Positions 1 through 64,000 of a DNA stretch of 64,000 nt are shown here, piece after piece; positions within the stretch are counted from its first letter, which is position 1; each line of letters opens with the position of its first letter. The stretch spans positions 1 through 64,000 of the forward strand of contig DAIDAP010000027.1 of assembly GCA_027310565.1 (NCBI GenBank), given 5' to 3'. The position numbers and the translations under genes were made by a program. Source of the DNA: Chloroflexota bacterium. GTDB taxonomy: Bacteria > Chloroflexota > Limnocylindria > P2-11E. The notes beneath the pieces are model-generated. The model had not been told where the DNA came from. It did not search any database and saw only the letters and a list, made by a program, of their open reading frames with translations.

Positions 1-2
1 TC

Positions 3-284
3 CCGTTCGAGAACGCCGCGATCTGGGTGAACGGCGGCAACTGGCAGCTGTTCGTGAATGCAGCTCGCATCGGCACGACGCGCAGCGAATTCAGCGTGAT
101 CGATGAGCGGCGCTTGGAAGGCGTGCGCGTGCAGATCGTGCGGTACAGCAGCGGGCCACCGCCACGCCACCGCTTCGAGTGCGCGGGCGACACGTACGAA
201 GTCCGGGGCGACGTGCCCCCTGGCTTCGCCGACATGGATGCCGTCGTTGGCCGCTTCATTCGCGCGCTCGGGTGCGCGGCCTAG
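3..284 (+). CDS. C-terminal end of an unidentified protein (truncated by window edge)
   Basis: The reading frame is open from the first bases to a TAG at 282-284, so this is most likely the last 93 codons of a gene that begins outside the window. An internal GTG at 27 is a possible start, but the frame is already open upstream of it (PFENAAIW...). The fragment contains GGNWQLFVNAARIG and ends in a helix-like FADMDAVVGRFIRALGCAA. It has no membrane segment and no motif I recognise. Codon use has the strong third-position GC of its neighbours. The 229 bp up to the next start hold no convincing gene. Confidence 0.5.
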   Translation, partial: PFENAAIWVNGGNWQLFVNAARIGTTRSEFSVIDERRLEGVRVQIVRYSSGPPPRHRFECAGDTYEVRGDVPPGFADMDAVVGRFIRALGCAA

Positions 285-513
285 CGACGACTCCGTCAAC
301 GAACAACGGGTGCCTGTTCGCCGCCCAGCTCGTGCGTGTGGGTGCTGGCGGCGAGCGGTCGCCGGCGGCTCCGCTCTCAGCCGGCCTTGCGCCATCGCGT
401 CCTCCGGCGCTGACATCGGGTGAACATAGTCCGAACCTAGCGTCGCCGCATCGACCGGAGCGACCGTTGACACGGCGCGTCGCGGCCTGGCGGTCGCTCG
501 TGGAGGTGGGTCC

Positions 514-1794
514 ATGATCTGGGATCCGAAGCACGAGGCGATGCCGCGCGAGGAGCTCCGCGCGCTCCAGCTCGAGCGGGTCCGGCGCACCGCGGAGCTC
601 GCCTACGCGAGCGTCCCGTTCTACCGCGACAGCTTCGACCGGGCGCGGGTGCGTCCGGAGCAGCTCCGTACGCTGGACGACCTACGGCGCTTCCCCTTCA
701 TCCGCAAGCAGGACTTCCGCGCCGCGTACCCCTGGGCGCTCCTCGCCGTGCCGCGCGAGCGGATCCGCGAGGTCCACGCGTCCTCGGGAACGACCGGCGC
801 GATCTCGCTCACCGGCTACACCGACGCCGACCTGGGCACGTGGACCGAGCTGGTGGCCCGCGTGTTCGGCGCGGCCGGCGGGCGTCCGGGCGACCTGGTG
901 CAGAACGCCTACGGCTACGGCCTCTTCACCGGCGGGCTCGGGTTCCACTACGGCGCCCAGCGCTTCGGCTGCACCGTGATCCCGATGTCGGGCGGCAACA
1001 CGCTGCGGCAGATCACCATGCTGCGCGACGTCCGCCCGGACATCCTCTGCTGCACCCCGTCGTACGCGCTCCACCTCGCCGAAGCGTGGCGGGAGAACGG
1101 CTTCTGCGAGGCCGACCTGTCGGCCCGGGTGGGCATCTTCGGCGCGGAGCCGTGGACGGAGGAGATGCGCCGCGAGATCGAGGCGCAGCTCCACCTCAAG
1201 GCGATCGACATCTACGGGCTCGCCGAGGCCATCGGTCCGGGCGTGTCGTGCGAGTGCGTCGAGGAGCAGCACGGGCTGCACGTGTTCGAGGACCACTTCA
1301 TCGTCGAATGCATCGACCCGGCGACGGGTGAGCCGGTCCCCGACGGCACGCCCGGCGAGCTCGTGTTCACCTCGCTCACGAAGGAAGCGATCCCCATCGT
1401 GCGCTACCGCACCGGCGACATCTCCGCGATCGATCCCGCGCCGTGCTCGTGCGGCCGGACGGGCCGTCGCATGGCGCGCATCAGCGGGCGGGCCGACGAC
1501 ATGCTCGTCGTCCGCGGGATCAACGTGTTCCCGTCGGACGTCGAGGCCGTGCTCCTCGGCGTCCCCGAGCTCTCGCCGCAGTACCGGCTCGTCGTCGACC
1601 GCGAGAGGGCGCTCGACCTCATCGAGATCCACGTCGAGGCGCGCGACGGCGGCGGAGACGAGCTCGGGCACCGCGTCGAGACGGTCCTGCGGAGCGCCCT
1701 CGGCATCGCGATGAAGGTGACGATCGTCCCGGCGCACACGATCCCTCGCAGCGAAGGGAAGGCCCTCCGTGTCGTCGATCGCCGCAAGCTCTAG
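514..1794 (+). CDS. paaK: PaaK-family aryl-acetate:CoA ligase (phenylacetate-CoA ligase-like)
   Basis: This 426-residue protein belongs to the adenylate-forming PaaK family, which converts phenylacetate or a related aryl acid, ATP and CoA to the aryl-CoA in the cytoplasm. The P-loop-like SSGTTG lies at residues 90-95. The C-terminal adenylation hinge region carries YRTGDIS, CSCGRTGRR and GRADDMLVVRGINVFPSDVE, and the family length of about 430 is met. A good ribosome site (GGAGGTGG) precedes the ATG. The 3' end overlaps iorA by 26 bp, which ties it to the ferredoxin-dependent 2-oxoacid oxidoreductases that generate acyl-CoAs. The exact substrate (phenylacetate, hydroxyphenylacetate or indoleacetate) cannot be read from sequence. 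A second, more distant PaaK homologue lies at 21422-22708. Confidence 0.88.
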   Translation: MIWDPKHEAMPREELRALQLERVRRTAELAYASVPFYRDSFDRARVRPEQLRTLDDLRRFPFIRKQDFRAAYPWALLAVPRERIREVHASSGTTGAISLTGYTDADLGTWTELVARVFGAAGGRPGDLVQNAYGYGLFTGGLGFHYGAQRFGCTVIPMSGGNTLRQITMLRDVRPDILCCTPSYALHLAEAWRENGFCEADLSARVGIFGAEPWTEEMRREIEAQLHLKAIDIYGLAEAIGPGVSCECVEEQHGLHVFEDHFIVECIDPATGEPVPDGTPGELVFTSLTKEAIPIVRYRTGDISAIDPAPCSCGRTGRRMARISGRADDMLVVRGINVFPSDVEAVLLGVPELSPQYRLVVDRERALDLIEIHVEARDGGGDELGHRVETVLRSALGIAMKVTIVPAHTIPRSEGKALRVVDRRKL

Positions 1795-3592
1795 CTCGAT
1801 CGCCGTCCTGCTCTCGGGCAACGAAGCGATCGCGCAGGGCGCGCGCGAGGCGGGCGTCGGCGTCGCCGCGGGCTACCCGGGCACGCCGAGCACCGAGATC
1901 CTCGAAGCACTCGTCCGCTCCGATCCGGACCGCGAGGTGTACGTCGAGTGGTCGAGCAACGAGAAGGTCGCGATAGACGTCGCGCTCGGCGCGGCCGTGG
2001 GCGGCACGCGCGCCCTCACGACGATGAAGCACGTCGGGCTCAACGTGGCGTCGGACACCTTCATGACCGCGGCGTACACCGGCGCGCGCGCCGGGCTGGT
2101 CGTGGTGAGCGCCGACGACCCCGGCATGCACAGCTCGCAGAACGAGCAGGACAACCGCTTCCTCGCGCGGTTCGCCGGGGTCCCGCTCCTCGAGCCCTCG
2201 GACAGCGCCGAGGCGCGCGATCTCACGATCGCGGCGTTCGAACTCGCGGAGCGCTTCGACACGCCGGTGCTGCTGCGGACCACGACGCGGATCGCGCACG
2301 CCCGCGGGCTCGTGACGCTCGGCGAGCGGCGCGCGCCGTCGCGCGCCGGATTCGTCCGCGACGCGGCCAAGTACGTGATGCTCCCCGGCTTCGCGCGCCG
2401 GCGCCGCGTCGTCCTCCTCGAGCGCCTCGAGGCGCTGCGCCGCCACGCGGAGGAGACGCCGCTCAACCGCGTGGAGCTGCGCGACCCGGCGGTCGGGGTC
2501 GTCACGAGCGGCATCGCCTACCAGTACGTGCGCGAGGCGCTGCCCGAGGCGAGCGTGCTGAAGCTCGGGCTCACCCACCCGCTGCCGGAGGCGCTCGTCC
2601 GCGACTTCTGCGCCCGCGTCGGCCGGGTGCTGGTGATCGAGGAGCTCGACCCGTACCTCGAGGAGCAGCTCCGCGCCCTCGGCGTCGCGGCGGAGGGCAA
2701 GCGCTTCTTCCCACGCGCCGGAGAGCTCTCCCCCGACGGCGTGCGCGCGGGCCTGCGCGCCGCGGGCCTCGTCCCGGCGGGGACCCCGCGGACCCCCGCG
2801 CCGGCACCCGCGACCGCCGCCCGGCCGCCGGTGCTGTGCCCCGGCTGCCCGCACGTCGTCCCCTTCCTCGCGCTCCGCCAGCTCGGCGCGATCGTGACCG
2901 GCGACATCGGCTGCTACACGCTCGCCGCGAGCCCGCCGCTCTCGGCCATGGACAGCTGCGTCGCGATGGGGTCGTCGATCGGCATGGCGATGGGGCTGGT
3001 CCGCTCGGGCGGTGCCAGCGGGCCGGTGGTGGCCACGATCGGCGACTCGACGCTGCTCCACGCGGGCATCCCCGCGCTCGCCGATGCCGTCGCGAACGAC
3101 ACGCCCCTCACCGTGCTCGTGCTCGACAACGGGACGACCGCGATGACCGGCGGGCAGTCCCACCCCGGCGCCGGGGCCACGATCCGCGGCGACGGCGCCC
3201 CGCGCGTCGACATCGCCGCGCTGTGCCGCGCGCTCGGCGCGCGGAGCGTGACGGTCGTGGACCCCTACGACGTCGCCGCGACGTACCGCGCGCTCGAGAA
3301 GGCCATCGCGTCACCCGGGCTCTCCGTCGTCATCACCGACCGGCCCTGCGTCGTGGCGCCGGTGAAGATCCGCGACACGCCCTTCACCGTCGCCGCCGAG
3401 CGCTGCATCGCGTGCCAGCTCTGCATGAACCTCGGCTGCCCGTCGATCGTGTGGGCCGACGAGCGCTACGAGGGACGGCACAAGGTCGCGATCGACGAGA
3501 CGACCTGCACCGGGTGCGCCGTCTGCGCCCAGGTCTGCCCGACCGACGCCATCGCCCTCGTGACCGAGGGAGCGCCCGCGCATGCCGGCTGA
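1769..3592 (+). CDS. iorA: Indolepyruvate-type ferredoxin oxidoreductase, alpha subunit
   Basis: This 607-residue protein is the large subunit of an arylpyruvate:ferredoxin oxidoreductase, which oxidatively decarboxylates aryl 2-oxoacids to aryl-acetyl-CoA with thiamine diphosphate and Fe-S clusters. The N-terminal pyrimidine-binding region has GYPGTPSTEILEAL. The TPP-binding half has CPGCPH, GDIGCYTL, GDSTLLHAGIPALADA and DNGTTAMTGGQ. The C-terminus carries two 4Fe-4S motifs, CIACQLCMNLGCP and CTGCAVCAQVCP. Length and domain order are those of archaeal and bacterial IorA. The GTG start lies inside the upstream ligase gene and the 3' end overlaps iorB by 11 bp, so the three genes are translated as a coupled set. 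Confidence 0.9.
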   Translation: MSSIAASSSSIAVLLSGNEAIAQGAREAGVGVAAGYPGTPSTEILEALVRSDPDREVYVEWSSNEKVAIDVALGAAVGGTRALTTMKHVGLNVASDTFMTAAYTGARAGLVVVSADDPGMHSSQNEQDNRFLARFAGVPLLEPSDSAEARDLTIAAFELAERFDTPVLLRTTTRIAHARGLVTLGERRAPSRAGFVRDAAKYVMLPGFARRRRVVLLERLEALRRHAEETPLNRVELRDPAVGVVTSGIAYQYVREALPEASVLKLGLTHPLPEALVRDFCARVGRVLVIEELDPYLEEQLRALGVAAEGKRFFPRAGELSPDGVRAGLRAAGLVPAGTPRTPAPAPATAARPPVLCPGCPHVVPFLALRQLGAIVTGDIGCYTLAASPPLSAMDSCVAMGSSIGMAMGLVRSGGASGPVVATIGDSTLLHAGIPALADAVANDTPLTVLVLDNGTTAMTGGQSHPGAGATIRGDGAPRVDIAALCRALGARSVTVVDPYDVAATYRALEKAIASPGLSVVITDRPCVVAPVKIRDTPFTVAAERCIACQLCMNLGCPSIVWADERYEGRHKVAIDETTCTGCAVCAQVCPTDAIALVTEGAPAHAG

Positions 3593-4478
3593 GAGCGGGA
3601 GCGTCCTGCTGGTCGGCGTCGGCGGACAGGGCGTGGTCCTGTCGAGCGCGGTCGCGGCCGACGCGGCGCGGCGCTCCGGATTCGACGTGAAGCAGAGCGA
3701 GGTGCACGGGATGTCCCAGCGCGGCGGCGTCGTGTCGTCGCACCTCCGCTACGGGCCGCTGGTGCACTCGCCGCTCATCGGCGCCGGCGAGGCGGACGCC
3801 GTCGTCGCCCTCGAGTGGAACGAGGGCGTGCGCGCGATCCCGGCGCTCCGGCCCGGCGGCACGCTCATCGTGAGCCTCGACCGGATCCCTCCGCCGAGCG
3901 CGTTCGTCGATCGGCATGGCGGCGCCGTCGCGTACCCCGCCGTCGCGCCGGACACGCTCCGGCGGACCGTGCCGGACGTGCGCGCCGCCGACGCGACGAG
4001 CGTCGCGGCGGCGGCCGGCAACGCGCGGGCGATGAACAGCGTCCTGCTCGGCATCCTCTCGCCGCTGCTCCCGTTCCCGGCCGAGGCGTGGGACGGCGCG
4101 ATCGCGGCGAACGTGCCGCGAGCGGCCCTGGAGGCGAACCGCGCGGCGTTCGCGGCCGGACGAGCGCTGCGCTTCCCGGCGGCGCCGGCGCCGGGCACCG
4201 GTCGCCCGCGCCGCCGCGCGCCGGCCGAGCCGCCGTCGGTCGGATCGGTCGACATCGTCGACGCGTGGTGCAAGGGCGAGGACTGCGCGATCTGCGTCCG
4301 CGCCTGTCCCGAGTACGTCCTGGGCTTCGAGCCCGACGCGCGCCCCGTCCGCGCGGTGCGTCCGGACGCGTGCACCGCGTGCATGCTCTGCGAGATCCTC
4401 TGCCCGGACTTCGCGATCACGGTCCGCCGCGCGGCGGTGCCGGCGGGTCCGTCGCTCGTGGCGGCGGAGACGACATGA
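3582..4478 (+). CDS. iorB: Indolepyruvate-type oxidoreductase beta subunit fused to a 4Fe-4S ferredoxin domain
   Basis: Residues 1 to about 195 form the IorB / gamma-type domain of 2-oxoacid:ferredoxin oxidoreductases, with GVGGQGVVLSS at the N-terminus and SEVHGMSQRGGVVSSHLRYG. After a Pro/Arg/Ala-rich linker (about 196-225), the last 70 residues form a separate dicluster ferredoxin module with CKGEDCAICVRACPEYVLGF and CTACMLCEILCPDFAI. The latter resembles the delta subunit (KorD) of 2-oxoglutarate or pyruvate ferredoxin oxidoreductases. IorB is normally about 190-220 residues without this tail. The gene sits exactly between iorA and korA (ATGA overlap at 4475-4478). The tail may therefore act as the electron-accepting subunit of the following KorABC enzyme, of the Ior enzyme, or of both; that is inference. 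Confidence 0.85.
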   Translation: MPAESGSVLLVGVGGQGVVLSSAVAADAARRSGFDVKQSEVHGMSQRGGVVSSHLRYGPLVHSPLIGAGEADAVVALEWNEGVRAIPALRPGGTLIVSLDRIPPPSAFVDRHGGAVAYPAVAPDTLRRTVPDVRAADATSVAAAAGNARAMNSVLLGILSPLLPFPAEAWDGAIAANVPRAALEANRAAFAAGRALRFPAAPAPGTGRPRRRAPAEPPSVGSVDIVDAWCKGEDCAICVRACPEYVLGFEPDARPVRAVRPDACTACMLCEILCPDFAITVRRAAVPAGPSLVAAETT

Positions 4479-5608
4479 GCCAGCTCGTCCAGGGGAACGA
4501 GGCCTGCGCGCGGGCGGCGATCGCGAGCGGCTGCCGGTTCTTCGCGGGGTACCCGATCACGCCGTCGTCGGAGATCGGGGAGTCGATGGCGCGCCTGCTC
4601 CCCGACGTCGGCGGGGTGTTCGTGCAGATGGAGGACGAGATCGCCTCGCTCGGGGCCGTCCTCGGCGCGTCGCTCGGCGGCGCGCGGGCGCTGACGGCGA
4701 CGAGCGGCCCGGGGTTCACGCTCATGCAGGAGCACATCGGCTACGCCGCGCTCGCGGAGATCCCCTGCGTCGTCGTCGACGTGATGCGCGGCGGCCCGAG
4801 CACCGGCCTGCCGACGCGCCCGTCCCAAGGCGACGTCATGCAGGCCCGCTGGGGGACGCACGGCGACCACCCGGTGGTCGCCCTCGCGCCGTACTCGTCC
4901 GCGGAGGTGTTCGAGCTCACCTCCAGGGCGTTCGCGCTGTCCGAGCGGCTGCGCGTACCGGCGCTCGTGCTCTACGACGAGGTCATCGGGCACCTGCGCG
5001 AGCGCGTCGATATCGCCGACGTCCCGCTCGCGCGCGGCGAGCGTCCGCGTCCCTCCGTCGGCCCCGCTGCGTACGAGGCCTACGCGCCCGGCCCCGACCT
5101 CGTCCCGCCGCTCGCCGACTTCGGCCGCGGGTACCGCTTCCACGTGACCGGGCTGACGCACGACGAGCGCGGGAAGCCGACGGACGATCCGGCGATCGTG
5201 GGGGCGCTGCACCGGCGGCTCCAGGAGAAGGTCGTCCGCGCGCGTGACGACGTCGTGTCGGTCGCGACGGTCGCGCTCGAGGACGCCGAGGTCGCGATCG
5301 TCGCGTACGGCGTGGCCGCGCGCGCCGCGGAGCGCGCGGTCTCCGATGCGCGCGCGCGAGGCCTCCGCGCCGGGCTCTTCCGCCCGCGGACGCTGTGGCC
5401 CTTCCCCGACGCGGAGCTGCGCGGCCTCGCGTCACGCGTGCGCGCGCTCGTCGTCGCCGAGATGAACCTCGGCCAGCTCCTCCTCGAGGTCGAGCGCGTC
5501 GCGGCGGGCCGGACGCACGTCGAGCCCTGCCTGCGCGCCGACGGCACGCCGCTGACGCCCGAGGACATCGGCACCGCGATCGGCGAAGTCATCGGAGCCG
5601 CGGTATGA
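4475..5608 (+). CDS. korA: 2-oxoacid:ferredoxin oxidoreductase alpha subunit (KorA/VorB-like)
   Basis: This 377-residue protein has the TPP pyrimidine-binding fold of KorA (GYPITPSSEIGESMA, TATSGPGFTLMQEHIGYA) and the C-terminal transketolase-type domain (EDAEVAIVAYGVAARAAE, LFRPRTLWPFP). The family oxidises 2-oxoglutarate, pyruvate or branched 2-oxoacids to acyl-CoA with ferredoxin as acceptor. The ATG overlaps the iorB stop by 4 bp, and its own stop overlaps korB by 4 bp. A longer reading frame open upstream is a shadow of iorB; the ATG at 4475 is chosen because it is coupled and because homology begins at MSQLVQGNEA. Substrate is not determinable; the nearby branched-chain importer would suit isovalerate-type or aryl substrates. 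Confidence 0.88.
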   Translation: MSQLVQGNEACARAAIASGCRFFAGYPITPSSEIGESMARLLPDVGGVFVQMEDEIASLGAVLGASLGGARALTATSGPGFTLMQEHIGYAALAEIPCVVVDVMRGGPSTGLPTRPSQGDVMQARWGTHGDHPVVALAPYSSAEVFELTSRAFALSERLRVPALVLYDEVIGHLRERVDIADVPLARGERPRPSVGPAAYEAYAPGPDLVPPLADFGRGYRFHVTGLTHDERGKPTDDPAIVGALHRRLQEKVVRARDDVVSVATVALEDAEVAIVAYGVAARAAERAVSDARARGLRAGLFRPRTLWPFPDAELRGLASRVRALVVAEMNLGQLLLEVERVAAGRTHVEPCLRADGTPLTPEDIGTAIGEVIGAAV

Positions 5609-6414
5609 CCGCGAAGGCGCTCGCGGCCGCGACCGGCATCGACTACCGCGAGCACCTGCGCCTGCCGATGATGCCGCACATCCTCTGCCCGGGCTGCGGG
5701 CACGGCATCGTCCTCAAGGCGCTCCTCCGCGCGATCCGCTCGCTCGACCTCGACTGGGACCGGCTCGCGTTCGTCGCCGGCATCGGCTGTTCGAGCCGGC
5801 TCGTCGGCTACATCGACGGCTGCACGCTCCACACGACCCACGGGCGCGCGCTCACCTTCGCGACGGGTCTCAAGCTCGCGCGACCCGACCTCACGGTCGT
5901 CGTCATCACCGGCGACGGCGACGGCCTCGCGATCGGCGGGAACCACCTCATCCACGCCGCCCGCCGCGACGTGGACCTCGCGTGCCTGCTGCTGAACAAC
6001 GAGACGTACGGCATGACCGGCGGGCAGGTCGCGCCGACGACCGTCCCCGGCAGCGTGTCCACGACGACGCCGCGCGGCGCGACGGAGCCGCCCTTCGACG
6101 CGTGCGCGCTCGTCACCGCGGCGGGCGCGTCGTTCGTGGCGCGCGGCGCGACGTCGCTGCCGCTCGAGCTGGACACGCTCATCGCGGCGGCGATCGCGCA
6201 CCGCGGCTTCTCGTTCGTCGAGATCGAAAGCGACTGCCCCGAGTACTTCGGGCGCTACAACAGGCTCGGGCGCGCGCCGGAGATGCTGCAGCAGCAGCGA
6301 CGGCGCTTCGACGAGGTCGACGAGACGCTCGCGGCGAAGCGGTTCGTCGGCGCACCGCCGCACGCGGGCGTGCCGCGGCTGCGGACCGGCGTGCTGCACG
6401 AGCGGAAGACATGA
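5605..6414 (+). CDS. korB: 2-oxoacid:ferredoxin oxidoreductase beta subunit (TPP-binding)
   Basis: This 269-residue protein is the thiamine-diphosphate-binding beta subunit that pairs with KorA. The motif CPGCGHG near residue 30, GIGCSSR, the TPP/Mg motif GDGDGLAIGGNHLIHAARR, and NNETYGMTGGQ are all present and intact. The C-terminal residues VEIESDCPEYFGRYN are typical of KorB. The start at 5605 overlaps the korA stop (ATGA), and the stop overlaps the gamma subunit gene in the same way. The function follows from family membership; the 2-oxoacid specificity is unknown. Confidence 0.9.
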   Translation: MTAKALAAATGIDYREHLRLPMMPHILCPGCGHGIVLKALLRAIRSLDLDWDRLAFVAGIGCSSRLVGYIDGCTLHTTHGRALTFATGLKLARPDLTVVVITGDGDGLAIGGNHLIHAARRDVDLACLLLNNETYGMTGGQVAPTTVPGSVSTTTPRGATEPPFDACALVTAAGASFVARGATSLPLELDTLIAAAIAHRGFSFVEIESDCPEYFGRYNRLGRAPEMLQQQRRRFDEVDETLAAKRFVGAPPHAGVPRLRTGVLHERKT

Positions 6415-6962
6415 CCACGCTGCGCGTGCGCTTCGCGGGCTCCGGCGGGCAGGGCATCGCCGTCGCGGCCCTGCTCCTCGCCGACGCCGCCGTCCGGGCC
6501 GGCCTCAACGCCACGCACTCCCAGGCGTACGGGCCGGAGTCGCGCGGCGGCGCCTCGAAGGCGGACGTCATCGTGTCCGACGAGCCCATCGCCTACCCGA
6601 TCGCCGCGCGCGTCGACGCGCTCGTCGCGCTCACGCAGGAGAGCTGCGACCGCTACCGGCCCGACCTCGTCGCGGGCGGGCTGCTGCTCGTCGACGGCGA
6701 TCGCGTCGCGGCGCCCGAAGGCGGCTGCCGTCTCCCGCTCGTCGCCGAGGCGCGGCGGGTGATCGGCGCCGCGCTCGGCGCGAACCTCGTCGCCCTCGGC
6801 GCGCTCGTCGCGCTCACGCACGCCGTCCCCGACGCGGTGGTCGAGCGGGCGATCCACGAGCGTCCCCCCGGCGGCGACGCGGATCGCGCGCTGAGAGCGT
6901 TCCGCGCGGGTGGCAAGCTCGGCTCGCGCGCCGCGGGGGAGAAGGAGGTGGTCCCGACGTAG
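6411..6962 (+). CDS. korC: 2-oxoacid:ferredoxin oxidoreductase gamma subunit
   Basis: This 183-residue protein has the gamma-subunit fold that closes the KorABC complex: GSGGQGIAVAALLLADAA at the start, then THSQAYGPESRGGASKADVIVSD, and PDLVAGGLLLVD. Length and motif order match KorC/PorC. It is coupled to korB by an ATGA overlap. A delta (ferredoxin) subunit is not encoded separately in this operon; the only candidate is the ferredoxin tail of the iorB gene product upstream. The 55 bp that follow hold only the ribosome site of the next gene. Confidence 0.87.
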   Translation: MTTLRVRFAGSGGQGIAVAALLLADAAVRAGLNATHSQAYGPESRGGASKADVIVSDEPIAYPIAARVDALVALTQESCDRYRPDLVAGGLLLVDGDRVAAPEGGCRLPLVAEARRVIGAALGANLVALGALVALTHAVPDAVVERAIHERPPGGDADRALRAFRAGGKLGSRAAGEKEVVPT

Positions 6963-7017
6963 CCGACGCCACACCCACGGCCACGGACCACAGCGGAGGA
7001 AGAAAGAGGTGGAATGC

Positions 7018-8253
7018 ATGAGAGCGACATTGCGGGCGCCCACCGTGCTCATCGCGGTGGGCATCCTCGTCCTCGGAGCATGCGGAGGCCAGCCGGTCAC
7101 CGCGTCGCCGACCGTGGCGGCCACGGCGACGGCCAAGGCGACGGCCACGGCCATGCCGGTCGGCGAGGCCTACAAGATCGGCGCGATCTTCGACATCACC
7201 GGTCCGGCTTCCTCGCTCGGCGCCCCCGAGCGCGACACCGTGAAGATGCTCCAGGACCAGATCAACGCGAAGGGCGGCATCACCGGGCCCGACGGCAAGC
7301 TCCACAAGATCGAGCTCGTCATCTACGACAACCAGAGCCAGGAGAGCCAGTCCGTCCTCGTCGCCAAGCGGCTCATCGAGGAGGACAAGGTCCCGGTCAT
7401 CATCGGCCCGAGCCAGAGCGGCACGACCATGGCGATCATCGACACGACGCAGAAGGCGCAGATCCCGCTCATCTCCGCCGCGGCCAGTATCTCGATCGTC
7501 ACCCCCGTGGCCGACCGGCCATGGGTCTTCAAGACGCCGCAGAGCGACACCCTCATCATGACGAACCTCCTCGACTACCTGAAGTCGAAGGGCGTCACGA
7601 AGGTCGGCTGGATCAGCGTCAACAACGCGTTCGGCGACAGCGGCCGGGCGCAGTTCGAGAAGCTCGCGCCGACCTACGGCATCACCGCCACGACGAACGA
7701 GCGCTTCGGCGCGACCGACCCGGACATGACCGGCCAGCTCACGAAGATCAAGGGCACCGACGCCCAGGCCGTCATCGTCTGGGCCATCCCGCCGGGAGCG
7801 TCGGTCGTCACGAAGAACGCCGCGGACCTCGGGCTGAAGCTCCCCGTCTACCAGAGCCACGGCATCGGCAACCAGGACTTCATCACGCTCGCGGGCGCCG
7901 CCGCCAACGGCGTCACGTTCCCGACGAGCAAGCTGCTCGTGGCCGCCTCGCTTCCCGCGAGCGACCCGCAGCGCACGGTCCTGCTCGACTACACCGACCA
8001 GTATCAGAAGCTGTACGGCAAGCTCCCCACGACGTTCGGCGGGAACGCCTACGACGCGTTCGCGCTCGCGGTCAAGGCGCTCGAGAAGGCGGGCCCCGAC
8101 CCGAAGGGGATCCAGACCGCGCTCATGGGCATCAAGGAGTTCGTCGGGATCACCGGCGTGTTCAACCTCAGCGCCACGGACCACAACGGTCTCGACAACC
8201 GCGCGGTCACGATGGTCACCATCGCCGACGGGAAATGGGTACCCGCGAAGTGA
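7018..8253 (+). CDS. Branched-chain amino acid-type ABC substrate-binding lipoprotein
   Basis: This 411-residue exported binding protein is of the LivJ/LivK (peripla_BP_6) type. The N-terminus is a lipoprotein signal peptide (LIAVGILVLGAC, lipobox Cys near residue 23), followed by a low-complexity Thr/Ala/Pro linker. The mature domain begins at YKIGAIFDITGPASSLG, with INAKGGI, PVIIGPSQSGTT and GWISVNNAFGDSG typical of the fold. The ATG at 7018 is chosen because GAAAGAGGTGG lies just before it. It heads a complete importer (permeases and ATPases follow within 25 bp to overlapping distances). Ligands of this family include branched amino acids, amides and aromatic acids; the adjacency to aryl-CoA genes makes an aromatic or branched 2-oxo/hydroxy acid plausible but unproven. 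Confidence 0.88.
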   Translation: MRATLRAPTVLIAVGILVLGACGGQPVTASPTVAATATAKATATAMPVGEAYKIGAIFDITGPASSLGAPERDTVKMLQDQINAKGGITGPDGKLHKIELVIYDNQSQESQSVLVAKRLIEEDKVPVIIGPSQSGTTMAIIDTTQKAQIPLISAAASISIVTPVADRPWVFKTPQSDTLIMTNLLDYLKSKGVTKVGWISVNNAFGDSGRAQFEKLAPTYGITATTNERFGATDPDMTGQLTKIKGTDAQAVIVWAIPPGASVVTKNAADLGLKLPVYQSHGIGNQDFITLAGAAANGVTFPTSKLLVAASLPASDPQRTVLLDYTDQYQKLYGKLPTTFGGNAYDAFALAVKALEKAGPDPKGIQTALMGIKEFVGITGVFNLSATDHNGLDNRAVTMVTIADGKWVPAK

Positions 8254-8275
8254 CCGAACGACGGAGGACCGAGCG

Positions 8276-9154
8276 ATGACGGGCGAGCTCGCGCAGTACG
8301 CCGTCACGGGCGTGATGCTCGGCAGCATCTACGCGCTCGTCGCGCTCGGCTTCGTCACGATCTACAGCGTCACCGGCGTCATCAACTTCGCGCAGGGCGA
8401 GTTCGTCATGCTCGGCGCGATGCTCGCGACGATCCTCGTCAACGACGGGACGCCGCTCCCGCTCGCCGCGCTCGCGGCGGTCGCGGGAGCGGCGCTCGCC
8501 GGCGCGCTCATCCACGAGATCGCCCTCCGACCAGCCTGGCGGCGCGTCTCCGTCATCGGGATGATCATGATCACCATCGGCGTCTCCGTCGCCGTGCGCG
8601 GCCTCGCGCTCCTCGCCTGGGGGAGCGACCCCCGCCCGATGCCCGCGTTCACCCCGGGCCCACCGATCGAGCTCCTCGGCGCCGTGGTCACGCGGCAGGC
8701 CCTCTGGGTCCTCGCCACGACCGCGGTCGCGCTGGCCGCGCTCTACGTCTTCTTCCAGACCACCGCGCTCGGCCGCGCGCTCCGCGCCTGCGCGGTGAAC
8801 CCGACGGCCGCGCGGCTCGTCGGCATCAGCCCGCGGCGGATGGCGCTCGCCTCGTTCGTGCTCTCCGGCGCGATCGGCGCCCTCGGCGGGGTCGTCCTCG
8901 CGCCGATCACCTTCGCCACCTACGACATGGGGCTCATGCTCGGGCTCAAGGGGTTCGTGGGCGCCGTGCTCGGCGGTCTCGCCAACCCACCCGGCGCGGT
9001 GGCGGGCGCGCTCATCCTCGGGCTGCTCGAGTCGGCGGCGACGCCGATCTCATCCGCCTACAAGGACGCGCTCGCGTTCCTCGTCCTCATCGTCGTCATG
9101 ATCGCGCGGCCGGGCGGGCTCTTCGGCGGATCGATCGGGCGGGGCGGGCTGTGA
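8276..9154 (+). CDS. livH: Branched-chain-type ABC transporter permease LivH
   Basis: This 292-residue polytopic membrane protein has about eight hydrophobic segments and the LivH family features: the N-terminal GVMLGSIYALVALGFVTIYSVTGVINFAQGEF and the C-terminal cytoplasmic loop around GLMLGLKGFVGAVLGGLANPPGAVAG that contacts the ATPase. It starts 22 bp after the binding-protein gene, and its stop overlaps the start of livM (GTGA). It forms half of the membrane channel with LivM. Confidence 0.9.
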   Translation: MTGELAQYAVTGVMLGSIYALVALGFVTIYSVTGVINFAQGEFVMLGAMLATILVNDGTPLPLAALAAVAGAALAGALIHEIALRPAWRRVSVIGMIMITIGVSVAVRGLALLAWGSDPRPMPAFTPGPPIELLGAVVTRQALWVLATTAVALAALYVFFQTTALGRALRACAVNPTAARLVGISPRRMALASFVLSGAIGALGGVVLAPITFATYDMGLMLGLKGFVGAVLGGLANPPGAVAGALILGLLESAATPISSAYKDALAFLVLIVVMIARPGGLFGGSIGRGGL

Positions 9155-10173
9155 TCCGCGGCGTGCTGCCGCGGCGCGACGCCGTCGCGCTCGCCGCGGT
9201 CGCGGCGCTCATCGCGGTCGCCCCGTTCGCGCTCTCGGGGTACTACCTCGGCGTGCTCGTCACCGCCGGCCTGTACGGGATCGCGGCGGTCGGGCTGTGC
9301 CTCTTCGTCGGGTACGCCAAGCAGATCTCGCTCGGGCACGCCGCGTTCTACGGCCTGGGCGCCTACGCCTCGGGGCTGCTCGCGACGCGGCTGGGCCTCT
9401 CCCCGTGGCTCACGCTGCCGGTCGCCGTGGCGCTCGTGGTCCTCGCCGCGGCCGCCGTGGGCTACCCGGTGCTGCGCCTCGAGGGCAACTACCTCGCGAT
9501 GGCGACGCTCGCCCTGGGGATCATGTTCTCGGTCGTGCTGCGGGAGTGGATCCCCGTCACCGCCGGCCCGTCCGGGTTCTCCGGCATCCCCGAGCTGCCC
9601 TTCCCGCGGGTCTTCGCCAAGGGCGAGGCGAACACGCTGTGGCTCGTCTGGGCCTTCGTGATCGCGCTCGCCGCGCTCGCGCTCGCGTTCGTCAACTCGC
9701 GCTGGGGTCGGGCGCTTCGCGCGATCGGCGACAGCGAGCTCGCGGCCGAGCTCGTCGGCCTCGACACCGCGCGCTGGAAGGTCGGCATCTTCGCACTGTC
9801 GGCGGGCTATGCCGCGGTGGCCGGCGCGCTCTACGCGCACTACGTCACGTTCCTGTCCCCCGAGCCGTTCGGCTTCATGTTCAGCCTCGAACTGCTCGTC
9901 ATGGCCGTGGTCGGCGGCCTCGCCAGCGTGTGGGGCGGCATCACCGGCGCGGTCGTCATCGTCGCGCTCACCGAGCTGCTGCGGCGCGCGCTCCCGCCGT
10001 GGCTCCCGGGCTCGTCGGGCGAGCTCGAGCTCGTCGTCTTCGGCGTGATCCTGATCGTCGTGCTGCTGCTGCGGCCATCGGGGCTGGCGAGCCTCGGCGC
10101 CTGGGTCATCGAGCGACGCGGGCGCGAGCCGATCGCGGTCGAGGCGCCGGAGGCGGGGGCCCGTGCCGGCTGA
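9151..10173 (+). CDS. livM: Branched-chain-type ABC transporter permease LivM
   Basis: This 340-residue polytopic membrane protein carries LivM signatures: GLCLFVGYAKQISLGHAAFYGLGAY near residue 50, EGNYLAMATLALGIMFS, and the ATPase-contact loop ELVGLDTARWKVGIFALSAGYAAVAGALYAHY. It uses a GTG start overlapping the livH stop, and its 3' end overlaps livG by 11 bp. The C-terminus (about 25 residues, Arg/Glu/Ala rich) extends past the last membrane segment. Confidence 0.9.
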   Translation: MIRGVLPRRDAVALAAVAALIAVAPFALSGYYLGVLVTAGLYGIAAVGLCLFVGYAKQISLGHAAFYGLGAYASGLLATRLGLSPWLTLPVAVALVVLAAAAVGYPVLRLEGNYLAMATLALGIMFSVVLREWIPVTAGPSGFSGIPELPFPRVFAKGEANTLWLVWAFVIALAALALAFVNSRWGRALRAIGDSELAAELVGLDTARWKVGIFALSAGYAAVAGALYAHYVTFLSPEPFGFMFSLELLVMAVVGGLASVWGGITGAVVIVALTELLRRALPPWLPGSSGELELVVFGVILIVVLLLRPSGLASLGAWVIERRGREPIAVEAPEAGARAG

Positions 10174-10882
10174 GACGCTGCTCGAGACGCGTGGCGTCTG
10201 GCGGGAGTTCGGCGGCGTCGTCGCGCTGCGCGACGTCGACGTCGCGCTGCGCGCGGGCGAGATCCTGGCGCTCATCGGACCGAACGGAGCGGGCAAGACG
10301 ACGCTCCTCAACGTGTTTTCGTGCGTCCTCGCGCCGACGCGCGGCGGCGTCTACGTCCGCGGCGTGCGCATGAACGGCCGGTCGCCGCACGCCGTCGCGC
10401 GGGCCGGCGTCACGCGGACGTTCCAGAACCTGCAGCTCTTCGGCAGCCTCACCGTCGAGGAGAACGTCCGCGTCGCGCTCGAGGCCCGCGGGCGCGGGGC
10501 CGCGGATCGCTCGGGCGTCGAGCGCTGCCTCGCGCGTCTGGGCATCGCCGACCGCGCCGCCGACCGCGCGGACGAGCTCCCGTTCGGGCAGCGCCGGCTC
10601 GTCGAGCTCGCGCGGGCCCTTGCCCTGGAGCCGACGGCGCTCCTGCTCGACGAGCCCGCGGCGGGCCTCAGCCTCCTCGAGCGGGTCGCGCTGCGCCACC
10701 TGCTGCTGCGCGTGCGCTCCGACGGCGTCGCGGTCCTGCTCGTCGAGCACGACCTCGACCTCGCGCTCGGCGTCGCGGACCGCGTCGTCGTGCTCGACCA
10801 GGGCGTGAAGATCGCCGACCTCAAACCGGAGGAGGTGCGCCGCGACGAGCGCGTCGTCGCCGCGTACCTGGGGACGGAGTGA
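10163..10882 (+). CDS. livG: Branched-chain-type ABC transporter ATP-binding protein LivG
   Basis: This 239-residue ABC ATPase has the Walker A motif GPNGAGKTT, the Q-loop TFQNLQLF, the Walker B motif ALLLDEPAAGLSLLE and the switch His in LVEHDLDLALGVADRVVVLDQG. The signature position reads LPFGQRRLVELARAL, where LPFG replaces the usual LSYGQ; this is still a recognisable LivG variant. The GTG start lies 11 bp inside livM. LivG and LivF together drive the importer. Confidence 0.9.
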   Translation: MPAETLLETRGVWREFGGVVALRDVDVALRAGEILALIGPNGAGKTTLLNVFSCVLAPTRGGVYVRGVRMNGRSPHAVARAGVTRTFQNLQLFGSLTVEENVRVALEARGRGAADRSGVERCLARLGIADRAADRADELPFGQRRLVELARALALEPTALLLDEPAAGLSLLERVALRHLLLRVRSDGVAVLLVEHDLDLALGVADRVVVLDQGVKIADLKPEEVRRDERVVAAYLGTE

Positions 10883-10886
10883 CGCC

Positions 10887-11684
10887 GTGACCGAGACCGC
10901 GCTTCGTCTCGACGGCCTCACCGCCGGCTACGGCGCGCTCACCGTGCTCCACGAGGTGCACGCCGAGGCGCGCCCCGGCGAGGTCACCGCGCTCCTCGGC
11001 GCCAACGGCGCCGGCAAGAGCACCCTGCTCGCGGTCGCGAGCGGGCTGCTGCGCCCGAGCGCGGGGCGCGTGTGGCTCCACGACCGCGACGTCACCGGGC
11101 TTGGCGCCGAGCGTCTGGTGCGCCGTGGGATCGCGCTCGTCCCCGAGCGGCGGCAGGTCTTCTCGACGATGAGCGTCATGGAGAACCTGCTCCTCGGCGC
11201 GCACCACCGGATGGGCCGCGACCCGCGCGCCGCCGTGCGGCTCGACGTCGACCGCGTCCTCGGCATGTTCCCGGCGCTCGCGCGGCGGACCGGACAGCTC
11301 GCCGGATCGCTCTCGGGCGGCGAGCAGCAGATGCTCGCGATCGCGCGCGCGCTCATGGCCCGGCCGTCGGTGCTCCTGCTCGACGAGCCGAGCCTCGGGC
11401 TCGCGCCGCTGGTCGCGCGCGAGATCTTCTCGGTGATCGCGGCCCTCCCGGAGCAGGGCTGCGCGGTGCTCCTCGTGGAGCAGAACGCGCGGGCGGCGCT
11501 CGCGATCGCCCGATACTGCTACGTGCTCGAGCTCGGCCGTGTGGCGAAGCAGGGCCGCGCCGAGGAGCTCGCGCGCGATCCCGCGGTGCACGCGGCGTAT
11601 CTCGGCGGGCGGAAGGAGGACGTCGATGCCGGCGGTGACCTATCGCCCGGGCCGGATCGCCCGCATCACGCTCGATCGGCCTAG
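10887..11684 (+). CDS. livF: Branched-chain-type ABC transporter ATP-binding protein LivF
   Basis: This 265-residue ABC ATPase has the Walker A motif GANGAGKST, the signature LSGGEQQMLAIARALMARP, the Walker B motif VLLLDEPSLGLAP and LLVEQNARAALAIA. LivF-specific features are VPERRQVFSTMSVMENLLLG and the C-terminal YLGG. The annotated end is about 25 residues longer than usual because the frame runs on past YLGGRKED into the following enoyl-CoA hydratase gene (59 bp overlap). The ribosome site of that next gene lies inside the livF tail. Confidence 0.9.
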   Translation: MTETALRLDGLTAGYGALTVLHEVHAEARPGEVTALLGANGAGKSTLLAVASGLLRPSAGRVWLHDRDVTGLGAERLVRRGIALVPERRQVFSTMSVMENLLLGAHHRMGRDPRAAVRLDVDRVLGMFPALARRTGQLAGSLSGGEQQMLAIARALMARPSVLLLDEPSLGLAPLVAREIFSVIAALPEQGCAVLLVEQNARAALAIARYCYVLELGRVAKQGRAEELARDPAVHAAYLGGRKEDVDAGGDLSPGPDRPHHARSA

Positions 11685-12372
11685 CGTCCTGAACGCCGCC
11701 GACGAGGCGTGGGTCGCCGACCTGAACGCGTGCGCCGACGAGGCCGCCGCCGATCCGGCCGCGCGCGTCGTCGTCGTCGAGGGACGGGGCCGCGCGTTCT
11801 GCACCGGCATCGACCTCACCGTCCTCGCGGCCGGGCGGATCCGGCGCGAGTGGTTCGTCGGCTGGGAGCGCGCGCTGCGGCGGCTCGAGACGATGGACCG
11901 GCTCGTCGTCGCGGCGCTGCACGGCCACTGCATCGGCGGCGGGCTGCAGGTCGCCCTCGCGTGCGACGTCCGCGTCGCGCGCGACGACGCGACGCTGGGG
12001 CTGCCCGCGGTGAAGGAGTGCCTCATCCCGGGCCTGGGCGTCTGGCGGCTGCCGCGGTACGTCGGGCTCGGGCGGGCGAAGCGGCTGGTCCTGACCGGCG
12101 AGACGATCGGCGCCGCAGAGGCCCTCGCCATCGGCCTCGTCGACCACGTGGCACCGGCGGACGTGTTCGACCGCGAGGTCGCGCGCGTCGCCGAGGCGCT
12201 CGCCGGCGTCGCCTTCGCGAGCGCGATCGAGTCGAAGCGGCTCCTCGACCGCGCCTTCGAGCCGTACGAGCCGGTGCTCGCGGCGTACCTCGACGCGCAG
12301 GAGCGCGCCATGGCCTCGCCGGAGCACGCCGCGGCGATGGCCGAGTGGAGGTCGCGGAAGCGGGGCGGCTGA
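11626..12372 (+). CDS. Enoyl-CoA hydratase/isomerase (crotonase) family protein
   Basis: This 248-residue crotonase-fold enzyme acts on acyl-CoA thioesters, typically hydrating enoyl-CoA in beta-oxidation-like routes. The oxyanion-hole segments are FCTGIDLTVL and HGHCIGGGLQVALACDVRVA. The active-site loop carries LPAVKECLIPGLG. The ATG at 11626 is selected over an upstream in-frame GTG because GGAAGGAGGA lies 5-15 bases before it and homology begins at YRPGRIARITLDRP. It is the last gene of the co-directional PaaK-Ior-Kor-Liv run, so it may process the CoA thioester made there. The specific substrate is unknown. Confidence 0.85.
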   Translation: MPAVTYRPGRIARITLDRPSVLNAADEAWVADLNACADEAAADPAARVVVVEGRGRAFCTGIDLTVLAAGRIRREWFVGWERALRRLETMDRLVVAALHGHCIGGGLQVALACDVRVARDDATLGLPAVKECLIPGLGVWRLPRYVGLGRAKRLVLTGETIGAAEALAIGLVDHVAPADVFDREVARVAEALAGVAFASAIESKRLLDRAFEPYEPVLAAYLDAQERAMASPEHAAAMAEWRSRKRGG

Positions 12373-12429
12373 CCGCCGACCCATCGCACCCGCGGCGGGC
12401 CGCACGTCGAGACGGCGCCGCGGCCACGG

Positions 12430-13662
12430 ATGCGCGACCATCGGGGCACGAGCGGGCAGCACGATCGCTACGACCTCGCGGTCATCGGCGCGGGCATCGT
12501 CGGGCTCGCCACGGCCCGCGAGGCGCTCCGCCGGACGCCCGGCGCGCGCGTCGTCGTCCTCGAGAAGGAGGACGGACCGGCGCGCCATCAGTCGGGGCAC
12601 AACAGCGGGGTCGTCCACTCCGGCCTCTACTACCGGCCCGGATCGCAGAAGGCGCGCCTCTGCGTCGCCGGGAACGCGCTGCTCGCCGCGTACTGCGACG
12701 AGCGCGGCATCCCCCACGAGCGCTGCGGGAAGCTCGTCGTCGCGTCGAGCGAGCGCGAGCTCGCGCCGCTCGAGGAGCTCCGCCGCCGCGGCGAGGCGAA
12801 CGGCCTCGCCGGGCTGCGCGTCCTCGGCGCGGACGAGATCCGCGACGTCGAGCCGCACGTGGTCGGCGCGGCGGCGCTGCACGTGCCGAGCGCGGGCATC
12901 GTGGACTACGTCGCCGTCGCGCGCGCGCTCGAGGCCGACGTGCGCGCCGCGGGCGGCGCGGTCAGGTACGGGAGCGACGTCGCGGCGGTCGACCGGCGCG
13001 ACGGCGCGCTCCACCTGCGCACGGCCCACAAGACCGTCGTGGCCGAGCGCGCCGTGGGCTGCGCGGGGCTGTGGTCCGATCGCCTCGCGCGCCGCGCCGG
13101 CGCGGATCCCGAGCCGCGCATCGTGCCGTTCCGCGGCGACTACTACGTCCTGCGGCCGGAGCGCCGCGCGCTCGTGCGCGCGCTGGTCTACCCGGTCCCC
13201 GACCCGCGCTTCCCGTTCCTCGGCGTCCACTTCACCCGCCGCATCGACGGCGCGGTGTGGCTCGGGCCCAACGCCGTCCTCGCGTTCGCGCGCGCGGGGT
13301 ACCGGCGCACCGACGTGAGCCTCGGCGACCTCGTCGACACGATCCGCACACCCGGCTTCCGACGGCTCGCGCGCCGCCACTGGCGCGCCGGCGCGGCGGA
13401 GATGTACCGCGACCTGTCCCGCCGGGCGTTCCTCGCCGAGCTGCGCCGCTACGTCCCGGACCTGCGGGCGGACGACCTGCTGCCGGGCCCGTCGGGCGTG
13501 CGCGCCCAGGCGATCGCGGCCGACGGGACGCTCCTCGACGACTTCGTGTTCGACCGCCTCGGGCCGTTCCTCAACGTGCGCAACGCGCCCTCGCCCGCCG
13601 CGACGTCGAGCCTCGCCATCGCGCGCGCGATCGTCGACGCGCTCGAGACGGCCGCGGCCTGA
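12430..13662 (+). CDS. lhgO: L-2-hydroxyglutarate oxidase (FAD-dependent)
   Basis: This 410-residue FAD enzyme is of the DAO/LhgO family, which oxidises L-2-hydroxyglutarate to 2-oxoglutarate and passes electrons to the quinone pool. The dinucleotide-binding motif VIGAGIVGLATAREAL lies at residues 18-33, followed by the LhgO signature HQSGHNSGVVHSGLYYRPGSQKARLC. The C-terminal FAD-binding part has GPSGVRAQAI, DDFVFD and LNVRNAPSPAATSSLAIARAI. The length is as expected. It lies 57 bp after the enoyl-CoA hydratase and ends convergent with the E2 gene, so it may be the last gene of the upstream operon or independent. Confidence 0.88.
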   Translation: MRDHRGTSGQHDRYDLAVIGAGIVGLATAREALRRTPGARVVVLEKEDGPARHQSGHNSGVVHSGLYYRPGSQKARLCVAGNALLAAYCDERGIPHERCGKLVVASSERELAPLEELRRRGEANGLAGLRVLGADEIRDVEPHVVGAAALHVPSAGIVDYVAVARALEADVRAAGGAVRYGSDVAAVDRRDGALHLRTAHKTVVAERAVGCAGLWSDRLARRAGADPEPRIVPFRGDYYVLRPERRALVRALVYPVPDPRFPFLGVHFTRRIDGAVWLGPNAVLAFARAGYRRTDVSLGDLVDTIRTPGFRRLARRHWRAGAAEMYRDLSRRAFLAELRRYVPDLRADDLLPGPSGVRAQAIAADGTLLDDFVFDRLGPFLNVRNAPSPAATSSLAIARAIVDALETAAA

Positions 13663-13708
13663 GGATGGCGGCCGCGGCGCGCGCGGCCTCGAACGCGACG
13701 GCCGGCCC

Positions 13709-14590
13709 TCACTCGAGCCGGTGCAGCTCCTCCTCGATGCGCGCCAGCAGACGGTCGGCGGCGTAGTCGTCGAGCTCGCGGCGGTCGTAGCAGAGCGTCA
13801 GGTAGCACCGGCCCTCGCGCACCGCTCCCGGCGCCAGGATGGCGCGCTGCCCGGGCGGCACGAGCGGGAACGCCATGTGCGTGCCCACCGAGCCCACGTT
13901 GGTGACGGTGAAGACGGCGTCGAGGACCTCTTCCGGACGCAGACGGCCGTCGCGGGCGCGCCCGGAGAGATCCGCGATCGCCGCGGAGATATCGGTCACG
14001 TCGCTCCGATCGCTCCCTTTCACCACGGGCACGACGAGGCCATCGGGCACCTCGACCGCGACGCCGACGTTGGCGGATCCCGCGGCGGACGCGAGCGCCT
14101 TCACGAAGAAGGCGGTCCAGCTCGCGCCCGCCCGCCGAATGCGGGAGACGTCGACCTCGCGCACGCACGCTCCCTGCGGGATCGTGGCCCGGGACTGCTG
14201 CATCCGCTGCGCGATGCGACGGCGCATCGGCGAGAGACCTTCGCTCGGCGCCTCGGCGGCGCGAGCGTCCGCGGTCGCCGCCGGCGGCGCGGCGGCCATG
14301 CCCGGCCCGCTCGCCTCCGTCCGGATGCGCGCGATCACCTCGCCGACGGGCACGGTCGCGCCCTCCTCGACGAGGACCTCCGCGAGCACCCCCTCGGCCG
14401 GCGCCTCAAGGTCCGAGCTGACCTTCTCGGTGTCGATCTCCGCGAGCGGCTCCCCCTTCCGCACGGCGTCGCCCCGCCGCTTGTGCCAGCGGGCCACGGT
14501 ACCCTCGACGAGCGTGTCGGCGAGCTTCGGCAGGCGGACCTCGACCTCCGTCCCGCTCGCCGGGTGCCGGTGCTCGCGCTCATCCCGCAT
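13709..14590 (-). CDS. Lipoyl-bearing E2-like acyltransferase subunit lacking the catalytic His and subunit-binding domain
   Basis: This 293-residue protein has an N-terminal lipoyl domain (residues 16-91, lipoyl Lys56 in DTEKVSSD) and then a short Ala/Pro linker. The peripheral subunit-binding domain normally found here is missing. A shortened 2-oxoacid dehydrogenase acyltransferase domain runs from 118 to 293 (SPMRRRIAQRM, GLVVPVVKGSD, AVFTVTNVGSVG). At the usual HxxxDG active-site motif it reads YDRRELDDY (268-276), so the catalytic His is Arg270 and the Gly is Asp275. The segment around the NAS strand before GVAVEV is also shortened. The start overlaps the E1-alpha stop by 11 bp. The missing pieces are found fused to the E1-beta subunit of the same operon, which suggests a heteromeric E2 core. 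No E3 gene is in the window. Confidence 0.82.
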   Translation of the reverse strand: MRDEREHRHPASGTEVEVRLPKLADTLVEGTVARWHKRRGDAVRKGEPLAEIDTEKVSSDLEAPAEGVLAEVLVEEGATVPVGEVIARIRTEASGPGMAAAPPAATADARAAEAPSEGLSPMRRRIAQRMQQSRATIPQGACVREVDVSRIRRAGASWTAFFVKALASAAGSANVGVAVEVPDGLVVPVVKGSDRSDVTDISAAIADLSGRARDGRLRPEEVLDAVFTVTNVGSVGTHMAFPLVPPGQRAILAPGAVREGRCYLTLCYDRRELDDYAADRLLARIEEELHRLE

Positions 14591-15518
14591 AGGTGTGCTC
14601 CAGCGCGCTCGCGGGGTCGTCCCACGGCTGCGCTTCCGCCCAGGCGGCCGCATCGGCGGCGACCGCCTCGGCGCTCTCGTCCTGGATCCGGGCACGCCGC
14701 GCGCCCAGGCGGCCCGCGAGGAGCCGGACCGGATCGCGGGCCCGCCACCGCGCGGCCTCGTCCGCCGGACGGTAACGGCTGTCGTCGTCGTTGGAGGTGT
14801 TCGCGCGGAAGCGATAGCAGCTCGCCTCGATGAGCGTCGGGCCGCCTCCGGCGCGGGCCCGGTCGATCGCATCCTTCGCCGCGGCGTGGACCTGCTCCAC
14901 GTCCATGCCGTCCACGGCCACGCCGGGCATGCCGTATCCGGCGGCCCGCTGCGACAGGCTCGTGACCGCGTGCTGCAGGCGCGCCGGCACCGACTGAGCG
15001 TAGAGGTTGTTCTCGACGCAGAACACGCACGGCAGGCGATGCACCGCGGCGAAGTTCATGGCCTCGTGCACCTCGCCCTTCTGCGCGCCGCCGTCGCCGA
15101 ACGCGATCCACGTCACCGAGTCCTCACCGAGCAGGCGGGAGCCCCAGGCGATCCCCACGCCGTGCGTGACGTGGTTCGGCTGCGGGCCCCCGAGGGTGAG
15201 GATGCGCAGGCGCTTCGAGCCCCAGTGGGCGTACGGCTGCCGTCCGCGCGACGAGGGATCCCGGGGGCGCGCGAAGAAGCTCGCCATCACCTCGCGCGGC
15301 GACACGCCCAGGGCGAGCATCGCGCTGAGGTCGCGATAGTGCGGAGCCACGAAGTCGTGGCCCGCGCCGAGGGCGAGCGCGTATCCGGCTCCGATCGCCT
15401 CGTGCCCCGCGCACGGGACCGCGAAGTGGGCCTTCCCCGCCCGCGCGAGGCCCCACATCCGCTCGTCGAGGCGGCGGGCCAGCGTCATGAGACCGTAGGC
15501 GCGCTCGAGGTCAATCAC
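14580..15518 (-). CDS. 2-oxoacid dehydrogenase E1 component, alpha subunit
   Basis: This 312-residue protein is the TPP-binding alpha subunit of a pyruvate/branched-chain/acetoin-type dehydrogenase. The TPP motif GDGGAQKGEVHEAMNFAA begins near residue 140 and ends in CVENNLYAQS. The phosphorylation-loop region has HWGSKRL in place of the usual HMHM-type sequence, and ASCYRFRANTSNDDDSRYR follows. It is slightly short at the N-terminus for the family (about 320-360). It overlaps E1-beta by 8 bp and the E2-like gene by 11 bp, so the three proteins are made together. Substrate is unassigned. Confidence 0.88.
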   Translation of the reverse strand: MIDLERAYGLMTLARRLDERMWGLARAGKAHFAVPCAGHEAIGAGYALALGAGHDFVAPHYRDLSAMLALGVSPREVMASFFARPRDPSSRGRQPYAHWGSKRLRILTLGGPQPNHVTHGVGIAWGSRLLGEDSVTWIAFGDGGAQKGEVHEAMNFAAVHRLPCVFCVENNLYAQSVPARLQHAVTSLSQRAAGYGMPGVAVDGMDVEQVHAAAKDAIDRARAGGGPTLIEASCYRFRANTSNDDDSRYRPADEAARWRARDPVRLLAGRLGARRARIQDESAEAVAADAAAWAEAQPWDDPASALEHTYAG

Positions 15519-16962
15519 CTTCGATGAGCTCCTTCACCCGCCGCAGGAAGCGACCGGCGACCGCGCCATCCACGGCGCGGTGGTCGACCGTCAGGGCGAG
15601 CCACGCGGCGCCGTCGCGGACCGCGCCGATGCGCAGCGCGGCGGTCTGCCCGGGACGGACCGCCGGCAGCCCCAGCGCCGACGAGCCGGGCCCGAAGTCG
15701 GTCACCGTGAAGGTCCCGTCGCCGCGGCAGGGCGCCCGCGGTCCCAGGTCGAGGTCGATGCGGACGGCGTCGTGCGCCTTGATGCCGTCCCAGGTGAACT
15801 CGGCGTTGCAGACGGGGAACTCGCGACAGGCCCGCTCGACGGCGGAGAGCGCGCGCTCGAGGTGCTCCTCCGGCATCGCCACCTCGACGACGCTGCTCGC
15901 CTCCGCGGCCGCGGCATCGTAGGCGGCGGCCGACCGCGCCGGCCGCGAGCCCCGGAGCAGCGTCCGCGCCGCGTCGACGATGCGATGGCGGCCCGGGATG
16001 AGCGCGTCCTCGAGCGGATCCTGGACCGGGATCCCCGCGATGTCCGGCATGGCGACCCGGATCGGCGGCGCCCGCAGCTCGCCGGCGAGCCGCTCGGCCG
16101 CGAGCGCGACGATCTCGGCGCCGAGCCCCATCGTCAGCGTGTCCTCGTGGACGACGCACAGCCGCCCGGTCCGTCGGACGGACTCGATGATCGCCGGACG
16201 ATCGAGCGGCAGGAGCGTGCGCAGATCCAGGACTTCGGCCTCGATGCCGAGGTCGGCGAGCTGCTCCGCCGCGGCCAGCGACTCGTGGAGCATGCGGCCG
16301 TACGAGACGATCGTCAGCGCGTCGCCGCTCCGCACGACGTGCGCCCTGCCGATCTGCGCGACGTGCTCCCCGGCCGGCACGGGCCCCTTCACCGCGCGGT
16401 AGGTGAGCTTGTGCTCCAGGAACAGGACCGGATCCGGGTCGCGGATCGCGGCGGTGAGCAGCCCCTTCGCGTCGGCCGGGAAGCTCGGCGCGACCACCTT
16501 CAGCCCGGGGACGTGACAGTAGAACGCCTCGACGCTCTGCGAGTGGTACGGGCCGCCGCGGAATCCCGCGCCGTACGCGGCGCGGACGACGAGCGGGCAG
16601 GTCCAGTCGCCCGCGCTCCGCCAGCGGATCCGCGCCGCCTCGCCGATGAGCTGGTCGGCCGCGGCGTGGAGGAAGTCCGCGAACTGGATCTCGGCCACCG
16701 GCCTGAGCCCGCGCATCGCGAGCCCCACCGCGATTCCCACGATACCGAGCTCCGCCATCGGCGTATCCACGACACGCCCGGCACCGAACCGCGCCGAGAG
16801 CCCCTCGGTGGCGCGGAACACGCCGCCGAGCAGACCGACGTCCTCGCCGAGCACGACGACGGTGGGGTCACGCTCCATCTCCTCGGCGAGCGCCTCGCGC
16901 ACCGCCTCCACGAGCGTGAGCTGCCGCTCGGCGCCTCCGTCGTTCGGCTCCCCTCGGGCCAC
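15511..16962 (-). CDS. 2-oxoacid dehydrogenase E1 beta subunit fused to an E2 catalytic-domain module
   Basis: Residues 1-340 of this 483-residue protein are a complete E1-beta (LGEDVGLLGGVFRATEGL, TPMAELGIVGIAVGLAMRG, GPYHSQSVEAFYCHVPGLKVV, VVHEDTLTMGLGAEI, PIRVAMPDIAGIPVQDPLEDALIP). After an Ala-rich linker (341-357) comes a compact acyltransferase-like module at 358-483: REFPVCNAEFTWDGIKAHDAV, GTFTVTDFG, and the intact E2 active-site motif DHRAVDG at 460-466. The module lacks the N-terminal SPMRR helix and the GLVVPV segment of E2, which are exactly the parts kept in the separate E2-like protein of this operon. E1-beta is normally about 325-340 residues with no acyltransferase part. The assignment of both halves is by motif recognition; the shared active site is inference. 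Confidence 0.85.
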   Translation of the reverse strand: MARGEPNDGGAERQLTLVEAVREALAEEMERDPTVVVLGEDVGLLGGVFRATEGLSARFGAGRVVDTPMAELGIVGIAVGLAMRGLRPVAEIQFADFLHAAADQLIGEAARIRWRSAGDWTCPLVVRAAYGAGFRGGPYHSQSVEAFYCHVPGLKVVAPSFPADAKGLLTAAIRDPDPVLFLEHKLTYRAVKGPVPAGEHVAQIGRAHVVRSGDALTIVSYGRMLHESLAAAEQLADLGIEAEVLDLRTLLPLDRPAIIESVRRTGRLCVVHEDTLTMGLGAEIVALAAERLAGELRAPPIRVAMPDIAGIPVQDPLEDALIPGRHRIVDAARTLLRGSRPARSAAAYDAAAAEASSVVEVAMPEEHLERALSAVERACREFPVCNAEFTWDGIKAHDAVRIDLDLGPRAPCRGDGTFTVTDFGPGSSALGLPAVRPGQTAALRIGAVRDGAAWLALTVDHRAVDGAVAGRFLRRVKELIEGD

Positions 16963-17062
16963 CTGCGCAATCCTCGCACAGCGCTTCCATGGCGGTGCGC
17001 GCGACCGGCGGGACCGGCGACGACGCGTCCGCGCGCGCCGTCCGCGGCGCCGCGCACCGCCG

Positions 17063-17314
17063 CTATGCGCCGATGGGGCTGCCCACGACGTGACCCGCCC
17101 GGCGCATCGCCTCGACGAGCCGCGGCGGGTCGGTGAGGTCCGGCTCGTAGGTCACGTGCGCGATCCCGCTGCGGACGTCGAGGCTTGCCTGCACCACCCC
17201 GGTGAGCCGGCGCAGATCGCGCTCCACGGTGTAGGACCCGCGGCAGCACTCCGCGCCGATCCGCAGCCAGACGGTGGCGAGCCGCTTCCCAGCCGCTCCG
17301 GCTTCGCCGCTCAT
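17063..17314 (-). CDS. Small HMA-like (heavy-metal-associated) domain protein, coupled to MMPL transporter
   Basis: This 83-residue protein has the spacing and beta-alpha-beta pattern of HMA/CopZ-type metallochaperone domains (VERDLRRLTGVVQASLDVRSGIAHVTYEP, ending EAMRRAGHVVGSP). The metal-binding loop reads GAECCRGS. The usual CxxC is therefore replaced by an adjacent Cys pair, and metal specificity or even metal binding is uncertain. The ATG overlaps the stop of the MMPL transporter gene by 4 bp (17311-17314), so it is translated after it. I choose this ATG because of that overlap and because the domain begins at once. Confidence 0.7.
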   Translation of the reverse strand: MSGEAGAAGKRLATVWLRIGAECCRGSYTVERDLRRLTGVVQASLDVRSGIAHVTYEPDLTDPPRLVEAMRRAGHVVGSPIGA

Positions 17315-19554
17315 CGCGGCATGACTCCGGCGGCCCGAGCCTCCGGCGGGGCGCCGGATGGCTCCGCCCTCCGGAAGAGCGGACCGGGCCACCAGGCCCA
17401 CCGCCCGAGGATCCGGGCGATGGCCGGGATGACGAGCGGCCGCACGACGAACGTGTCGACGAGGATGCCGAAGGCGATCGCGAAGCCGATCTGGACGAGG
17501 CTCGCCAGCGGCGTCAGCGCGAGCGTGCCCAGGGTCCCCGCCAGGATCACCCCGGCCGCGGTGATGACCCCGCCGGTGTGCTCGACCCCGCGGGCGACGC
17601 CGCCGACGAGGCCGTGTTGCTCCGCCTCCTCCTTGACCCGCGACATGAGGAAGATGCTGTAGTCGGACGCGAGGACGAGCAGGAGGACGACGAGGAACAC
17701 CGGGACGAGGACGTCGATCCCGGTCGTCCGGTACGTGAGCACGTTCTGGAAGACGAGCGCGGTGACGGCGAGCGTCGTGCCGACCGTCACGAAGACGCTG
17801 GCGAGCAGGAAGACCGGGGCGATGACGCTGCGCAGCAGCAGCCCGATGAGCAGGAGCACCCCGATGCTCGCGAACAGGATGATCCGTGGCGTGTCGGCGT
17901 TCATCGCGTCGACGAGGTCGACGGATTCGGCCGACGCGCCGCCTACGAGGACCGTCGCGCCGCTTCCGGCCGTCCAGCTCGACGCCGCGGCGCGGATCGC
18001 GCGGACCGTGTCGTACGTCTCGTTCGCGTACGCCGCGTTCGCCGACGCCACGACGATCCGCGCGGTCCGGCCGTCGCTCGAGACGTACGGAGCGAGCATC
18101 GCCGGCTGCGCGAGCGCGAGCTGCGCCGGGATCGGCTGGCCGAGCGGGCGGACGGCGCTGCGGACGCTCGCCACGCCGCTCACGCCCGCGAGCCGATCGC
18201 CCAGGCTGCCGATCGCGTCGAGGCCGTCGGGAGAGGCCCAGCCGTCGGGCCGCTCGGCGACGACCTCGATCGGCAGGAGCTGGCCCTGCCCGAAGCGGGC
18301 GCTCACGATGTCGAGGCCCCGGACGGAGTCGTAGCTCGCGGGCAGCTCGCGGTCGATCTCGAAGGTCTGGCGCAGCGACGGCAGGTACAGCGCCGGGACG
18401 AGGAGCAGGAGCAGGCCGGCGGAGAGCACCCGGAGGGGCGCGCGGGCCACCAGGCCGCCGACCCGCGCCCACACCCCCGGCGAGGCGGACGGCGAGACGG
18501 GCTCGAGCCGCGCGGGCCAGAACAGGACGCGCGGGCCGGCGACCGCGAGGAGCGCCGGCACGAGGGTGAGGCCCGCGAGCAGCGTCACGGCGACCGACAG
18601 CGCGAGCCCCGGACCGATCGTGCGGTACATCTCGAAGCTGCCGGTCGCGAAGGCCAGGAAGCCGGCGATGACGATCGCCGCGCTCGAGGCGATGACCGCG
18701 CCGACGCGCGCCATCACGCGCTCGACGGCCGCCTCACGCGACAGTCCGCGCCGCAGCTCCTCGCGGTAGCGCGAGAGCATGAACAGGCAGTAGTCGGTGC
18801 CCGCTCCGAAGATGATGACGATCGCGAACTGCTGGAGGTACGACGAGAACGTCCAGCCCGCACGCATGAGCAGGCCGACGATGCCCAGCGCCACCGCGGC
18901 GCTGGCGGCGATGGCCGCGAGCGGGACGAGCGGCGCGATGGGCGAGCGATAGACGAGCAGCAGCACGACGCTGATGAGCAGGAGCGTGATGAGCGCCGTC
19001 CCCTCGACCGCGGCGAAGCAGGCCACCAGGTGGTCGCCGCCGAGCCCGGCGTCGCCGCTGACGAGCACGCTCGTCCCGAGCGGAGCGGCCGGGAGCCCGC
19101 CGCGGATCGCCTCGACGGTGTCGCCGGTCTGCGCGTCGAAGGCGCCCGTCGAGATCCCGACCGGGACGAGCAGCGTCGTCCCGTCGGCGCTCACCAGGCT
19201 CGAGCGCAGCTCGGGACGATCGAACACGCTCGTCACGGACACGACGCCGTCCGAGCCGAGGCTCGGGATGGTCTGCACGAGCTGACGGGCGTAGGCCTCG
19301 TCGGCGGGCGTCAGGCCGCGCTCGTCCTCGATGACGACGAGCGCCGTCGAGGACGCCCCGGCATCGCTCGGGAACGCCTTGTCGAGCAGGTGACGGGCGT
19401 CGATCGAGGGGACGCCGTGCGCGAGGAATCCCGTCGACATGCTGAATTCGTTCGTTCGCGGCATGACGGCGACGCCGACCGCGGTCGCCACGATCCACGC
19501 GGCGATGATCGGCCAGCGGAAGCGGATCGCCAGTGCGCCCAGCGTCCTGAACAT
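17311..19554 (-). CDS. MMPL/RND-family integral membrane transporter
   Basis: This 747-residue protein has the duplicated RND layout of MMPL proteins: one TM near the N-terminus (FRWPIIAAWIVATAVGVAVM), an extracytoplasmic loop, and a cluster of TMs with GAGTDYCLFMLSRYREELRRG near residue 255. A second periplasmic loop and a second TM cluster follow, with ASDYSIFLMSRVKEEAEQHG. The two Asp/Tyr-containing sequences (GTDYCLF and ASDYSIF) match the proton-relay positions of the family. Such proteins export lipids, hopanoids or siderophores, or confer drug resistance; the cargo here is unknown. The coupled downstream HMA-like protein is an unusual partner. Confidence 0.85.
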   Translation of the reverse strand: MFRTLGALAIRFRWPIIAAWIVATAVGVAVMPRTNEFSMSTGFLAHGVPSIDARHLLDKAFPSDAGASSTALVVIEDERGLTPADEAYARQLVQTIPSLGSDGVVSVTSVFDRPELRSSLVSADGTTLLVPVGISTGAFDAQTGDTVEAIRGGLPAAPLGTSVLVSGDAGLGGDHLVACFAAVEGTALITLLLISVVLLLVYRSPIAPLVPLAAIAASAAVALGIVGLLMRAGWTFSSYLQQFAIVIIFGAGTDYCLFMLSRYREELRRGLSREAAVERVMARVGAVIASSAAIVIAGFLAFATGSFEMYRTIGPGLALSVAVTLLAGLTLVPALLAVAGPRVLFWPARLEPVSPSASPGVWARVGGLVARAPLRVLSAGLLLLLVPALYLPSLRQTFEIDRELPASYDSVRGLDIVSARFGQGQLLPIEVVAERPDGWASPDGLDAIGSLGDRLAGVSGVASVRSAVRPLGQPIPAQLALAQPAMLAPYVSSDGRTARIVVASANAAYANETYDTVRAIRAAASSWTAGSGATVLVGGASAESVDLVDAMNADTPRIILFASIGVLLLIGLLLRSVIAPVFLLASVFVTVGTTLAVTALVFQNVLTYRTTGIDVLVPVFLVVLLLVLASDYSIFLMSRVKEEAEQHGLVGGVARGVEHTGGVITAAGVILAGTLGTLALTPLASLVQIGFAIAFGILVDTFVVRPLVIPAIARILGRWAWWPGPLFRRAEPSGAPPEARAAGVMPR

Positions 19555-19843
19555 CGCGTCCTCCCCCTCCGCTCAGCGCCCGGTCCGCTCGAGTCGCCGT
19601 AGCGCCGCGAGGCCGGACACGTCGAGCGCGGGCCCGCCGTGGACCGCGACGGCGATCGGTCCCCGCAGGGACGGCTCGTGAGCTCCGATGCGGCGCTGCG
19701 CCACCTCGCCGGCCTCCTCCGGGACACGGCTGCCCCGTCGGGAGGAGTCTGGTGCGCGCCGCTGAGGCACGGCTGTGGCCAGGTTGAGGCCCCGCTGGGA
19801 ACCCGGGTGGGGATCCGCTCGCCCCGGGCGGGGGCGCCGCGCT

Positions 19844-20263
19844 TTAGTCCAGCTCGGCGCGCAGCCGGTCCGCGAGGTCCTGCGGGAGGGGCGTCGAGCG
19901 CCGCGACGCGCGATCGATGAGCACGCCGGTCACCTCGGCCGTCGCGGCGACCTCGCCGGTCTCGCCGTTGGTCATCTCGTGCACGTAGGTGAGGCTGGAG
20001 GTACCGACGCGTACGAGGCGCGTGCGGACCGTCACGACGTCGCCGGCGAGGAGCTCCTTGCGGTACGCGACGTCGTAGCGCACGGCCGCGAGCGCGCGCC
20101 CCGAGGTGCGCAGATACGTCGGCGTGAAGCCGATGTCGCTGAAGAAGCTCCAAGTCGCCTGGTCGAACTTCGCGACGTACGAGACGACGTTCATGTGCCC
20201 CATGTGGTCGAGCTCGCGCGGGTACACGACCCCGCGATGCGTGACCCGCGCGCCCTCGGCCAT
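19844..20263 (-). CDS. Acyl-CoA thioesterase, 4HBT hotdog fold
   Basis: This 139-residue hotdog-fold protein is of the 4-hydroxybenzoyl-CoA thioesterase/YbgC type. The signature RELDHMGHMNVVSYVAKFDQATWSFF near residues 17-42 contains the helix and the conserved polar residues of the active site. VAYRKELLAGDVVTVRTRLVRVGTSSLTYVHEM forms the central strands. It probably hydrolyses an acyl- or aryl-CoA in the cytoplasm. It begins 11 bp after the LysR stop on the same strand and so may be the regulator's downstream partner. About 290 bp between it and the MMPL gene hold no convincing gene. Confidence 0.8.
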   Translation of the reverse strand: MAEGARVTHRGVVYPRELDHMGHMNVVSYVAKFDQATWSFFSDIGFTPTYLRTSGRALAAVRYDVAYRKELLAGDVVTVRTRLVRVGTSSLTYVHEMTNGETGEVAATAEVTGVLIDRASRRSTPLPQDLADRLRAELD

Positions 20264-20274
20264 CGGCCCTGAGG

Positions 20275-21189
20275 CTACCCGAGAGCGCGGCAGACCTCCT
20301 TGGCGCGCTCGACGAACGCCAGCGCCGCGGGCGACCGGTACCGATCGCGGTGCCAGGCCAGGGCCAGCACGCGCGGTGGCACATCCGGAAGCTCGAGGAC
20401 GCGTATGGCCGGATCGTTCGCGTCGAGCGCGAGCAGCGGGACCAGCGCCGACCCCACCCCGGCCGCGGCCATGCCCTGCACAATGGCGTTGTCGTCGGAG
20501 CGGAAGACGATGTTCGGGACGAGGCCGTGGGCGCGGAGGTGATCCTCGACCTGGGCGACCGAGCGATGCCGCTTGAAGGCGACCAGCGCGACGCCCTCGA
20601 GCTGGGACGCCGCCACGGTCCCCGACCCGGCGAGGGCCGAGTCCGCTGGTACGGCGAGCACCCAGGGGTCCGTCATGAGCTCGACGGCCTCGAACGGGCC
20701 CTCCGGCAGCGGGAGCGTGCCGAAGGTGAGGTCGAGCTCGCCGTGCTCGACCCGCGGCAGCAGCTCGTCGTCGTCGGCGCCCTCGACCGGACGCAGCTCG
20801 ACGTTCGGCCAGTCCGCCGAGAAGCGCCGGAGCAGCCGCGGCAGGACCTTTGCGCCGACGCTCTGGAACGTCCCGACGCGCAGGCTGCCGATCCCGCCTT
20901 CGGCGAACGCGGTCAGGTCGGCGCGCGCGGCACGGAGGCGGGCGACGATCGCCGCCGCGTGACGCAGGAGCAGCCGGCCGGGCTCGGTGAGCGCGACGCG
21001 GCGCCGGCCGCGCGAGCGCTCGACCAGCCGGTGACCGACCGTCGCCTCGAGCGCGGCGATCTGCTGGCTGAGCGCCGAAGGGGAAACCTCGAGCCGCTCG
21101 GCCGCCCCCCAGAAGGAGCCCGCCTCCGCGATGGCCTGCAGCGCCACGAGATGCCGCAGCTCGAGATCGCGCCAATGATCAGGTTCCAT
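20275..21189 (-). CDS. LysR-family transcriptional regulator
   Basis: This 304-residue protein has an N-terminal winged HTH (LRHLVALQAIAEAGSFWGAAERLEVSPSALSQQIAALEATVGHRLVER, about residues 10-57) and a LysR substrate-binding domain (GSLRVGTFQSVGAKVLPRLLRRF onward). The ATG at 21189 is preferred over a TTG two codons upstream. A -10-like TAGATA lies 6 bp before the ATG, so the message may be leaderless. Target and inducer are unknown; the downstream thioesterase gene and the divergent small ORF are candidates. Confidence 0.87.
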   Translation of the reverse strand: MEPDHWRDLELRHLVALQAIAEAGSFWGAAERLEVSPSALSQQIAALEATVGHRLVERSRGRRRVALTEPGRLLLRHAAAIVARLRAARADLTAFAEGGIGSLRVGTFQSVGAKVLPRLLRRFSADWPNVELRPVEGADDDELLPRVEHGELDLTFGTLPLPEGPFEAVELMTDPWVLAVPADSALAGSGTVAASQLEGVALVAFKRHRSVAQVEDHLRAHGLVPNIVFRSDDNAIVQGMAAAGVGSALVPLLALDANDPAIRVLELPDVPPRVLALAWHRDRYRSPAALAFVERAKEVCRALG

Positions 21190-21248
21190 GAACAATATCT
21201 ATCTTAGTTCCGTTTGCTCTTCACAATTTCGAGGCGCACGCTTGAAGC

Positions 21249-21461
21249 GTGATCGGACTGATCGTCCTGCTCTTCCTCGTCGCGCTCGCGATCGCCGCAC
21301 CGCTGGTCGGCTACGACTCGCGGGTCGTCGACGCGGATCGCCGCGTGCGCTGGTGGCCCGCGGAGCCGCTCGCCGAGCGCGCCGGCGCGGACGCGCGCGG
21401 CCTCGACCGCGGACCGCGGGCTCAGACCAGGCGCACGAAGCGCTTCGCCTTGAGCTCGTAG
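21249..21461 (+). CDS. Possible small single-pass membrane protein
   Basis: This 70-codon frame begins at a GTG, and its first 20 residues form a clean hydrophobic segment (MIGLIVLLFLVALAIAAPLV). GYDSRVVDADRRVRWWPAEP follows, a pattern seen in small uncharacterised actinobacterial and chloroflexal proteins. It is divergent from the LysR gene (59 bp away) and its last 40 bp overlap the 3' end of the convergent CoA ligase gene. No good ribosome site is visible. The TM segment and the WWP motif argue for a real gene, but the evidence is limited and no function is proposed. Confidence 0.4.
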   Translation: MIGLIVLLFLVALAIAAPLVGYDSRVVDADRRVRWWPAEPLAERAGADARGLDRGPRAQTRRTKRFALSS

Positions 21462-22708
21462 CGGGGCAGCGAGCCGGGCGCCGCGAGGGTCACCTCGCAG
21501 CGCAGGCCGAGCGCTCGGTGGATCGCGTCGGCGACGGCGCCGTCCAGTCCGTCGCTCTCGGCGCGTGCCGGCTCGACGATCACCCGCAGCTCGGTCATGC
21601 CGCGCTCGTCGTAGACCTCGACGCGGTATTCGGCGACGTCGGCGAAGCGGCGGATGACGGCCTCGAGCGCGCTCGGGTACACGTTCACGCCGCGCGCGAT
21701 CACCATGTCGTCGACGCGGCCGAGGATCCCGCCGCGGAGCTTCAGCCAGGTGCGGCCACAGCCACAGGTCTCGCGCGCCGCGACGACGTGGTCGCCGGTG
21801 CGGTAGCGGATGACCGGCATGCCCCAGCGCCCGAGGTTGGTGAGGACGAGCTCGCCCTCGCCCTCCTCGGCGACCGCACCGCTCGCCGGGTCGCGGATCT
21901 CGGCGACGAGCTCGCCCTCGACGAGGTGCACGCCGTCGCGTGCCGCGCAGGAGAAGCCGGTCGGGCCGACCTCGGTGGCGCCGGTGTGGTCGAACGCCTC
22001 GACACCGAGCTCGCGCTCGATGCGCTCGCGCGTCGCCGGGATCGACGCGCCCGGCTCGCCGGCGTGGATCGAGACGCGCAGCGCCGACGACGGAAGGTCG
22101 ACGCCCTCCGCCCGCGCGACCTCGGCCAGCCGCAGCGCGTACGTCGGCGTCGAGAGGAGCACGGTCGGGCCGTGCGCGACGATCGCCGCGGCGCGCTCGC
22201 TCGTGCTCTGGGCGCCGCCGCTGACGCACAGCGCGCCGAGCCGCTCCGCGCCGGCGAACGCCGACCAGAAGCCGATGAACGGCCCGAACGAGAAGCAGAA
22301 GAACACGCGGTCGCCGCCGCCGACGCCGGCCGCGGCGTACACGTGGTCGGCCCAGACGCGGGCCCACCAGGCCCACGATTCCGCGGTATCGAGGATCCGC
22401 AGCGGCGCGCCCGTCGTGCCGCTCGTCTGATGCAGGCGGACGTAGCGCTCGAGCGGGTAGGTGAGGTCGGTCCCGTACGGCGGATGGGCGGCCTGGTCGT
22501 CGGAGAGCTCGGTCTTCGTCGTGAAGGGCAGGTCCTGCCAGGCCTCGAGCGCGCGCCCGGGGGCGATCCCCGCGGCCGCGAGCTTGCGACGGTAGAACGC
22601 GTTCGTCGCGAGGACCTCGTCGAGCATCGCGCCGAGCCGCTCGCGCTGGGACGAGCGCCGCGCCCGGTCGGTCCAGCGCTCGCGCTGGTCGGGCCGCGCG
22701 TCGCTCAT
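21422..22708 (-). CDS. Second PaaK-family aryl-acid:CoA ligase
   Basis: This 428-residue adenylate-forming ligase is of the phenylacetate-CoA ligase family. HQTSGTTGAP lies near residue 98, with STPTYALRLAEVA, GATEVGPTGFSC, YRTGDHVV, CGCGRTWLKLRGGILGRVDDMVIARGVNVYPSALE and a C-terminal YELKAKRFVRL. Its ATG overlaps the NUDIX stop (ATGA). It is the last gene of the UbiD - HAD - Pps-like - NUDIX operon, so a logical substrate is the aromatic carboxylate made by the upstream enzymes, for example 4-hydroxybenzoate if the operon carboxylates phenol. The family is well supported; the substrate is inference. Confidence 0.85.
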   Translation of the reverse strand: MSDARPDQRERWTDRARRSSQRERLGAMLDEVLATNAFYRRKLAAAGIAPGRALEAWQDLPFTTKTELSDDQAAHPPYGTDLTYPLERYVRLHQTSGTTGAPLRILDTAESWAWWARVWADHVYAAAGVGGGDRVFFCFSFGPFIGFWSAFAGAERLGALCVSGGAQSTSERAAAIVAHGPTVLLSTPTYALRLAEVARAEGVDLPSSALRVSIHAGEPGASIPATRERIERELGVEAFDHTGATEVGPTGFSCAARDGVHLVEGELVAEIRDPASGAVAEEGEGELVLTNLGRWGMPVIRYRTGDHVVAARETCGCGRTWLKLRGGILGRVDDMVIARGVNVYPSALEAVIRRFADVAEYRVEVYDERGMTELRVIVEPARAESDGLDGAVADAIHRALGLRCEVTLAAPGSLPRYELKAKRFVRLV

Positions 22709-23211
22709 CGGAGGAGGTCCCCCACCACCGACAGGAGCCACCGGTCGATCGGCGATCCGGAGTGCGCGCGCGGCTGGGCGGGCAGGCGCCCCGGCGCGAA
22801 GAGCCCGACCTCCTCCACCTCCTCGCCGGCGACGGCCTCCCCGCCGGTGACGTGCCCACGGTACGCGATGAGGACGATCCCCGTGCCCGGCGCGGCGTAC
22901 ACGCCGGCGAGGCCGTCGACGGCGACGGCGAAGCCCGTCTCCTCGGCCGTCTCGCGCACCGCGGCCGTCTCGGCCGTCTCGTCGATCTCGACGTATCCGG
23001 CGGGCGGCGCCCAGAACGAGCGGAGCGGGTCGTTCGCGCGGCGCACGAGCAGGAGCCGGTCGCCGTCGCACGCACGCATGAGCGCGACCGGCACGGGGTT
23101 GCGGTACGCGACGTAGCCGCACGCCGGGCAGGCCGGCCGCTCGCGCCCGCCCTCCACACGCCGCACGAGCGCGGCGGCGCACCGCGGGCAGAACCGGTCT
23201 TCCGTGCTCAC
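22705..23211 (-). CDS. NUDIX hydrolase with N-terminal zinc ribbon
   Basis: This 168-residue protein has a short zinc ribbon (CPRC and CPAC in the first 35 residues, as in NudC-like enzymes) and a complete Nudix box, GYVEIDETAETAAVRETAEETGF. It should hydrolyse a nucleoside diphosphate linked to another moiety, such as NADH, ADP-ribose or a CoA/AMP conjugate. The GTG start lies 3 bp after the stop of the ATP-grasp gene, and its stop overlaps the CoA ligase start. A housekeeping or repair role for side products of the neighbouring ATP-consuming enzymes is possible but unproven. Confidence 0.85.
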   Translation of the reverse strand: MSTEDRFCPRCAAALVRRVEGGRERPACPACGYVAYRNPVPVALMRACDGDRLLLVRRANDPLRSFWAPPAGYVEIDETAETAAVRETAEETGFAVAVDGLAGVYAAPGTGIVLIAYRGHVTGGEAVAGEEVEEVGLFAPGRLPAQPRAHSGSPIDRWLLSVVGDLLR

Positions 23212-23214
23212 CGG

Positions 23215-24300
23215 CTACCGGCGCGACGCCGGCGGCAGCCGCGAGGTCATCGCGTCGAGCACGTATTCGAGCGCCGTCGCCCGCGGCGTGACCAGCGGCC
23301 GAGCCTCGCGCCGGCTCCAGACCGTCTCCGGCCGGCACTGGAGCATGAGCACGTTGTCGGGGAACGGCGCGGCCGCGTCGACGGCCCACTCGATGTCGCG
23401 CGGCGAGCCGTAGCTGCGCTCGATCGACTTCCCGAGGAGCGCGAGCTCCGCGACCTCGTCGTCGGACAGACACGGGGCCTCGCGCAGCCCCGGCGGGACC
23501 TCCGCGCGCACGACGCCGCCGCCCTCCGCCCGGAGGTACTGGACGGTCTTCGCCGCGATCGTGCGCTGAAGGATGTCGCCCGTCACCTTGTCCACCCAGT
23601 AGCGATCGGGCATGACCTCGCCGCCCACGACGGCGGTGCCTAGGCCCCAGCTCGCCTCGATGACGATCTTGGAGAGGTCGCCGTTCAGCGGATTCAGGGT
23701 GAACATCACGCCGGCCGCGCGCGCGTCGACCATGCGCTGCACGCCGACGCTCATCAGCGCCGCATCGGGCGCGAGGCCGAAGCGCGCGCGGTAGGCGATG
23801 GCCTGCGGCGTGTACAGGCTCGACCAGCAGCGGACCGTGTGCAGCGCCACCGACCGCTCGCCGCGCACCCAGAGGTAGGTGTCCTGCAGGCCGGCGAAGC
23901 TCGTCTCGGCCGAGTCCTCCATCGTCGCGCTCGAGCGGACGGCCACCGGCGGCTCGGGCGTCCCGGACTCGTCGGCGAGCGCCCGGTACGACGCGATCAG
24001 CTCGCGCTCGACCTCACCCGGCAGCGGCGCGTCCTCGATGAGCGCGCGCACCGCGCGGCTCGCTCGGTCGAGCGCGGGCTCGTCGGCGGGGTCGACCGAG
24101 GCGAGCGCGGCGTCGATCCGGCCGCGGAGGCCGCCCCGTTCGAGGAACACCTCGCAGGCGCGCATGGTCAGGGCGAAGCCGGAGGGCACCCGCACCCCGG
24201 CCTGCATCAGCTCGCCCAGGCTCGCGTTCTTCCCTCCGACCAGGGACCGGGCCTCGCGGCCCAGGTCCCTGAACCAGAGGATGTAGGGCAATGGGTCCAT
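23215..24300 (-). CDS. Phenylphosphate synthase beta-like subunit (PEP-synthase ATP-binding domain)
   Basis: This 361-residue protein is a stand-alone copy of the N-terminal ATP-grasp domain of PEP synthase: SLVGGKNASLGELMQAGVRVPSGFALT, VAVRSSATMEDSAETSFAGLQDTYL, GVMFTLNPLNGD, IEASWGLGTAVVGG, and DIEWAVD...MLQCRPETVW at the end. It lacks the phospho-His and PEP-binding domains, which fits the 40 kDa beta subunit of Thauera phenylphosphate synthase. That subunit phosphorylates the alpha subunit's His from ATP. The gene follows the alpha-like gene by 14 bp. The alternative is an unrelated split dikinase for another substrate. Confidence 0.78.
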   Translation of the reverse strand: MDPLPYILWFRDLGREARSLVGGKNASLGELMQAGVRVPSGFALTMRACEVFLERGGLRGRIDAALASVDPADEPALDRASRAVRALIEDAPLPGEVERELIASYRALADESGTPEPPVAVRSSATMEDSAETSFAGLQDTYLWVRGERSVALHTVRCWSSLYTPQAIAYRARFGLAPDAALMSVGVQRMVDARAAGVMFTLNPLNGDLSKIVIEASWGLGTAVVGGEVMPDRYWVDKVTGDILQRTIAAKTVQYLRAEGGGVVRAEVPPGLREAPCLSDDEVAELALLGKSIERSYGSPRDIEWAVDAAAPFPDNVLMLQCRPETVWSRREARPLVTPRATALEYVLDAMTSRLPPASRR

Positions 24301-24314
24301 CGCGCCTCCTGCGC

Positions 24315-26165
24315 TCAGCCGAGGATGGTGACCACCCCCGTGTTGCCGTCGACCCGGACGCGCTGCCCGGTCTTGATGTTCTTCGTCCCGTAGCCGGTGC
24401 CGACGACGGCGGGCAGCCCGTACTCGCGGGAGACGATCGCGGCGTGGCACATGATCCCGCCGATGTCGGACACCGCCGCCTTGATCTTCGTGAAGACCGG
24501 CGTCCAGCTCGGCGCGGTGATCGGGCAGACGAGGATCTCGCCGTCGCGGACGGTCCCGAGCTGCTCGACGCTGAGGACGACCCTCGCGGGTCCCTCGGCG
24601 ACGCCCGGGGAGCCCGCGAAGCCGCGGAGCTCCCTGGCGGCGCCCGGCGCCTCGCGCGGGGCGAGCCAGGTCTTCACGGTGTCGGTGGTGATCCCCCAGA
24701 GCATGACCGTGAACGGCTCCGTGACGACTTCGGGCGCCGGGCCGAGCGCCGGGACCGGCTGCCACTCGCGGAGCTTCTTGATGATCGCCTTGCGCTTGGC
24801 CACGATCGGCGGCCAGTACTTCGGGCCGCGCGCGGGCGTGCCGACCGCCCACGACGTGCAGAGGTCGTAGAGCGCGTCGTGCACCTCGAAGCGGTGCAGG
24901 TAGAAGATGTCGTCGCCGTCGGCGAAGACGCCGTGCTTCGCCAGGAGAGCGCCGAACTCGCGGATCTTGTTCCAGAAGATCGTGTGGTGCCAGTGCTCGA
25001 CGTAGAAGTTGTGGTTCTCGACGAACGGGTAGACCGTGCGCGCCAGCCCGAGCTGGTCGGCGAAGGCCTTGCGGTCCTCCGGCGTCTTGAGCAGGGCCTG
25101 GTACTCGGCGGTGAGGCGGTCGCGCTCGGCGGTCACCTGCGCGATCGGCCGCGAGACGTCCTCACCTTTGCGCAGCCGCAGGATGTAGCTGCGGATGCTC
25201 GAGAAGGGCAGCGTCGCGTCGTCGATCCAGCTGCGGTGGTGGTGGTAGAAGCCGGCGCCGTACGAGAAGTAGAACCACGGGTCCTTCGTCTTCTCCAGGT
25301 CGGCCACCCACTTCTTCCCCGCGGCGCTCTTGTCCAGGTCGGCGAGGACCTGCGCCGGGGTGCGGCCGTCGCCGAACGCGTCCGCGACGCCGAGCTCGAG
25401 CGCGAGCTTCGCCAGGCGCTTCAGCTCGTCGTCGGGCCGGAAGAGCATGACGTCGATGCCCGAGACCATCTTCGCGACGGTCTGGTCGGCGATGTCCGGG
25501 AAGGCCTTCTTGCAGAACCCGTAGTACGTGAGGTACGCGAGGTACCCGAGGTTGAGGAACTCGAAGTGGAGCTGCCACATCTTGTACATGTTCTCGATGC
25601 AGCGGTCGTAGGCCGCGAGGAGGTGATACGCCGAGGTGATCCCCCGGCCCTCGGTCACGACGGCCTCGTCCTCGAAGTCAGGCAGACCGGGCACGACGAT
25701 CGCCTTCAGCTCGGCGATCGTCTCCTTCGCCTTGCCCTCCCACTTCGCGTACAGCTCGTTCCAGTGCTCGTAGTAGTAGCCGGCGCGCTTGGTGAAGAGC
25801 GCGGCCCGACGCTCGACCTCCTTGGGGTCGGTGACCGCGTTCGCGCTGATGTACAGGTAGCCGTTGACGACGCGCTGGTCGATGCCCAGGGCCGGCGGGA
25901 TCGCGAAGACGCGGACGGTGTACTGGCTCAGCGCCACCCACCAGCTCTCGCAGGTGATCGTGTCGAACGGGAAGAGCGGCTCGGGGTGGTGCATCCCGTC
26001 GAAGTACCAGAACTTGGCTTCCTCGAACTGTCGCCGCTCCTCGCTGAACAGGTAGTAGTACGGGTACATGTCGCGCCAGCCCTCGGCGCCCGGCGGGGTG
26101 CCGACCTCGAACGGGCTGGGGAACCGCGCCGCCGATGTCCGCGGCGCACTCTCCGCGATCGCCAT
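24315..26165 (-). CDS. Phenylphosphate synthase alpha-like subunit (phospho-His, PEP-mobilising domain)
   Basis: This 616-residue protein has a long, mostly helical, aromatic-rich N-terminal part (DMYPYYYLFSEE, FWYFDGMHHPEPLFPFDT, CIENMYKMWQLHFEFLNLGY, YHHHRSWIDD, ENHNFYVEHWHHTIFWNK). A C-terminal PEP-utilising mobile domain follows, with the phosphorylatable His near residue 574 (GGIMCHAAIVSREYGLPAVVGTG). Size and layout match the 70 kDa alpha subunit of phenylphosphate synthase, which transfers phosphate from its His to phenol. The ATG at 26165 is preferred to a GTG one codon upstream because AAGGAGGAG lies 6 bases before it. Phenol as substrate is inferred from the family and from the UbiD neighbour. 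Confidence 0.78.
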   Translation of the reverse strand: MAIAESAPRTSAARFPSPFEVGTPPGAEGWRDMYPYYYLFSEERRQFEEAKFWYFDGMHHPEPLFPFDTITCESWWVALSQYTVRVFAIPPALGIDQRVVNGYLYISANAVTDPKEVERRAALFTKRAGYYYEHWNELYAKWEGKAKETIAELKAIVVPGLPDFEDEAVVTEGRGITSAYHLLAAYDRCIENMYKMWQLHFEFLNLGYLAYLTYYGFCKKAFPDIADQTVAKMVSGIDVMLFRPDDELKRLAKLALELGVADAFGDGRTPAQVLADLDKSAAGKKWVADLEKTKDPWFYFSYGAGFYHHHRSWIDDATLPFSSIRSYILRLRKGEDVSRPIAQVTAERDRLTAEYQALLKTPEDRKAFADQLGLARTVYPFVENHNFYVEHWHHTIFWNKIREFGALLAKHGVFADGDDIFYLHRFEVHDALYDLCTSWAVGTPARGPKYWPPIVAKRKAIIKKLREWQPVPALGPAPEVVTEPFTVMLWGITTDTVKTWLAPREAPGAARELRGFAGSPGVAEGPARVVLSVEQLGTVRDGEILVCPITAPSWTPVFTKIKAAVSDIGGIMCHAAIVSREYGLPAVVGTGYGTKNIKTGQRVRVDGNTGVVTILG

Positions 26166-26240
26166 CACACTCCTCCTTCTCGAGAGCGGCCGCGCCGCCC
26201 TCGGAGCCGCCTCACCGCCGACCGCCCTCGCTCCCCTCGA

Positions 26241-27050
26241 TCACCTCCCCGCCGGCACCGGGCTGCGCTCGAGCCAGGGGCCGAGCTCGGTCACGTCCGC
26301 GAGCACCGCGTCGGGGCGCCAGCGCGCCGGCGCGGCGTCGGCCTCCTCGCGCGTCGACGAGCCCGTGAGCACGAGCACGCTCAGCGCGCCGCCCACACGC
26401 CCCATGCGCACGTCCTGCCCGAGCGCGTCGCCGACGACGACGACCTCGCGCGCGGGAAGCCCCAGTGAGCGGAACGCGGCGCGGGCGGCGTGGATCGAGG
26501 GCTTGCCCATGACCCGCGCGGACCGCGCGGTCCCCCACTCGACCGCCTTCACGATCGCGCCGGTGCCGGTCACGAAGCCGCCCTTCACCGGCATGCGGCG
26601 ATCGAGGTTCGTCGCGAGGAAGGCCGCGCCGTCCCAGATGGCGTGGCAGGCGGCGTCGAGCTTCGCGTAGGTCAGCTCGACGTCCCGCCCCACGACGACG
26701 GCGTCCGCGGGCGCCGAGTCCACGACATGCAGGCCGTGGCCGGCGAGCGCGTCGCTCAGCGCGGGCCCGCCGACGACGAGGACGCGCCCGCCCGGGAAGT
26801 GCCCCGCGGCGTACTCCGCCGCGACGAGCGCGGCGGTGAGGACCTCGTCGGCCGTCGCCGCGATCCCGGCACGAGCGAGCCGTCCGGCGATGTCGGCGGG
26901 CGTCTTCGACGAGTCATTGGTGAAGAAGCGCACCGCGAGCCCGCGCGACCGCAGCGCCGCCATGGCCTCGGGCGCGCCGGGGATCGCGTCGGGGCCGCGC
27001 ACGAGCGAGCCGTCGATGTCGAAGACGAGCCCCCGGACCCGGCCGTTCAC
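26241..27050 (-). CDS. HAD-superfamily phosphatase, NagD-like
   Basis: This 269-residue HAD hydrolase is of the NagD/PGP type (subclass IIA). The nucleophile motif is FDIDGSLVRG, with FFTNDSSKT as motif II. A C2 cap contains DAVVVGRDVELTYAKLDAA and ATNLDRRMPV, followed by KPSIHAARAAFRSLGLPAREVVVVGDALGQDV. It uses a GTG start overlapping the UbiD stop (GTGA) and is thus coupled to it. Thauera phenylphosphate carboxylase also has a HAD subunit (delta), but of a different subclass; this protein is an analogue by position only. A role in dephosphorylating the aryl phosphate or a metabolite is conceivable. Confidence 0.85.
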   Translation of the reverse strand: MNGRVRGLVFDIDGSLVRGPDAIPGAPEAMAALRSRGLAVRFFTNDSSKTPADIAGRLARAGIAATADEVLTAALVAAEYAAGHFPGGRVLVVGGPALSDALAGHGLHVVDSAPADAVVVGRDVELTYAKLDAACHAIWDGAAFLATNLDRRMPVKGGFVTGTGAIVKAVEWGTARSARVMGKPSIHAARAAFRSLGLPAREVVVVGDALGQDVRMGRVGGALSVLVLTGSSTREEADAAPARWRPDAVLADVTELGPWLERSPVPAGR

Positions 27051-28504
27051 ACCCCGACGAGCTCCTTCCCCCGTGGCCGCGCCTTCGCCGGCTCCTCGAA
27101 GTAGCTCGCCCACTCGCTCCGGATGCGCTTCACCAGCGCCTCGTCCATCTCGATGGGCATCGGCTTGTGGTCCCACTCGTACGGGATGCAGGTGTCGAGG
27201 ATCACGCGGCTCGTCATGTAGCGCTGCTCGATCGGGAGCGACGGGTCGAGCGGCGTCGAGCGGCCGCGCTCGAGGATCTGCGTCCCGCGGTCCGGCTGGT
27301 AGCGGAACGCGAGCGCGTACATGACCTGGTCCATGTTCTCGGGGTCGATGTCCTCGTCGACGAGGATCACCGTCTTCAGTCCGTAGTTGCCGGTCACGGT
27401 GGCGAACGCGGCGAGCCCCACCTGCGTCGAGTGGCCGTGGTACATCTGCTTGAGCTGGATGATCGCGAGCATCCGTCCCGCGGCCGCCGGCGGACCGTAC
27501 ACGCCCATGATCCCGGGGATCTTCATGTTCTGGAGGTCGTTCCACAGCGACGCGGTGCGGTTGATCCCCATGATCATGTGCGTGTCGGTGATCGGCTTGC
27601 CGACCGTCGTGGACCAGAGGATCGGGTCGCGGCGGCGCGTGATGCACGTCACGCGGATGTACTCGCGGTCGACCGCGCCCGCGCCGGTGTAGTAGCCCGG
27701 GTACTCGCCGAAGGGGCCTTCGGGCAGCAGCTCGCCCGGGACGATCTCGCCCTCGATGACGATCTCGGCATCGGCCGGCACGAGGAGGTCGCTCGTCTCG
27801 GCGCGGACGACGGGGACCGGCGCGTCGCGCAGGGCGCCGACGACCTCGTACTCGCTCTCGGTGAGCGGGAACAGCGTGCTCGAGCACAGGAACAGCAGCG
27901 GGTCGCCGCCGATGACGAGCGCGACGGGCATCGGCCGCTTCGCCGCGGCGTAGCCGCGCAGGTCGATCTCGGCGTCCTTGGCCTTGATGATCTGGATACC
28001 GGCGCGCTTCCCGTCGATGACCATGACGCGGTACGTGCCGAGGTTGAGGCGCCCCGTCTCGAGGTTTCGGCTCACCAGGTACGCGGCCGTCCCGACGTAG
28101 CGCCCGCCGTCCTTGGGGTAGAACCACGGCGAGGGCAGCGAGTCCAGGTCGGCGTCGTCGCCCTTCTGCACCACCTCTTGGCAGGCCCCCGACGCGACCT
28201 CGACCGGCGGGACGCGCTTGTCCTTTATCCGCTGCACCCAGCTGCGCGCGATCTCGAGGAAGCGCGTCTCGGGCGGCAGGTCGAGCGCGAGGGCGACGCG
28301 CTCCCTCGACGTGAACGCGCTCGTGAGCACGGACGTCCCCGGGTAGCCCTTCACGCGGTCGAAGAGCAGAGCGGGCCCGGACTCCTGCTCGTTCACCTTC
28401 GCGACGTGGGCCAGCTCGAGGTCTCGGTCGACCTCGCGGCGCACGTGGCGCAGATGGCCTTCCCGCTCGAGACGCGCGAGGAACTCCCTGAGATCGCGGT
28501 ACAT
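27047..28504 (-). CDS. UbiD-family prenyl-FMN (de)carboxylase
   Basis: This 485-residue protein is of the UbiD superfamily, which reversibly (de)carboxylates aromatic or unsaturated acids with prenylated FMN. Family landmarks are PVALVIGGDP, the acidic active-site region EGPFGEYPGYYTG, RVTCITRRRDPILWST, and LDTCIPYEWDHKPM near the C-terminus. The ribosome site GGGAGGTAGGAG immediately precedes the ATG. It heads the operon that continues with the HAD, phenylphosphate-synthase-like and CoA-ligase genes. In that context it would correspond to the phenylphosphate carboxylase catalytic subunit. No UbiX (prenyl-FMN synthase) gene is in the window. Confidence 0.87.
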   Translation of the reverse strand: MYRDLREFLARLEREGHLRHVRREVDRDLELAHVAKVNEQESGPALLFDRVKGYPGTSVLTSAFTSRERVALALDLPPETRFLEIARSWVQRIKDKRVPPVEVASGACQEVVQKGDDADLDSLPSPWFYPKDGGRYVGTAAYLVSRNLETGRLNLGTYRVMVIDGKRAGIQIIKAKDAEIDLRGYAAAKRPMPVALVIGGDPLLFLCSSTLFPLTESEYEVVGALRDAPVPVVRAETSDLLVPADAEIVIEGEIVPGELLPEGPFGEYPGYYTGAGAVDREYIRVTCITRRRDPILWSTTVGKPITDTHMIMGINRTASLWNDLQNMKIPGIMGVYGPPAAAGRMLAIIQLKQMYHGHSTQVGLAAFATVTGNYGLKTVILVDEDIDPENMDQVMYALAFRYQPDRGTQILERGRSTPLDPSLPIEQRYMTSRVILDTCIPYEWDHKPMPIEMDEALVKRIRSEWASYFEEPAKARPRGKELVGV

Positions 28505-28548
28505 CTCCTACCTCCCGAACACGGCTCGGTCGCGACAGGCGGGCTCGG

Positions 28549-29367
28549 CTAGACGGCGCGCACTTCCTTTCCGGCGTACCCGAGCGCGGCCGACATCCGC
28601 GCCGCGGCGCCGAGCAGCTTCGGCAGCAGGTCGCTCAGCAGCTGGTCGACGCTCACGCGCGCGGTGAGCGTCGAGACGTTCACCGCCGCGACGACGCCCC
28701 CGGTGGCGTCGCGGAGCGGCGCGGCGATCGAGCGCACGCCGAGCTCGAGCTCCTGGTCCGTCATGCCGTACCCGTCGTGGCGGATCCGCTCGAGATCCGC
28801 GCCCAGGCGCGCGAGCGTCGTCGCGGTCCTCGGGGTGTGCGGCTGCATCCGGACGCCGCGCATGACCGCGCGCACCTCGTCCCACGGGCGGTGGGCGAGG
28901 AGCACCTTGCCCATCGACGTGCAGTAGGCCGGCAGCCGCGCGCCGGCGTAGAGCTGGATCTGCGTCAGGCTGCGGTCCGCGCGCCGCGCCACGTACACGA
29001 TGTCGCTGCCGTCGAGGACGGCCATGTGGACGGGTCCGCCGGTCTCGCGGAAGAGCTGCTCGAGGATCGGCTGGGTCCGGTCCGCAAGGCCGAGGCTGCT
29101 CAGACAGGTGAACCCGAGCTCGAGCACCTTGAGCCCGGGGCGGTAGCGCTTCGTCGCGGGGTCGTGCTCGAGATAGCTGAGCTCGACGAGCGTCGACGCG
29201 AAGCGGTACGCGGTCCCCTTGTTCCATCCGGTACGGGCGGCGAGCTCGCTGAGGCTCAGCGTCGGCGTGTCGCGATCGAACGCGGCCAGGACCTCCAGGC
29301 CGCGGGCGAGGGAGCGCACCATGTAGCGTCCCCGAGCCGTCTCACGCAGCGCAACCCGGTTGGGCAT
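28549..29367 (-). CDS. IclR-family transcriptional regulator
   Basis: This 272-residue regulator has an N-terminal winged HTH (ARGLEVLAAFDRDTPTLSLSELAARTGWNKGTAYRFASTLVELSYLEHD) and an IclR effector domain (LGFTCLSSLGLADRTQPILEQL, ARLPAYCTSMGKVLLA, GYGMTDQELELGVRSIAAPL). It resembles the PcaR/PobR group that controls aromatic acid catabolism. It lies 44 bp upstream of the UbiD operon on the same strand, so it may be co-transcribed with, or regulate, that operon. The ATG is preceded by TAGAGT 9 bp upstream, a probable -10 of a nearly leaderless message. Confidence 0.88.
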   Translation of the reverse strand: MPNRVALRETARGRYMVRSLARGLEVLAAFDRDTPTLSLSELAARTGWNKGTAYRFASTLVELSYLEHDPATKRYRPGLKVLELGFTCLSSLGLADRTQPILEQLFRETGGPVHMAVLDGSDIVYVARRADRSLTQIQLYAGARLPAYCTSMGKVLLAHRPWDEVRAVMRGVRMQPHTPRTATTLARLGADLERIRHDGYGMTDQELELGVRSIAAPLRDATGGVVAAVNVSTLTARVSVDQLLSDLLPKLLGAAARMSAALGYAGKEVRAV

Positions 29368-29376
29368 GGCGCAACG

Positions 29377-29405
29377 ACTCTAGAGAGGGACGAGACCGGG
29401 TCGAT
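29377..29405 (-). promoter_or_regulatory. Probable promoter of the IclR gene
   Basis: On the minus strand a -35-like TCGACC (29400-29405) and a -10-like TAGAGT (29377-29382) are separated by 17 bp, and the ATG follows the -10 by 9 bp. Transcription would start at or within 2-3 bases of the start codon, leaving no room for a ribosome site. This is a match by eye only. Confidence 0.45.
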
Positions 29406-29489
29406 GGGGCCGAACGGCCCTGCCGACCCGGGCCGAACGGACCATCCGGGCCGAAGACGCGCGGCGCCGGCTGGGTACCCTGCGCTGGA

Positions 29490-30716
29490 GTGGCCACCCG
29501 CCCGGCCGTCCGCATCACGACCCGCGACGCGCGCCGGCTCGCGATCAAGGCGCAGCGCCTCGCCGGCCCGCGCCCGCGACCGAACGGCCCCGGCGTGCTC
29601 GCGCTGATCCGCGACATCGGCTACCTGCAGCTCGATCCCACGAACGTCGTCGCGCGGAACCCCTATCAGGTGCTGCAGAGCCGTCTCGGGACGTACGATC
29701 CGGCGGCGCTCGACGCGCTGCTCGAGCGCCGCGCGCTCTTCGAGACGCCCTCGCTCATCCTCCCCGTGAGCGACCTCCCCATCCACGCCGCGACGATGCG
29801 CGCCTATCGCCGCGCGACCGACCCCGGCGGAGGAGACGGCCCGTACCGCAGGGGCGACAACGCCGGGGGCGGGTCGTACTCGCGCCGCGCGCGCGACTGG
29901 CTCACGCGCAATCCCCACGTGCGCCGCGAGGCCCTCGCGCGGCTCCGACGCGATGGCCCGCTGCCCCTCATCGCCTTCGCGGACCGCGAGAACGTGAGCT
30001 GGACCGCGGGGCAGTGGAGCGCCGAGCGCAACTTCACGCTGCTCCTGGCGATCCTTCAGCGCCGCGGGGAGGTCGTCGTCGCCGCGCGACGGCGCGGCCA
30101 GAAGCTGTACGCGGCCGCGGACGGCTGGCTCGACGCCGTCCGGCCGCTCCGCGGTCCCGCCCTCGCGCGCGAGGCGACGCTGCGCGCGCTCCGCATCCTG
30201 CGGGTCGCGACGCCGAAGCAGCTCCGCTGGCAGTACGCGTTCGGGCGGCACGTCACCGCGGACGCGCTCGCGGCGCTCGAGCGGAGCGGCGAGGTCGTGC
30301 GTATCGAAGTGGTCGGACGCGACGGCCCGCTGCGCGGCGCCTGGTACGCGCCCGCGGGTATCGAGCGCCGCGTGCGCGAGGTGAACGACGCGTGGGAGCC
30401 GCGCACGACGCTGCTCTCGCCGTTCGACAACCTCGTCATCGACCGCGAGCGGACGCACGCGCTGTTCGACTACTTCTACCGCATGGAGATCTACGTCCCG
30501 CCCGCGAAGCGCAGGCTCGGGTACTGGGCCATGCCCGTGCTCCACGGCGACCGTATCGCCGGCAGCGTCGACCCGCGGCTCGACCGCGAGCGCGGCGAGC
30601 TCGTCGTGAACAGGGTCGTGCTCCAGCCGGACGCGCCCCGCGCGGTGCGACGCGCGATCGAGCAGGCGGTCGAGGAGCTCGCGGCGTTCGCGGGCGCGCG
30701 GCGCGTGCGCTGGTAG
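29490..30716 (+). CDS. YcaQ-like winged-helix protein (putative DNA crosslink glycosylase family)
   Basis: This 408-residue protein of the HTH_42/YcaQ family begins with the typical ITTRDARRLAIKAQRL and has IRDIGYLQLDPTNVVARNPYQVLQSRLGTYDP and LLERRALFETPSLILPVSDLP. The second half has REATLRALRILRVATPKQLRWQYAFGRHVTADALAAL and LLSPFDNLVIDRERTHALFDYFYRMEIYVP. E. coli YcaQ is a glycosylase that unhooks interstrand crosslinks; members of this broader group are poorly characterised. The GTG start follows a TACCCT box by 8 bp, which fits the leaderless pattern of the window. It stands alone, divergent from the IclR gene. Confidence 0.8.
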   Translation: MATRPAVRITTRDARRLAIKAQRLAGPRPRPNGPGVLALIRDIGYLQLDPTNVVARNPYQVLQSRLGTYDPAALDALLERRALFETPSLILPVSDLPIHAATMRAYRRATDPGGGDGPYRRGDNAGGGSYSRRARDWLTRNPHVRREALARLRRDGPLPLIAFADRENVSWTAGQWSAERNFTLLLAILQRRGEVVVAARRRGQKLYAAADGWLDAVRPLRGPALAREATLRALRILRVATPKQLRWQYAFGRHVTADALAALERSGEVVRIEVVGRDGPLRGAWYAPAGIERRVREVNDAWEPRTTLLSPFDNLVIDRERTHALFDYFYRMEIYVPPAKRRLGYWAMPVLHGDRIAGSVDPRLDRERGELVVNRVVLQPDAPRAVRRAIEQAVEELAAFAGARRVRW

Positions 30717-30846
30717 CGCCGGAGGACGCGACGGGCGACGCGGCGTCGGCGACGCCGGCCGGGAACCGGAGCCGCGCTTCCGCTGTACGGAGAGCGTTAC
30801 CGCGCCCTCGGGGCGAAAGAACAGGAAGCAGAGAGGTGACGCCGCC

Positions 30847-31470
30847 ATGCGTCCGCTCGCCGCACTCGTCTCGCTCGCTCTCTCGCTCGTCGTGCTGGCG
30901 CTCACGCCCTCCCCCGCCGCCGCGAGCTGCAGCACGACCGGGTCGCCGCACACGCGGGTCGACGCCGTCTCGGTCGAGACGCGGGACGGCTCGCCCTGGA
31001 AGAGCGGCGACCCCGTCTCGGTCGTCATCCGCATGTCCCGCATCGACGCCGATTGGTCCTTCCCGGGCGACGGCCTCGCCGTGGTCATGCGCACCGACGC
31101 GCAACGCACCAAGTGCCTCGACGTCCCGCTGCGCAAGGTCGGCGGCTCGGACGACCAGGCGATCTACGCCGGCGTCTTCTTCCCGTTCCGCGAGGCCGCC
31201 TACGAGGCCAAGCTGACCGTCGGCGGCGAGGCGCACGACATCGCCTTCACCGTCGGCACGCCGGCGCTGGACACGGTGCCGCACCCCGGCGTCGCCGAGA
31301 TCGGCCGCGCGGCCGCGCTCTCCGACCTCGCCCCCGCCGCGCCCGCGACCGCCGCGGTCGACGCCCGGACGCCGCTCCTCGCGGCCTCGCTCGCCGCGGC
31401 GGCGGCGGCACTCGCCCTCGCGACCATCGGCCTCGCGCGCGGGCGGCGCCGCATGCCGGTCGCGGCATGA
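30847..31470 (+). CDS. Exported protein with C-terminal membrane anchor, function unknown
   Basis: This 207-residue protein has a Sec signal peptide (LAALVSLALSLVVLALTPSPAAAS, cleavage likely near residue 26). A beta-rich extracytoplasmic domain of about 130 residues follows (VSVETRDGSPWKSGDPVSVVIRM, YEAKLTVGGEAHDIAFTV). Near the C-terminus is one hydrophobic helix (LLAASLAAAAAALALATIGLA) followed by Arg-rich GRRR. The layout (exported Ig-like domain plus stop-transfer anchor) resembles FixH/YtkA/CopC-like accessory proteins, but no diagnostic motif is seen. It is coupled to the next gene by an ATGA overlap, so the two probably act together at the outer face of the membrane. Confidence 0.7.
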   Translation: MRPLAALVSLALSLVVLALTPSPAAASCSTTGSPHTRVDAVSVETRDGSPWKSGDPVSVVIRMSRIDADWSFPGDGLAVVMRTDAQRTKCLDVPLRKVGGSDDQAIYAGVFFPFREAAYEAKLTVGGEAHDIAFTVGTPALDTVPHPGVAEIGRAAALSDLAPAAPATAAVDARTPLLAASLAAAAAALALATIGLARGRRRMPVAA

Positions 31471-32561
31471 GAGCAGCGCTGGCCGCGGCGCTCCCGCTCG
31501 CGCTCGCGGCCTGCGGCAGCACGGCGGCGCCGGCCGGCCCCGTGGCGGCGAGCGCCGCGCCTACCGCGACGGCGCGGCCAACGCCGGCGGCGATCCCCAC
31601 GCTCGACATCTTCCAGCTCATGGGCGGCGCCCCCGCGACGACGGTCTTCGCGCTCGCGGGCAGCCGGGTGCGCGCGGTGCGCCTGCTCGACCACTTCGTG
31701 AAGTACGAGATCGCCGTCGCGGGCGGCGCCCAGCTCCTGGTCAGCGCCGACGGCACCCGGCTCGTCGTCGCCGACCAGCCCGAGAGCGGCGTGCGGCTGC
31801 GCGCCTTCGACATGGCGACCGGCAGGGAGCTCCTGTCGCCGGGCGACGACGGCATACACGCGATGCTCGTCGCGGCCCCCGGCCGCGGCGCGCTCGCGGA
31901 GGACGGCAGCGGGCGCATCCTCGTGCTCAAGAGCGACGGCGGCTCGTCCTGGGTCGACGCGTACGACGGCTCCTCGCTGCGCCTCGTCCAGCGCCGCTAT
32001 GCCGAGGCGCTCCCGTTCGCGGGCGAGCCGGCACCCTGCGCGGACCGCCTGCTCCTCGCGGGTCCGCGGATCGCCCTCGTCTGCCTGGGCAGGGGCACCG
32101 CCACGGTCGTGACGCCGGGCGGAGGAGAGGCGACCCTCGCGCGGCTCGCGCCCGGCGTGATCGCGGGCGCGGCGGCGCTGTACGACGGCTCGATCGTCGC
32201 CGTGACGCCGGCCGGCGAGGTGTACCGGTGGCGGCCCTCCGCGCCGGAAGCGACCGTCTACGGGAAGGCGGTCGGTGACGGCCCGGTGCCGCGCGACGGG
32301 ATCGCGGTCACCGAGGACCAGGTCGTCGTCGCCCGCGGGGGCGGCGCGTCATCGGTGCAGATCGTCCCCGGCTCCGGCCGAGCGTCGCGGCCGCTGCCCG
32401 TACCCGTCGCGCCCTCCGGCGGGCTGCTCGTCGCCTCGCCGTACGCGTACTTCACCGGCGGCGGGGCGCTGTACCACGTCGACCTCAACACCGGCGCCGT
32501 CGAGCGGATGACCGGCGGGTTCGAGGATGACGCGGTGCCGGCGGCGCTCGTCGCGCGCTGA
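31467..32561 (+). CDS. Lipoprotein with probable beta-propeller domain
   Basis: This 364-residue protein starts with a lipoprotein signal (AAALPLALAACGSTAA, lipidated Cys16) and an Ala/Thr/Pro linker. Repeated beta-strand blocks of the WD40/YVTN kind follow, such as LLVSADGTRLVVADQPESGVRLRAFDMATGREL, ALYDGSIVAVTPAGEVYRW and ALYHVDLNTGAVERM. The ATG overlaps the stop of the preceding exported protein by 4 bp. It likely sits on the outer face of the membrane and binds a ligand or partner. No catalytic motif was recognised. Confidence 0.68.
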   Translation: MRAALAAALPLALAACGSTAAPAGPVAASAAPTATARPTPAAIPTLDIFQLMGGAPATTVFALAGSRVRAVRLLDHFVKYEIAVAGGAQLLVSADGTRLVVADQPESGVRLRAFDMATGRELLSPGDDGIHAMLVAAPGRGALAEDGSGRILVLKSDGGSSWVDAYDGSSLRLVQRRYAEALPFAGEPAPCADRLLLAGPRIALVCLGRGTATVVTPGGGEATLARLAPGVIAGAAALYDGSIVAVTPAGEVYRWRPSAPEATVYGKAVGDGPVPRDGIAVTEDQVVVARGGGASSVQIVPGSGRASRPLPVPVAPSGGLLVASPYAYFTGGGALYHVDLNTGAVERMTGGFEDDAVPAALVAR

Positions 32562-32610
32562 CGACCGCGAACCCGCGCGACCGCGAGACGACGCGAAAAC
32601 ACGACGGCCT

Positions 32611-32829
32611 CTACGGTCGGGGACCACGGTAGTAGACGACCCCCGACCAGAACCAGCGACCGCCCTCGTCGCGGAGCATGAGGTCAGCATCCTCCGGGGC
32701 GAAACCGTCGAGGTCGCGCCACACCGATCTCACGTAGCTGTCGCCGAACGGCTGGTACTCCATGCGCGCCGGGCTCGGGCGCGCTTCGACGCTCACGTTC
32801 AGCCGTCCATGCTTGGCACGTGTGCGCAT
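32611..32829 (-). CDS. Short hypothetical ORF or gene remnant
   Basis: This 72-codon frame encodes a plausible globular fragment rich in aromatic residues (MEYQPFGDSYVRSVWRDLDGFAPEDADLMLRDEGGRWFWSGVVYYRG). The first 20 residues look non-coding, and no ribosome site is obvious. It lies in a 510-bp stretch (32562-33072) of lower and more variable GC that otherwise holds nothing I can support. It may be the surviving end of a decayed gene. Confidence 0.3.
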   Translation of the reverse strand: MRTRAKHGRLNVSVEARPSPARMEYQPFGDSYVRSVWRDLDGFAPEDADLMLRDEGGRWFWSGVVYYRGPRP

Positions 32830-33072
32830 CCAGTCGATCGCCTCCTGCGGGGAAGAGTGCGGTGTGCCCTCGCCGTTACGTCGACGAGTGGAACGTCTGG
32901 CAAGGACGACGCGATCTGGTAGACCCGCACCGGACAGTCTTCAAACGGACGAAGAGCCGAAACGGACCTGAGGACAGGCTCCTTGACCTGCGCGTCGCCA
33001 CGCTTGAGGCCCGCGGACGGCGGTGCGTATTCGTCTTGTGTTATTACAGTCCAATACAGGAGGTGGCTGACC

Positions 33073-33414
33073 ATGCCGACGACGACGCGGCCCAAGCGGC
33101 GGCCGACAACGAAGGCGAGACGGTCGCCGCCGCGCAGCTTCAGCTGCCCACCCGATCTATGGGCTCGCGTGCTCGCCTACGCCCGGGCTCATGAGATCCC
33201 GGCGTCGGCGGCTCTGCGAGTCCTCCTCAGCACCGGGCTCCGGAGCCAGCAGCTGGCGGCGGCGCTTGCCTGGCAGATCGAGCAGGGCTGGCGCGTCGTC
33301 GAGGCGATGGAGCGTGGAGACCGGCGGGAGGCGCCTCGCTCGGCGCTGACCGCGTCCTACGAGGAAGCCCGCACGCGGCTGCTGAGAGAGACCCGACAGC
33401 GTCGGCCGGAGTAG
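33073..33414 (+). CDS. Probable antitoxin with ribbon-helix-helix-like segment
   Basis: This 113-residue basic protein has a very Arg/Lys/Thr-rich N-terminus. A ribbon-helix-helix-like stretch, SFSCPPDLWARVLAYARAHEIPASAALRVLLSTGL, follows, then a helical C-terminus (LAWQIEQGWRVVEAMERGD). The ATG at 33073 is chosen because AGGAGGTGG lies 9 bases upstream; a longer in-frame extension is unlikely. Its stop overlaps the start of the downstream ParE/RelE-like gene by one base, the usual order of a type II antitoxin-toxin pair. It probably binds its own promoter and the toxin. Confidence 0.68.
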   Translation: MPTTTRPKRRPTTKARRSPPRSFSCPPDLWARVLAYARAHEIPASAALRVLLSTGLRSQQLAAALAWQIEQGWRVVEAMERGDRREAPRSALTASYEEARTRLLRETRQRRPE

Positions 33415-33764
33415 TGACCCGCGTCCGCTACCGCCCGGAGTTCATCGAGGATCTCGACCGCCATCGCGACTTCTTGGTGCGGCAGGTTGTGTTCAGCCCC
33501 GACGAGCGGCTCCGTCGCCTCGACGCCCTCTACTCCGCCATCGGCCAGGTCGAGCGACAGCTCAGCCGGTTCCCGGAACGCGGCGCTCCGCTGCGTCAAG
33601 ACGACAGGTACGTGCTGCGACACTGGCCACTGCCCGGCGGCCTTCCCTATCTCGTCCAGTACATCCACCGCCGCGGCCGCCCCGTCAAGGTCGTGTGGCT
33701 GGCGCGCCTGTGGCGTTACTCGCAGCAGCGCGTCGAACCGGATTCGTCCGACTGGCCTTCGTAG
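33414..33764 (+). CDS. ParE/RelE-superfamily toxin
   Basis: This 116-residue protein has the ParE/RelE fold pattern: YRPEFIEDLDRHRDFLVRQV, then ALYSAIGQVERQLSRFPERGAPLRQ, then the strand series YVLRHWPLPGGLPYLVQYIHRRGRPVKVVWLARLWR. Members poison gyrase (ParE) or cleave mRNA at ribosomes (RelE); which applies here cannot be told. It uses a GTG start sharing one base with the antitoxin stop. The pair is intact although the genes after it are broken. Confidence 0.75.
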   Translation: MTRVRYRPEFIEDLDRHRDFLVRQVVFSPDERLRRLDALYSAIGQVERQLSRFPERGAPLRQDDRYVLRHWPLPGGLPYLVQYIHRRGRPVKVVWLARLWRYSQQRVEPDSSDWPS

Positions 33765-33847
33765 GCAAGATGAGCGGTGGGCGCCGGGTCTGGCAAGAAA
33801 CGGCGGGCGACCTGACGAAGATACGCGAACCACAGTGGTAGGTGTAG

Positions 33848-34223
33848 ACCGTCGCCAACGAGAACGGCTGGATCCCGGTGGACGCTCGGACGCTGCGAAC
33901 CGCGTTCGACGGCGTCTATGCCATCGGGGACGTGAACGCGATCGTGCTCGCCAACGGCAAGCCGCTGCCGAAGGCGGGCGTCTTCGCGCATGCGCAGGCG
34001 CGCGTGGTCGCGCGTGAGGTCGCCGCCACCTTTGGGGCTGCGCAGGCCGCGCCGTTCGACGGGAAGGGGTATTGCTGGGTCGAGCTTGGGGGTGGACGCC
34101 CACTGGCACTGGGGCAACGTGCTGTTCGAGCGCTCCTGGATCGGGGGCGGGATCGAGCGCGCCCTCGCGCGCGCGGCATTGCGCGTTGGCGCGAGGATGT
34201 TCGGCCTCGAGGCGACGCCCTGA
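33848..34223 (+). pseudogene. Remnant of an FAD/NAD(P) oxidoreductase (sulfide:quinone reductase-like)
   Basis: The frame opening after a TAG at 33845 reads ENGWIPVDARTLRTAFDGVYAIGDVNAI, then PKAGVFAHAQARVVAREVA and FDGKGYCWVELGGG, the C-terminal third of SQR/FCSD-like flavoproteins. The FAD-binding N-terminus is absent. Near 34085 the homology jumps to another frame, which continues WHWGNVLFERSWIGGGIERALARAALRVGARMFGLE and stops at 34223. This is an internal deletion or indel. The gene is therefore 5'-truncated and frameshifted. Confidence 0.7.
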
Positions 34224-34239
34224 GCAAACGCGGTCACCG

Positions 34240-34437
34240 CGGCGGCCGCGAGGTGATCGCCTCGAAGCTCGTCGAGGAGACCAACGAAGGCGCCGCGGCG
34301 CTGCGCGGCGAGGGGCGCGAGCGCACGATCGGCGAGCTCACCGACCTGCCATCGCGATGCTCGTGATCGCGACCGAGGTAGGCGCGACCGCCGACGACGT
34401 CACGACGTCGCTCGAGGAGAAGCGGGCCGCCGCTCCA
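34240..34437 (+). pseudogene. Remnant of a MazG/phosphoribosyl-ATP pyrophosphohydrolase-like protein
   Basis: One frame encodes VIASKLVEETNEGAAALRGEGRERTIGELTDL. Near 34348 the similarity shifts by one frame to IAMLVIATEVGATADDVTTSLEEKRAA. Joined, these give the conserved helical core of MazG-like nucleotide pyrophosphohydrolases (KLxEE..E...ELxDLLE....A...G...D.......K...RG). Only the core survives, and a single indel separates the halves. Its end overlaps the antisense HAD remnant. Confidence 0.55.
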
Positions 34438-34850
34438 GCGCGTCGAGCGCGGCGCGGAGATCGCTGAGCCGCTTCACCGTCGCGTCCGGCGCCGGCCCCT
34501 CCTCGCGCCACGCCTCAGATCGATCCAGATCGCGCGCAACCCCGCGCGCCGGGCACCGCCGATATCGCATACCAGCGAGTCGCCGACCATCACCGCGTCG
34601 TCCTTCGCCACACCCAGCCGGGACACGGCGATCTCGAACACGCGGGGATCCGGCTTGCCGAAACCGACCTCGAGCGAGACGACGATCGTCCCGAAGCAGC
34701 GGGCGAACGGCGTGCGCGTCGCGCCAGACCCGCCCGCCACAGCCGCCTGGCCGCTTCGATCGCCGCCGCGGCGACGCGATCGGCGTCCGCCCCCGCGCGC
34801 TTGAGCGTGTGTCGAGATCGAAGATCGCGCGCGCGCGGGTCGCGGCTCAT
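34400..34850 (-). pseudogene. Frameshifted HAD-superfamily hydrolase
   Basis: The start reads MSRDPRAR, and a shifted frame then gives AIFDLD. Inserting one base restores the HAD motif FDLDDTL, whose remainder is in a third frame (KRAGADADRVAAAAIEAARRLW). The middle is clean: VSLEVGFGKPDPRVFEIAVSRLGVAKDDAVMVGDSLVCDIGGARRAGLRAIWIDL. One more shift leads to EAWREEGPAPDATVKRLSDLRAALDALERRPAS and a stop at 34400. At least three indels disrupt a gene of normal HAD length. Real decay is more likely than assembly error given the two broken neighbours, but errors in a poorly covered patch are possible. Confidence 0.75.
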
Positions 34851-34889
34851 CCCGCGAGCGCCGGCCGGCTCGAGATGTGCCACGACCGG

Positions 34890-35408
34890 TCAGCGTCGCG
34901 CCGTGATCCGTCCGGTGTTGAAGCCGAGCCAGTGCATGCGCCCGAGGTGCCGCGCGTGCTCGACCTTCATGCAGCGGCCCATGACCACACCCAGGCCGGC
35001 TTCCTCCGCGACCCGCCCGCCGTCGAAGCTGATGACGCCGTACTGGCACCAGAGCGCCCGCGCGCCGATCCGCACCGCATCCTCCGCGATGCCCGGCACC
35101 GCGTCCGGCGCGCGGAACACGTCGACGGCGTCGATCTTGAAGGGGATCGCGCGCAGATCCGGATAGCTGCGCTCACCGAGGATGCTCGTCTCGCGCGGGT
35201 TCACCGGCACGACGCGGTAGCCGTGGCGCCGCAGGTAGAAGCCGACGAAGTTCGAGGCCCGCAGCTCGTTCGGCGAGAGGCCGACGATGGCGATGGTCTC
35301 CGACGTGTTGAGGATCCCGAGGATCGTGACCGGGTCCTGCCACCGCGGCGGGATGTCCCGCACGGTCACGCCGTGACCCGGAGCGTCTCGACGGCCCTGC
35401 TCAACCAT
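34890..35408 (-). CDS. CoA-binding (YccU-like) protein
   Basis: This 172-residue protein has the Rossmann-type CoA-binding domain of YccU and the N-terminus of succinyl-CoA synthetase alpha: ILNTSETIAIVGLSPNELRASNFVGFYLRRHGYRVVPVNPRE, VDVFRAPDAVPGIAEDAVRIGARALWCQYGV and GLGVVMGRCMKVEHAR. The ATG at 35408 overlaps the metY stop by 8 bp; internal GTGs at 35369 and 35363 are alternatives nearer the start of homology. CoA-binding proteins of this kind often end metY/metX operons, but their role is unknown. Confidence 0.8.
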   Translation of the reverse strand: MVEQGRRDAPGHGVTVRDIPPRWQDPVTILGILNTSETIAIVGLSPNELRASNFVGFYLRRHGYRVVPVNPRETSILGERSYPDLRAIPFKIDAVDVFRAPDAVPGIAEDAVRIGARALWCQYGVISFDGGRVAEEAGLGVVMGRCMKVEHARHLGRMHWLGFNTGRITARR

Positions 35409-36750
35409 TCGTCTTCACGCGTGAGCCGGACTCGCTCCTCGCGGCTGCGCCGCTCGTCGCACGGACCTCTTTCAGCGCGGTCGCGAGGTCGTCGATGAGA
35501 TCGTCCGCCGTCTCGAGGCCCACCGAGAGGCGGATCGTGCCCGCGCCGATCCCCGCCGCCGCGAGCTCGTCGTCCGAGAGCTGCCGGTGCGTCGTCGTCG
35601 CGGGGTGGATGATGAGGCTCTTCGCGTCGCCGACGTTCGCGAGGTGGCTCCAGAGCGTGACGCTCTCGATGAAGCGGCGACCGGCCTCGCGGCCGCTGGG
35701 GAGGTCGAACGAGAAGATCGCGCCGGCACCGAGCGGCAGGTACTTGCGGACGAGCGGCGCGTACGCGCTCGACGGCAGCCCCGGGTACCGCACATTCGTC
35801 ACTCCGGGCTGCCGCTCGAGCCACGACGCGATCGCGGTCGCGTTCTCGACGTGGCGCCGCATCCGGAGGGGCAACGTCTCGAGCCCGAGCAGGAACAGGA
35901 ACGCGTTGAACGGGCTCATGCAGGCGCCGAGGTCGCGCAGCGACTCCGCGCGCAGCTTCATCAGGTAGCCGTACACGCCGAACGTCTCGTGGAACGCGAG
36001 CCCGTGATACGCGGCGGACGGATCGGCGACCACCGGGAAGCGGCCGTTCGACCAGTCGAAGGTCCCCGCTTCCACGGCGACTCCGCCGATGCTCGTTCCG
36101 TGTCCACCGATGAACTTCGTCGCCGAGTGCGTCACGATGTCGGCGCCCCACTCGATCGGACGGCACAGGTACGGCGTGGCGAACGTTGAGTCGATCATCA
36201 GGGGCGCCCCGTGCTCGTGCGCGATCCGCGCGACGGCCTCGATGTCCAGCACGTTCCCGCCCGGATTGCCGATCGTCTCGCCGAAGAGCACCTTCGTGTC
36301 GGGGCGCAGCGCCGAACGCCACTGGTCGAGGTCGTCGGGATCGACGAAGGTGATCGCGAACCCGAGCTTGCGCTGCAGGTGTTTGAGCTGCGTGATCGAC
36401 CCGCCGTAAAGGGCGGCCGACGAGACGACGTGGTCGCCCGGCGTGAGCATCGTGAAGAAGCACGCCGCCTGCGCCGCGAGGCCGCTCGCGAACGCGACGC
36501 CGCCGGCGGCGCGCTCGAGGTTGGCGACGCGCTCCTCGAATACCGCGGTCGTCGGGTTCATGATCCGCGAGTACGTGTTCCCGTACTCCTGCAGGTTGAA
36601 GTACGCGGCCGCGGAGTCGGGGTCCTCGAAGACATACGAGGTCGTCTGGAAGATCGGCACCGCGCGGGCGCCGGTGTAGGGCTCGGGACGCTGACCCGCG
36701 TGGATGGCACGCGTGTCGAAGCCGAAGTCCTTGGCCGGCCTCTCCCTCAT
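35401..36750 (-). CDS. metY: O-acetylhomoserine sulfhydrylase (O-acetylhomoserine aminocarboxypropyltransferase)
   Basis: This 449-residue PLP enzyme of the Cys/Met metabolism family makes homocysteine from O-acetylhomoserine and sulfide. Typical features are FGFDTRAIHAGQRPEP at the start, PIFQTTSYVFEDPDSAAAYF, NPTTAVFEERVANLE, FGETIGNPGGNVLD, and the PLP lysine in HSATKFIGGHGTSIGG (about residue 210). The long form (over 420 residues) with this N-terminus is MetY rather than MetB/MetC. It follows metX by 37 bp, so the two successive steps of homocysteine formation are encoded together under the ssu leader region. Confidence 0.92.
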   Translation of the reverse strand: MRERPAKDFGFDTRAIHAGQRPEPYTGARAVPIFQTTSYVFEDPDSAAAYFNLQEYGNTYSRIMNPTTAVFEERVANLERAAGGVAFASGLAAQAACFFTMLTPGDHVVSSAALYGGSITQLKHLQRKLGFAITFVDPDDLDQWRSALRPDTKVLFGETIGNPGGNVLDIEAVARIAHEHGAPLMIDSTFATPYLCRPIEWGADIVTHSATKFIGGHGTSIGGVAVEAGTFDWSNGRFPVVADPSAAYHGLAFHETFGVYGYLMKLRAESLRDLGACMSPFNAFLFLLGLETLPLRMRRHVENATAIASWLERQPGVTNVRYPGLPSSAYAPLVRKYLPLGAGAIFSFDLPSGREAGRRFIESVTLWSHLANVGDAKSLIIHPATTTHRQLSDDELAAAGIGAGTIRLSVGLETADDLIDDLATALKEVRATSGAAARSESGSRVKTNG

Positions 36751-36787
36751 CGGCCTGTCCCCCGTCGCCGCAGGTGCCCGACGCTCC

Positions 36788-37966
36788 TCACGCGAGGAAA
36801 TCCATGATGAGCTCCGTCATGCGCGCCTCCTCGAGAAGGAACGAATCGTGGCCGTACGACGCGTCGATCACCTCGTGCCGCGAGCGCTTCCCGTCGGCGC
36901 GGAGCGCACGGTGGATCTCCTCGGAATCACGCGAAGGATAGAGCCAGTCCGAGGAGAAGGAGATGAGGAGCGTCGCCGCTCGCACGCCGGCGAGCGCGCG
37001 CTCCAGCGAGCCCCCGCCGTACCTGCGCGCGAGATCGAAGTACGTGAGCGCGCGAGAGATGTACAGGTACGCGTTGGCGTCGAAGCGCTTCGCGAACGCA
37101 TCCGCCTGGTGGCCGAGGTACGACTCGACCTGGAAGTCCGGCTCGGTGAGCGTGTAGGAGTACGCGTCGCGATCCTGAAGCTCGCGCCCGAACTTCGCGC
37201 GCACGGCGTGATCCGACAGGTACGTGATGTGGCCGACCATGCGCGCGATCCTGATGCCGCGATCCGGACGGCGGCCCGTGCCTTCGTAGTGCCCGCCCTG
37301 CCAGTCGGGGTCGGCCATGATCGCGTTGCGCGCGATGGCGTTCCAGGCGACGCCCTGCGCCCCGAGGCGCGCGGTCGCGGCGATCGCGATGATGCGCTCG
37401 ATCGCGTCGGGGAACTGGACGGCCCACTCGAGCGCCTGCATCCCGCCGAGCGATCCGCCGCTCGCGGCGTACACGCGGCCGATGCCGAGCTCGCGCAGGA
37501 GAGCGTGCTCCGCGCGGACCATATCGCCGACGGTGACGACCGGGAAGTCGCTCCCGTAGACGCGACCGGTGCGCGGATCGATCGATCCCGGGCCGGTGGA
37601 TCCGCGGCACGAGCCGATGAGGTTGCTGCAGACGACGTAGAAGCGGTCGGTGTCGAAGGCCTTGCCGGGGCCGATCATGCCGTCCCACCAGCCGAGGCCG
37701 CTCGTGCCGCGCTCCGCCGCGCCCACGCCGTCGACGGTCGTCGGCGCGCTCGGGTCGTCGCTCCGGCCCGCGGCGTGCGCGTCGCCGGACAGCGCGTGGC
37801 ACACGAGGACGACGTTGTCCTTCGCCTTCGCGAGGGCGCCGTACGTCTCGTAGGCGATGCGCACGCCGCGGAGCTCCCGCCCCGAATCGAGCGGGAGCGG
37901 CTCGCTGAGCTCGTGGAAGCGTGTCCGGACGGTGCCGACGCTCCCCCGAGTCGTCGCGGTCGTCAC
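36788..37966 (-). CDS. metX: Homoserine O-acetyltransferase
   Basis: This 392-residue alpha/beta-hydrolase-fold enzyme acetylates homoserine with acetyl-CoA. Landmarks are VLVCHALSGDAHAAG, GWWDGMIGPGKAFDTDRFYVVCSNLIGSCRGSTGP, the nucleophile elbow ASGGSLGGMQALEWA, the acid in FSSDWLYP, and the His in ASYGHDSFLLE near the C-terminus. The standard MetX length is met. Some family members use succinyl-CoA; residues that decide this cannot be judged reliably by eye. The gene starts 9 bp after ssuB. Confidence 0.92.
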   Translation of the reverse strand: MTTATTRGSVGTVRTRFHELSEPLPLDSGRELRGVRIAYETYGALAKAKDNVVLVCHALSGDAHAAGRSDDPSAPTTVDGVGAAERGTSGLGWWDGMIGPGKAFDTDRFYVVCSNLIGSCRGSTGPGSIDPRTGRVYGSDFPVVTVGDMVRAEHALLRELGIGRVYAASGGSLGGMQALEWAVQFPDAIERIIAIAATARLGAQGVAWNAIARNAIMADPDWQGGHYEGTGRRPDRGIRIARMVGHITYLSDHAVRAKFGRELQDRDAYSYTLTEPDFQVESYLGHQADAFAKRFDANAYLYISRALTYFDLARRYGGGSLERALAGVRAATLLISFSSDWLYPSRDSEEIHRALRADGKRSRHEVIDASYGHDSFLLEEARMTELIMDFLA

Positions 37967-37975
37967 GTCGAACGG

Positions 37976-38728
37976 CTACGCGACGGCCGCCGTCGTGCGC
38001 TCGAGATGCACTGCCTCGAGCAACGCGACGCGCAGCGCCGCCAGCGCGGGATCTCGGCGATCGCGCGGGCGCGGTGTGGCCACCGGGATGACGTCGATGA
38101 CGCGCCCCGGACGCTCGCCGAGGACGAGCACGCGGTCGGCGAGATACACGGCCTCGTCGAGGTCGTGGGTGACGAGCACGAGCGTCGGGCGGTAGCGCGC
38201 CCACGCCGCGAGGAGGTGGTCCTGCAACCGCATGCGCGTGAACGCATCGAGCGCGTTGAACGGCTCGTCGAGGAGCAGCACCTGCGGCTCGACGACCAGC
38301 GAGCGCGCGAGCGCGACGCGCTGCGCCATCCCGCCGGAGAGCTCCTTCGGAAGCGCGGTGCCGAACGGCGCGAGGTCGACCGCGGCGAGCGCGGCACGCA
38401 CCAAATCGGCGGCGCGCGGCGAGGACCGTTCGTGAAGCCCGAACGCGACGTTGCCGGCGACGTCGAGCCACGGGAAGAGCCGCGGCTCCTGGAACACCAG
38501 GCCCACCGCGGGATGCGGACCACAGATCGTCTCGTCGCCGACCCGGATCTCGCCGTGGTATCGCGTGTCCAGGCCCGCGACGAGGCGAAGGACGGTCGAC
38601 TTCCCGCAACCCGACGGCCCGACGATCGCGACGATCTCGCTCGGCGCGATCTCCACGTCCAGCCCGCCGAGGACGGGACGATCGCCGTAGCGCTTGCGCA
38701 GCTCGCGGATGATGAGCGGCCGACTCAT
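37976..38728 (-). CDS. ssuB: Nitrate/sulfonate/taurine-type ABC transporter ATP-binding protein
   Basis: This 250-residue ABC ATPase of the SsuB/TauB group has the Walker A motif GPSGCGKSTVLRLVAGL, the Q-loop VFQEPRLFPWLDVAGNVAFGL, the signature LSGGMAQRVALARSLV, the Walker B motif LLLDEPFNALDAFTRMRLQ and the switch VTHDLDEAVYLADRVLVL. Its ATG overlaps the permease stop by 4 bp. With the permease and binding protein upstream it forms a complete importer for an organosulfur anion. That cargo is supported by co-transcription with metX and metY. Confidence 0.88.
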   Translation of the reverse strand: MSRPLIIRELRKRYGDRPVLGGLDVEIAPSEIVAIVGPSGCGKSTVLRLVAGLDTRYHGEIRVGDETICGPHPAVGLVFQEPRLFPWLDVAGNVAFGLHERSSPRAADLVRAALAAVDLAPFGTALPKELSGGMAQRVALARSLVVEPQVLLLDEPFNALDAFTRMRLQDHLLAAWARYRPTLVLVTHDLDEAVYLADRVLVLGERPGRVIDVIPVATPRPRDRRDPALAALRVALLEAVHLERTTAAVA

Positions 38729-39414
38729 CGTCGCGCGACTCCGATCGTGTCGCGCCAGCGCAGCACGCGACGCTCGACCACGCGGATGAGCGTATCGGTG
38801 AGCTTGCCGAGGATCGCGAGCGCGACGATCGCGACGAACATGAAGTCGACGCGCGTCGACTGCTGCGAGTCGGTGAGACGGAATCCCAGACCGCGCGAGC
38901 TGCCGAAGAACTCGGCGACGACGACGAACAGCCACGCCTGCGTCGCGCCGAGACGCATCCCGGTGAGCAGGTCGGGCAGCGCGGCGGGCAGGATGACCCG
39001 GCGCGCGATCTCCCCTCTGGCGAGGTCGAAGACCTGTGCGACCTCGACGAGCTTGCGGTCGACGCCGGTGATGCCCGCGACGAGACTGACGTAGACGGGA
39101 AAGAACGCCCCGATCGCGACTAGCGCGACCTTCGGCGGCTCGTCTATGCCGAGCCAAAGAAGGAGCAGCGGTGCCCACGCGAGCGTGGGCACCGTGCGGA
39201 GCGCCTGCAGCGTCGGCTCCAGCGCGCGCTCGGCGCGGGCCGACAGGCCGGTGACCGTGGCGAGCGCGATCGCGACGATCGAGCCGAGGACGAAGCCCTC
39301 GAGCACGCGCGCGGTCGTCGCGAGCAGGTCCTGCTGCAGGAGACCCCGCCGCCACAGGCCGATCGCGGCGTCGAGGACGATCGGCGGCGGCGGCAGCTGG
39401 TACGCCTCGAACAC
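38725..39414 (-). CDS. ssuC: Nitrate/sulfonate/taurine-type ABC transporter permease (5' end uncertain)
   Basis: From the GTG at 39414 this is a 229-residue membrane protein with the SsuC pattern (TLQALRTVPTLAWAPLLLLWLGIDEPPKVALVAIGAFFPVYVSLVAGITGVDRKLVEVAQVF, then LPDLLTGMRLGATQAWLFVVVAEFFG). In the same frame the homology clearly extends upstream through a first TM segment (WVVPALILALWWGSVALGVF) to about 39540. No ATG, GTG or TTG lies in that stretch. The true start may be the ATT at 39538-39540, two bases after the ssuA stop, or a CTG at 39520-39522. Otherwise the start was lost to a base change. Confidence 0.82.
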   Translation of the reverse strand: MFEAYQLPPPPIVLDAAIGLWRRGLLQQDLLATTARVLEGFVLGSIVAIALATVTGLSARAERALEPTLQALRTVPTLAWAPLLLLWLGIDEPPKVALVAIGAFFPVYVSLVAGITGVDRKLVEVAQVFDLARGEIARRVILPAALPDLLTGMRLGATQAWLFVVVAEFFGSSRGLGFRLTDSQQSTRVDFMFVAIVALAILGKLTDTLIRVVERRVLRWRDTIGVARR

Positions 39415-39542
39415 GCCGAGCGCGACGGATCCCCACCACAGGGCGAGGATCAGCGCGGGGACGACCCAGGGCAGCGGGGAGGGCCACCGCCACCGGCTCG
39501 CTCCGGTGGCGGTGGCGCGCAGGAGGGTGCGGACGGGAATGG

Positions 39543-40580
39543 CTACTTGATGACCGCCTTCGCGTACGCCGGCTCGATGAGATCGACGACCGCCTGCTCG
39601 ACGTTCGCGCCCGGATTCGCGAGCTGCTCCGCGTTGACCGTCGGGATCACCGCGCGGAGGACGGCGATGTGCGCGTCACCCGGGATCCCCGACGTCCGGA
39701 AGTTCATGCGTTCGAAGAGCTCGCGCTTCGCGACGTCGAGCGGCAGCTGCGCTGCATCCGCCAGGATCCGCGCCGCGCCCTCGGGATTGTCGATGATCCA
39801 CTGCTTCGCGCGTTCGTACAGCTCGATCACCCGCTTCGTCGTCTCCGGGTACTTGCGGAGGAAGTCCTCGCGCGAGTTCAGGAAGCCGTAGGTGTTGAAG
39901 TCCTTGTTGCGGTAGATGAGCCTGCTCCCGGCCTGCAGCTCGCTCGCGGCCATGTGCGGATCGAGACCCGACCACGCGTCGACCTGCCCGCGCTCGAGCG
40001 CGGTGCGTCCGTCGGCGTGCGGGAGGTTCACGTACTGGATGTCCGCCTGCGAGAGACCCGCCTGCTGGAGCGTGCGGAGGAGGAAGAAATACGGGTCGGT
40101 GCCCTTCTGCGCCGCGATCCGCTTGCCCTTCAGGTCGGTGATGCTCTTCGCGGTCGAGCCCTTCGCGACGACGAGCGCGGTCCACTCGGGCTGCTCGTAG
40201 ATGTAGACCGCCTTGATCGGATTCCCGTTCGCGCGCGAGAGGAGCGCGGCGGAGCCCGCGGTCGACCCGAAGTCCACCGCGTTGCCCTGGAGGAAGTTCA
40301 GCGCGTTGCTCGAGCCGGCCGAGTAGACCCACTTGATGGAGACGCGGGGGAACGCCTGCTCCACCCAGCCCTGCTGCTTCAGCACGAGCGACGGCGGCGA
40401 ATAGGTCGCGTAATCGATGCGGAGCTCGGCGAGACCGGGGTCCGTGCCGATCGCCGAGGCGGCACCAGCCGTCGCGGCCGCGGCAGAGGTCGGAGCGGCC
40501 GGCGGGATCGCCGCGGCCCCACCGCATGCGGTGATCGCCGATGCGAGGATCGCGATCAGCGCCGCGGACGTTCGGTGCAC
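39543..40580 (-). CDS. ssuA: Sulfonate/nitrate/taurine-type ABC substrate-binding lipoprotein
   Basis: This 345-residue binding protein of the NMT1/SsuA group begins with a lipoprotein signal peptide (LIAILASAITACGG, lipidated Cys19) and an Ala/Thr linker. The mature domain has LRIDYATYSPPSLVLKQQGWVEQAFP, WVYSAGSSNALNFLQGNAVDFGSTAGSAALL, LKGKRIAAQKGTDPYFFLLR and GRTALERGQVDAWSGLDPH, all usual for aliphatic sulfonate binders. The GTG start is preceded by GAAGGAGG at a 7-base distance. It is the first structural gene behind the leader peptide and terminator at 40603-40768. Confidence 0.87.
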   Translation of the reverse strand: MHRTSAALIAILASAITACGGAAAIPPAAPTSAAAATAGAASAIGTDPGLAELRIDYATYSPPSLVLKQQGWVEQAFPRVSIKWVYSAGSSNALNFLQGNAVDFGSTAGSAALLSRANGNPIKAVYIYEQPEWTALVVAKGSTAKSITDLKGKRIAAQKGTDPYFFLLRTLQQAGLSQADIQYVNLPHADGRTALERGQVDAWSGLDPHMAASELQAGSRLIYRNKDFNTYGFLNSREDFLRKYPETTKRVIELYERAKQWIIDNPEGAARILADAAQLPLDVAKRELFERMNFRTSGIPGDAHIAVLRAVIPTVNAEQLANPGANVEQAVVDLIEPAYAKAVIK

Positions 40581-40602
40581 CCTGGGTCCTCCTTCAAATG
40601 AG

Positions 40603-40628
40603 AAGGCCCCCGATCTGTCGGGGGCCTT
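40603..40628 (-). terminator. Attenuator terminator hairpin ahead of ssuA
   Basis: A perfect 11-bp stem (AAGGCCCCCGA and TCGGGGGCCTT) closes on the 4-base loop CAGA in the minus-strand transcript and is followed by TTCTCATTT. It sits between the leader peptide and ssuA. The first arm shares AAGGCC (40623-40628) with GACACAAAGGCC (40623-40634). That segment can instead pair perfectly over 12 bp with GGCCTTTGTGTC (40673-40684) inside the leader ORF. The two pairings exclude each other, as terminator and antiterminator do. Confidence 0.75.
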
Positions 40629-40661
40629 TGTGTCCTTTGGGATGCCTGCGTTACGCGGGGG

Positions 40662-40733
40662 TCACGTCCAACGACACAAAGGCCGTCCACACATGGAGGC
40701 CATCGCGCACATGGACACGCACACGCACGTCAC
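40662..40733 (-). CDS. Cysteine/methionine-rich leader peptide of the ssu-met operon
   Basis: This 23-codon ORF starts at a GTG, begins MTCVCVSMCAMASMC and ends GRPLCRWT before a TGA. Five of its 23 residues are Cys (positions 3, 5, 9, 15, 20) and four are Met counting the start. That is far above expectation in this genome. It lies directly behind a promoter and ahead of mutually exclusive hairpins. Stalling at the early Cys codons would leave the antiterminator arm (40673-40684, within codons 17-21) free. A ribosome reaching the stop would cover it and let the terminator form. No ribosome site is seen; with the -10 only 6 bp upstream the transcript would be leaderless. Confidence 0.72.
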   Translation of the reverse strand: MTCVCVSMCAMASMCGRPLCRWT

Positions 40734-40739
40734 GCCCCG

Positions 40740-40768
40740 ACCCTAGGAAGCGGGGACCCGTGAGTCAA
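40740..40768 (-). promoter_or_regulatory. Promoter of the ssu-met operon
   Basis: On the minus strand TTGACT (40763-40768) and TAGGGT (40740-40745) are separated by exactly 17 bp, a near-consensus housekeeping promoter. The GTG of the leader peptide lies 6 bp after the -10, so transcription should begin at or beside the start codon. The promoter, leader ORF, antiterminator, terminator and ssuA follow each other within about 190 bp. Confidence 0.7.
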
Positions 40769-41540
40769 TGCGCGTTGGTCAGGACGCACAGCGTCGCGGC
40801 GAGCCCGCACCGGAGCAGGCGCAAAGTGTCGTGCACCGGGCCGACCGCGGCCCGTACCGCCACGGCTCCGAGCGCCGCTCGGCGACCCTGGCTGCCGCCT
40901 CGTCCAGAACGAGCGACCGCGGGCGCGGGCATGGCGCTCCCGCTCACCACGACACGCCGGCGACCGCGATCTGCTCGCCGATCCCGGATGCTCGCGGCGC
41001 TCTCCAACATCACCACGCCGCGGGGAACCGCGCGATCTTCACGGCGATCTATGTCGGCGATTGCGAGAGGGGGCTGTTTTCGAACGACTGTCCGCGTATG
41101 CCAGAAGCGTGTGGCCCGTCCCGTGTTGGATCGCAGGAGATGGATCGTACCTCGATAGCGAGGATCCAAACGAGGTCGCTCCCGCGACGCAGCTCGCAGT
41201 TGACAGCTTCGTGCCCAACGGTCCTAAGTCGTCCCGGCCTCCAGAGCGCGCTTGAGGTTGCCGAGCAGATACCGATTCCGACCCGCGTTGAGACGCATGA
41301 ACAACGGAAGGATCGGTCGCACGAGCGCCGTCGGTTGGATCCGCACGGGCGATCTCCTCACAGCGCCCCCGGCCACGTCCACGCGGGTGGTGACCAGGAT
41401 CACTAGCCGTCCTCTGGTCGCGAACTCTAGCGCGACGTGCTCTTCCGACCGGTTCTAGATGACCTTGAGGATGAAACTGAGAGGATCATGTCCGTCGAGG
41501 CCAGTCGGCTCAGCCCCTCGCCGACAACGCGCGCAGCGTG
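40769..41540. other. Intergenic stretch without a supportable gene
   Basis: About 770 bp between the ssu promoter and tRNA-Glu. Base composition is less GC-rich and codon structure is weak. Several frames stay open for 60-210 codons on both strands (for example 40765-41169 minus and 40768-41406 plus). Their predicted products are low-complexity and Arg-rich, lack ribosome sites and resemble nothing I know. It could contain a decayed gene or promoter elements of the flanking units. Confidence 0.5.
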
Positions 41541-41614
41541 TAGCCCGTAGCGGATTCGAACCGCTGATCTCAGCCTTGAGAGGGCTGCGTCCTGGGCCTC
41601 TAGACGAACGGGCC
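41541..41614 (-). tRNA. tRNA-Glu (anticodon CTC)
   Basis: The 74-nt cloverleaf is readable on the minus strand. The acceptor GGCCCGT pairs with ACGGGCT (one G-U at the first pair). The anticodon stem CAGCC/GGCTG encloses CTCTCAA with CTC at 34-36, and the T arm is AGCGG-TTCGAAT-CCGCT. The 3' CCA is not encoded. It lies 24 bp upstream of the divergent MBL hydrolase gene. Confidence 0.96.
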
Positions 41615-41638
41615 GTCGGGAAGTCCATTCTAACGGTG

Positions 41639-42628
41639 ATGGGCGCTCCCCGGCCACCTCTGACGCTCCCCCTGGTCGCGCCCGGCGTGCGGCGCATCGC
41701 GGTCCCGCTCCCCATCCCCGCGCTCAAGATCGTCAACGTCTACCTCGTCGAGGGAGAGCGCGGCTGGTCGCTCGTCGACTCGGGGATCCACACGGCCGAG
41801 GCGGAGCGCGCGCTCCGTGACGCGCTCGCGACCGAGCATCTCGCGTTCGGCCACCTGCGCCGCGCGTTCGTCACGCACCTGCACCCCGACCACCTCGGCA
41901 TGGCCGGGACGCTCGAGGCCGCCGGCGTCGAGGTGCTCATGCACGCGCCCGAGATCCGGAGCGCGCGCTACCTCTGGAGCAGGGACTACGCGGCGCTCGA
42001 CCGCGTGTTCGCGTGGTTCGAGCGCCACGGCATGCCGCCGGACGTGGACCGCGGCATGCGCGACGCGTGGATCGCCATGGGCGATCTGGTGGACCCGTTC
42101 ACGCTCGTGCCGGTGGACGATGGCGCGACGGTCGACCTGGGCGGCCGCGAGGCGCGCGTGCGCTGGACGCCCGGCCACACCGACCACCACGCGGTGCTCG
42201 TCGACGAGCGCGACGGCATCCTCTTCTCCGGCGACCACGTGCTCCCCCGCATCACCTCGAACGTGGGCCTGTATCCGTACACGCGCGACGATCCGCTCGG
42301 CGACTTCCTCGACGCGCTCCGCCGCGTCCGCGGCCTGGCGGTGACGCGGGTGCTGCCGGCGCACGGCGAGCCGTTCGACGACCTCGCCGGCCGCGTCGAC
42401 GAGATCCTCGCGCACCACGACGCGCGGCTCGACGCGGTGCTCGCCGCGGTCGGCGGCCGCGAGCGCACCGCCTACGCGGTCGCGCGGGATCTCTTCCCGG
42501 TGCTGCGCTCGGCGCACGAGGAGCGCTTCGCGCTCGCGGAGACGCTCGCGCACCTGCGTTACCTCGAACGGCGCGGCCGCGCCCGTGAGATCGACGGGGC
42601 GCCGGCGCGCTGGGCGGTCATCGGCTGA
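41639..42628 (+). CDS. Metallo-beta-lactamase-fold hydrolase
   Basis: This 329-residue protein of the MBL superfamily, glyoxalase-II-like group, has the metal motif THLHPDHLGMAG, WTPGHTDHHAVLVDERDGILFSGDHVLP with the second His and bridging Asp, and LPAHGEPF. The C-terminal 90 residues form a helical domain (VDEILAHHDARLDAVLAAV, LRYLERRGRAREI) as in LACTB2-like and CoA-thioesterase-type members. The ATG at 41639 is selected because homology starts there; an upstream in-frame extension would run antisense through the tRNA gene. It ends convergent with the CoA-transferase gene, overlapping it by 11 bp. The substrate is unknown. Confidence 0.85.
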   Translation: MGAPRPPLTLPLVAPGVRRIAVPLPIPALKIVNVYLVEGERGWSLVDSGIHTAEAERALRDALATEHLAFGHLRRAFVTHLHPDHLGMAGTLEAAGVEVLMHAPEIRSARYLWSRDYAALDRVFAWFERHGMPPDVDRGMRDAWIAMGDLVDPFTLVPVDDGATVDLGGREARVRWTPGHTDHHAVLVDERDGILFSGDHVLPRITSNVGLYPYTRDDPLGDFLDALRRVRGLAVTRVLPAHGEPFDDLAGRVDEILAHHDARLDAVLAAVGGRERTAYAVARDLFPVLRSAHEERFALAETLAHLRYLERRGRAREIDGAPARWAVIG

Positions 42629-43871
42629 CGCGCGCCGCCTCCTCGAGCGAGGCGCGATGCCGCGGGTGCGCGATCTCGATCAGCCGGCGGGCGCGCTCGC
42701 GGAGCGTCGCGCCACGCAGGTCGGCCACGCCGTACTCGGTGACCACGAGCCCGACGTCGCTGCGCGCGGTCGTCACCGGGCCGGAGAGCCGCGCGACGAT
42801 GCGGCTGGCCTCCCCCGCGGTCGAGGGCAGCGCCACGATCGCGCGGCCGTCCTCCGACGCCGCCGCCGCGCGCAGGTAGTCCACCTGTCCTCCGACCAGA
42901 CCGACGTACTCCCCGCTCACGGCCTCGGCGTTGACCTGACCGGTGAGGTCGACCTCGAGCGCGGAGTTCAGCGCCACGAAGCGGCGGAGCCGGGCGAGCG
43001 TCGCGTAGCCGTGCGTCCGCGCGACGGGCGCCATCAGGATGCCGGGGTTGCGGTCGGCGAAGTCGTACAGCCGCCGCGTGCCGACGAGCAGGCAGGCCGT
43101 GCTCGTGCCGGCGTCGACCTCCTTGTGCTCGTTGGTGACGACGCCGGCCTCCATGAGGTCGGCGATCCGATCGCCCAGGACCGCCGTGTGCACCCCGAGC
43201 CCGCGACGCCCGCCGAGCCCGGCGAGCACGGCCTCGGGGACGGCGCCGATCCCGACCTGGAGCGTGGCGCGGTCGGGGAGCTGCGCCTCGACGTGGGCGG
43301 CGATGCGCCGCTCGACCTCGCCGAACGGCGACGGCGCGACCTCGACCGGCGCGCGCGAGGTCTCCACGAGCACGTCGATGTCCGCCTCGTGGAGCGGCTC
43401 GGCGCAGACGGTCGCCGGGACCCCGTCGCTCGCCTCGGCGACGACGACGCGCGCGCGATCGACGGCGCCGCGGACGTAGTCGCTCGCGAGCCCGAGGCTG
43501 TACTCGCCGGATCGTGAGCCGCGCGCGACCTGGATGAGCACGACGTCCACGCGCAGGCCGCCGCCGCGCACCAGCCGGTCGACGGTGGTCGCGTGGAGCG
43601 GCGCGACGTCGAGCACCCCGGCCTGCGCGAGCCGGCGCACCGACCCCGCTCCGCCGAGGCCGACGAACTCGACGTCGTCCGCCTGCTCCGCGCGCAGCGT
43701 CGCCGAGAACGACGCTCCGACGAAGACCCGGAAGGGCCCGATCGCGTGCCGCTGCGCCAGCAGCCGCTCCGTCAGCGACAGCGGCTCGCCGCAGGCCTGA
43801 CCCCACAGCACGGTGTCGCCGGGACGCACCATCCGGGTGAAGTCGAGCTCGTCGATGGGCAGCCGCCGCAC
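42618..43871 (-). CDS. Acetyl-CoA hydrolase / 4-hydroxybutyrate CoA-transferase family protein
   Basis: This 417-residue protein of the family-I CoA-transferase group (Cat1/AbfT/acetyl-CoA hydrolase) has VRPGDTVLWGQACGEPLSLTERLLAQ at the N-terminus, LQVGIGAVPEAVLAGL and GVHTAVLGDRIADLMEAGVVTNEHKEVDAGTSTACLLVG. The catalytic-Glu region is VALNSALEVDLTGQVNAEAVSG, and VVTEYGVADLRGATLRERARRLIEIAHPRHR ends the protein. The GTG at 43871 is chosen because homology begins at RRLPIDELDF and the divergent racemase gene starts 40 bp away. It moves CoA between short acyl groups; the exact pair is unknown. Confidence 0.85.
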   Translation of the reverse strand: MRRLPIDELDFTRMVRPGDTVLWGQACGEPLSLTERLLAQRHAIGPFRVFVGASFSATLRAEQADDVEFVGLGGAGSVRRLAQAGVLDVAPLHATTVDRLVRGGGLRVDVVLIQVARGSRSGEYSLGLASDYVRGAVDRARVVVAEASDGVPATVCAEPLHEADIDVLVETSRAPVEVAPSPFGEVERRIAAHVEAQLPDRATLQVGIGAVPEAVLAGLGGRRGLGVHTAVLGDRIADLMEAGVVTNEHKEVDAGTSTACLLVGTRRLYDFADRNPGILMAPVARTHGYATLARLRRFVALNSALEVDLTGQVNAEAVSGEYVGLVGGQVDYLRAAAASEDGRAIVALPSTAGEASRIVARLSGPVTTARSDVGLVVTEYGVADLRGATLRERARRLIEIAHPRHRASLEEAARVSR

Positions 43872-43911
43872 GGCGTAGGTTGTAGCGCGAAGAGGCGCGG
43901 GAGGTCGCACC

Positions 43912-45063
43912 GTGGGTCCGCTCGCCGGCGTGCGCGTCGTGGAGCTCGCTGGGATCGGGCCCGCGCCGTTCTGCGCGATGCTGCTCGCGGACATGGGCGC
44001 CGACGTGCTGCGCGTGGACCGCACCGAGCCCGTCGACCTCGGCGTTCGCCTCGACCCCCGCTTCAACCTGCTCACCCGCGGCCGCCGCTCCGTGGCGATC
44101 GACCTCAAGCGCGCCGAGGGCCTCGCGGCCGCGAAGCGGCTGGTGACGCGCGCCGACGCGCTCATCGAGGGGTTCCGTCCGGGGGTCACCGAGCGGCTCG
44201 GGCTCGGCCCCGAGGCGTGCCTCGCGCTGAACCCCCGTCTGGTGTACGGGCGCGTCACCGGATGGGGGCAGGAGGGCCCGCTCAGCGCCGCCGCCGGCCA
44301 CGACATCGACTACATCGCCCTCGCCGGCGCGCTCGGCGCGATCGGCCCCCGTGACGGCGCGCCGGTCCCGCCGCTGAACCTCCTCGCCGACTACGGCGGC
44401 GGCGGGCTCTACCTCGCCTTCGGCGTGCTCTGCGCGCTCCTCGAGACGCGCGCGTCGGGCCGCGGGCAGGTCATCGACGCGGCGATGGTCGACTGCGTGG
44501 CCTCGCTCCTGGCGAGCACGTTCGGCCAGCTCGCGGCCGGCACGTGGACCGAGGCGCGCGGGTCGAACGCGCTCGACGGCGGGGCCCCGTGGTACGCGGC
44601 GTACGAGACCGCCGACGGCAAGCACGTCGCGGTCGGCGCGATCGAGCCCAAGTTCTACGCGGAGCTGCTGCGGCGGCTCGGGCTCGACCCCGCGTCGCTC
44701 CCGGCGCAGCACGACCGCGCCGGCTGGCCGATGCTGCGCGAGCGCCTCGCGCGCGTCTTCCGCTCCAAGACGCGCGACGAATGGTGCGCGATCCTCGAGG
44801 GCACCGACGCGTGCTTCGCGCCCGTCCTGGGCCTCGCCGAGGCGCCGCGCCACCGGCACAACCGCGCGCGCGGCACGTTCGTCGAGATCGACGGGGTGAC
44901 GCAGCCGGCTCCGGCGCCGCGGTTCAGCCGCACGCCCGGAGCGGTGCGCGCCGGCCCGGCGCTGCCGGGGCAGCACACCGACGAGGCGCTCCGCGACTGG
45001 GGCTTCACGCGCGCGGAGCTCGCGTCCCTCCGCGCGAGCGGCGCGATCGCCGGCGGACGTTGA
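43912..45063 (+). CDS. mcr: Alpha-methylacyl-CoA racemase-like family III CoA-transferase
   Basis: This 383-residue protein of the CaiB/BaiF fold carries the racemase-type N-terminus LAGVRVVELAGIGPAPFCAMLLADMGADVLRVDR. The catalytic His/Asp region is typical (SAAAGHDIDYIALAGALGAIG, then NLLADYGGGGLYLAFGVLCALLE), and DGGAPWYAAYETADGKHVAVGAIEPKFYAELLRRLG follows. Such enzymes epimerise 2-methylacyl-CoAs for beta-oxidation of branched fatty acids. The GTG start follows GGGAGG at 7 bases. It is divergent from the CoA-transferase gene, so the two may share regulation. Confidence 0.88.
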   Translation: MGPLAGVRVVELAGIGPAPFCAMLLADMGADVLRVDRTEPVDLGVRLDPRFNLLTRGRRSVAIDLKRAEGLAAAKRLVTRADALIEGFRPGVTERLGLGPEACLALNPRLVYGRVTGWGQEGPLSAAAGHDIDYIALAGALGAIGPRDGAPVPPLNLLADYGGGGLYLAFGVLCALLETRASGRGQVIDAAMVDCVASLLASTFGQLAAGTWTEARGSNALDGGAPWYAAYETADGKHVAVGAIEPKFYAELLRRLGLDPASLPAQHDRAGWPMLRERLARVFRSKTRDEWCAILEGTDACFAPVLGLAEAPRHRHNRARGTFVEIDGVTQPAPAPRFSRTPGAVRAGPALPGQHTDEALRDWGFTRAELASLRASGAIAGGR

Positions 45064-45125
45064 CGCAGGGTCGTTAGATTGGGAGGGCGAGCGTTCACCG
45101 ACGAGATCCGGGGAGGTGGAGCGCG

Positions 45126-45302
45126 ATGGCGATGTACGACTACGAGTGCGGCGCCTGCGGGAGGCGGTTCGAGGTGCGCATGTCGATGAGCGAGCACGAT
45201 CGCCGCAAGGACGATCCGCCGGCGTGCCCCGCGTGCGGCAAGACGGAGACGCACCAGCTCGCGTCGCTCGTCAGCTGCAAGATCCCCAGCGGGTACGCCT
45301 AG
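45126..45302 (+). CDS. FmdB-type small zinc-ribbon protein
   Basis: This 58-residue protein starts MAMYDYECGACGRRFE and carries a second pair in ACPACGK: the two CxxC knuckles of the FmdB/CxxC_CxxC_SSSS family of putative regulatory proteins. The ribosome site GGGGAGGTGG lies just upstream of the ATG at 45126; a second ATG two codons later is possible. A GC-rich hairpin begins at the stop codon. Its partner or target is unknown. Confidence 0.85.
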   Translation: MAMYDYECGACGRRFEVRMSMSEHDRRKDDPPACPACGKTETHQLASLVSCKIPSGYA

Positions 45303-45320
45303 CCCCCGCGGCCGGGGGCT
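45301..45320. terminator. GC-rich hairpin between convergent genes
   Basis: AGCCCCCG and CGGGGGCT form a perfect 8-bp stem around CGGC, starting at the stop codon of the zinc-ribbon gene and ending 25 bp before the stop of the convergent HD gene. There is no T-tract on either strand, so this would be an atypical bidirectional terminator. Confidence 0.5.
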
Positions 45321-45344
45321 GCGCGTGCCGCGCGGCTCGGCGCG

Positions 45345-45956
45345 TCAGAGCGGCGAGCGGTACGTCTGCAGCGTGCGGGGCTCCTCCCGGGCGTTCGCCT
45401 TGAGGTGCCGCTGCACCACGCCGGGCCCCTGCTCGGGGAACACGTTGAGGCAGATCGGATCGAGGAGCAGAAAGAGCTGCGCCTCGCGCGTCTTCGGGAC
45501 GACCAGCGGTCCGGTGAAGGAGTGGGCCTCGCACATGTGCGCGAGCTGCTCGGAGCCGCCGACCTCGCGCACGATGCGCCCCGCCTCGATCGCGTGGTTG
45601 TACCCGGGGAGCGCCTCGATCGCGCCGTCCCGCTCGGTGAACTCGATCACCTTCGCCGCGTCGTGTACGTACGCGGCCGTCCGGAAGAGATCGAGATCGA
45701 GCCGCTGATCCCATAGCTCGCGCTCCAGCGGGACGAGCGTCTCGACGACCCGCACCATCGCGTCGACGTGCTTGACGAGGTTGCCGTGCGTCGGGATGGG
45801 CATGCTCGGGTGGAGCGGGATGCGCGCGACGTCGCTCCACGCGGGATTGCGCTCGGACACGTGGCGCCAGACGTCGAACACGAGCGCGCGCTGCCGCTGG
45901 TCGGAGATCTTCTCGATGCCGGGGAAGGCGCGGACGAGGGCGTCCCTGCCGATCAC
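45345..45956 (-). CDS. HD-domain phosphohydrolase-like protein
   Basis: This 203-residue protein contains an HD-type metal site spread as in small HD phosphohydrolases: THGNLVKHVDAM, then AAYVHDAAKVIEF with the HD pair, then GYNHAIEAGRIV and CEAHSFTG. The N-terminus (FPGIEKISDQRQRALVFDVW) and the C-terminal part are unfamiliar. It probably hydrolyses a phosphate ester or nucleotide. The ATG at 45956 is 47 bp from tRNA-Gly, which is encoded upstream on the same strand. Confidence 0.75.
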   Translation of the reverse strand: MIGRDALVRAFPGIEKISDQRQRALVFDVWRHVSERNPAWSDVARIPLHPSMPIPTHGNLVKHVDAMVRVVETLVPLERELWDQRLDLDLFRTAAYVHDAAKVIEFTERDGAIEALPGYNHAIEAGRIVREVGGSEQLAHMCEAHSFTGPLVVPKTREAQLFLLLDPICLNVFPEQGPGVVQRHLKANAREEPRTLQTYRSPL

Positions 45957-46003
45957 GAGGGGACTATAGGGTGGAGCGCGCGCCGGGCGCCGACGAGACT
46001 CGG

Positions 46004-46077
46004 AGCGGGAGACGGGTCTCGAACCCGCGACCTGCTGCTTGGAAGGCAGCCGCTCATACCAACTGAGCTACTCCCGC
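46004..46077 (-). tRNA. tRNA-Gly (anticodon TCC)
   Basis: The 74-nt cloverleaf on the minus strand has acceptor GCGGGAG pairing with CTCCCGC, a D-arm with GTTGGTA, an anticodon stem GCTGC/GCAGC enclosing CTTCCAA (TCC at 34-36), and the T loop TTCGAGA. The discriminator base is T, as usual for tRNA-Gly. CCA is not encoded. Confidence 0.97.
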
Positions 46078-46154
46078 GTCGGTGAACCGCCGCCGACGAC
46101 CGCGATCGCGATGGCGGTTCGCACCACAAAGGATATCGCACGCCACCGGACCGG

Positions 46155-46183
46155 CCGACGCTCGCCCGGAGGCGACGTATAGT
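46155..46183 (+). promoter_or_regulatory. Probable promoter of the M20 peptidase gene, leaderless
   Basis: TATAGT (46178-46183) is an almost ideal -10 and ends 8 bp before the GTG start. A -35-like CCGACG (46155-46160) lies 17 bp further up. The transcript would start at the GTG, and no ribosome site exists. Confidence 0.5.
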
Positions 46184-46191
46184 CGCTCGCG

Positions 46192-47637
46192 GTGACCGAC
46201 TTCGCCTCGACCCTCCTCGCCGGCGACCTCGCGCCGATCCGCGACGAGATCCGCCGGCGGCACGACGAGAGCATCCAGCGCTACCAGCACTGGGTCCGCA
46301 ACCCGTCGATCGCGGCGGAGAGCCGCGCGATGGACGAGGGGTGCCGGCTCGTGGCGGAGATGGCCCGCGACGCGGGTTTCCAGACCGCGAAGCGCGTCGA
46401 CAGCGACGGACACCCGGCCGTCTTCGCGACGCTCGACGCCGGCGCGCCGAAGACGTTCGGCCTCTACTTCATGTACGACGTGAAGCAGGCCGATCCGTCC
46501 GAGTGGTCCTCGCCGCCGTTCGAGGCGCGCATCGTCGAGAGGCCCGGCTTCGGCAAGGTCGTGATGGGCCGCGGCGCGGTGAACCAGAAGGGGCCCGAGG
46601 CGGCGTTCCTCGCGGCGCTGCACGCGATCAAGGGCGCCGGCAGGAAGATGCCGATCAACCTCGTCCTGGTCGCGGAGGGCGAGGAGGAGATCGGCTCGCC
46701 GCACTTCAAGCAGGTGGTGACGCAGCCCGAGGTCGCCGCGGCGCTGCGCAGGACCGTGGGCGTGGTGATGCCGAGCGCGAGCCAGGACCCGGACGGGAAC
46801 GTGGGCGTGCAGCTCGGCGCGAAGGGCGTCGTCGAGGTCGAGCTCGTCGCCAGCGGCGAGGCCTGGGGGCGCGGCCCCGGCATCGACGTGCACTCCTCGA
46901 ACCGCGCGCGCCTCGACAGCCCGGTGTTCCACCTGGTGCGGGCGCTGGCGACGCTCGTCACGGCGGACGGCGATCCCGCGATCGAGGGTTTCGGACGCGA
47001 GGCGCGTCCGGCGACGCCGCAGCAGAGGAAGATGCTCGACGACGCGGCGGTCCGTCTGTCGGAGGACACCGCGAAGAAGCTCCTCCACGTGAAGCGCTGG
47101 GCGCACGACGAGGGGTGGCGCGCGTCGCTCGAGCGGTTCCTGTTCACGCCGACCGTGAACATCGAGGGCCTGGTCGCGGGATACACCGGTCCGGGGGGCA
47201 AGACCATCCAGCCGCACCGGGCCGTCGCGAAGCTGGACCTGCGCCTGGTGCCGGACATGACGTACGAGGGCGCGCTGGCGCAGCTCCGCGCGCACCTCCG
47301 GAGCCGCGGGTTCGGCGACATCGAGGTGACCCCGGGCGGCGGGTACGACCCGAGCGACACGCCGGTCGAGGCGCCGCTCATCCAGGCGCAGATCGGCGTG
47401 CTCGAGCGCGCCGGCGTCCCCCACGCGGTCATGCCGCGCATCGCCGGGAGCTACCCCGGCTACGTCTTCACCGGCGCCCCGCTGCGTCTGCCCGCCGGCC
47501 ACTTCGGCCTGGGCCACGGCAGCGGCGCCCACGCGCCCGACGAGTACTTCGTCGTCGAGCCGGCCGACTCCAGGGTCGCCGACTGGGACGGCGCGGTCGC
47601 CTCCCACGTCGCCTATCTCTTCGCGCTCGCGCGCTGA
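46192..47637 (+). CDS. M20-family peptidase/deacylase with altered metal ligands
   Basis: This 481-residue protein has the M20 dinuclear metallopeptidase framework, including EGEEEIGSPHF near residue 162 and a dimerisation domain. The first metal motif, usually GHYDVQP, reads FMYDVKQ (residues 93-99), so Met94 replaces the His ligand. The second, usually GRGAVDDKG, reads GRGAVNQKG (126-134), so Asn131 replaces the bridging Asp. The C-terminal His is visible in LGHGSGAHAPDEYF. Because two ligands are changed, activity, metal content or substrate may differ from dipeptidases. The GTG start sits 8 bp after a TATAGT box. Confidence 0.8.
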   Translation: MTDFASTLLAGDLAPIRDEIRRRHDESIQRYQHWVRNPSIAAESRAMDEGCRLVAEMARDAGFQTAKRVDSDGHPAVFATLDAGAPKTFGLYFMYDVKQADPSEWSSPPFEARIVERPGFGKVVMGRGAVNQKGPEAAFLAALHAIKGAGRKMPINLVLVAEGEEEIGSPHFKQVVTQPEVAAALRRTVGVVMPSASQDPDGNVGVQLGAKGVVEVELVASGEAWGRGPGIDVHSSNRARLDSPVFHLVRALATLVTADGDPAIEGFGREARPATPQQRKMLDDAAVRLSEDTAKKLLHVKRWAHDEGWRASLERFLFTPTVNIEGLVAGYTGPGGKTIQPHRAVAKLDLRLVPDMTYEGALAQLRAHLRSRGFGDIEVTPGGGYDPSDTPVEAPLIQAQIGVLERAGVPHAVMPRIAGSYPGYVFTGAPLRLPAGHFGLGHGSGAHAPDEYFVVEPADSRVADWDGAVASHVAYLFALAR

Positions 47638-47684
47638 GAGCGGCGCCGCGCGGACCCCCCACCGAAGCAACAGGAGGCTTGCCT

Positions 47685-48890
47685 GTGTCTCACAAAACGC
47701 GCCGAGCGTCGTTTAGAGTCGTCGTGATGCGCAGCGCTCTCTCGACCGCTTCCCGCTTCGTCGTCGTCACGCTCGCCGTCGCGCTCGCGGCGAGCGCGTG
47801 CGGCGCCGAAGCGGTCCGCTTCGAGGGCTCGCCGACGCCCAGCGCTTCGCCCACCCCGAGTCCGACGCCCGTGCCGACCCCGTCGCCGACCCCGGTCCCC
47901 ACGCCCACGCCGACGCCCGACCCGGAGGCCCGCTGCACGCAGTGCTGGCCGCTCAACGGCAAGCCGCTCGCCGACCTCGGCGCCGCGCAGAAGCGTCCGC
48001 TCCTCGTGAAGATCGACAACGCGCCGGCCGCGCGGCCCCACTACGGGATCACCCAGGCCGACATGGTCATCGAGGAGATCGTCGAGGGCGGGGTGACGCG
48101 GCTCGCGGCCGTCTTCCAGTCGCAGGACCCGAAGGTCGTGGGCAACGTGCGCTCCGCGCGGCTGGCCGACCGCTCGCTCGCGCAGATGGTGCAGGGCGCG
48201 ATCGTGTACTCCGGGACCTCCGCGTACGCGTGGAGCCTCATCAGGGAGGACGCCGCCGCGGGCAAGTACGTCGAGCTCTCCGCCGACCACAGCGGCGGCT
48301 ACTACCGCGTCAGCTCTCGCGGCTCGCCCTACAACATGTTCACCAGCGCGCAGGCGCAGCGCGACGTCCTCACCGAGATGGGCCGCTCGACGGTGAAGGC
48401 CGTGCCCGCGTGGCCGTTCTTCGCCGATACGGCGCACGATCCGGCGAGCGGCGGCATGGAGGGCGCCGCGCCGGCGACCGTCATCACCATCCCCTACCGC
48501 GAGGACCGGGTCCTGGTGAGGTACGACTACGACGCCGCCTCTCGCACCTACGCGCGCTACCAGAACAACAACGGCGTCCCGGTCCGCGACGTGGACGCGG
48601 CGAACGGCCAGCCCGTCGCCGCGGCGCAGGTCGTGGTCATCCAGACCGACATCTGGGACGTCCCGCAGATCGTCGACGCGTCCGGCGCCCTGTCGAACGA
48701 CCAGCGTCTCACGGGCACCGGGACCGCGTGGATCTTCCGCGACGGCCTCCGTCAGCAGGTCACGTGGTCGCGCGCGAACGACACCTCGGCCTTCACCTTC
48801 ACGAACGCGGCCGGCAAGCAGGTCACCTTCAACCCCGGCCAGACGTGGCTGCACATCATCCCGACCACGATGACGGTGTCGTCGCGCTAG
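47685..48890 (+). CDS. DUF3048 lipoprotein
   Basis: This 401-residue exported protein has the lipobox LAVALAASACGAEA and then a long Pro/Thr/Ser linker (SPTPSPTPVPTPSPTPVPTP) typical of Chloroflexota and Firmicutes surface lipoproteins. The DUF3048 domain begins at RPLLVKIDNAPAARPHYGITQADMVIEEIVEGGVTRLAAVFQS, with VGNVRSARLADRSLAQM, and its C-terminal half has WSRANDTSAFTFTNAAGKQVTFNPGQTWLHIIP. The GTG at 47685 is chosen because AGGAGG lies 7 bases upstream; an internal ATG at 47727 is the alternative. The function of the family is unknown, with a cell-envelope role likely. The 3' end overlaps the convergent MFS gene by 35 bp. Confidence 0.85.
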   Translation: MSHKTRRASFRVVVMRSALSTASRFVVVTLAVALAASACGAEAVRFEGSPTPSASPTPSPTPVPTPSPTPVPTPTPTPDPEARCTQCWPLNGKPLADLGAAQKRPLLVKIDNAPAARPHYGITQADMVIEEIVEGGVTRLAAVFQSQDPKVVGNVRSARLADRSLAQMVQGAIVYSGTSAYAWSLIREDAAAGKYVELSADHSGGYYRVSSRGSPYNMFTSAQAQRDVLTEMGRSTVKAVPAWPFFADTAHDPASGGMEGAAPATVITIPYREDRVLVRYDYDAASRTYARYQNNNGVPVRDVDAANGQPVAAAQVVVIQTDIWDVPQIVDASGALSNDQRLTGTGTAWIFRDGLRQQVTWSRANDTSAFTFTNAAGKQVTFNPGQTWLHIIPTTMTVSSR

Positions 48891-50124
48891 CCGGCTCGAG
48901 CCGGCGCAGCCGCGGCAGCGGCGAGAAGACGAGCCAGCCGACCGCCAGGAGCGTCCCCGCCCACCCCACCGCGATGGCCGCGCGCACGCCGAACGCCTCC
49001 GCGACCGCGGCCGCGACCAGCGCGCCGAACGGCGCGACGCCGTGGCTCAGGAAGTCGATCGTCGCCCTGACGCGGCCGAGGACGCGGTCCGGCGTCACCG
49101 TCTGGGCGACCGTGTCGAAGCCGATCCACCCGATCGTCTGCAGCCCGTCGCCCACGAGCTGCGGGACGAGCAGCATGGCCGTCGCGACGACGAGCGGCCC
49201 GCTCGCGAGCGGCGTGAGGATGCCTACGAGCGCGCTCGCGACCGCGCACCCGACGAACGCCGGGCCGACGCCGAACCGCCCCGACACGCGCGTCGCGACG
49301 AGCGAGCCGGCGAGCGACCCGATGCCGCCGGCGGAGATGACGATCCCGAGCAGGAGCGGCGAGAGCCCGAGGACGTCGAGCAGGAACAGCGCGTACAGCG
49401 CGCCGTAGAACGAGCCGAAGAAGTGGCTCGTCATCGAGCTCGCCGCCATCGGGAAGAGCAGCGGGTGGCCGCGCACGACGCCGGCGCCCTCGGCGACCTC
49501 GCGCGGCACCGACCGCCGCTCCGCGCGCGGCGGCCGCGGCGGCTCGGGCGCGCGGATCAGCGCGAGCGAGACGGCCGAGACGGCGAAGGAGACGGCGTCG
49601 ACGAGGATCGCGAACGGCGCGCCCACGGCCTGGACGAGGGCCCCGGCGAACCCCGGGCCGCCGACCTCGGCGAGCGACTCGCTCGCGGCGATCTTGCTGT
49701 TTGCCTCGAGCACGCGGCCGACGCCGACGAGCGAGGGCACGTACGCGTAGTACGCCGAGCCGAACAGCGTCCCCAGGGCGGCGACGAGGAACGCCACGGC
49801 GTAGAGCAGCTCGAAGCGCAGCAGCCCCGTGGCGTACGCGGCCGGGATGGAGAGGAGCAGCGCGGCGCGCGCGACGTCGGTCGAGATGAGGAGCGGCAGG
49901 CGGCGCAGCCGGTCCACCCAGGCGCCGGCGGCCAGCCCGAAGAGGAGCACGCCGGAGGACGACGCGACGACCATGAGCGCCATCTCCAGCGGTCCCGCGC
50001 CGAGGACGAGGAGCGCGACGAGCGGCAGCGCGGTCCGCGTCACGATCGAGCCGACCTGCGACACGGTCTGGCCGGTCCAGAGCCTCAGGAAGTCGGAATG
50101 CCGCCAGAGCGACACGTCTGCCAT
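48856..50124 (-). CDS. MFS transporter (exporter type)
   Basis: This 422-residue protein has about 12 TM segments and the major-facilitator exporter pattern: LWRHSDFLRLWTGQTVSQVGSIVTRTALPLVALLVLG at the start, GLAAGAWVDRLRRLPLLISTDVARAALL containing the loop-2/3 motif, and GFDTVAQTVTPDRVLGRVRATIDFLSHGVAPFGAL. The nearest recognisable group is the EntS/MFS_3 family of putative macrolide or siderophore exporters. It is a single gene with no ligand-specific neighbours. Confidence 0.87.
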   Translation of the reverse strand: MADVSLWRHSDFLRLWTGQTVSQVGSIVTRTALPLVALLVLGAGPLEMALMVVASSSGVLLFGLAAGAWVDRLRRLPLLISTDVARAALLLSIPAAYATGLLRFELLYAVAFLVAALGTLFGSAYYAYVPSLVGVGRVLEANSKIAASESLAEVGGPGFAGALVQAVGAPFAILVDAVSFAVSAVSLALIRAPEPPRPPRAERRSVPREVAEGAGVVRGHPLLFPMAASSMTSHFFGSFYGALYALFLLDVLGLSPLLLGIVISAGGIGSLAGSLVATRVSGRFGVGPAFVGCAVASALVGILTPLASGPLVVATAMLLVPQLVGDGLQTIGWIGFDTVAQTVTPDRVLGRVRATIDFLSHGVAPFGALVAAAVAEAFGVRAAIAVGWAGTLLAVGWLVFSPLPRLRRLEPASATTPSSWSG

Positions 50125-50163
50125 CGAGCGCGCAGCCTAGCGTCACGCCCGCCGGCACAGCGC

Positions 50164-50189
50164 GAGGCCGGCGACGGCGCGCCGGCCTC
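50164..50189 (-). terminator. Hairpin downstream of hsp20
   Basis: GAGGCCGGCG and CGCCGGCCTC form a perfect 10-bp stem with a 6-base loop, 44 bp beyond the Hsp20 stop and 40 bp before the MFS start. It lacks a T-run, as do other hairpins of this window. Confidence 0.5.
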
Positions 50190-50232
50190 TCCCGCTGACC
50201 TCGTGCCCGCGCCGGCGCACGGGCGAGACGCT

Positions 50233-50664
50233 CTAGACGACCTTCACCTTGATCTGCTTCGGCTTCACGACCTCGGCCTTGGGGAGCGTGACCTCGAGCA
50301 TCCCGTCCTTGAAGGTCGCCTCGACCTTCGTCGGCTCGATCGAGAGCGGCAGCTCGAAGGCGCGGTGGAACCCACCGCTCTTCAGCTCCCGGCGGATGTA
50401 GCTCCGCTCCTTCTTCTCGACCTCCTCCTTGTACTCGCCCTTGACCGTGACCATGCCGGCCGTCGCGTCGATCGTGATGTCGTCGGGCTTGATGCCCGGG
50501 AGCGCGCCCTTGAGGATGTAGGCCTCGGGCGTCTCGTACAGGTCCACCGCGAACGGCACGGTCGTGCCGTCGAAGAGCATCGGCGGCCTGATGAAGCTGT
50601 CTTCGAACAGCTTGTCGATCGCGTCGCGAAGTGACACGAACTCGCGCATCGGTGTGAGCGCCAT
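50233..50664 (-). CDS. hsp20: Small heat-shock protein, Hsp20/alpha-crystallin family
   Basis: This 143-residue ATP-independent holdase has an alpha-crystallin domain running from PFAVDLYETPEAYILKGALPGIKPDDITI to the C-terminal ATFKDGMLEVTLPKAE, with the conserved A-x-x-x-G-V/M-L motif. The C-terminus ends in IKVKVV. The ATG at 50664 is chosen over a longer frame because GGGAGG lies 8 bases upstream. It is divergent from the signal peptidase gene (80 bp between). Confidence 0.92.
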   Translation of the reverse strand: MALTPMREFVSLRDAIDKLFEDSFIRPPMLFDGTTVPFAVDLYETPEAYILKGALPGIKPDDITIDATAGMVTVKGEYKEEVEKKERSYIRRELKSGGFHRAFELPLSIEPTKVEATFKDGMLEVTLPKAEVVKPKQIKVKVV

Positions 50665-50744
50665 TGAACTGACCTCCCTTCGATACGAGGCTCGCGCGGC
50701 CGTCCCCCTCGGTCTGTCGGGCAATTCGTGCGACACTAGTCAAG

Positions 50745-51326
50745 TTGGGAACCTCGGACACGTACTCCGAAGACACCACGAAGGACGGGGCCGAGGCTCC
50801 GTTCTCGTGGCGGGCGATCCTCGAGATCGTCCAGGCCCTCGCGCTCGCCGTCGTCATCTCCGTCGTGCTCAACGTCTTCGTCGTCCAGGTGACCGAGGTG
50901 CGGCAGCGGAGCATGGAGACGACGCTGCTCCAGAGCGACCGCGTGCTCGTGAGCAAGGTCGACTACCGCTTCAACCAGCCGCAGCCCGGCGACATCGTCG
51001 TCTTCAACCCGACCACCGACGTTCAGATCCCGTACGTGAAGCGCGTCGTCGCCGTCGCCGGCGAGGTCGTCGACCTCCGCGGCGGGCGCCTCTACGTGAA
51101 CGGCCGGCCTCGCGACTTCGTCGGCGCCCGAGGCGCGACCGCCGCGCAGAGCCCCGAGATCACCTACCCGCTCAGGATCCCGCCGGGGTACTTCTTCGCG
51201 ATGGGCGACAACCGCGAGTTCTCGTCGGACTCGCGCAGCTTCGGACCGCAGCCGGATAGCCGCATCATCGGGAAAGTGATCCTGCGGTTCTGGCCGTTCG
51301 ACCGTCTCATCTTCTTCGAGTGGTGA
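50745..51326 (+). CDS. lepB: Signal peptidase I
   Basis: This 193-residue membrane protease cleaves Sec and Tat signal peptides. One N-terminal TM anchor (ILEIVQALALAVVISVVLNVFVV) is followed by the catalytic Ser in VRQRSMETTLLQSDRVLVSK (SMxPTL variant SMETTL, with Glu in place of the usual Pro), the catalytic Lys in IPYVKRVVAVAGEVV, and the GDNREFSSDSRSFGP box. The start is a TTG at 50745; no in-frame ATG or GTG lies before the TM. The length is that of Gram-positive-type enzymes. Confidence 0.9.
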   Translation: MGTSDTYSEDTTKDGAEAPFSWRAILEIVQALALAVVISVVLNVFVVQVTEVRQRSMETTLLQSDRVLVSKVDYRFNQPQPGDIVVFNPTTDVQIPYVKRVVAVAGEVVDLRGGRLYVNGRPRDFVGARGATAAQSPEITYPLRIPPGYFFAMGDNREFSSDSRSFGPQPDSRIIGKVILRFWPFDRLIFFEW

Positions 51327-51363
51327 CCCGCGGCCTGACGGCCACGCGCGCGGACGTCCGGCA

Positions 51364-51696
51364 CTAGGCGATCTGGCTCCCGAGCTCCGCGTCGGCGTCC
51401 GGCCTGAGAAGCACGACGCGGCCGTCCTGCTCGACGGCGCCGAGCGTGAGGACCTCCGAGTCGAAGGTCGCGATGCGGCGCGGCGGGAAGTTGGTGACGC
51501 ACACGACGAGCCGCCCGACGAGATCCTCCCTGGCGTACCAGCGGCGGACCGCGGCGGAGGACCGTCGTGTCCCGTGCGGCCCGAAGTCGATGGTGAGCTT
51601 CCAGGACGGATTGCGCGCCTCCGGGAAGTCGTCGACCGCGACGACGCGCCCGACGCGCATCTCGATCCTGCGGAAGTCCTCGACCGTGGCCGCCAC
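51364..51696 (-). CDS. csaA: CsaA-type tRNA-binding domain protein
   Basis: This 110-residue protein has the EMAP/CsaA OB-fold: FRRIEMRVGRVVAVDDFPEARNPSWKLTIDFG, VVCVTNFPPRRIATFDSEVLTLGA and VVLLRPDADAELGSQIA. CsaA proteins bind tRNA and have been proposed as export chaperones. The GTG at 51696 fits the family length; it is 18 bp from the divergent DUF971 gene. Confidence 0.87.
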   Translation of the reverse strand: MAATVEDFRRIEMRVGRVVAVDDFPEARNPSWKLTIDFGPHGTRRSSAAVRRWYAREDLVGRLVVCVTNFPPRRIATFDSEVLTLGAVEQDGRVVLLRPDADAELGSQIA

Positions 51697-51707
51697 GTCC
51701 GTATCAT
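51680..51707 (+). promoter_or_regulatory. Probable promoter of the DUF971 - oxidoreductase unit, leaderless
   Basis: TATCAT (51702-51707) ends 7 bp before the ATG at 51715, and TCGACC (51680-51685) lies 16 bp further up. The promoter overlaps the first codons of the divergent csaA gene. No ribosome site precedes the ATG, consistent with a leaderless mRNA. Confidence 0.45.
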
Positions 51708-51714
51708 CGAGCGC

Positions 51715-52032
51715 ATGGCCGACGTCTTCCACCGCGCCGCCGACTGGGCGATCGAGCCCGAGCGGCGCGTCCTCCGGGTGGTCTGGGACGACGGCGCGGT
51801 CAGCGAGTACGAGTGGGAGGCGCTGCGGCGCGGCTGTCCCTGCGCCTTCTGCTCCGGCGAGGGCTCCTACCGGGGCAACGTGGACGCCGCGACCGCCTTC
51901 ACCGCGGAACAGACGACCCTCAGCGAAGTGTTCCCCGTGGGACGGTACGGCCTGACGCCCGCCTGGGCGGACGGGCACGACACGGGGATCTACACCTTCA
52001 AGATGCTCCGCCGGGCGGCGGGACTGGGATGA
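51715..52032 (+). CDS. DUF971 (GBBH-like N-terminal domain) protein
   Basis: This 105-residue protein corresponds to the DUF971 zinc-binding-like domain found at the N-terminus of gamma-butyrobetaine hydroxylase and as stand-alone proteins next to Moco and Fe-S genes. It has RVLRVVWDDGAVSEYEWEALRRGCPCAFCSGEGS, FPVGRYGLTPAWADGHDTGIYTFKMLR. The CPCAFC Cys residues could bind a metal. It is coupled by ATGA overlap to the molybdopterin oxidoreductase gene, suggesting a maturation or partner role for that enzyme. Confidence 0.82.
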   Translation: MADVFHRAADWAIEPERRVLRVVWDDGAVSEYEWEALRRGCPCAFCSGEGSYRGNVDAATAFTAEQTTLSEVFPVGRYGLTPAWADGHDTGIYTFKMLRRAAGLG

Positions 52033-52637
52033 CGATGAAGACCTTCAAGAGCAGGCAGGAGCCGCCGCCCGGCACGGGCGAGCGGGTGCCGCCCGGCCAG
52101 TACCTCACCGAGAAGTGGCCGGTGCTGCACTACGGGACCGTGCCGCGCTTCGACCCCAGGACCTGGGACTTCCGCATCTTCGGCGCCGTCGAGCGCGAGG
52201 TCACGATGAAGTGGGACGAGCTCTCCGGGCTCGACCGGACGCTCGTCCAGGCGGACATGCACTGCGTGACGACCTGGTCGCGGCTGGACCAGCGCTGGGA
52301 GGGCATCCCCTTCGCGAAGATCGTCGAGCTCGCGCGGCCGAAGCCCGAGGTGAAGTTCGTCATCGCGCACAGCGAGTACGGCTTCACCGCGAACGTCCCG
52401 ATCGAGTTCTGCCTGCGCGACGACTGCCTCATCGCGCTGCGCGCGAACGGCGAGCCGCTCACCCCCGAGCACGGCTACCCCTGCCGTCTCGTCGTGCCGC
52501 GCCTCTACGCGTGGAAGAGCGCGAAGTGGCTGCGCGGGATCGAGTTCAGCGTGAACGACAAGCCCGGGTTCTGGGAGCGCAACGGCTACCACAACACCGG
52601 CGACCCGTGGAAAGAGGAGCGGTACTGGGGCGACTGA
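52029..52637 (+). CDS. Sulfite oxidase-fold molybdopterin-dependent oxidoreductase
   Basis: This 202-residue single-domain protein has the sulfite-oxidase/YedY catalytic fold. The Mo-ligating Cys lies in QADMHCVTTWSRLDQRWEGIPF, with AHSEYGFTANVPIEFCLRDDCLIALRANGEPLTPEHGYPCRLVVPRLYAWKSAKWLRGIEF as the cofactor-binding C-terminal part. There is no signal peptide, so the enzyme is probably cytoplasmic. It lacks the C-terminal dimerisation domain of true sulfite oxidases. The substrate is unknown. The ATG at 52029 overlaps the DUF971 stop; a second ATG follows two codons later. Confidence 0.85.
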   Translation: MTMKTFKSRQEPPPGTGERVPPGQYLTEKWPVLHYGTVPRFDPRTWDFRIFGAVEREVTMKWDELSGLDRTLVQADMHCVTTWSRLDQRWEGIPFAKIVELARPKPEVKFVIAHSEYGFTANVPIEFCLRDDCLIALRANGEPLTPEHGYPCRLVVPRLYAWKSAKWLRGIEFSVNDKPGFWERNGYHNTGDPWKEERYWGD

Positions 52638-52655
52638 GGCCCGAGCCCGCGCGCG

Positions 52656-53300
52656 TCACTGCGCGGTCGGCTCGGGAGCCTCGCCGGCGCTGCCGTGATG
52701 CTGGCGAACGAATTTCACGATGTTCGTCTCGTCGTACGCCGGAAGACGCAGGATCCAGTTCCACGCGGTGAGCGCGATCTTGCCGCCCTGAAGGTCGGCG
52801 TACGGCTCGAGGACGATCTTCGGGAATCCGCTCCCCGAGAGGTCGCGCACCAGCGCCTGGAGCCTCGCGACCTCGTCGGTCGTGAGATCGCGGTACATGA
52901 GGACGACGCCGCCGTGCTCGAGGTTGTGCAGCGTCACCTCGAAGGGCAGGAACGACGACTTGATCCCCCACGGCGCCGGGGCGGCGGGCGCGCCGTAGTG
53001 CTGGCCCGAGGTCGGCGGGACGGCCGGGTAGCTCACCCGCGTGCCCGACGCGACGTGCGTGGCCCCCAGGTCGTCGCGGCGCTCGCCGACCGCCGGCCCC
53101 GAGGTGTCGACGCGGTCGATGCCGGTCGCCGAGGTGGCGGGGGGCTCGAACACGCCCGCGGCGCGTCCGGCGATGAACAGCGCGGCGACGAGCGCGACGA
53201 CGCCGAGAGCGATCCAGCGCTGGGAGATGCCGCCGCGCGCCGCGCCTCGCGGCTGCCGGCGCCCCTGCTGGCGCCGATCACGGCGCGTCGTCGCGGTCAT
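52656..53300 (-). CDS. DUF3105 membrane-anchored protein
   Basis: This 214-residue protein has a basic N-terminus, one TM segment (WIALGVVALVAALFIAGRAAGVF, about residues 29-51) and the extracytoplasmic DUF3105 domain (VSYPAVPPTSGQHYGAPAAPAPWGI, EVTLHNLEHGGVVLMYRDL, KIALTAWNWILRLP). Its role is unknown. The gene is divergent from gltX with only 33 bp between start codons. Confidence 0.85.
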   Translation of the reverse strand: MTATTRRDRRQQGRRQPRGAARGGISQRWIALGVVALVAALFIAGRAAGVFEPPATSATGIDRVDTSGPAVGERRDDLGATHVASGTRVSYPAVPPTSGQHYGAPAAPAPWGIKSSFLPFEVTLHNLEHGGVVLMYRDLTTDEVARLQALVRDLSGSGFPKIVLEPYADLQGGKIALTAWNWILRLPAYDETNIVKFVRQHHGSAGEAPEPTAQ

Positions 53301-53308
53301 CTCCCCAC

Positions 53309-53326
53309 AGGATACCGACCTAGACT
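53309..53326. promoter_or_regulatory. Back-to-back -10 elements of the DUF3105 and gltX genes
   Basis: In the 33-bp space between the divergent start codons lie TATCCT on the minus strand (53309-53314, 8 bp before the DUF3105 ATG) and TAGACT on the plus strand (53321-53326, 7 bp before the gltX GTG). Both spacings predict transcription starting at or next to the start codon. The -35 regions would lie inside the opposite coding regions. Confidence 0.45.
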
Positions 53327-53333
53327 GGTCGTC

Positions 53334-54776
53334 GTGACGGTGCGCGTCCGCTTCGCCCCCTCACCCACCGGCTCCCTGCACATCGGGAGCGTGCGCACGA
53401 CCCTCTACAACTACTTCTTCGCGCGGCGGCACGGCGGGACGCTCGTGCTGCGCATCGAGGACACCGACCAGGACCGTCTCGTCCCCGGCGCCATCGACTC
53501 GATCTACGACGGCCTGCACTGGCTCGGCCTGCGCTGGGACGAAGGTCCGCGCGAGGGCGGGCCGCACGCCCCCTATGTCCAGTCCGAGCGCCTCCCGCGC
53601 TACCAGCAGGCCGCGCGGGAGCTGGTCGAGGGCGGCGCGGCGTACTTCTGCTTCTGCTCGAAGGAGCGCCTGGCCGCGCTGCGCGCGCAGCAGGCCGCGG
53701 CGAAGCAGATCACGCGCTACGACCGCCACTGCCGGACGATCCCGCCGGCCGAGGCGGCCGACCGGGCGCTGCGCGAGCCGCACGTCGTCCGGCTCAAGGT
53801 GCCCGACGGCGGGACGATCGGCGTCGACGACCTGGTGTACGGCCGCGTCGAGTGGCCGATCGAGACCATCGAGGACCAGGTGCTGCTGAAGTCGGACGGG
53901 TTCCCAACCTATCACCTGGCCGTCGTCGTCGACGACCACGTCATGGGCATCACCCACGTCTTCCGCGGCGAGGACTGGCTGCCCTCGACGCCCAAGCACC
54001 TCCTCATCTACCGCGCGTTCGGCTGGGAGGTGCCGCCGCTCGCGCACTTCCCGAACGTGCTGGGGCCGGACGGCAGGAAGCTCGCGAAGCGCCACGGCGC
54101 GACGAAGGTCGAACAGTTCCGCACGGACGGGTACCTTCCCGAGGCGATGGTCAACTACCTCTCGCTCATCGGCTGGGCGCCGGGGACCGAGGAGGAGGTC
54201 TTCTCCGCGGAGGAGCTCGTCGCGAAGTGGCGCATCGAGCAGGTGCAGAAGGCCGGCGGGAAGTGGGACCGCGACCGTCTCGACTGGTTCGACGGCGTGT
54301 GGATCCGCCGCCTCTCGATCGACGAGCTGCTGCGGCGTCTCGATCCGCTCGTGCCGGCGGAGTGGGACCGCGCGCTCCTCCGCCGCGCGCTCCCGTTCGC
54401 GCAGGAGCGCGCGAAGACCCTCGTCGAGCTGCGCGACCAGCTCGCGTTCCTCTTCGGCGACGTCGCGTACGCGACGGACCTGCTCGTGCCGAAGGGACAT
54501 GACGGCGCCGCGACCGCCGACGCGCTCGGCCGCTCCGCGCGCGCGCTGCGCGGCCTCGCCCGCTTCGCGCACGACGAGATCGAGCCCGCGCTCCGCCGCA
54601 CGAGCGACGAGCTCGGCTGGAAGATGCGCGACTCGTCGCACCCGGTGCGGGTCGCCGTCACCGGCCGCCACGCCGGGCCGCCGCTCTTCGACGCGCTCGA
54701 GCTGCTCGGCAGGGAGCGGACGCTCGAGCGGATCGACCGCGCGCGCGCGCTGCTGAATGGTGGAGGGACACGCTGA
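53334..54776 (+). CDS. gltX: Glutamyl-tRNA synthetase
   Basis: This 480-residue class I synthetase starts VRVRFAPSPTGSLHIGSVRTTLYNYFFARR (HIGS for the HIGH signature). It has LRIEDTDQDRLVPGAIDSIYDGLHWLGL, FRGEDWLPSTPKHLLIYRAFGWEVP and the KMSKS-type GPDGRKLAKRHGATKVEQFR, and a complete anticodon-binding C-terminus. It charges tRNA-Glu (a tRNA-Glu gene lies at 41541-41614). The GTG start is 7 bp after a TAGACT -10-like box. Its stop overlaps the following fusion gene by one base. Confidence 0.95.
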   Translation: MTVRVRFAPSPTGSLHIGSVRTTLYNYFFARRHGGTLVLRIEDTDQDRLVPGAIDSIYDGLHWLGLRWDEGPREGGPHAPYVQSERLPRYQQAARELVEGGAAYFCFCSKERLAALRAQQAAAKQITRYDRHCRTIPPAEAADRALREPHVVRLKVPDGGTIGVDDLVYGRVEWPIETIEDQVLLKSDGFPTYHLAVVVDDHVMGITHVFRGEDWLPSTPKHLLIYRAFGWEVPPLAHFPNVLGPDGRKLAKRHGATKVEQFRTDGYLPEAMVNYLSLIGWAPGTEEEVFSAEELVAKWRIEQVQKAGGKWDRDRLDWFDGVWIRRLSIDELLRRLDPLVPAEWDRALLRRALPFAQERAKTLVELRDQLAFLFGDVAYATDLLVPKGHDGAATADALGRSARALRGLARFAHDEIEPALRRTSDELGWKMRDSSHPVRVAVTGRHAGPPLFDALELLGRERTLERIDRARALLNGGGTR

Positions 54777-56752
54777 TGGCGACGCTGGCACGCCGCGTCG
54801 GTCTCGGCCTGGCCTCGCGCGGGGACGTCCCGGACACGATCGACTGGGCGCGGCGCGCCCGCGAGCAGGGCCTGGAGTCGGTGTGGTTCCACGACTCGTA
54901 CTTCGAGCGCGACGCCGTCACCTACGCGACCGCCGTCGCGTCGCACGTCGACGGGATCCGGGTCGGGCTCGGCGCGCTCAACCCGTTCACCCGCCATCCC
55001 GTGCTCATCGCGATGACCGTCAGCGCGCTCGACGAGATCGCGCCCGAGCGCATCTCGCTCGGTCTCGGCTCGGCGCTCCCGCTGCGCCTGGGGCAGATGG
55101 GCGTCCCGTATGCGCCCGACGAGGCCGCGGAGCGCGTGCGCACGACGATCGACACGCTGCACACGCTGTGGAAGGGCGAGCGCATGCCCTCGGCCAAGCC
55201 GGGCCTGCCGCCGCTGGTGCCGCAGTTCCCGCCGGTGCACCGCGTGCCGATCTACGTCGCGGGGTACCGCTCGCCGATGATGGTCGTCGCCGGAGAGAAG
55301 GGCGACGGCTACATCGCCCGTCCCGCGGAGTCGATCCCCGGCCTGCGCATGCTCCTCCGCGTCATGGACCGCGCCGCGCGCGCGGCCGGCCGCGATCCCG
55401 ACGACATCGACGTCGCCGGGTACCTGCTCTCGCTCGTCGCGGACACGCGCCGCGACGCGCTCAACCGCGCGAAGCGCGAGCCGTTCGTCATCTACATGAT
55501 GTCGATCCTCTCCGACGTCACGCTGCGGCGCGCCGGGTTCGAGGCGGAGCTGCGCGACCGCATCGCCGCGGCATGGCGCGCCGAGGACTTCACGCGCGCG
55601 GGCGAGCTCATCCCCGACGAGCTGCTCGACGCGTTCATCCTCTGCGGCACCCGCCGCGAGGTCGCCGACCGCGCGTACGAGTACCACGAGGCGGGGATGG
55701 ACCTGCCGCTGCTCCAGCCGGTCGTCCAGGACGAGGAGCAGACGCTCGCGGTGCTCGACGCGGCGGTCGCGTACGGCACGGCGGAGGCCGGGACGGTCGC
55801 GGCGCGGGCCGCGCTCGGCGCGCAGCGCAAGGGGACGATCGCGGGTCTGCGCGACCGGCTCGCCGCGTACTACGAGATCATCCGGCCCTTCTCCTTCACC
55901 GCGTCAGCGACCCCGGTCGCCGTCGCCGGCGGGCTCGCGGCGGTCGAGGGGATGTTCGACTGGGGCCTCTTCCTCCTCTCGCTCTTCGCGAGCGTGCTGC
56001 TGCACATCGGCACGAACGTGGTGAACGAGGTCTACGACGTGCGCAAGGGCGTGGACACGATCGTCTCGCCGCGCGCGAGCCACGCCATCGTGAAGGGCGC
56101 GATCGCCGAGCGCGAGGCGTACGTGCTCGGCGTCGCCGCCTTCGCCGTGGCGTTCGCGCTCGGAGTCCTCCTGGCGCTCGTCCGCGGCTGGCCGATCGTC
56201 GCGCTCGGCCTCGCCGGCCTCGTCGGCGGCTACACCTACACGGCGCCACCGTTCCAGTACAAGTTCTCGTCGTACGGCATCCCGCTGGTGTTCGCGCTCA
56301 TGGGCCCGCTCATGGTCGTCGGCTCGTTCTACGCGATCACCGGCACGGTCGACTGGAGCGCGCTCGCGGTGAGCGTGCCCGTCGGCCTGCTCGTCGCCGC
56401 GATCCTCCACGGCAACGAGTGGCGCGACATCAGCGAGGACGCTCGCGCGGGCGCGCGCACGTTCTCGGTGGTCATGGGCCGCGGCGCGGCGCATTGGCTG
56501 TACGTCGCGCTCGTCGTCGGCGCGTACCTCGCGCTCACGGTCGCGGTGCTCGCCGAGCTGCTGCCGACCTGGACGCTCCTCGCGATGCTCTCGCTGCCGC
56601 TGCTGGTGCGCCAGATCCGCTCGGCCGAGTTCGGCGCGAGCGGCCAGCAGCGCGCGATCGCGATGATCGACCTGCAGACCGCGCAGCTCCACGCCGCGTT
56701 CGGCTCCCTCATGGTGCTCGGCCTGCTGGTCGCGGCGCTTGCGGCGCGCTAG
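54776..56752 (+). CDS. Luciferase-like (F420-dependent type) oxidoreductase fused to UbiA-family prenyltransferase
   Basis: Residues 1 to about 345 of this 658-residue protein form an LLM TIM barrel like 5,10-methylene-H4MPT reductases and other F420 enzymes (VGLGLASRGDVPDTIDWARRAREQGLESVWFHDS, PERISLGLGSALPLRLGQMG, PIYVAGYRSPMMVVAGEKGDGYI). Residues about 365-658 are a polytopic UbiA/MenA-type prenyltransferase. It has the two Asp-rich motifs N417-D421-G425-D427 (NEVYDVRKGVD) and N547-D551-D555 (NEWRDISEDARAG). Both halves look complete and the frame is unbroken, so this is a real fusion rather than a missed stop. The pairing of a redox enzyme with a quinone or tetraether/aromatic prenyltransferase is unusual; the product is unknown. 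Confidence 0.85.
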   Translation: MATLARRVGLGLASRGDVPDTIDWARRAREQGLESVWFHDSYFERDAVTYATAVASHVDGIRVGLGALNPFTRHPVLIAMTVSALDEIAPERISLGLGSALPLRLGQMGVPYAPDEAAERVRTTIDTLHTLWKGERMPSAKPGLPPLVPQFPPVHRVPIYVAGYRSPMMVVAGEKGDGYIARPAESIPGLRMLLRVMDRAARAAGRDPDDIDVAGYLLSLVADTRRDALNRAKREPFVIYMMSILSDVTLRRAGFEAELRDRIAAAWRAEDFTRAGELIPDELLDAFILCGTRREVADRAYEYHEAGMDLPLLQPVVQDEEQTLAVLDAAVAYGTAEAGTVAARAALGAQRKGTIAGLRDRLAAYYEIIRPFSFTASATPVAVAGGLAAVEGMFDWGLFLLSLFASVLLHIGTNVVNEVYDVRKGVDTIVSPRASHAIVKGAIAEREAYVLGVAAFAVAFALGVLLALVRGWPIVALGLAGLVGGYTYTAPPFQYKFSSYGIPLVFALMGPLMVVGSFYAITGTVDWSALAVSVPVGLLVAAILHGNEWRDISEDARAGARTFSVVMGRGAAHWLYVALVVGAYLALTVAVLAELLPTWTLLAMLSLPLLVRQIRSAEFGASGQQRAIAMIDLQTAQLHAAFGSLMVLGLLVAALAAR

Positions 56753-57368
56753 CGGCGCCGAGCTCGCGCTCGCCCTCGGCGCGGCGTTCGGGCTCTTCGC
56801 GCTGACGTTCCGCGGCGATCGCGCGCGCTTCTGGGAGCGGATGACGCTCACCGGGGCCTTCCTCGGCAGCCTCGCGCTCGCGAACGAGCCGGCGGCGCGC
56901 GCGGTCCGCCCGCGGGCGCGCGACCTCGCGCTCGGCCTGGGCTCGGCGGCGGTGCTGTACGGCATCTTCCAGGCCGGCGACCGGCTGGCGCGGCGGATCC
57001 TGCCGCGCGGCGCGAGGGAGATCGGCGACATCTACGCGCTGCGCTCCCACGGCACGCCGGGGGACATCGGGCTGCGGCTCGCGACGGTCATCGGCCCGGC
57101 CGAGGAGCTCTTCTGGCGCGGCTACCTGCAGCGGCGCGTCGGCTGGCTCCCGGCATCCGCGGCGTACGGCGGCGCGCACCTGGTCACGGGCAACGCGACG
57201 CTGGTCGGCGCGGCGGCCGTCGCCGGGATGTACTGGGGGCTGCTGCGGGCGATCGGCTTGAGCATGCCGGCGCTCGTCGCCAGCCACGTCGCGTGGGACA
57301 TCTGGATCTTCCTCCTCGCGCCGACGGAGGGCGCCGGGGAGGAGTCCAGATCCGCGGCGACGGGCTAG
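56739..57368 (+). CDS. CPBP-family intramembrane metalloprotease
   Basis: This 209-residue membrane protein of the CAAX-protease/bacteriocin-processing group has the motif-1 pair in GPAEELFWRGYLQRR, motif 2 in AAYGGAHLVTG, and the C-terminal SHVAWDIWIF. It has about five hydrophobic segments. The TTG start lies inside the end of the fusion gene (14 bp overlap), so it is coupled to it. It may process prenylated peptides or only be co-transcribed. Its TAG stop shares the palindrome CTAG with the convergent small gene. Confidence 0.8.
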   Translation: MRRASGAELALALGAAFGLFALTFRGDRARFWERMTLTGAFLGSLALANEPAARAVRPRARDLALGLGSAAVLYGIFQAGDRLARRILPRGAREIGDIYALRSHGTPGDIGLRLATVIGPAEELFWRGYLQRRVGWLPASAAYGGAHLVTGNATLVGAAAVAGMYWGLLRAIGLSMPALVASHVAWDIWIFLLAPTEGAGEESRSAATG

Positions 57369-57505
57369 GAGCGGTCTCGCGCGTGCTCGCCGGCGCGCTT
57401 GGCGCAGCACGAGCAGTGCGGGTCCGGCCAGACGAGCCAGACCACGAGCGCGAGCCAGCCGGCGAACAGGCCGATGCTGAAAGCGAGATCGCTCGACAGA
57501 GCCAT
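57365..57505 (-). CDS. 46-residue membrane protein with Cys-rich tail
   Basis: The short frame MALSSDLAFSIGLFAGWLALVV continues WLVWPDP and ends HCSCCAKRAGEHARDRS. It gives one TM helix followed by a charged cytoplasmic or external tail with three Cys (CSCC). Codon composition is coherent, and the stop overlaps the CPBP gene's stop by 4 bp in opposite direction. The hydrophobic helix, the WP turn and the Cys cluster make chance unlikely. No function is proposed; metal or cofactor ligation by HCSCC is possible. Confidence 0.55.
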   Translation of the reverse strand: MALSSDLAFSIGLFAGWLALVVWLVWPDPHCSCCAKRAGEHARDRS

Positions 57506-57617
57506 GCCGGGCCTACACACGCATACGGCGGGCCAACCCGAGGAGCGGCGCCCGCCGGCGCCGTGGCGGCCGCGTGGTCGAGGGGCGGGCGAGCGCCCCG
57601 CGTCCGATCGGGTCGTG

Positions 57618-58385
57618 CTACGGGGAGACGACGCCGCGCGCGCCTTCGCCGACGCCCTCCGCGCCGCGGGCCGCTCTGATCGCCTCGCCGAGCGTGAGCT
57701 TCCCGAGGTAGAGCGCGCGCCCGACGATCACGCCGCGCAGCCCGCGGTGCCGCAGCGCTGCCAGCCGCGCGATGTCGCCGGCCGAGGCGATGCCGCCGGA
57801 GTAGATGACGTCGCCGCCGAACGCGCGGGCGACGGCCTCGAGGTTCGCGACGTCGGGCCCGCGGAGCGTCCCGTCGAGCGAGACGTTCGTGTAGACCACC
57901 GTCGGCACGCCGGCGACGGCGAGCCGCTGCATGAGGTCGGTCGCACGGACGTCGCTCGTCTCGGTCCAGCCGGCGGTGACGACCATGCCGTCCTTCGCGT
58001 CCACGGCGACGGCGACGCCGTCGGCGTGCCGGTCCACGAGCCGTCCGATGAGCTCGGGGTCCTCGACCGCCGCCGTGCCGACGACGATGCGCGACGCGCC
58101 GGCCTCGGCGAAGGCCTCGGCGGTGTCGAAGTCGCGGATGCCGCCGCCCGCCTGGATCTTCACCGTGAAGCGGTTCGCGATCTGGCGGATCGCGTCGAGG
58201 TTGGCGGGGTGTCCGGTGCGCGCGCCGTCGATGTCGACGACGTGCAGCCACTCGGCGCCGTCGTTCACCAGGCGCTTCGCCGCCTCGAGGGGCGAGGGCG
58301 CGACCTGCTCGACGGTGGAGAAGTCGCCGCGCGTCATGCGGACCACGCGCCCGCCGTAGATGTCGATCGCCGGGTAGACGATCAC
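57618..58385 (-). CDS. hisA: Phosphoribosylformimino-AICAR-phosphate isomerase
   Basis: This 255-residue (beta/alpha)8 enzyme of histidine biosynthesis (ProFAR to PRFAR) has the catalytic Asp8 in YPAIDIYGGRVVRMTRGDF, EWLHVVDIDGARTG, VKIQAGGGIRD, VAVAVDAKDGMVVTAGW, the second catalytic Asp in TNVSLDGTLRGPD, and VIYSGGIASAGDIARL. Residues diagnostic of HisA rather than HisF are present (VRM, GGGIRD). It is the distal gene of a minus-strand group with hisC; other his genes must lie elsewhere. Confidence 0.93.
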   Translation of the reverse strand: MIVYPAIDIYGGRVVRMTRGDFSTVEQVAPSPLEAAKRLVNDGAEWLHVVDIDGARTGHPANLDAIRQIANRFTVKIQAGGGIRDFDTAEAFAEAGASRIVVGTAAVEDPELIGRLVDRHADGVAVAVDAKDGMVVTAGWTETSDVRATDLMQRLAVAGVPTVVYTNVSLDGTLRGPDVANLEAVARAFGGDVIYSGGIASAGDIARLAALRHRGLRGVIVGRALYLGKLTLGEAIRAARGAEGVGEGARGVVSP

Positions 58386-58404
58386 CGGGTCATGGTACGC
58401 GCGG

Positions 58405-58539
58405 CTACGGCTCGAGGATGAAGTGCCTGCGACCGTCCTCGAACCCGCGGTCGTACGAGCCCACCGCGGTGAACGCGACGACGATGGTGCCGAGCAGCAC
58501 GCCGATCACCACGCCGGCGGCGAGGAACAGGTAGTCCAT
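58405..58539 (-). CDS. 44-residue single-pass membrane protein
   Basis: MDYLFLAAGVVIGVLLGTIV, then VAFTAVGSYDRGFEDGRRHFILEP: one N-terminal TM helix and a short charged tail. It lies between hisA (19 bp) and the 5' nuclease gene (95 bp) on the same strand. The compact amphipathic design and tight packing support a real gene. I do not recognise the family. Confidence 0.55.
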   Translation of the reverse strand: MDYLFLAAGVVIGVLLGTIVVAFTAVGSYDRGFEDGRRHFILEP

Positions 58540-58634
58540 CGCCACGAGCGTCGTGCGGCGGCGGCCGTCGATGCATCGGGCGCGCGACCCGATGCGCGTC
58601 GGGGCCGCCCGCACCTCCGGAGTGCCTTTCGCCT

Positions 58635-59540
58635 CTACGCGGACCGGGACCGCAGCGACTCGAGCACACGGGTCACGCTCGCCTGGATGCCGTAGCGCCG
58701 GGCGAGCTCGTCGACGCGCGGCTCCGCCGCGCCGCCGGGGAGCGCGCCGTCGCCGTCGATCACGGCGCAGTCCATGACCGGTCCGACCACGCGCGTCGCC
58801 GCCGCGATGTACGCGCGTCCCGCGTCGAGCTTCGCGCGGACCGTCGCCGAGAGGTCGGGCGCGGCGAGGGCGGCGTCGAGCGAGCCGTAGCGCGCGAGGA
58901 GCGCCGCGGCGGTCTTCTCGCCGATGCCGCGCACGCCGGGGAGCCCGTCCGAGGGATCGCCGCGGAGGATCGCGTAGTCCAGGTAGCGGTCGCCGGGGAT
59001 GCCGTACTTCGCGCGCACCCACGCCTGGTCGACGACGGCGAGCTCGCTCACGCCTTTCAGCGTGTAGAGCACACGCACGCGCTCGTCGCGCACGAGCGTG
59101 AAGAGGTCGCGGTCGCCGCTCACGATCTCGATCGGGCCGGCGAAGCGCGCCGTGAGCGTGGCGATCACGTCCTCGGCCTCGCACTCGCGCGCGTGCGCCG
59201 TCGAGACGCCGATCGCCCGCAGCACCTCGAGGATGACGAGGATCTGCGGGCCGACCTCGTCCTCGGGCTCCCCCTCCGCGGCGATCCGGTGCGTCTTGTA
59301 CGCCGGGATGAGCGCGACGCGGAACGCCGGCCGCCAGTCGTCCCCCAGCTCGAACGCGGCGACGCACCGCGCCGGGCGGCGGTCGGCGAGCAGCCGAGCG
59401 AGGAAGTTGAGGAAGCCGACGACGGCGTTCACGAGCGTGCCGTCCGCCGCGCGCACCGCGGGCATCGCGTGGTACGCGCGGTACGCGAGGCTGGAGGCGT
59501 CGATGAGTAGGGTCGGCCGGCCGTCAGCGGCCCGCGTCAC
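58635..59540 (-). CDS. Stand-alone 5'-3' exonuclease (Pol I 5' nuclease domain)
   Basis: This 301-residue FEN-like nuclease corresponds to the N-terminal domain of DNA polymerase I without the polymerase. Metal-binding motifs are LLIDASSLAYRAYHA, ECEAEDVIATLTARF, IVSGDRDLFTLV, DYAILRGDPSDGLPGVRGIGEKTAAALLARYG (with the helix-hairpin-helix) and YKTHR for the helical arch. It should remove RNA primers or flaps. The GTG start overlaps the hisC stop by 4 bp (GTGA), an odd operon partner for a histidine gene. Confidence 0.88.
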   Translation of the reverse strand: MTRAADGRPTLLIDASSLAYRAYHAMPAVRAADGTLVNAVVGFLNFLARLLADRRPARCVAAFELGDDWRPAFRVALIPAYKTHRIAAEGEPEDEVGPQILVILEVLRAIGVSTAHARECEAEDVIATLTARFAGPIEIVSGDRDLFTLVRDERVRVLYTLKGVSELAVVDQAWVRAKYGIPGDRYLDYAILRGDPSDGLPGVRGIGEKTAAALLARYGSLDAALAAPDLSATVRAKLDAGRAYIAAATRVVGPVMDCAVIDGDGALPGGAAEPRVDELARRYGIQASVTRVLESLRSRSA

Positions 59541-60616
59541 GCCCGCGCGGCGACGGGGAACGCGTGCGCGAGCGCCGCGATGAAGCGGTCGTTCTCGGCC
59601 GGCGTGCCGATCGACACGCGCAGGCCGCCCTCGTTCGCCGGCCACATCGACACGTCGCGGATGAGCACGCCCTTCTCGAGGAAGCGCGCGTGCACCTCGG
59701 CCGGCGTGCCCTCTTTGAGGCGGAAGAGGATGAAGTTCGTCGTCGACGGATGGACCTCGATCGCGTCGATCTCGCGCAGCGCGCGCGAGACGCGCTCGCG
59801 CTCGCGCGCGCAGAGCGCGACGCGCTGGGCGACGACCGCGTCGTTGCGCGCGATCTTCGCCGCGACGGCCTGCGTGAGCGCGCTGATGCTCCCGGGCATC
59901 TGCACCGCGCGGAAGGACTCGGCGAGGTCGGGATGCGCGATGAGGACCCCGACGCGCAGACCCGCCGCCGCCAGGACCTTGGAGAAGGTCTTGCTCACGA
60001 TCATGTTCGGATGCTCCGCGAGCGCGGGGAGGATCGTCCGGCCGGCGAAGTCGCTGTACGCCTCGTCGACGAGCACGAGCGTCTCCGGGTAGCGCTCGGC
60101 GACCGCCAGGATGACGTCGAAGTCGATCTCGTTGCCGGTGGGGTTGTTCGGCGTGGTGAAGACGACCACCTCCGGCCGCACCCGGGCCATCGCCTCGAGA
60201 GCGCGCGTCCTGGTGACCTCGTACGGGAAGCCGATGCGCTCGTTCGCCGGCGTGCCGCCGGCGATCGTCGCGAGGCGCTCGTGCATCGAGTAGGTCGGCT
60301 GGAACAGCAGTGTCGTGCGGCCGTGCCCGCCGTACACGAGGAAGACCTGGAGGAGGGTGTCGTTGCTCCCGTTCCCGAGCACGAGCTGCTCCGGCGTGAC
60401 GCCGTACCGCTCGGCGAGGACGCCACGCAGGTCCATCGCCGGGCCGGGGTAGCGGTTGAGGAGGATCGCGTCGAGCTCGTCCGGCGTGAGCCATGCCCCC
60501 GCGGGGTTCGGATCGGCCCACTCGTTCGCGGCAAGACGGACGTCGGCCTTGATCTGCGCGGCCGTCCGGTACGGCGGGAAGCCCCGCAGATCCTGACGCG
60601 GCCGGGGGAGCACCAT
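59537..60616 (-). CDS. hisC: Histidinol-phosphate aminotransferase
   Basis: This 359-residue PLP enzyme of fold type I has VRLAANEWADPNP, LNRYPGPAMDLRGVLAERYGV, LGNGSNDTLLQVFLVYG, TTPNNPTGNEIDFD, VDEAYSDFAG and the PLP lysine in MIVSKTFSKVLAAAGLRVGVLIA. The C-terminal FILFRL and LRVSIGTPAENDRFIAAL are typical. It converts imidazole-acetol phosphate to histidinol phosphate; some members also act on aromatic 2-oxoacids. It follows the GGDEF-EAL gene by 11 bp. Confidence 0.92.
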   Translation of the reverse strand: MVLPRPRQDLRGFPPYRTAAQIKADVRLAANEWADPNPAGAWLTPDELDAILLNRYPGPAMDLRGVLAERYGVTPEQLVLGNGSNDTLLQVFLVYGGHGRTTLLFQPTYSMHERLATIAGGTPANERIGFPYEVTRTRALEAMARVRPEVVVFTTPNNPTGNEIDFDVILAVAERYPETLVLVDEAYSDFAGRTILPALAEHPNMIVSKTFSKVLAAAGLRVGVLIAHPDLAESFRAVQMPGSISALTQAVAAKIARNDAVVAQRVALCARERERVSRALREIDAIEVHPSTTNFILFRLKEGTPAEVHARFLEKGVLIRDVSMWPANEGGLRVSIGTPAENDRFIAALAHAFPVAARA

Positions 60617-60627
60617 CGCGATCGAGT

Positions 60628-62277
60628 CTAGGCGAGCTGCGCCGCGGGCATCGGCCGCGCGAGGTGGTGGCCCTGCGCGGCGTCGACGCCGGCCCTCGCG
60701 AGCCGGTCGAGCGTCTCGGCGTCCTCCACGCCCTCGGCGACGACGCGCAGCCCGAGGCGGTGCGCGAGGTCGCTGGTCGCGAGGACGATCGCCAGGCTCG
60801 CCTCGTCGCGCGTCATGTCATGCACGAAGCTCCGGTCGATCTTCACCGCCTGCACCGGCAGCCGCTGGAGATACGCGAGCGAGGAGTACCCCGTCCCGAA
60901 ATCGTCGACCGCGAGGTACACGCCCATCCCGTGCAGCCGCGTCAGCGTGCGCAGCGACCGGTCCGGATCGGCCATCAGCATCGCCTCGGTGATCTCGAGC
61001 CCGAGCCACTCGCCGGCGAGCCCGGTATCGGACAGCGCTCCGGCGACGACGTCCACGACCTCCGGGTCCACCAGATTGCGCGTCGAGATGTTCACGTTCA
61101 CGCGCAGCTCGGATCCGGCCGCGCGCCAGGCGGCGCACTCGGAGAGCGCGATGCGGAGCGTCTTCTCGAAGAGCTGGCGCGCCAGGCCGGACCGCTCCGC
61201 GGCCGCGACGAAGTCCGCGGGCAGCACGAGCCCCCGCGTCGGATGGCGCCAGCGCACGAGCGCCTCGACGCGCTCGCTGCGGCGCGTGGCGAGCTCGACG
61301 ATCGGCTGGTAGAGGAGCGCGAGCTCGTCGTGCTCGAGCGCATCCCGCAGCTCCGGCACGACCTTGAGCAGGTGCGGCGATCGCTCGTCGAGCTCGTCCT
61401 CGAACGTGTACGTCGCGCTGCCGCCGCCGGCGCGCTTGGCGGTGTACATCGCGATCTCCGCGCGCCGCATGAGCGCGTCGGCGTCCTCGCCGTGCCGCGG
61501 GAACAGGGCGAGGCCGACGCTCGCCCCTACGGAGACGCTCTGCCCGGAGAGGTCGAACGGCTCCTCGAGCGCTCCGAGGAGCGAGCGCACCACGACCGCC
61601 GCGCCGATCTCGTTCGTGTTGGGGAGGACGAAGGCGAACTCGTCGCCGCCGAGCCGGGCGATCGAGTCGCTCCGGCGCACGCACCGCGCGAGGCGCTCGG
61701 CGACCTGACGGAGGAGCGCGTCACCGGCGTGGTGGCCGAAGGTGTCGTTCACCTCCTTGAACGAATCGAGGTCCATCACGAGCAGGCTGAGGACGGTCCG
61801 CTCGCGCTTCGCGCGCGCGATGCCGTGCTCGAGCCGGTCGAGGAAGAGCGCGCGGTTGGGGAGCTGCGTGAGCGCGTCGCGCAGCGCCTGCTCGCGCAGC
61901 GCGCGCTCCGCCTCGCGCTGCTCGCTCACGTCGACGACGGTCGTCACGACGCGGCCGTCGTCGGTGGGCACCGCGTCGACCCGGCGCCAGCGGATCGCGC
62001 CGTCGGGCACGCGGATGCCGACGACCATGCCGCGCACGGCGGTGCGCGTCCGCAGCGCGGCCGCCGACGGGAGGTCCGCGTCGGCGAGCGCGGCGCCGGT
62101 CGAGACGACGCGCTCGACGCCGTCCTGGGCCCCGATGAGCTCCTGCTCCGCGCGCATGCGCCGCGCCGTCTCGTTCGTGTAGATGACGCGGCCGGTCGCG
62201 TCCTGAACGATGACGCCGCAACCGACCGCGCCGTACGCGGCCGCGAACGCGGGATCGATCGACGCCTTCCCCGCCAC
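60628..62277 (-). CDS. PAS-GGDEF-EAL cyclic-di-GMP signalling protein
   Basis: This 549-residue cytoplasmic protein has a PAS sensor at about residues 10-120, a diguanylate cyclase domain at about 125-290 and an EAL phosphodiesterase domain at about 305-549. The GGDEF motif is intact (210-214), and the inhibitory RxxD site RRSD lies at 201-204. EALVRW is at 338-343, with NVNISTRNL, LGLEITEAMLMAD, VDDFGTGYSSLAYLQRL, VKIDRSFVHDM and VAEGVED. Both catalytic motifs look functional, so net activity is unpredictable. There is no membrane segment. The gene is the first of the hisC/exonuclease/hisA group by position, although co-transcription is not certain. Confidence 0.92.
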   Translation of the reverse strand: MAGKASIDPAFAAAYGAVGCGVIVQDATGRVIYTNETARRMRAEQELIGAQDGVERVVSTGAALADADLPSAAALRTRTAVRGMVVGIRVPDGAIRWRRVDAVPTDDGRVVTTVVDVSEQREAERALREQALRDALTQLPNRALFLDRLEHGIARAKRERTVLSLLVMDLDSFKEVNDTFGHHAGDALLRQVAERLARCVRRSDSIARLGGDEFAFVLPNTNEIGAAVVVRSLLGALEEPFDLSGQSVSVGASVGLALFPRHGEDADALMRRAEIAMYTAKRAGGGSATYTFEDELDERSPHLLKVVPELRDALEHDELALLYQPIVELATRRSERVEALVRWRHPTRGLVLPADFVAAAERSGLARQLFEKTLRIALSECAAWRAAGSELRVNVNISTRNLVDPEVVDVVAGALSDTGLAGEWLGLEITEAMLMADPDRSLRTLTRLHGMGVYLAVDDFGTGYSSLAYLQRLPVQAVKIDRSFVHDMTRDEASLAIVLATSDLAHRLGLRVVAEGVEDAETLDRLARAGVDAAQGHHLARPMPAAQLA

Positions 62278-62436
62278 GGCGCGAAGCGTAGTCGGTGACG
62301 CTGCGGGCGTTCTCCCCCATGCGGGTAGCCCGCGGCGCCGCGTTCGTTGAGGGAGCCGTGCTCGTGCCGCTCATCGTGTCGACGGCGCTCGCGCTCAGGT
62401 AGTGTCCGATGGGATAATCAACGAGTCGATCGCCAC

Positions 62437-62508
62437 TGGGGAGTGGCCAAGCGGTAAGGCAGCTGACTCTGGATCAGCCAATCGGAGGTTCGAATCCTCC
62501 CTCCCCAG
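62437..62508 (+). tRNA. tRNA-Gln (anticodon CTG)
   Basis: The 72-nt cloverleaf has acceptor TGGGGAG pairing with CTCCCCA, an anticodon stem GCTGA/TCAGC enclosing CTCTGGA (CTG at 34-36), and a T arm GGAGG-TTCGAAT-CCTCC. The discriminator is G, as in other tRNA-Gln. CCA is not encoded. The sequence downstream (62509-62803) holds only a weak minus-strand reading frame. Confidence 0.97.
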
Positions 62509-62603
62509 CAGATTCGGCCCATCCTCACCGATCAAAGCCGACGATTCCCGGGCAATCTTTCGTGCGCGGTTCCGCGCCGCGCGACCTGCGCGGTTTCCCC
62601 GCC

Positions 62604-62806
62604 TCAACCCACCGCCTGGGGTTCCCGAGAAGCGGTTTCCGGTGGCGCGTGTCGTCGCTGGCGATCTCCGGATGGCGAAAGCCGCGCGATCGTCCGCAGC
62701 ACCCACTCGTAGCTGAGGCAGCGGTTCTCGTCGTACCAGAGATCCCGCAGGTAGTACTCGCCTACGGCGCCGTCGAGGACCGCCGCTTCGGCGCGTCGCG
62801 TGACTA
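62604..62806 (-). other. Possible coding remnant after the UPF0175-like gene
   Basis: A minus-strand frame overlapping the stop of the UPF0175-like gene reads RRAEAAVLDGAVGEYYLRDL, then WYDENRCLSYEWVLRTIARL, and stops at 62604. The composition looks protein-like, but there is no start codon near the upstream gene's end. It may be the second member of a broken toxin-antitoxin-like pair. Confidence 0.25.
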
Positions 62807-63211
62807 GGCCGGCTGCGCGACGAGCTCCGCCTGTATCTGATCGAGGGTGGCGGAAAGCTGCGGCAGCCCGTACCGCGAAGCAAGTCGACCGAGCGAGACG
62901 AGTGCGTCTTCGTTCTCCATGAGCGGGACGCGCTCGCGGAGGAAGTGCTCGAATACCTCGCTGACCGGAAGCCCGACCTCTCGTGCCGCCTCTTCGAGGC
63001 TGCGCCCTTGCTGGTAGAGCCGCACCGCGTCCTCGAGCCCAAGGACGCGAAGCCCTGCCGTGAGCGCAGTGCTCGCGGCCATCTGTTGCGTTGGGATCTC
63101 GCGACGGGCGCGGACGCGCGCGAGTTGGGTCTCCTGGTTCGCCGTCGTGCGCACCACAAGGGGAGCGCGCTGCGACGCACGCCGCGATTTGGCAGTGCCT
63201 TTTCCCTTCAC
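62804..63211 (-). CDS. UPF0175-like small protein, possible antitoxin
   Basis: This 135-residue protein has a Lys/Arg-rich N-terminus and a C-terminal half with the UPF0175-type helix-turn-helix pattern LGLEDAVRLYQQGRSLEEAAREVGLPVSEVFEHFLRERVP. UPF0175 proteins commonly pair with PIN-domain toxins. The GTG start is preceded by a perfect AAGGAGGTGA. It follows a frameshifted small gene and an XRE-family gene on the same strand. Confidence 0.62.
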   Translation of the reverse strand: MKGKGTAKSRRASQRAPLVVRTTANQETQLARVRARREIPTQQMAASTALTAGLRVLGLEDAVRLYQQGRSLEEAAREVGLPVSEVFEHFLRERVPLMENEDALVSLGRLASRYGLPQLSATLDQIQAELVAQPA

Positions 63212-63233
63212 CGCGTCACCTCCTTGTGTCGTG

Positions 63234-63537
63234 TCACGGATACCTGCTGATCGCCAGTGTTGCTGCCTGCATCAGCGTCGCTCCCGTCACCGGCGCGATC
63301 CGCTGCAGCATCACGAGTGCCTCATTCTTTGGAAGCCAGCCGTTGAAGACGGCCAGCACCAACAGCTCCGGCACGCTGAGCGTCGTGAGATTGAGCTGCA
63401 GCCTGGCGTAGGCATGCGGCCTGATGTCGTTGACCAGGACCGGCCACTTCCGTTCGTGGGCATCATCTCTTCGTCTCCCCTAGTCGCCTCGTCTCGGCTG
63501 CGATACGGCGAGCGAACTCGACCAGGACGTCAGACAC
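63234..63537 (-). pseudogene. Frameshifted small gene between the XRE and UPF0175-like genes
   Basis: A GTG at 63537, 4 bp after the XRE stop, opens VSDVLVEFARRIAAETRRLG, followed by ETKR and a TGA at 63463-63465. A +1 shift at that point gives a clean continuation: DDAHERKWPVLVNDIRPHAY, then a helical segment with LVLAVFNGWLPKNEALVMLQ, ending at 63234. The joined product would be about 100 residues. A single indel, a sequencing error or programmed +1 frameshifting (AAG AGA TGA) would all explain it. The family is not recognised. Confidence 0.5.
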
Positions 63538-63541
63538 GGTT

Positions 63542-63973
63542 CTAGCCCACTGTGGCCACGAGCACGCGACTCCCATCGCGCCTGCTGGTCTTCACGCCGG
63601 TGCGCTCCGCTTCCTCGCTCACGAGCTTCGAGCGCCGTCGGCGCGGATTGATATCCACCACGACCTCGATGTCCAAGCGCTCGGCGAGCCGGACGAGCGT
63701 GTCGAACGATGGCGTGACCTCGCCCAGCTCCAAACGCGCTATTGCGGACTGCTTCATCCCTAGCTTCGTCGCGAGCTGCGCCTGGCTGAGCCCGAGGCCG
63801 ACGCGGTAAGCGAGCACGCGCAGGGCGACAGCCCGCGCGAGGGCCGACTTCTTCCATTCCGCACGGAACTCACGGTCTACCTTGAGATCCTTCGCGAGCA
63901 GTGCCTCATGCGTCTTCAGGCGACTGACCTGAAGCGGTCGCCGTGGTCGCGACTTTGGCCGGATTGAGCGCAT
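63542..63973 (-). CDS. XRE-family HTH transcriptional regulator (possible antitoxin)
   Basis: This 143-residue protein has a central Cro/C1-type HTH, YRVGLGLSQAQLATKLGMKQSAIARLELGEVTPSFDTLVRLAERLDIEVVVDINP, and a basic N-terminus containing LKTHEALLAKDLKVDREFRAEWKKSALARAV, typical of HigA-type antitoxins. The ATG at 63973 is chosen over one six codons upstream because AAGGAG lies 7 bases before it. It is the first gene of a small minus-strand cassette running to 62804. Confidence 0.78.
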   Translation of the reverse strand: MRSIRPKSRPRRPLQVSRLKTHEALLAKDLKVDREFRAEWKKSALARAVALRVLAYRVGLGLSQAQLATKLGMKQSAIARLELGEVTPSFDTLVRLAERLDIEVVVDINPRRRRSKLVSEEAERTGVKTSRRDGSRVLVATVG

Positions 63974-64000
63974 AGTTTCACTCCTTGGCACGACAGAAGC

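Follow-up and report, generated by a model that had tools for sequence, protein, structure and literature searches.

A cysteine- and methionine-coded leader peptide as probable attenuator of a sulfonate-uptake and methionine operon in a Chloroflexota bacterium

The region upstream of ssuA on the minus strand of the window, i.e. the whole stretch of 64,000 nucleotides of Chloroflexota DNA analyzed here, very likely functions as a leader-peptide transcription attenuator. Judged from its sequence, it probably allows expression of the sulfonate-uptake and methionine genes of this soil bacterium only when cysteine or methionine is in short supply. The element appears to be one of a number of related switches that the lineage has placed before many of its amino-acid operons, and it most likely arose by copying of a methionine-rich attenuator of thrC. 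A leader-peptide attenuator was already proposed in the initial annotation. This reading is now supported by short Cys-codon ORFs in relatives, by paralogous elements, by the match between leader codons and downstream genes, and by RNA folding.

The genes downstream of the element are arranged head to tail on the minus strand in the order ssuA-ssuC-ssuB-metX-metY-CoA-binding. The substrate-binding protein of an aliphatic sulfonate ABC transporter is encoded by ssuA (39543..40580; TIGR01728, 233.7 bits, cut-off 163.5), homoserine O-acetyltransferase by metX (36788..37966; NF001209, 483.8 bits, cut-off 331) and O-acetylhomoserine/O-acetylserine sulfhydrylase by metY (35401..36750; TIGR01326, 581.8 bits, cut-off 495.1). 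The sulfur-related identities first given to these three genes are supported above cut-off; the permease gene (38725..39414; PF00528) and the gene for the ATP-binding protein (37976..38728; PF00005) are better called ssuC-like and ssuB-like, their best NCBIfam models being SsuC and SsuB, each below its cut-off. A gene for a CoA-binding domain protein (34890..35408; PF13380), also kept in relatives, is the final one of the conserved cluster. The nearest named records are Chloroflexota metagenome bins. A tRNA-Glu gene (41540-41614) lies on the same strand, approximately 0.9 kb upstream.

The leader itself follows a -35 element TTGACT (40763..40768) and, after a spacer of 17 nt, a -10 element TAGGGT (40740..40745), a pattern that is rare genome-wide. 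Six nucleotides separate the -10 element from a GTG codon (40733-40731) which opens a leaderless ORF of 23 codons (40662..40733), encoding MTCVCVSMCAMASMCGRPLCRWT and ending at TGA 40664-40662. It contains five Cys codons (3, 5, 9, 15 and 20) and four Met codons (the start and the internal codons 8, 11 and 14). Within this ORF lies the 5' arm of the antiterminator, GGCCTTTGTGTC (40673..40684), of which GACACAAAGGCC (40623..40634) is the perfect complement; the resulting helix of 12 bp is lengthened by TTGG/CCAA in the predicted fold. An intrinsic terminator hairpin, AAGGCCCCCGA-CAGA-TCGGGGGCCTT with tail CTCATTT (40603..40628), was identified in the sequence, in a terminator scan and by folding. 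Its arms (40628-40618 and 40613-40603) form 11 bp around the loop CAGA, and the U-tract that follows is weak (CTTCTCATTT). The hexamer AAGGCC (40623-40628) is part of both helices, which makes them mutually exclusive. Next come the Shine-Dalgarno sequence AAGGAGG (40588..40594) and the GTG start (40580) of ssuA. All these elements had been proposed before, and the promoter was borne out base for base; the ORF with its Cys and Met codons, the two arms, the overlapping terminator and the ribosome site of ssuA were likewise confirmed in the minus-strand sequence. A second GTG at 40728 may be an alternative leader start. It begins an ORF in another frame, MRVRVHVRDGLHVWTAFVSLDVTPA, which overlaps the leader ORF and lacks Cys and internal Met codons; it is located 11 nt past the -10 element, versus 6 nt for GTG 40733, the distance in the majority of the order's leaders being 7-11 nt. 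The proposed reading frame is supported by the alignment, in frame, of its Met codons with those of thrC leaders.

Folding was performed in silico with the RNA left free by the footprint of a ribosome with a given codon in its A site. When the A site holds codon 3, 5 or 9, the 12-bp antiterminator is predicted to form before the 3' arm of the terminator has been made. For codons 3 and 5 it is the minimum even in the presence of the full terminator, helped by the segment GGCCTCC (40701-40695); in the minimum free energy structure of the whole leader this segment is predicted to pair with GGGGGCC in the 3' arm of the terminator. When codon 15, codon 20 or the stop codon occupies the A site, the 11-bp terminator is predicted, in agreement with the earlier proposal for a ribosome that reaches the TGA. 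The complete terminator is also the predicted equilibrium fold for codon 9 and in the absence of any ribosome. Antitermination at codon 9 would therefore rely on kinetics, and the outcome without a ribosome is predicted to be kinetic as well. The proposal that stalling at Cys codons 3, 5 and 9 yields the antiterminator is supported by these folds, with the qualification that at codon 9 the terminator wins at equilibrium. Since the footprint allows codons up to approximately 13 to act, Cys codons 3, 5 and 9 and Met codons 8 and 11 are candidate sensors and Cys codons 15 and 20 cannot be. The segments GGCCTCCA and TGGACGGCC are able to pair in a hairpin of the 1:2 type, which is present in one predicted fold and absent from others.

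Based on these data we infer the following mechanism. Transcription would start at or near GTG 40733, so that translation of the leader peptide begins at the very 5' end of the RNA. When Cys-tRNA, and probably also Met-tRNA, is short, the ribosome would stall within the first 9-13 codons and leave the arm 40673-40684 free. This arm would then pair with 40623-40634 and disrupt the terminator 5' arm, allowing the polymerase to read through to ssuACB-metX-metY. When the amino acids are plentiful, the ribosome at the TGA would cover the arm and the terminator 40603-40628 would form.

How unusual the arrangement is was evaluated in the genome of origin. A scan of the whole genome for TTGAC-N17..19-TANNNT-N4..8-RTG, i.e. 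promoter plus leaderless start, found five sites, compared with two in a reversed control. At three of these sites the start codon is that of a leader peptide (that of the window and those of loci L073 and L074), and the remaining two start a LexA-like protein and another HTH protein, as read from the translations. Strict intrinsic terminators (stem of at least 8, at least 5 T of 9) numbered 19 in the 1.86 Mb sampled (the window and L078-L177), compared with 6 in order-1 random sequence, and the 12-nt antiterminator match of the window is the longest among them. Six of the 19 follow leader ORFs whose codons, for the most part, match the gene downstream. As sampling stopped at 67% of the genome, the counts of terminators and leaders apply to that part, and the genome may contain further attenuators. 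In the part sampled, strict terminators are very scarce, approximately one third of them being attenuators, and ordinary transcription ends must mostly rely on other means. ORFs of 20-26 codons with at least five Cys codons are rare (3 of 4108). However, an order-1 Markov model of the local TG-rich stretch gives at least five Cys codons with P = 0.17. The richness in Cys codons is real, but as evidence the count is suggestive only, and the case for an attenuator rests on the leaders of relatives, the homologous attenuators, the codon/gene match and the folding.

Orthologous SsuA proteins (67-81% identity) are encoded in five other genomes of the family, in the same gene order to the extent of the contigs, one of which stops after ssuC while another is rearranged or misassembled within metY. 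All five have a short Cys-codon ORF at the equivalent site, directly past a promoter-like sequence. These ORFs carry C-x-C codons and 0-2 Met codons beyond the start, and encode MLRTALTCVCP (two species), MTRAAAACASSFRMHRCACVCL, MTAHLSMRMPRQAGGCRRACACLSAL and MTAHRSMRMPRQAGGSRRACACLSAL. The initial annotation had suggested that Cys codons and pairings could be followed through such relatives. The Cys codons are found in five of five, but the paired arms of the window are absent from these five leaders, in which the downstream RNA is structured differently and shows no clear intrinsic terminator. It follows that the Cys-codon leader is a constant of the ssu operon and the terminator design is not. 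Outside the order, 11 loci of SsuA relatives were checked (from Herbaspirillum, Zoogloea, Fictibacillus and others), and none had a Cys-rich upstream ORF; in two relatives of the same class ssuA sits inside an operon.

Conservation of the pairing was found with paralogs instead. Loss of the pairing in relatives, which the initial annotation had named as grounds for refutation, therefore applies to the ssuA orthologs but not to the thrC paralogs. Six terminator-linked leaders were identified in the 1.86 Mb sampled. Besides that of ssuA these are MTHRAMSMSMAMASGGEAFVALDVTRA before the threonine synthase gene thrC (TIGR00260, above cut-off), MKRCWCPMAMRETRRACVCAAGPTVSGGGV (L121:1286-2112, contig C4) and MAQPIVIVVPVLVLATSQTALGGGS before two PucR-type HTH genes, MGRLVLVLIGIVLVERAYVRSGG before an acetolactate-synthase-like gene that is followed by ilvC, a leuA-like gene and ilvD, and MTFGLPLPILIPAPLEGARASAGGAT before an aminotransferase-ilvA-leuC operon. 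The leader of the window shows 78% alignment identity, arms included, with the thrC leader of its own genome. Both can also be aligned with the sister-species thrC leader, MNGFAMRMSMSMASMRRPLWRWM, which is in the same frame as the ORF of the window; the peptides of these two end in RPLCRWT before the stop. The thrC leader is Met-rich and the ssu leader shares Met codons with it. Promoter, ORF start and arms are conserved between the window and the thrC paralogs; conservation is poor in the spacer that separates the arms. Among the three homologs (the window and two thrC leaders) one antiterminator pair changes as T-A/C-G/T-A and the loop-closing pair of the terminator as A-T/G-C/G-C, one compensatory change in each helix within this small sample. 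The arm pattern GGCCTTYGTG occurs at only three loci in the order, namely the window, its own thrC and the sister-species thrC, and elsewhere in the class at one palindromic site.

The leader MKRCWCPMAMRETRRACVCAAGPTVSGGGV is a second Cys-rich leaderless leader, and the gene downstream of it encodes a PucR-type C-terminal HTH. To our knowledge, regulator genes are seldom controlled by amino-acid attenuation. Four species of the genus have Cys-rich leaders at this gene, while its paralogs, and homologs elsewhere in the family, have leaders rich in Ile, Leu and Val codons. In the PucR-gene leaders the codons TGC GTC TGT are located in a hairpin loop whose stem shows compensatory changes (CCCGCCGC/GCGGCGGG versus CCCATTGCAC/GTGCGATGGG). 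Cys leaders (L183-L186, L031, L033-L035) have the motif [TA]C[VA]C in common. Threonine synthase leaders of the order (L122:5744-7136, L178-L182, L216, L217, L236) carry codons for Met and Ile and hardly any for Thr; thrC thus seems tuned to methionine and isoleucine and not to its own product.

A common plan was found upstream of ThrC and PucR-type homologs in the order: a promoter TTGACC-17-TAGCCT with a start 7-11 nt further on, and an ORF ending in GGGAGGC before its stop, followed by GCCTCCC-loop-GGGAGGC-TTT. Promoters of the other leaders of the order are mostly TTGACC or TTGACG, 16-19 nt from the -10 element. GGGAGGC-type matches number 44 within the order, spread over 22 of its 29 genomes, versus 4 in the remaining 148 genomes of the class; the control gave 4 matches. 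The element of the window is not among these 44; with thrC it forms the subtype GGCCTTYGTG. The same plan occurs at acetolactate-synthase genes of other Chloroflexota families in a sample of the phylum. Leader codons match the gene: His before hisZ-like genes, Met and Ile before thrC, Ile, Leu and Val before ilv, and Cys before ssu-met. Permutation gave P 5e-5 for Met in thrC leaders, P 5e-5 for Cys in ssu-met leaders and P 0.0015 for His in hisZ leaders, values that ignore shared ancestry and come from leaders partly picked by promoter score. No other argument for amino-acid sensing by such leaders is as strong as this codon/gene match across the order. By its architecture and its homology to the thrC leaders the element of the window belongs to the same class. 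It resembles the GGGAGGC attenuators in its leaderless promoter, ORF-internal arm, terminator spacing and codon/gene match, and differs in its arm, which is GGGAGGC/GCCTCCC there and GGCCTTTGTG/CACAAAGGCC in the window and the two thrC leaders. The hisZ-like genes (PPRGFRDILP; L223, L238) have a GGGAGGC attenuator with leaderless His-rich leaders, MPRLHHGHS... and MRHLHHTHS.... In another Chloroflexota family (L247:1138-1560) a T-box (Rfam, 147 bits) lies upstream of an acetolactate-synthase gene and runs directly into an Ile/Leu/Val leader attenuator, placing two amino-acid sensors in tandem.

Either cysteine or methionine may dominate the sensing. The same attenuator could respond to methionine or to the general translation state, the Cys codons being incidental to a TG-rich copy of the Met-sensing thrC leader. 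The homology to Met-rich thrC leaders, the ATG codons 8 and 11 within stalling range, the TG-rich composition, which accounts for much of the Cys content, and the role of metX and metY in producing methionine precursors are consistent with this. However, three Cys codons lie early in the stalling range and the ssu leaders of the relatives all have Cys codons with few Met codons, and we consider this explanation rather unlikely, though one to be reckoned with. Less probable still is control by the leaderless Cys ORF at the level of translation or through Rho, in mycobacterial style, with a minor role for the hairpin. The ssuA Cys ORFs of the relatives, which have no recognizable intrinsic terminator, would fit such control, as would a CCTTC/GAAGG hairpin that covers the ssuA Shine-Dalgarno sequence in the full-length predicted fold. 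Against it argue the presence of a strict 11-bp terminator, a type seldom seen in this genome, at the very site where the alternative partner lies inside the ORF, and the recurrence of an equivalent plan at other amino-acid genes.

That the elements came together by chance, as a constitutive promoter, a TG-rich spacer and the ordinary terminator of the upstream tRNA-Glu transcript, is hardly credible. Composition may explain the Cys count and the tRNA gene is nearby, but the promoter intervenes between tRNA and terminator, and chance would not be expected to produce the homology, the compensatory pairs or the repeated occurrence at amino-acid operons. A metabolite riboswitch (SAM, T-box or of unknown type) in place of a leader peptide is equally improbable. 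In general, riboswitches often act on sulfur and methionine genes, and ileS of the same genome has a T-box-like leader, as read from its sequence. Searches with Rfam, at gathering and relaxed thresholds, gave no match in the leaders of the window or the ssuA relatives, nor in the other leaders of the order, and SAM riboswitch, T-box and other Rfam leaders were rejected for lack of a covariance-model match. What is conserved with the thrC paralogs, moreover, is the promoter, ORF start and arms and not the spacer between the arms. NCBIfam searches with the leader peptides gave no match either.

For the origin of the leader-peptide attenuator, a duplication from thrC to ssu is most likely, in which the ssu copy would have retained Met codons of the Met-rich thrC attenuator of the genus and gained Cys codons. 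It was hypothesized that attenuators of the lineage are interchangeable modules and that a Met-sensing thrC copy displaced an older, differently designed Cys leader at ssu-met, its codons being rewritten for Cys and Met jointly; for this scenario the chances seem evenly balanced. If correct, the findings would offer a documented case of attenuator copying between pathways with retuning through codon changes. They would also show a GC-rich genome with few intrinsic terminators devoting a large share of these to amino-acid switches, and they give a concrete prediction for what controls organosulfur scavenging in uncultured soil Chloroflexota.

Attenuation by leader peptides is classical for the trp, his, thr, ilv and leu operons (Kolter and Yanofsky type). 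The element of the window shares with these systems a short ORF with end-product codons, an ORF-internal arm, an overlapping Rho-independent terminator and a matching operon. It differs in being leaderless, in its Cys/Met codons, in its sulfonate-uptake and methionine operon and in its occurrence in Chloroflexota; a separate pause or protector hairpin as in the trp plan appears in one predicted fold but not in others. For leader peptides, a survey from 2010 extended the known range, Proteobacteria and Actinobacteria, to Firmicutes (PMC2965389). No leader-peptide attenuators in Chloroflexota were found in the open-access literature searched, and the element would extend leaderless leader-peptide attenuation to this phylum.

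Cys-rich upstream ORFs in mycobacteria, mentioned in the initial annotation, are indeed known (PMC1262725; PMC9094748; PMC9031893; PMC13236596). Leaderless polycysteine sORFs are reported as cysteine-responsive attenuators there (Canestrari et al. 2020, as cited in PMC9094748, PMC9031893 and PMC13236596), and Cys leader ORFs without terminators have been predicted in Mycobacterium, P. acnes and B. longum (PMC1262725). Like the leader of the window, both types are short Cys-codon ORFs upstream of sulfur genes, leaderless in mycobacteria. The mycobacterial-type ORFs have Cys runs (near the stop codon in PMC1262725), no terminator and attenuation at the level of translation, whereas the leader of the window has C-x-C codons near its start and an intrinsic terminator. 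Compared with the features described in PMC1262725 and PMC9031893, it has the leaderless start, judged by sequence, and lacks an adjacent-Cys run without terminator.

In Streptomyces lividans leaderless attenuators with terminators are known (trpL1, ilvL and leuL2), and metL (MSTTSDRTPATEATTTPGARCMCRRMCAF), located before metNIQ, is Cys/Met-rich and has no clear terminator (PMC8079986). The S. lividans attenuators are, like the element of the window, leaderless, and metL likewise precedes a sulfur amino acid uptake operon (PMC8079986). They belong to another phylum, and the likeness described here is one of architecture. The statement in the initial annotation that such an attenuator had not been described thus holds only for the combination found here, its parts having precedents in the leaderless Cys leaders of mycobacteria and the leaderless terminator attenuators of Streptomyces.
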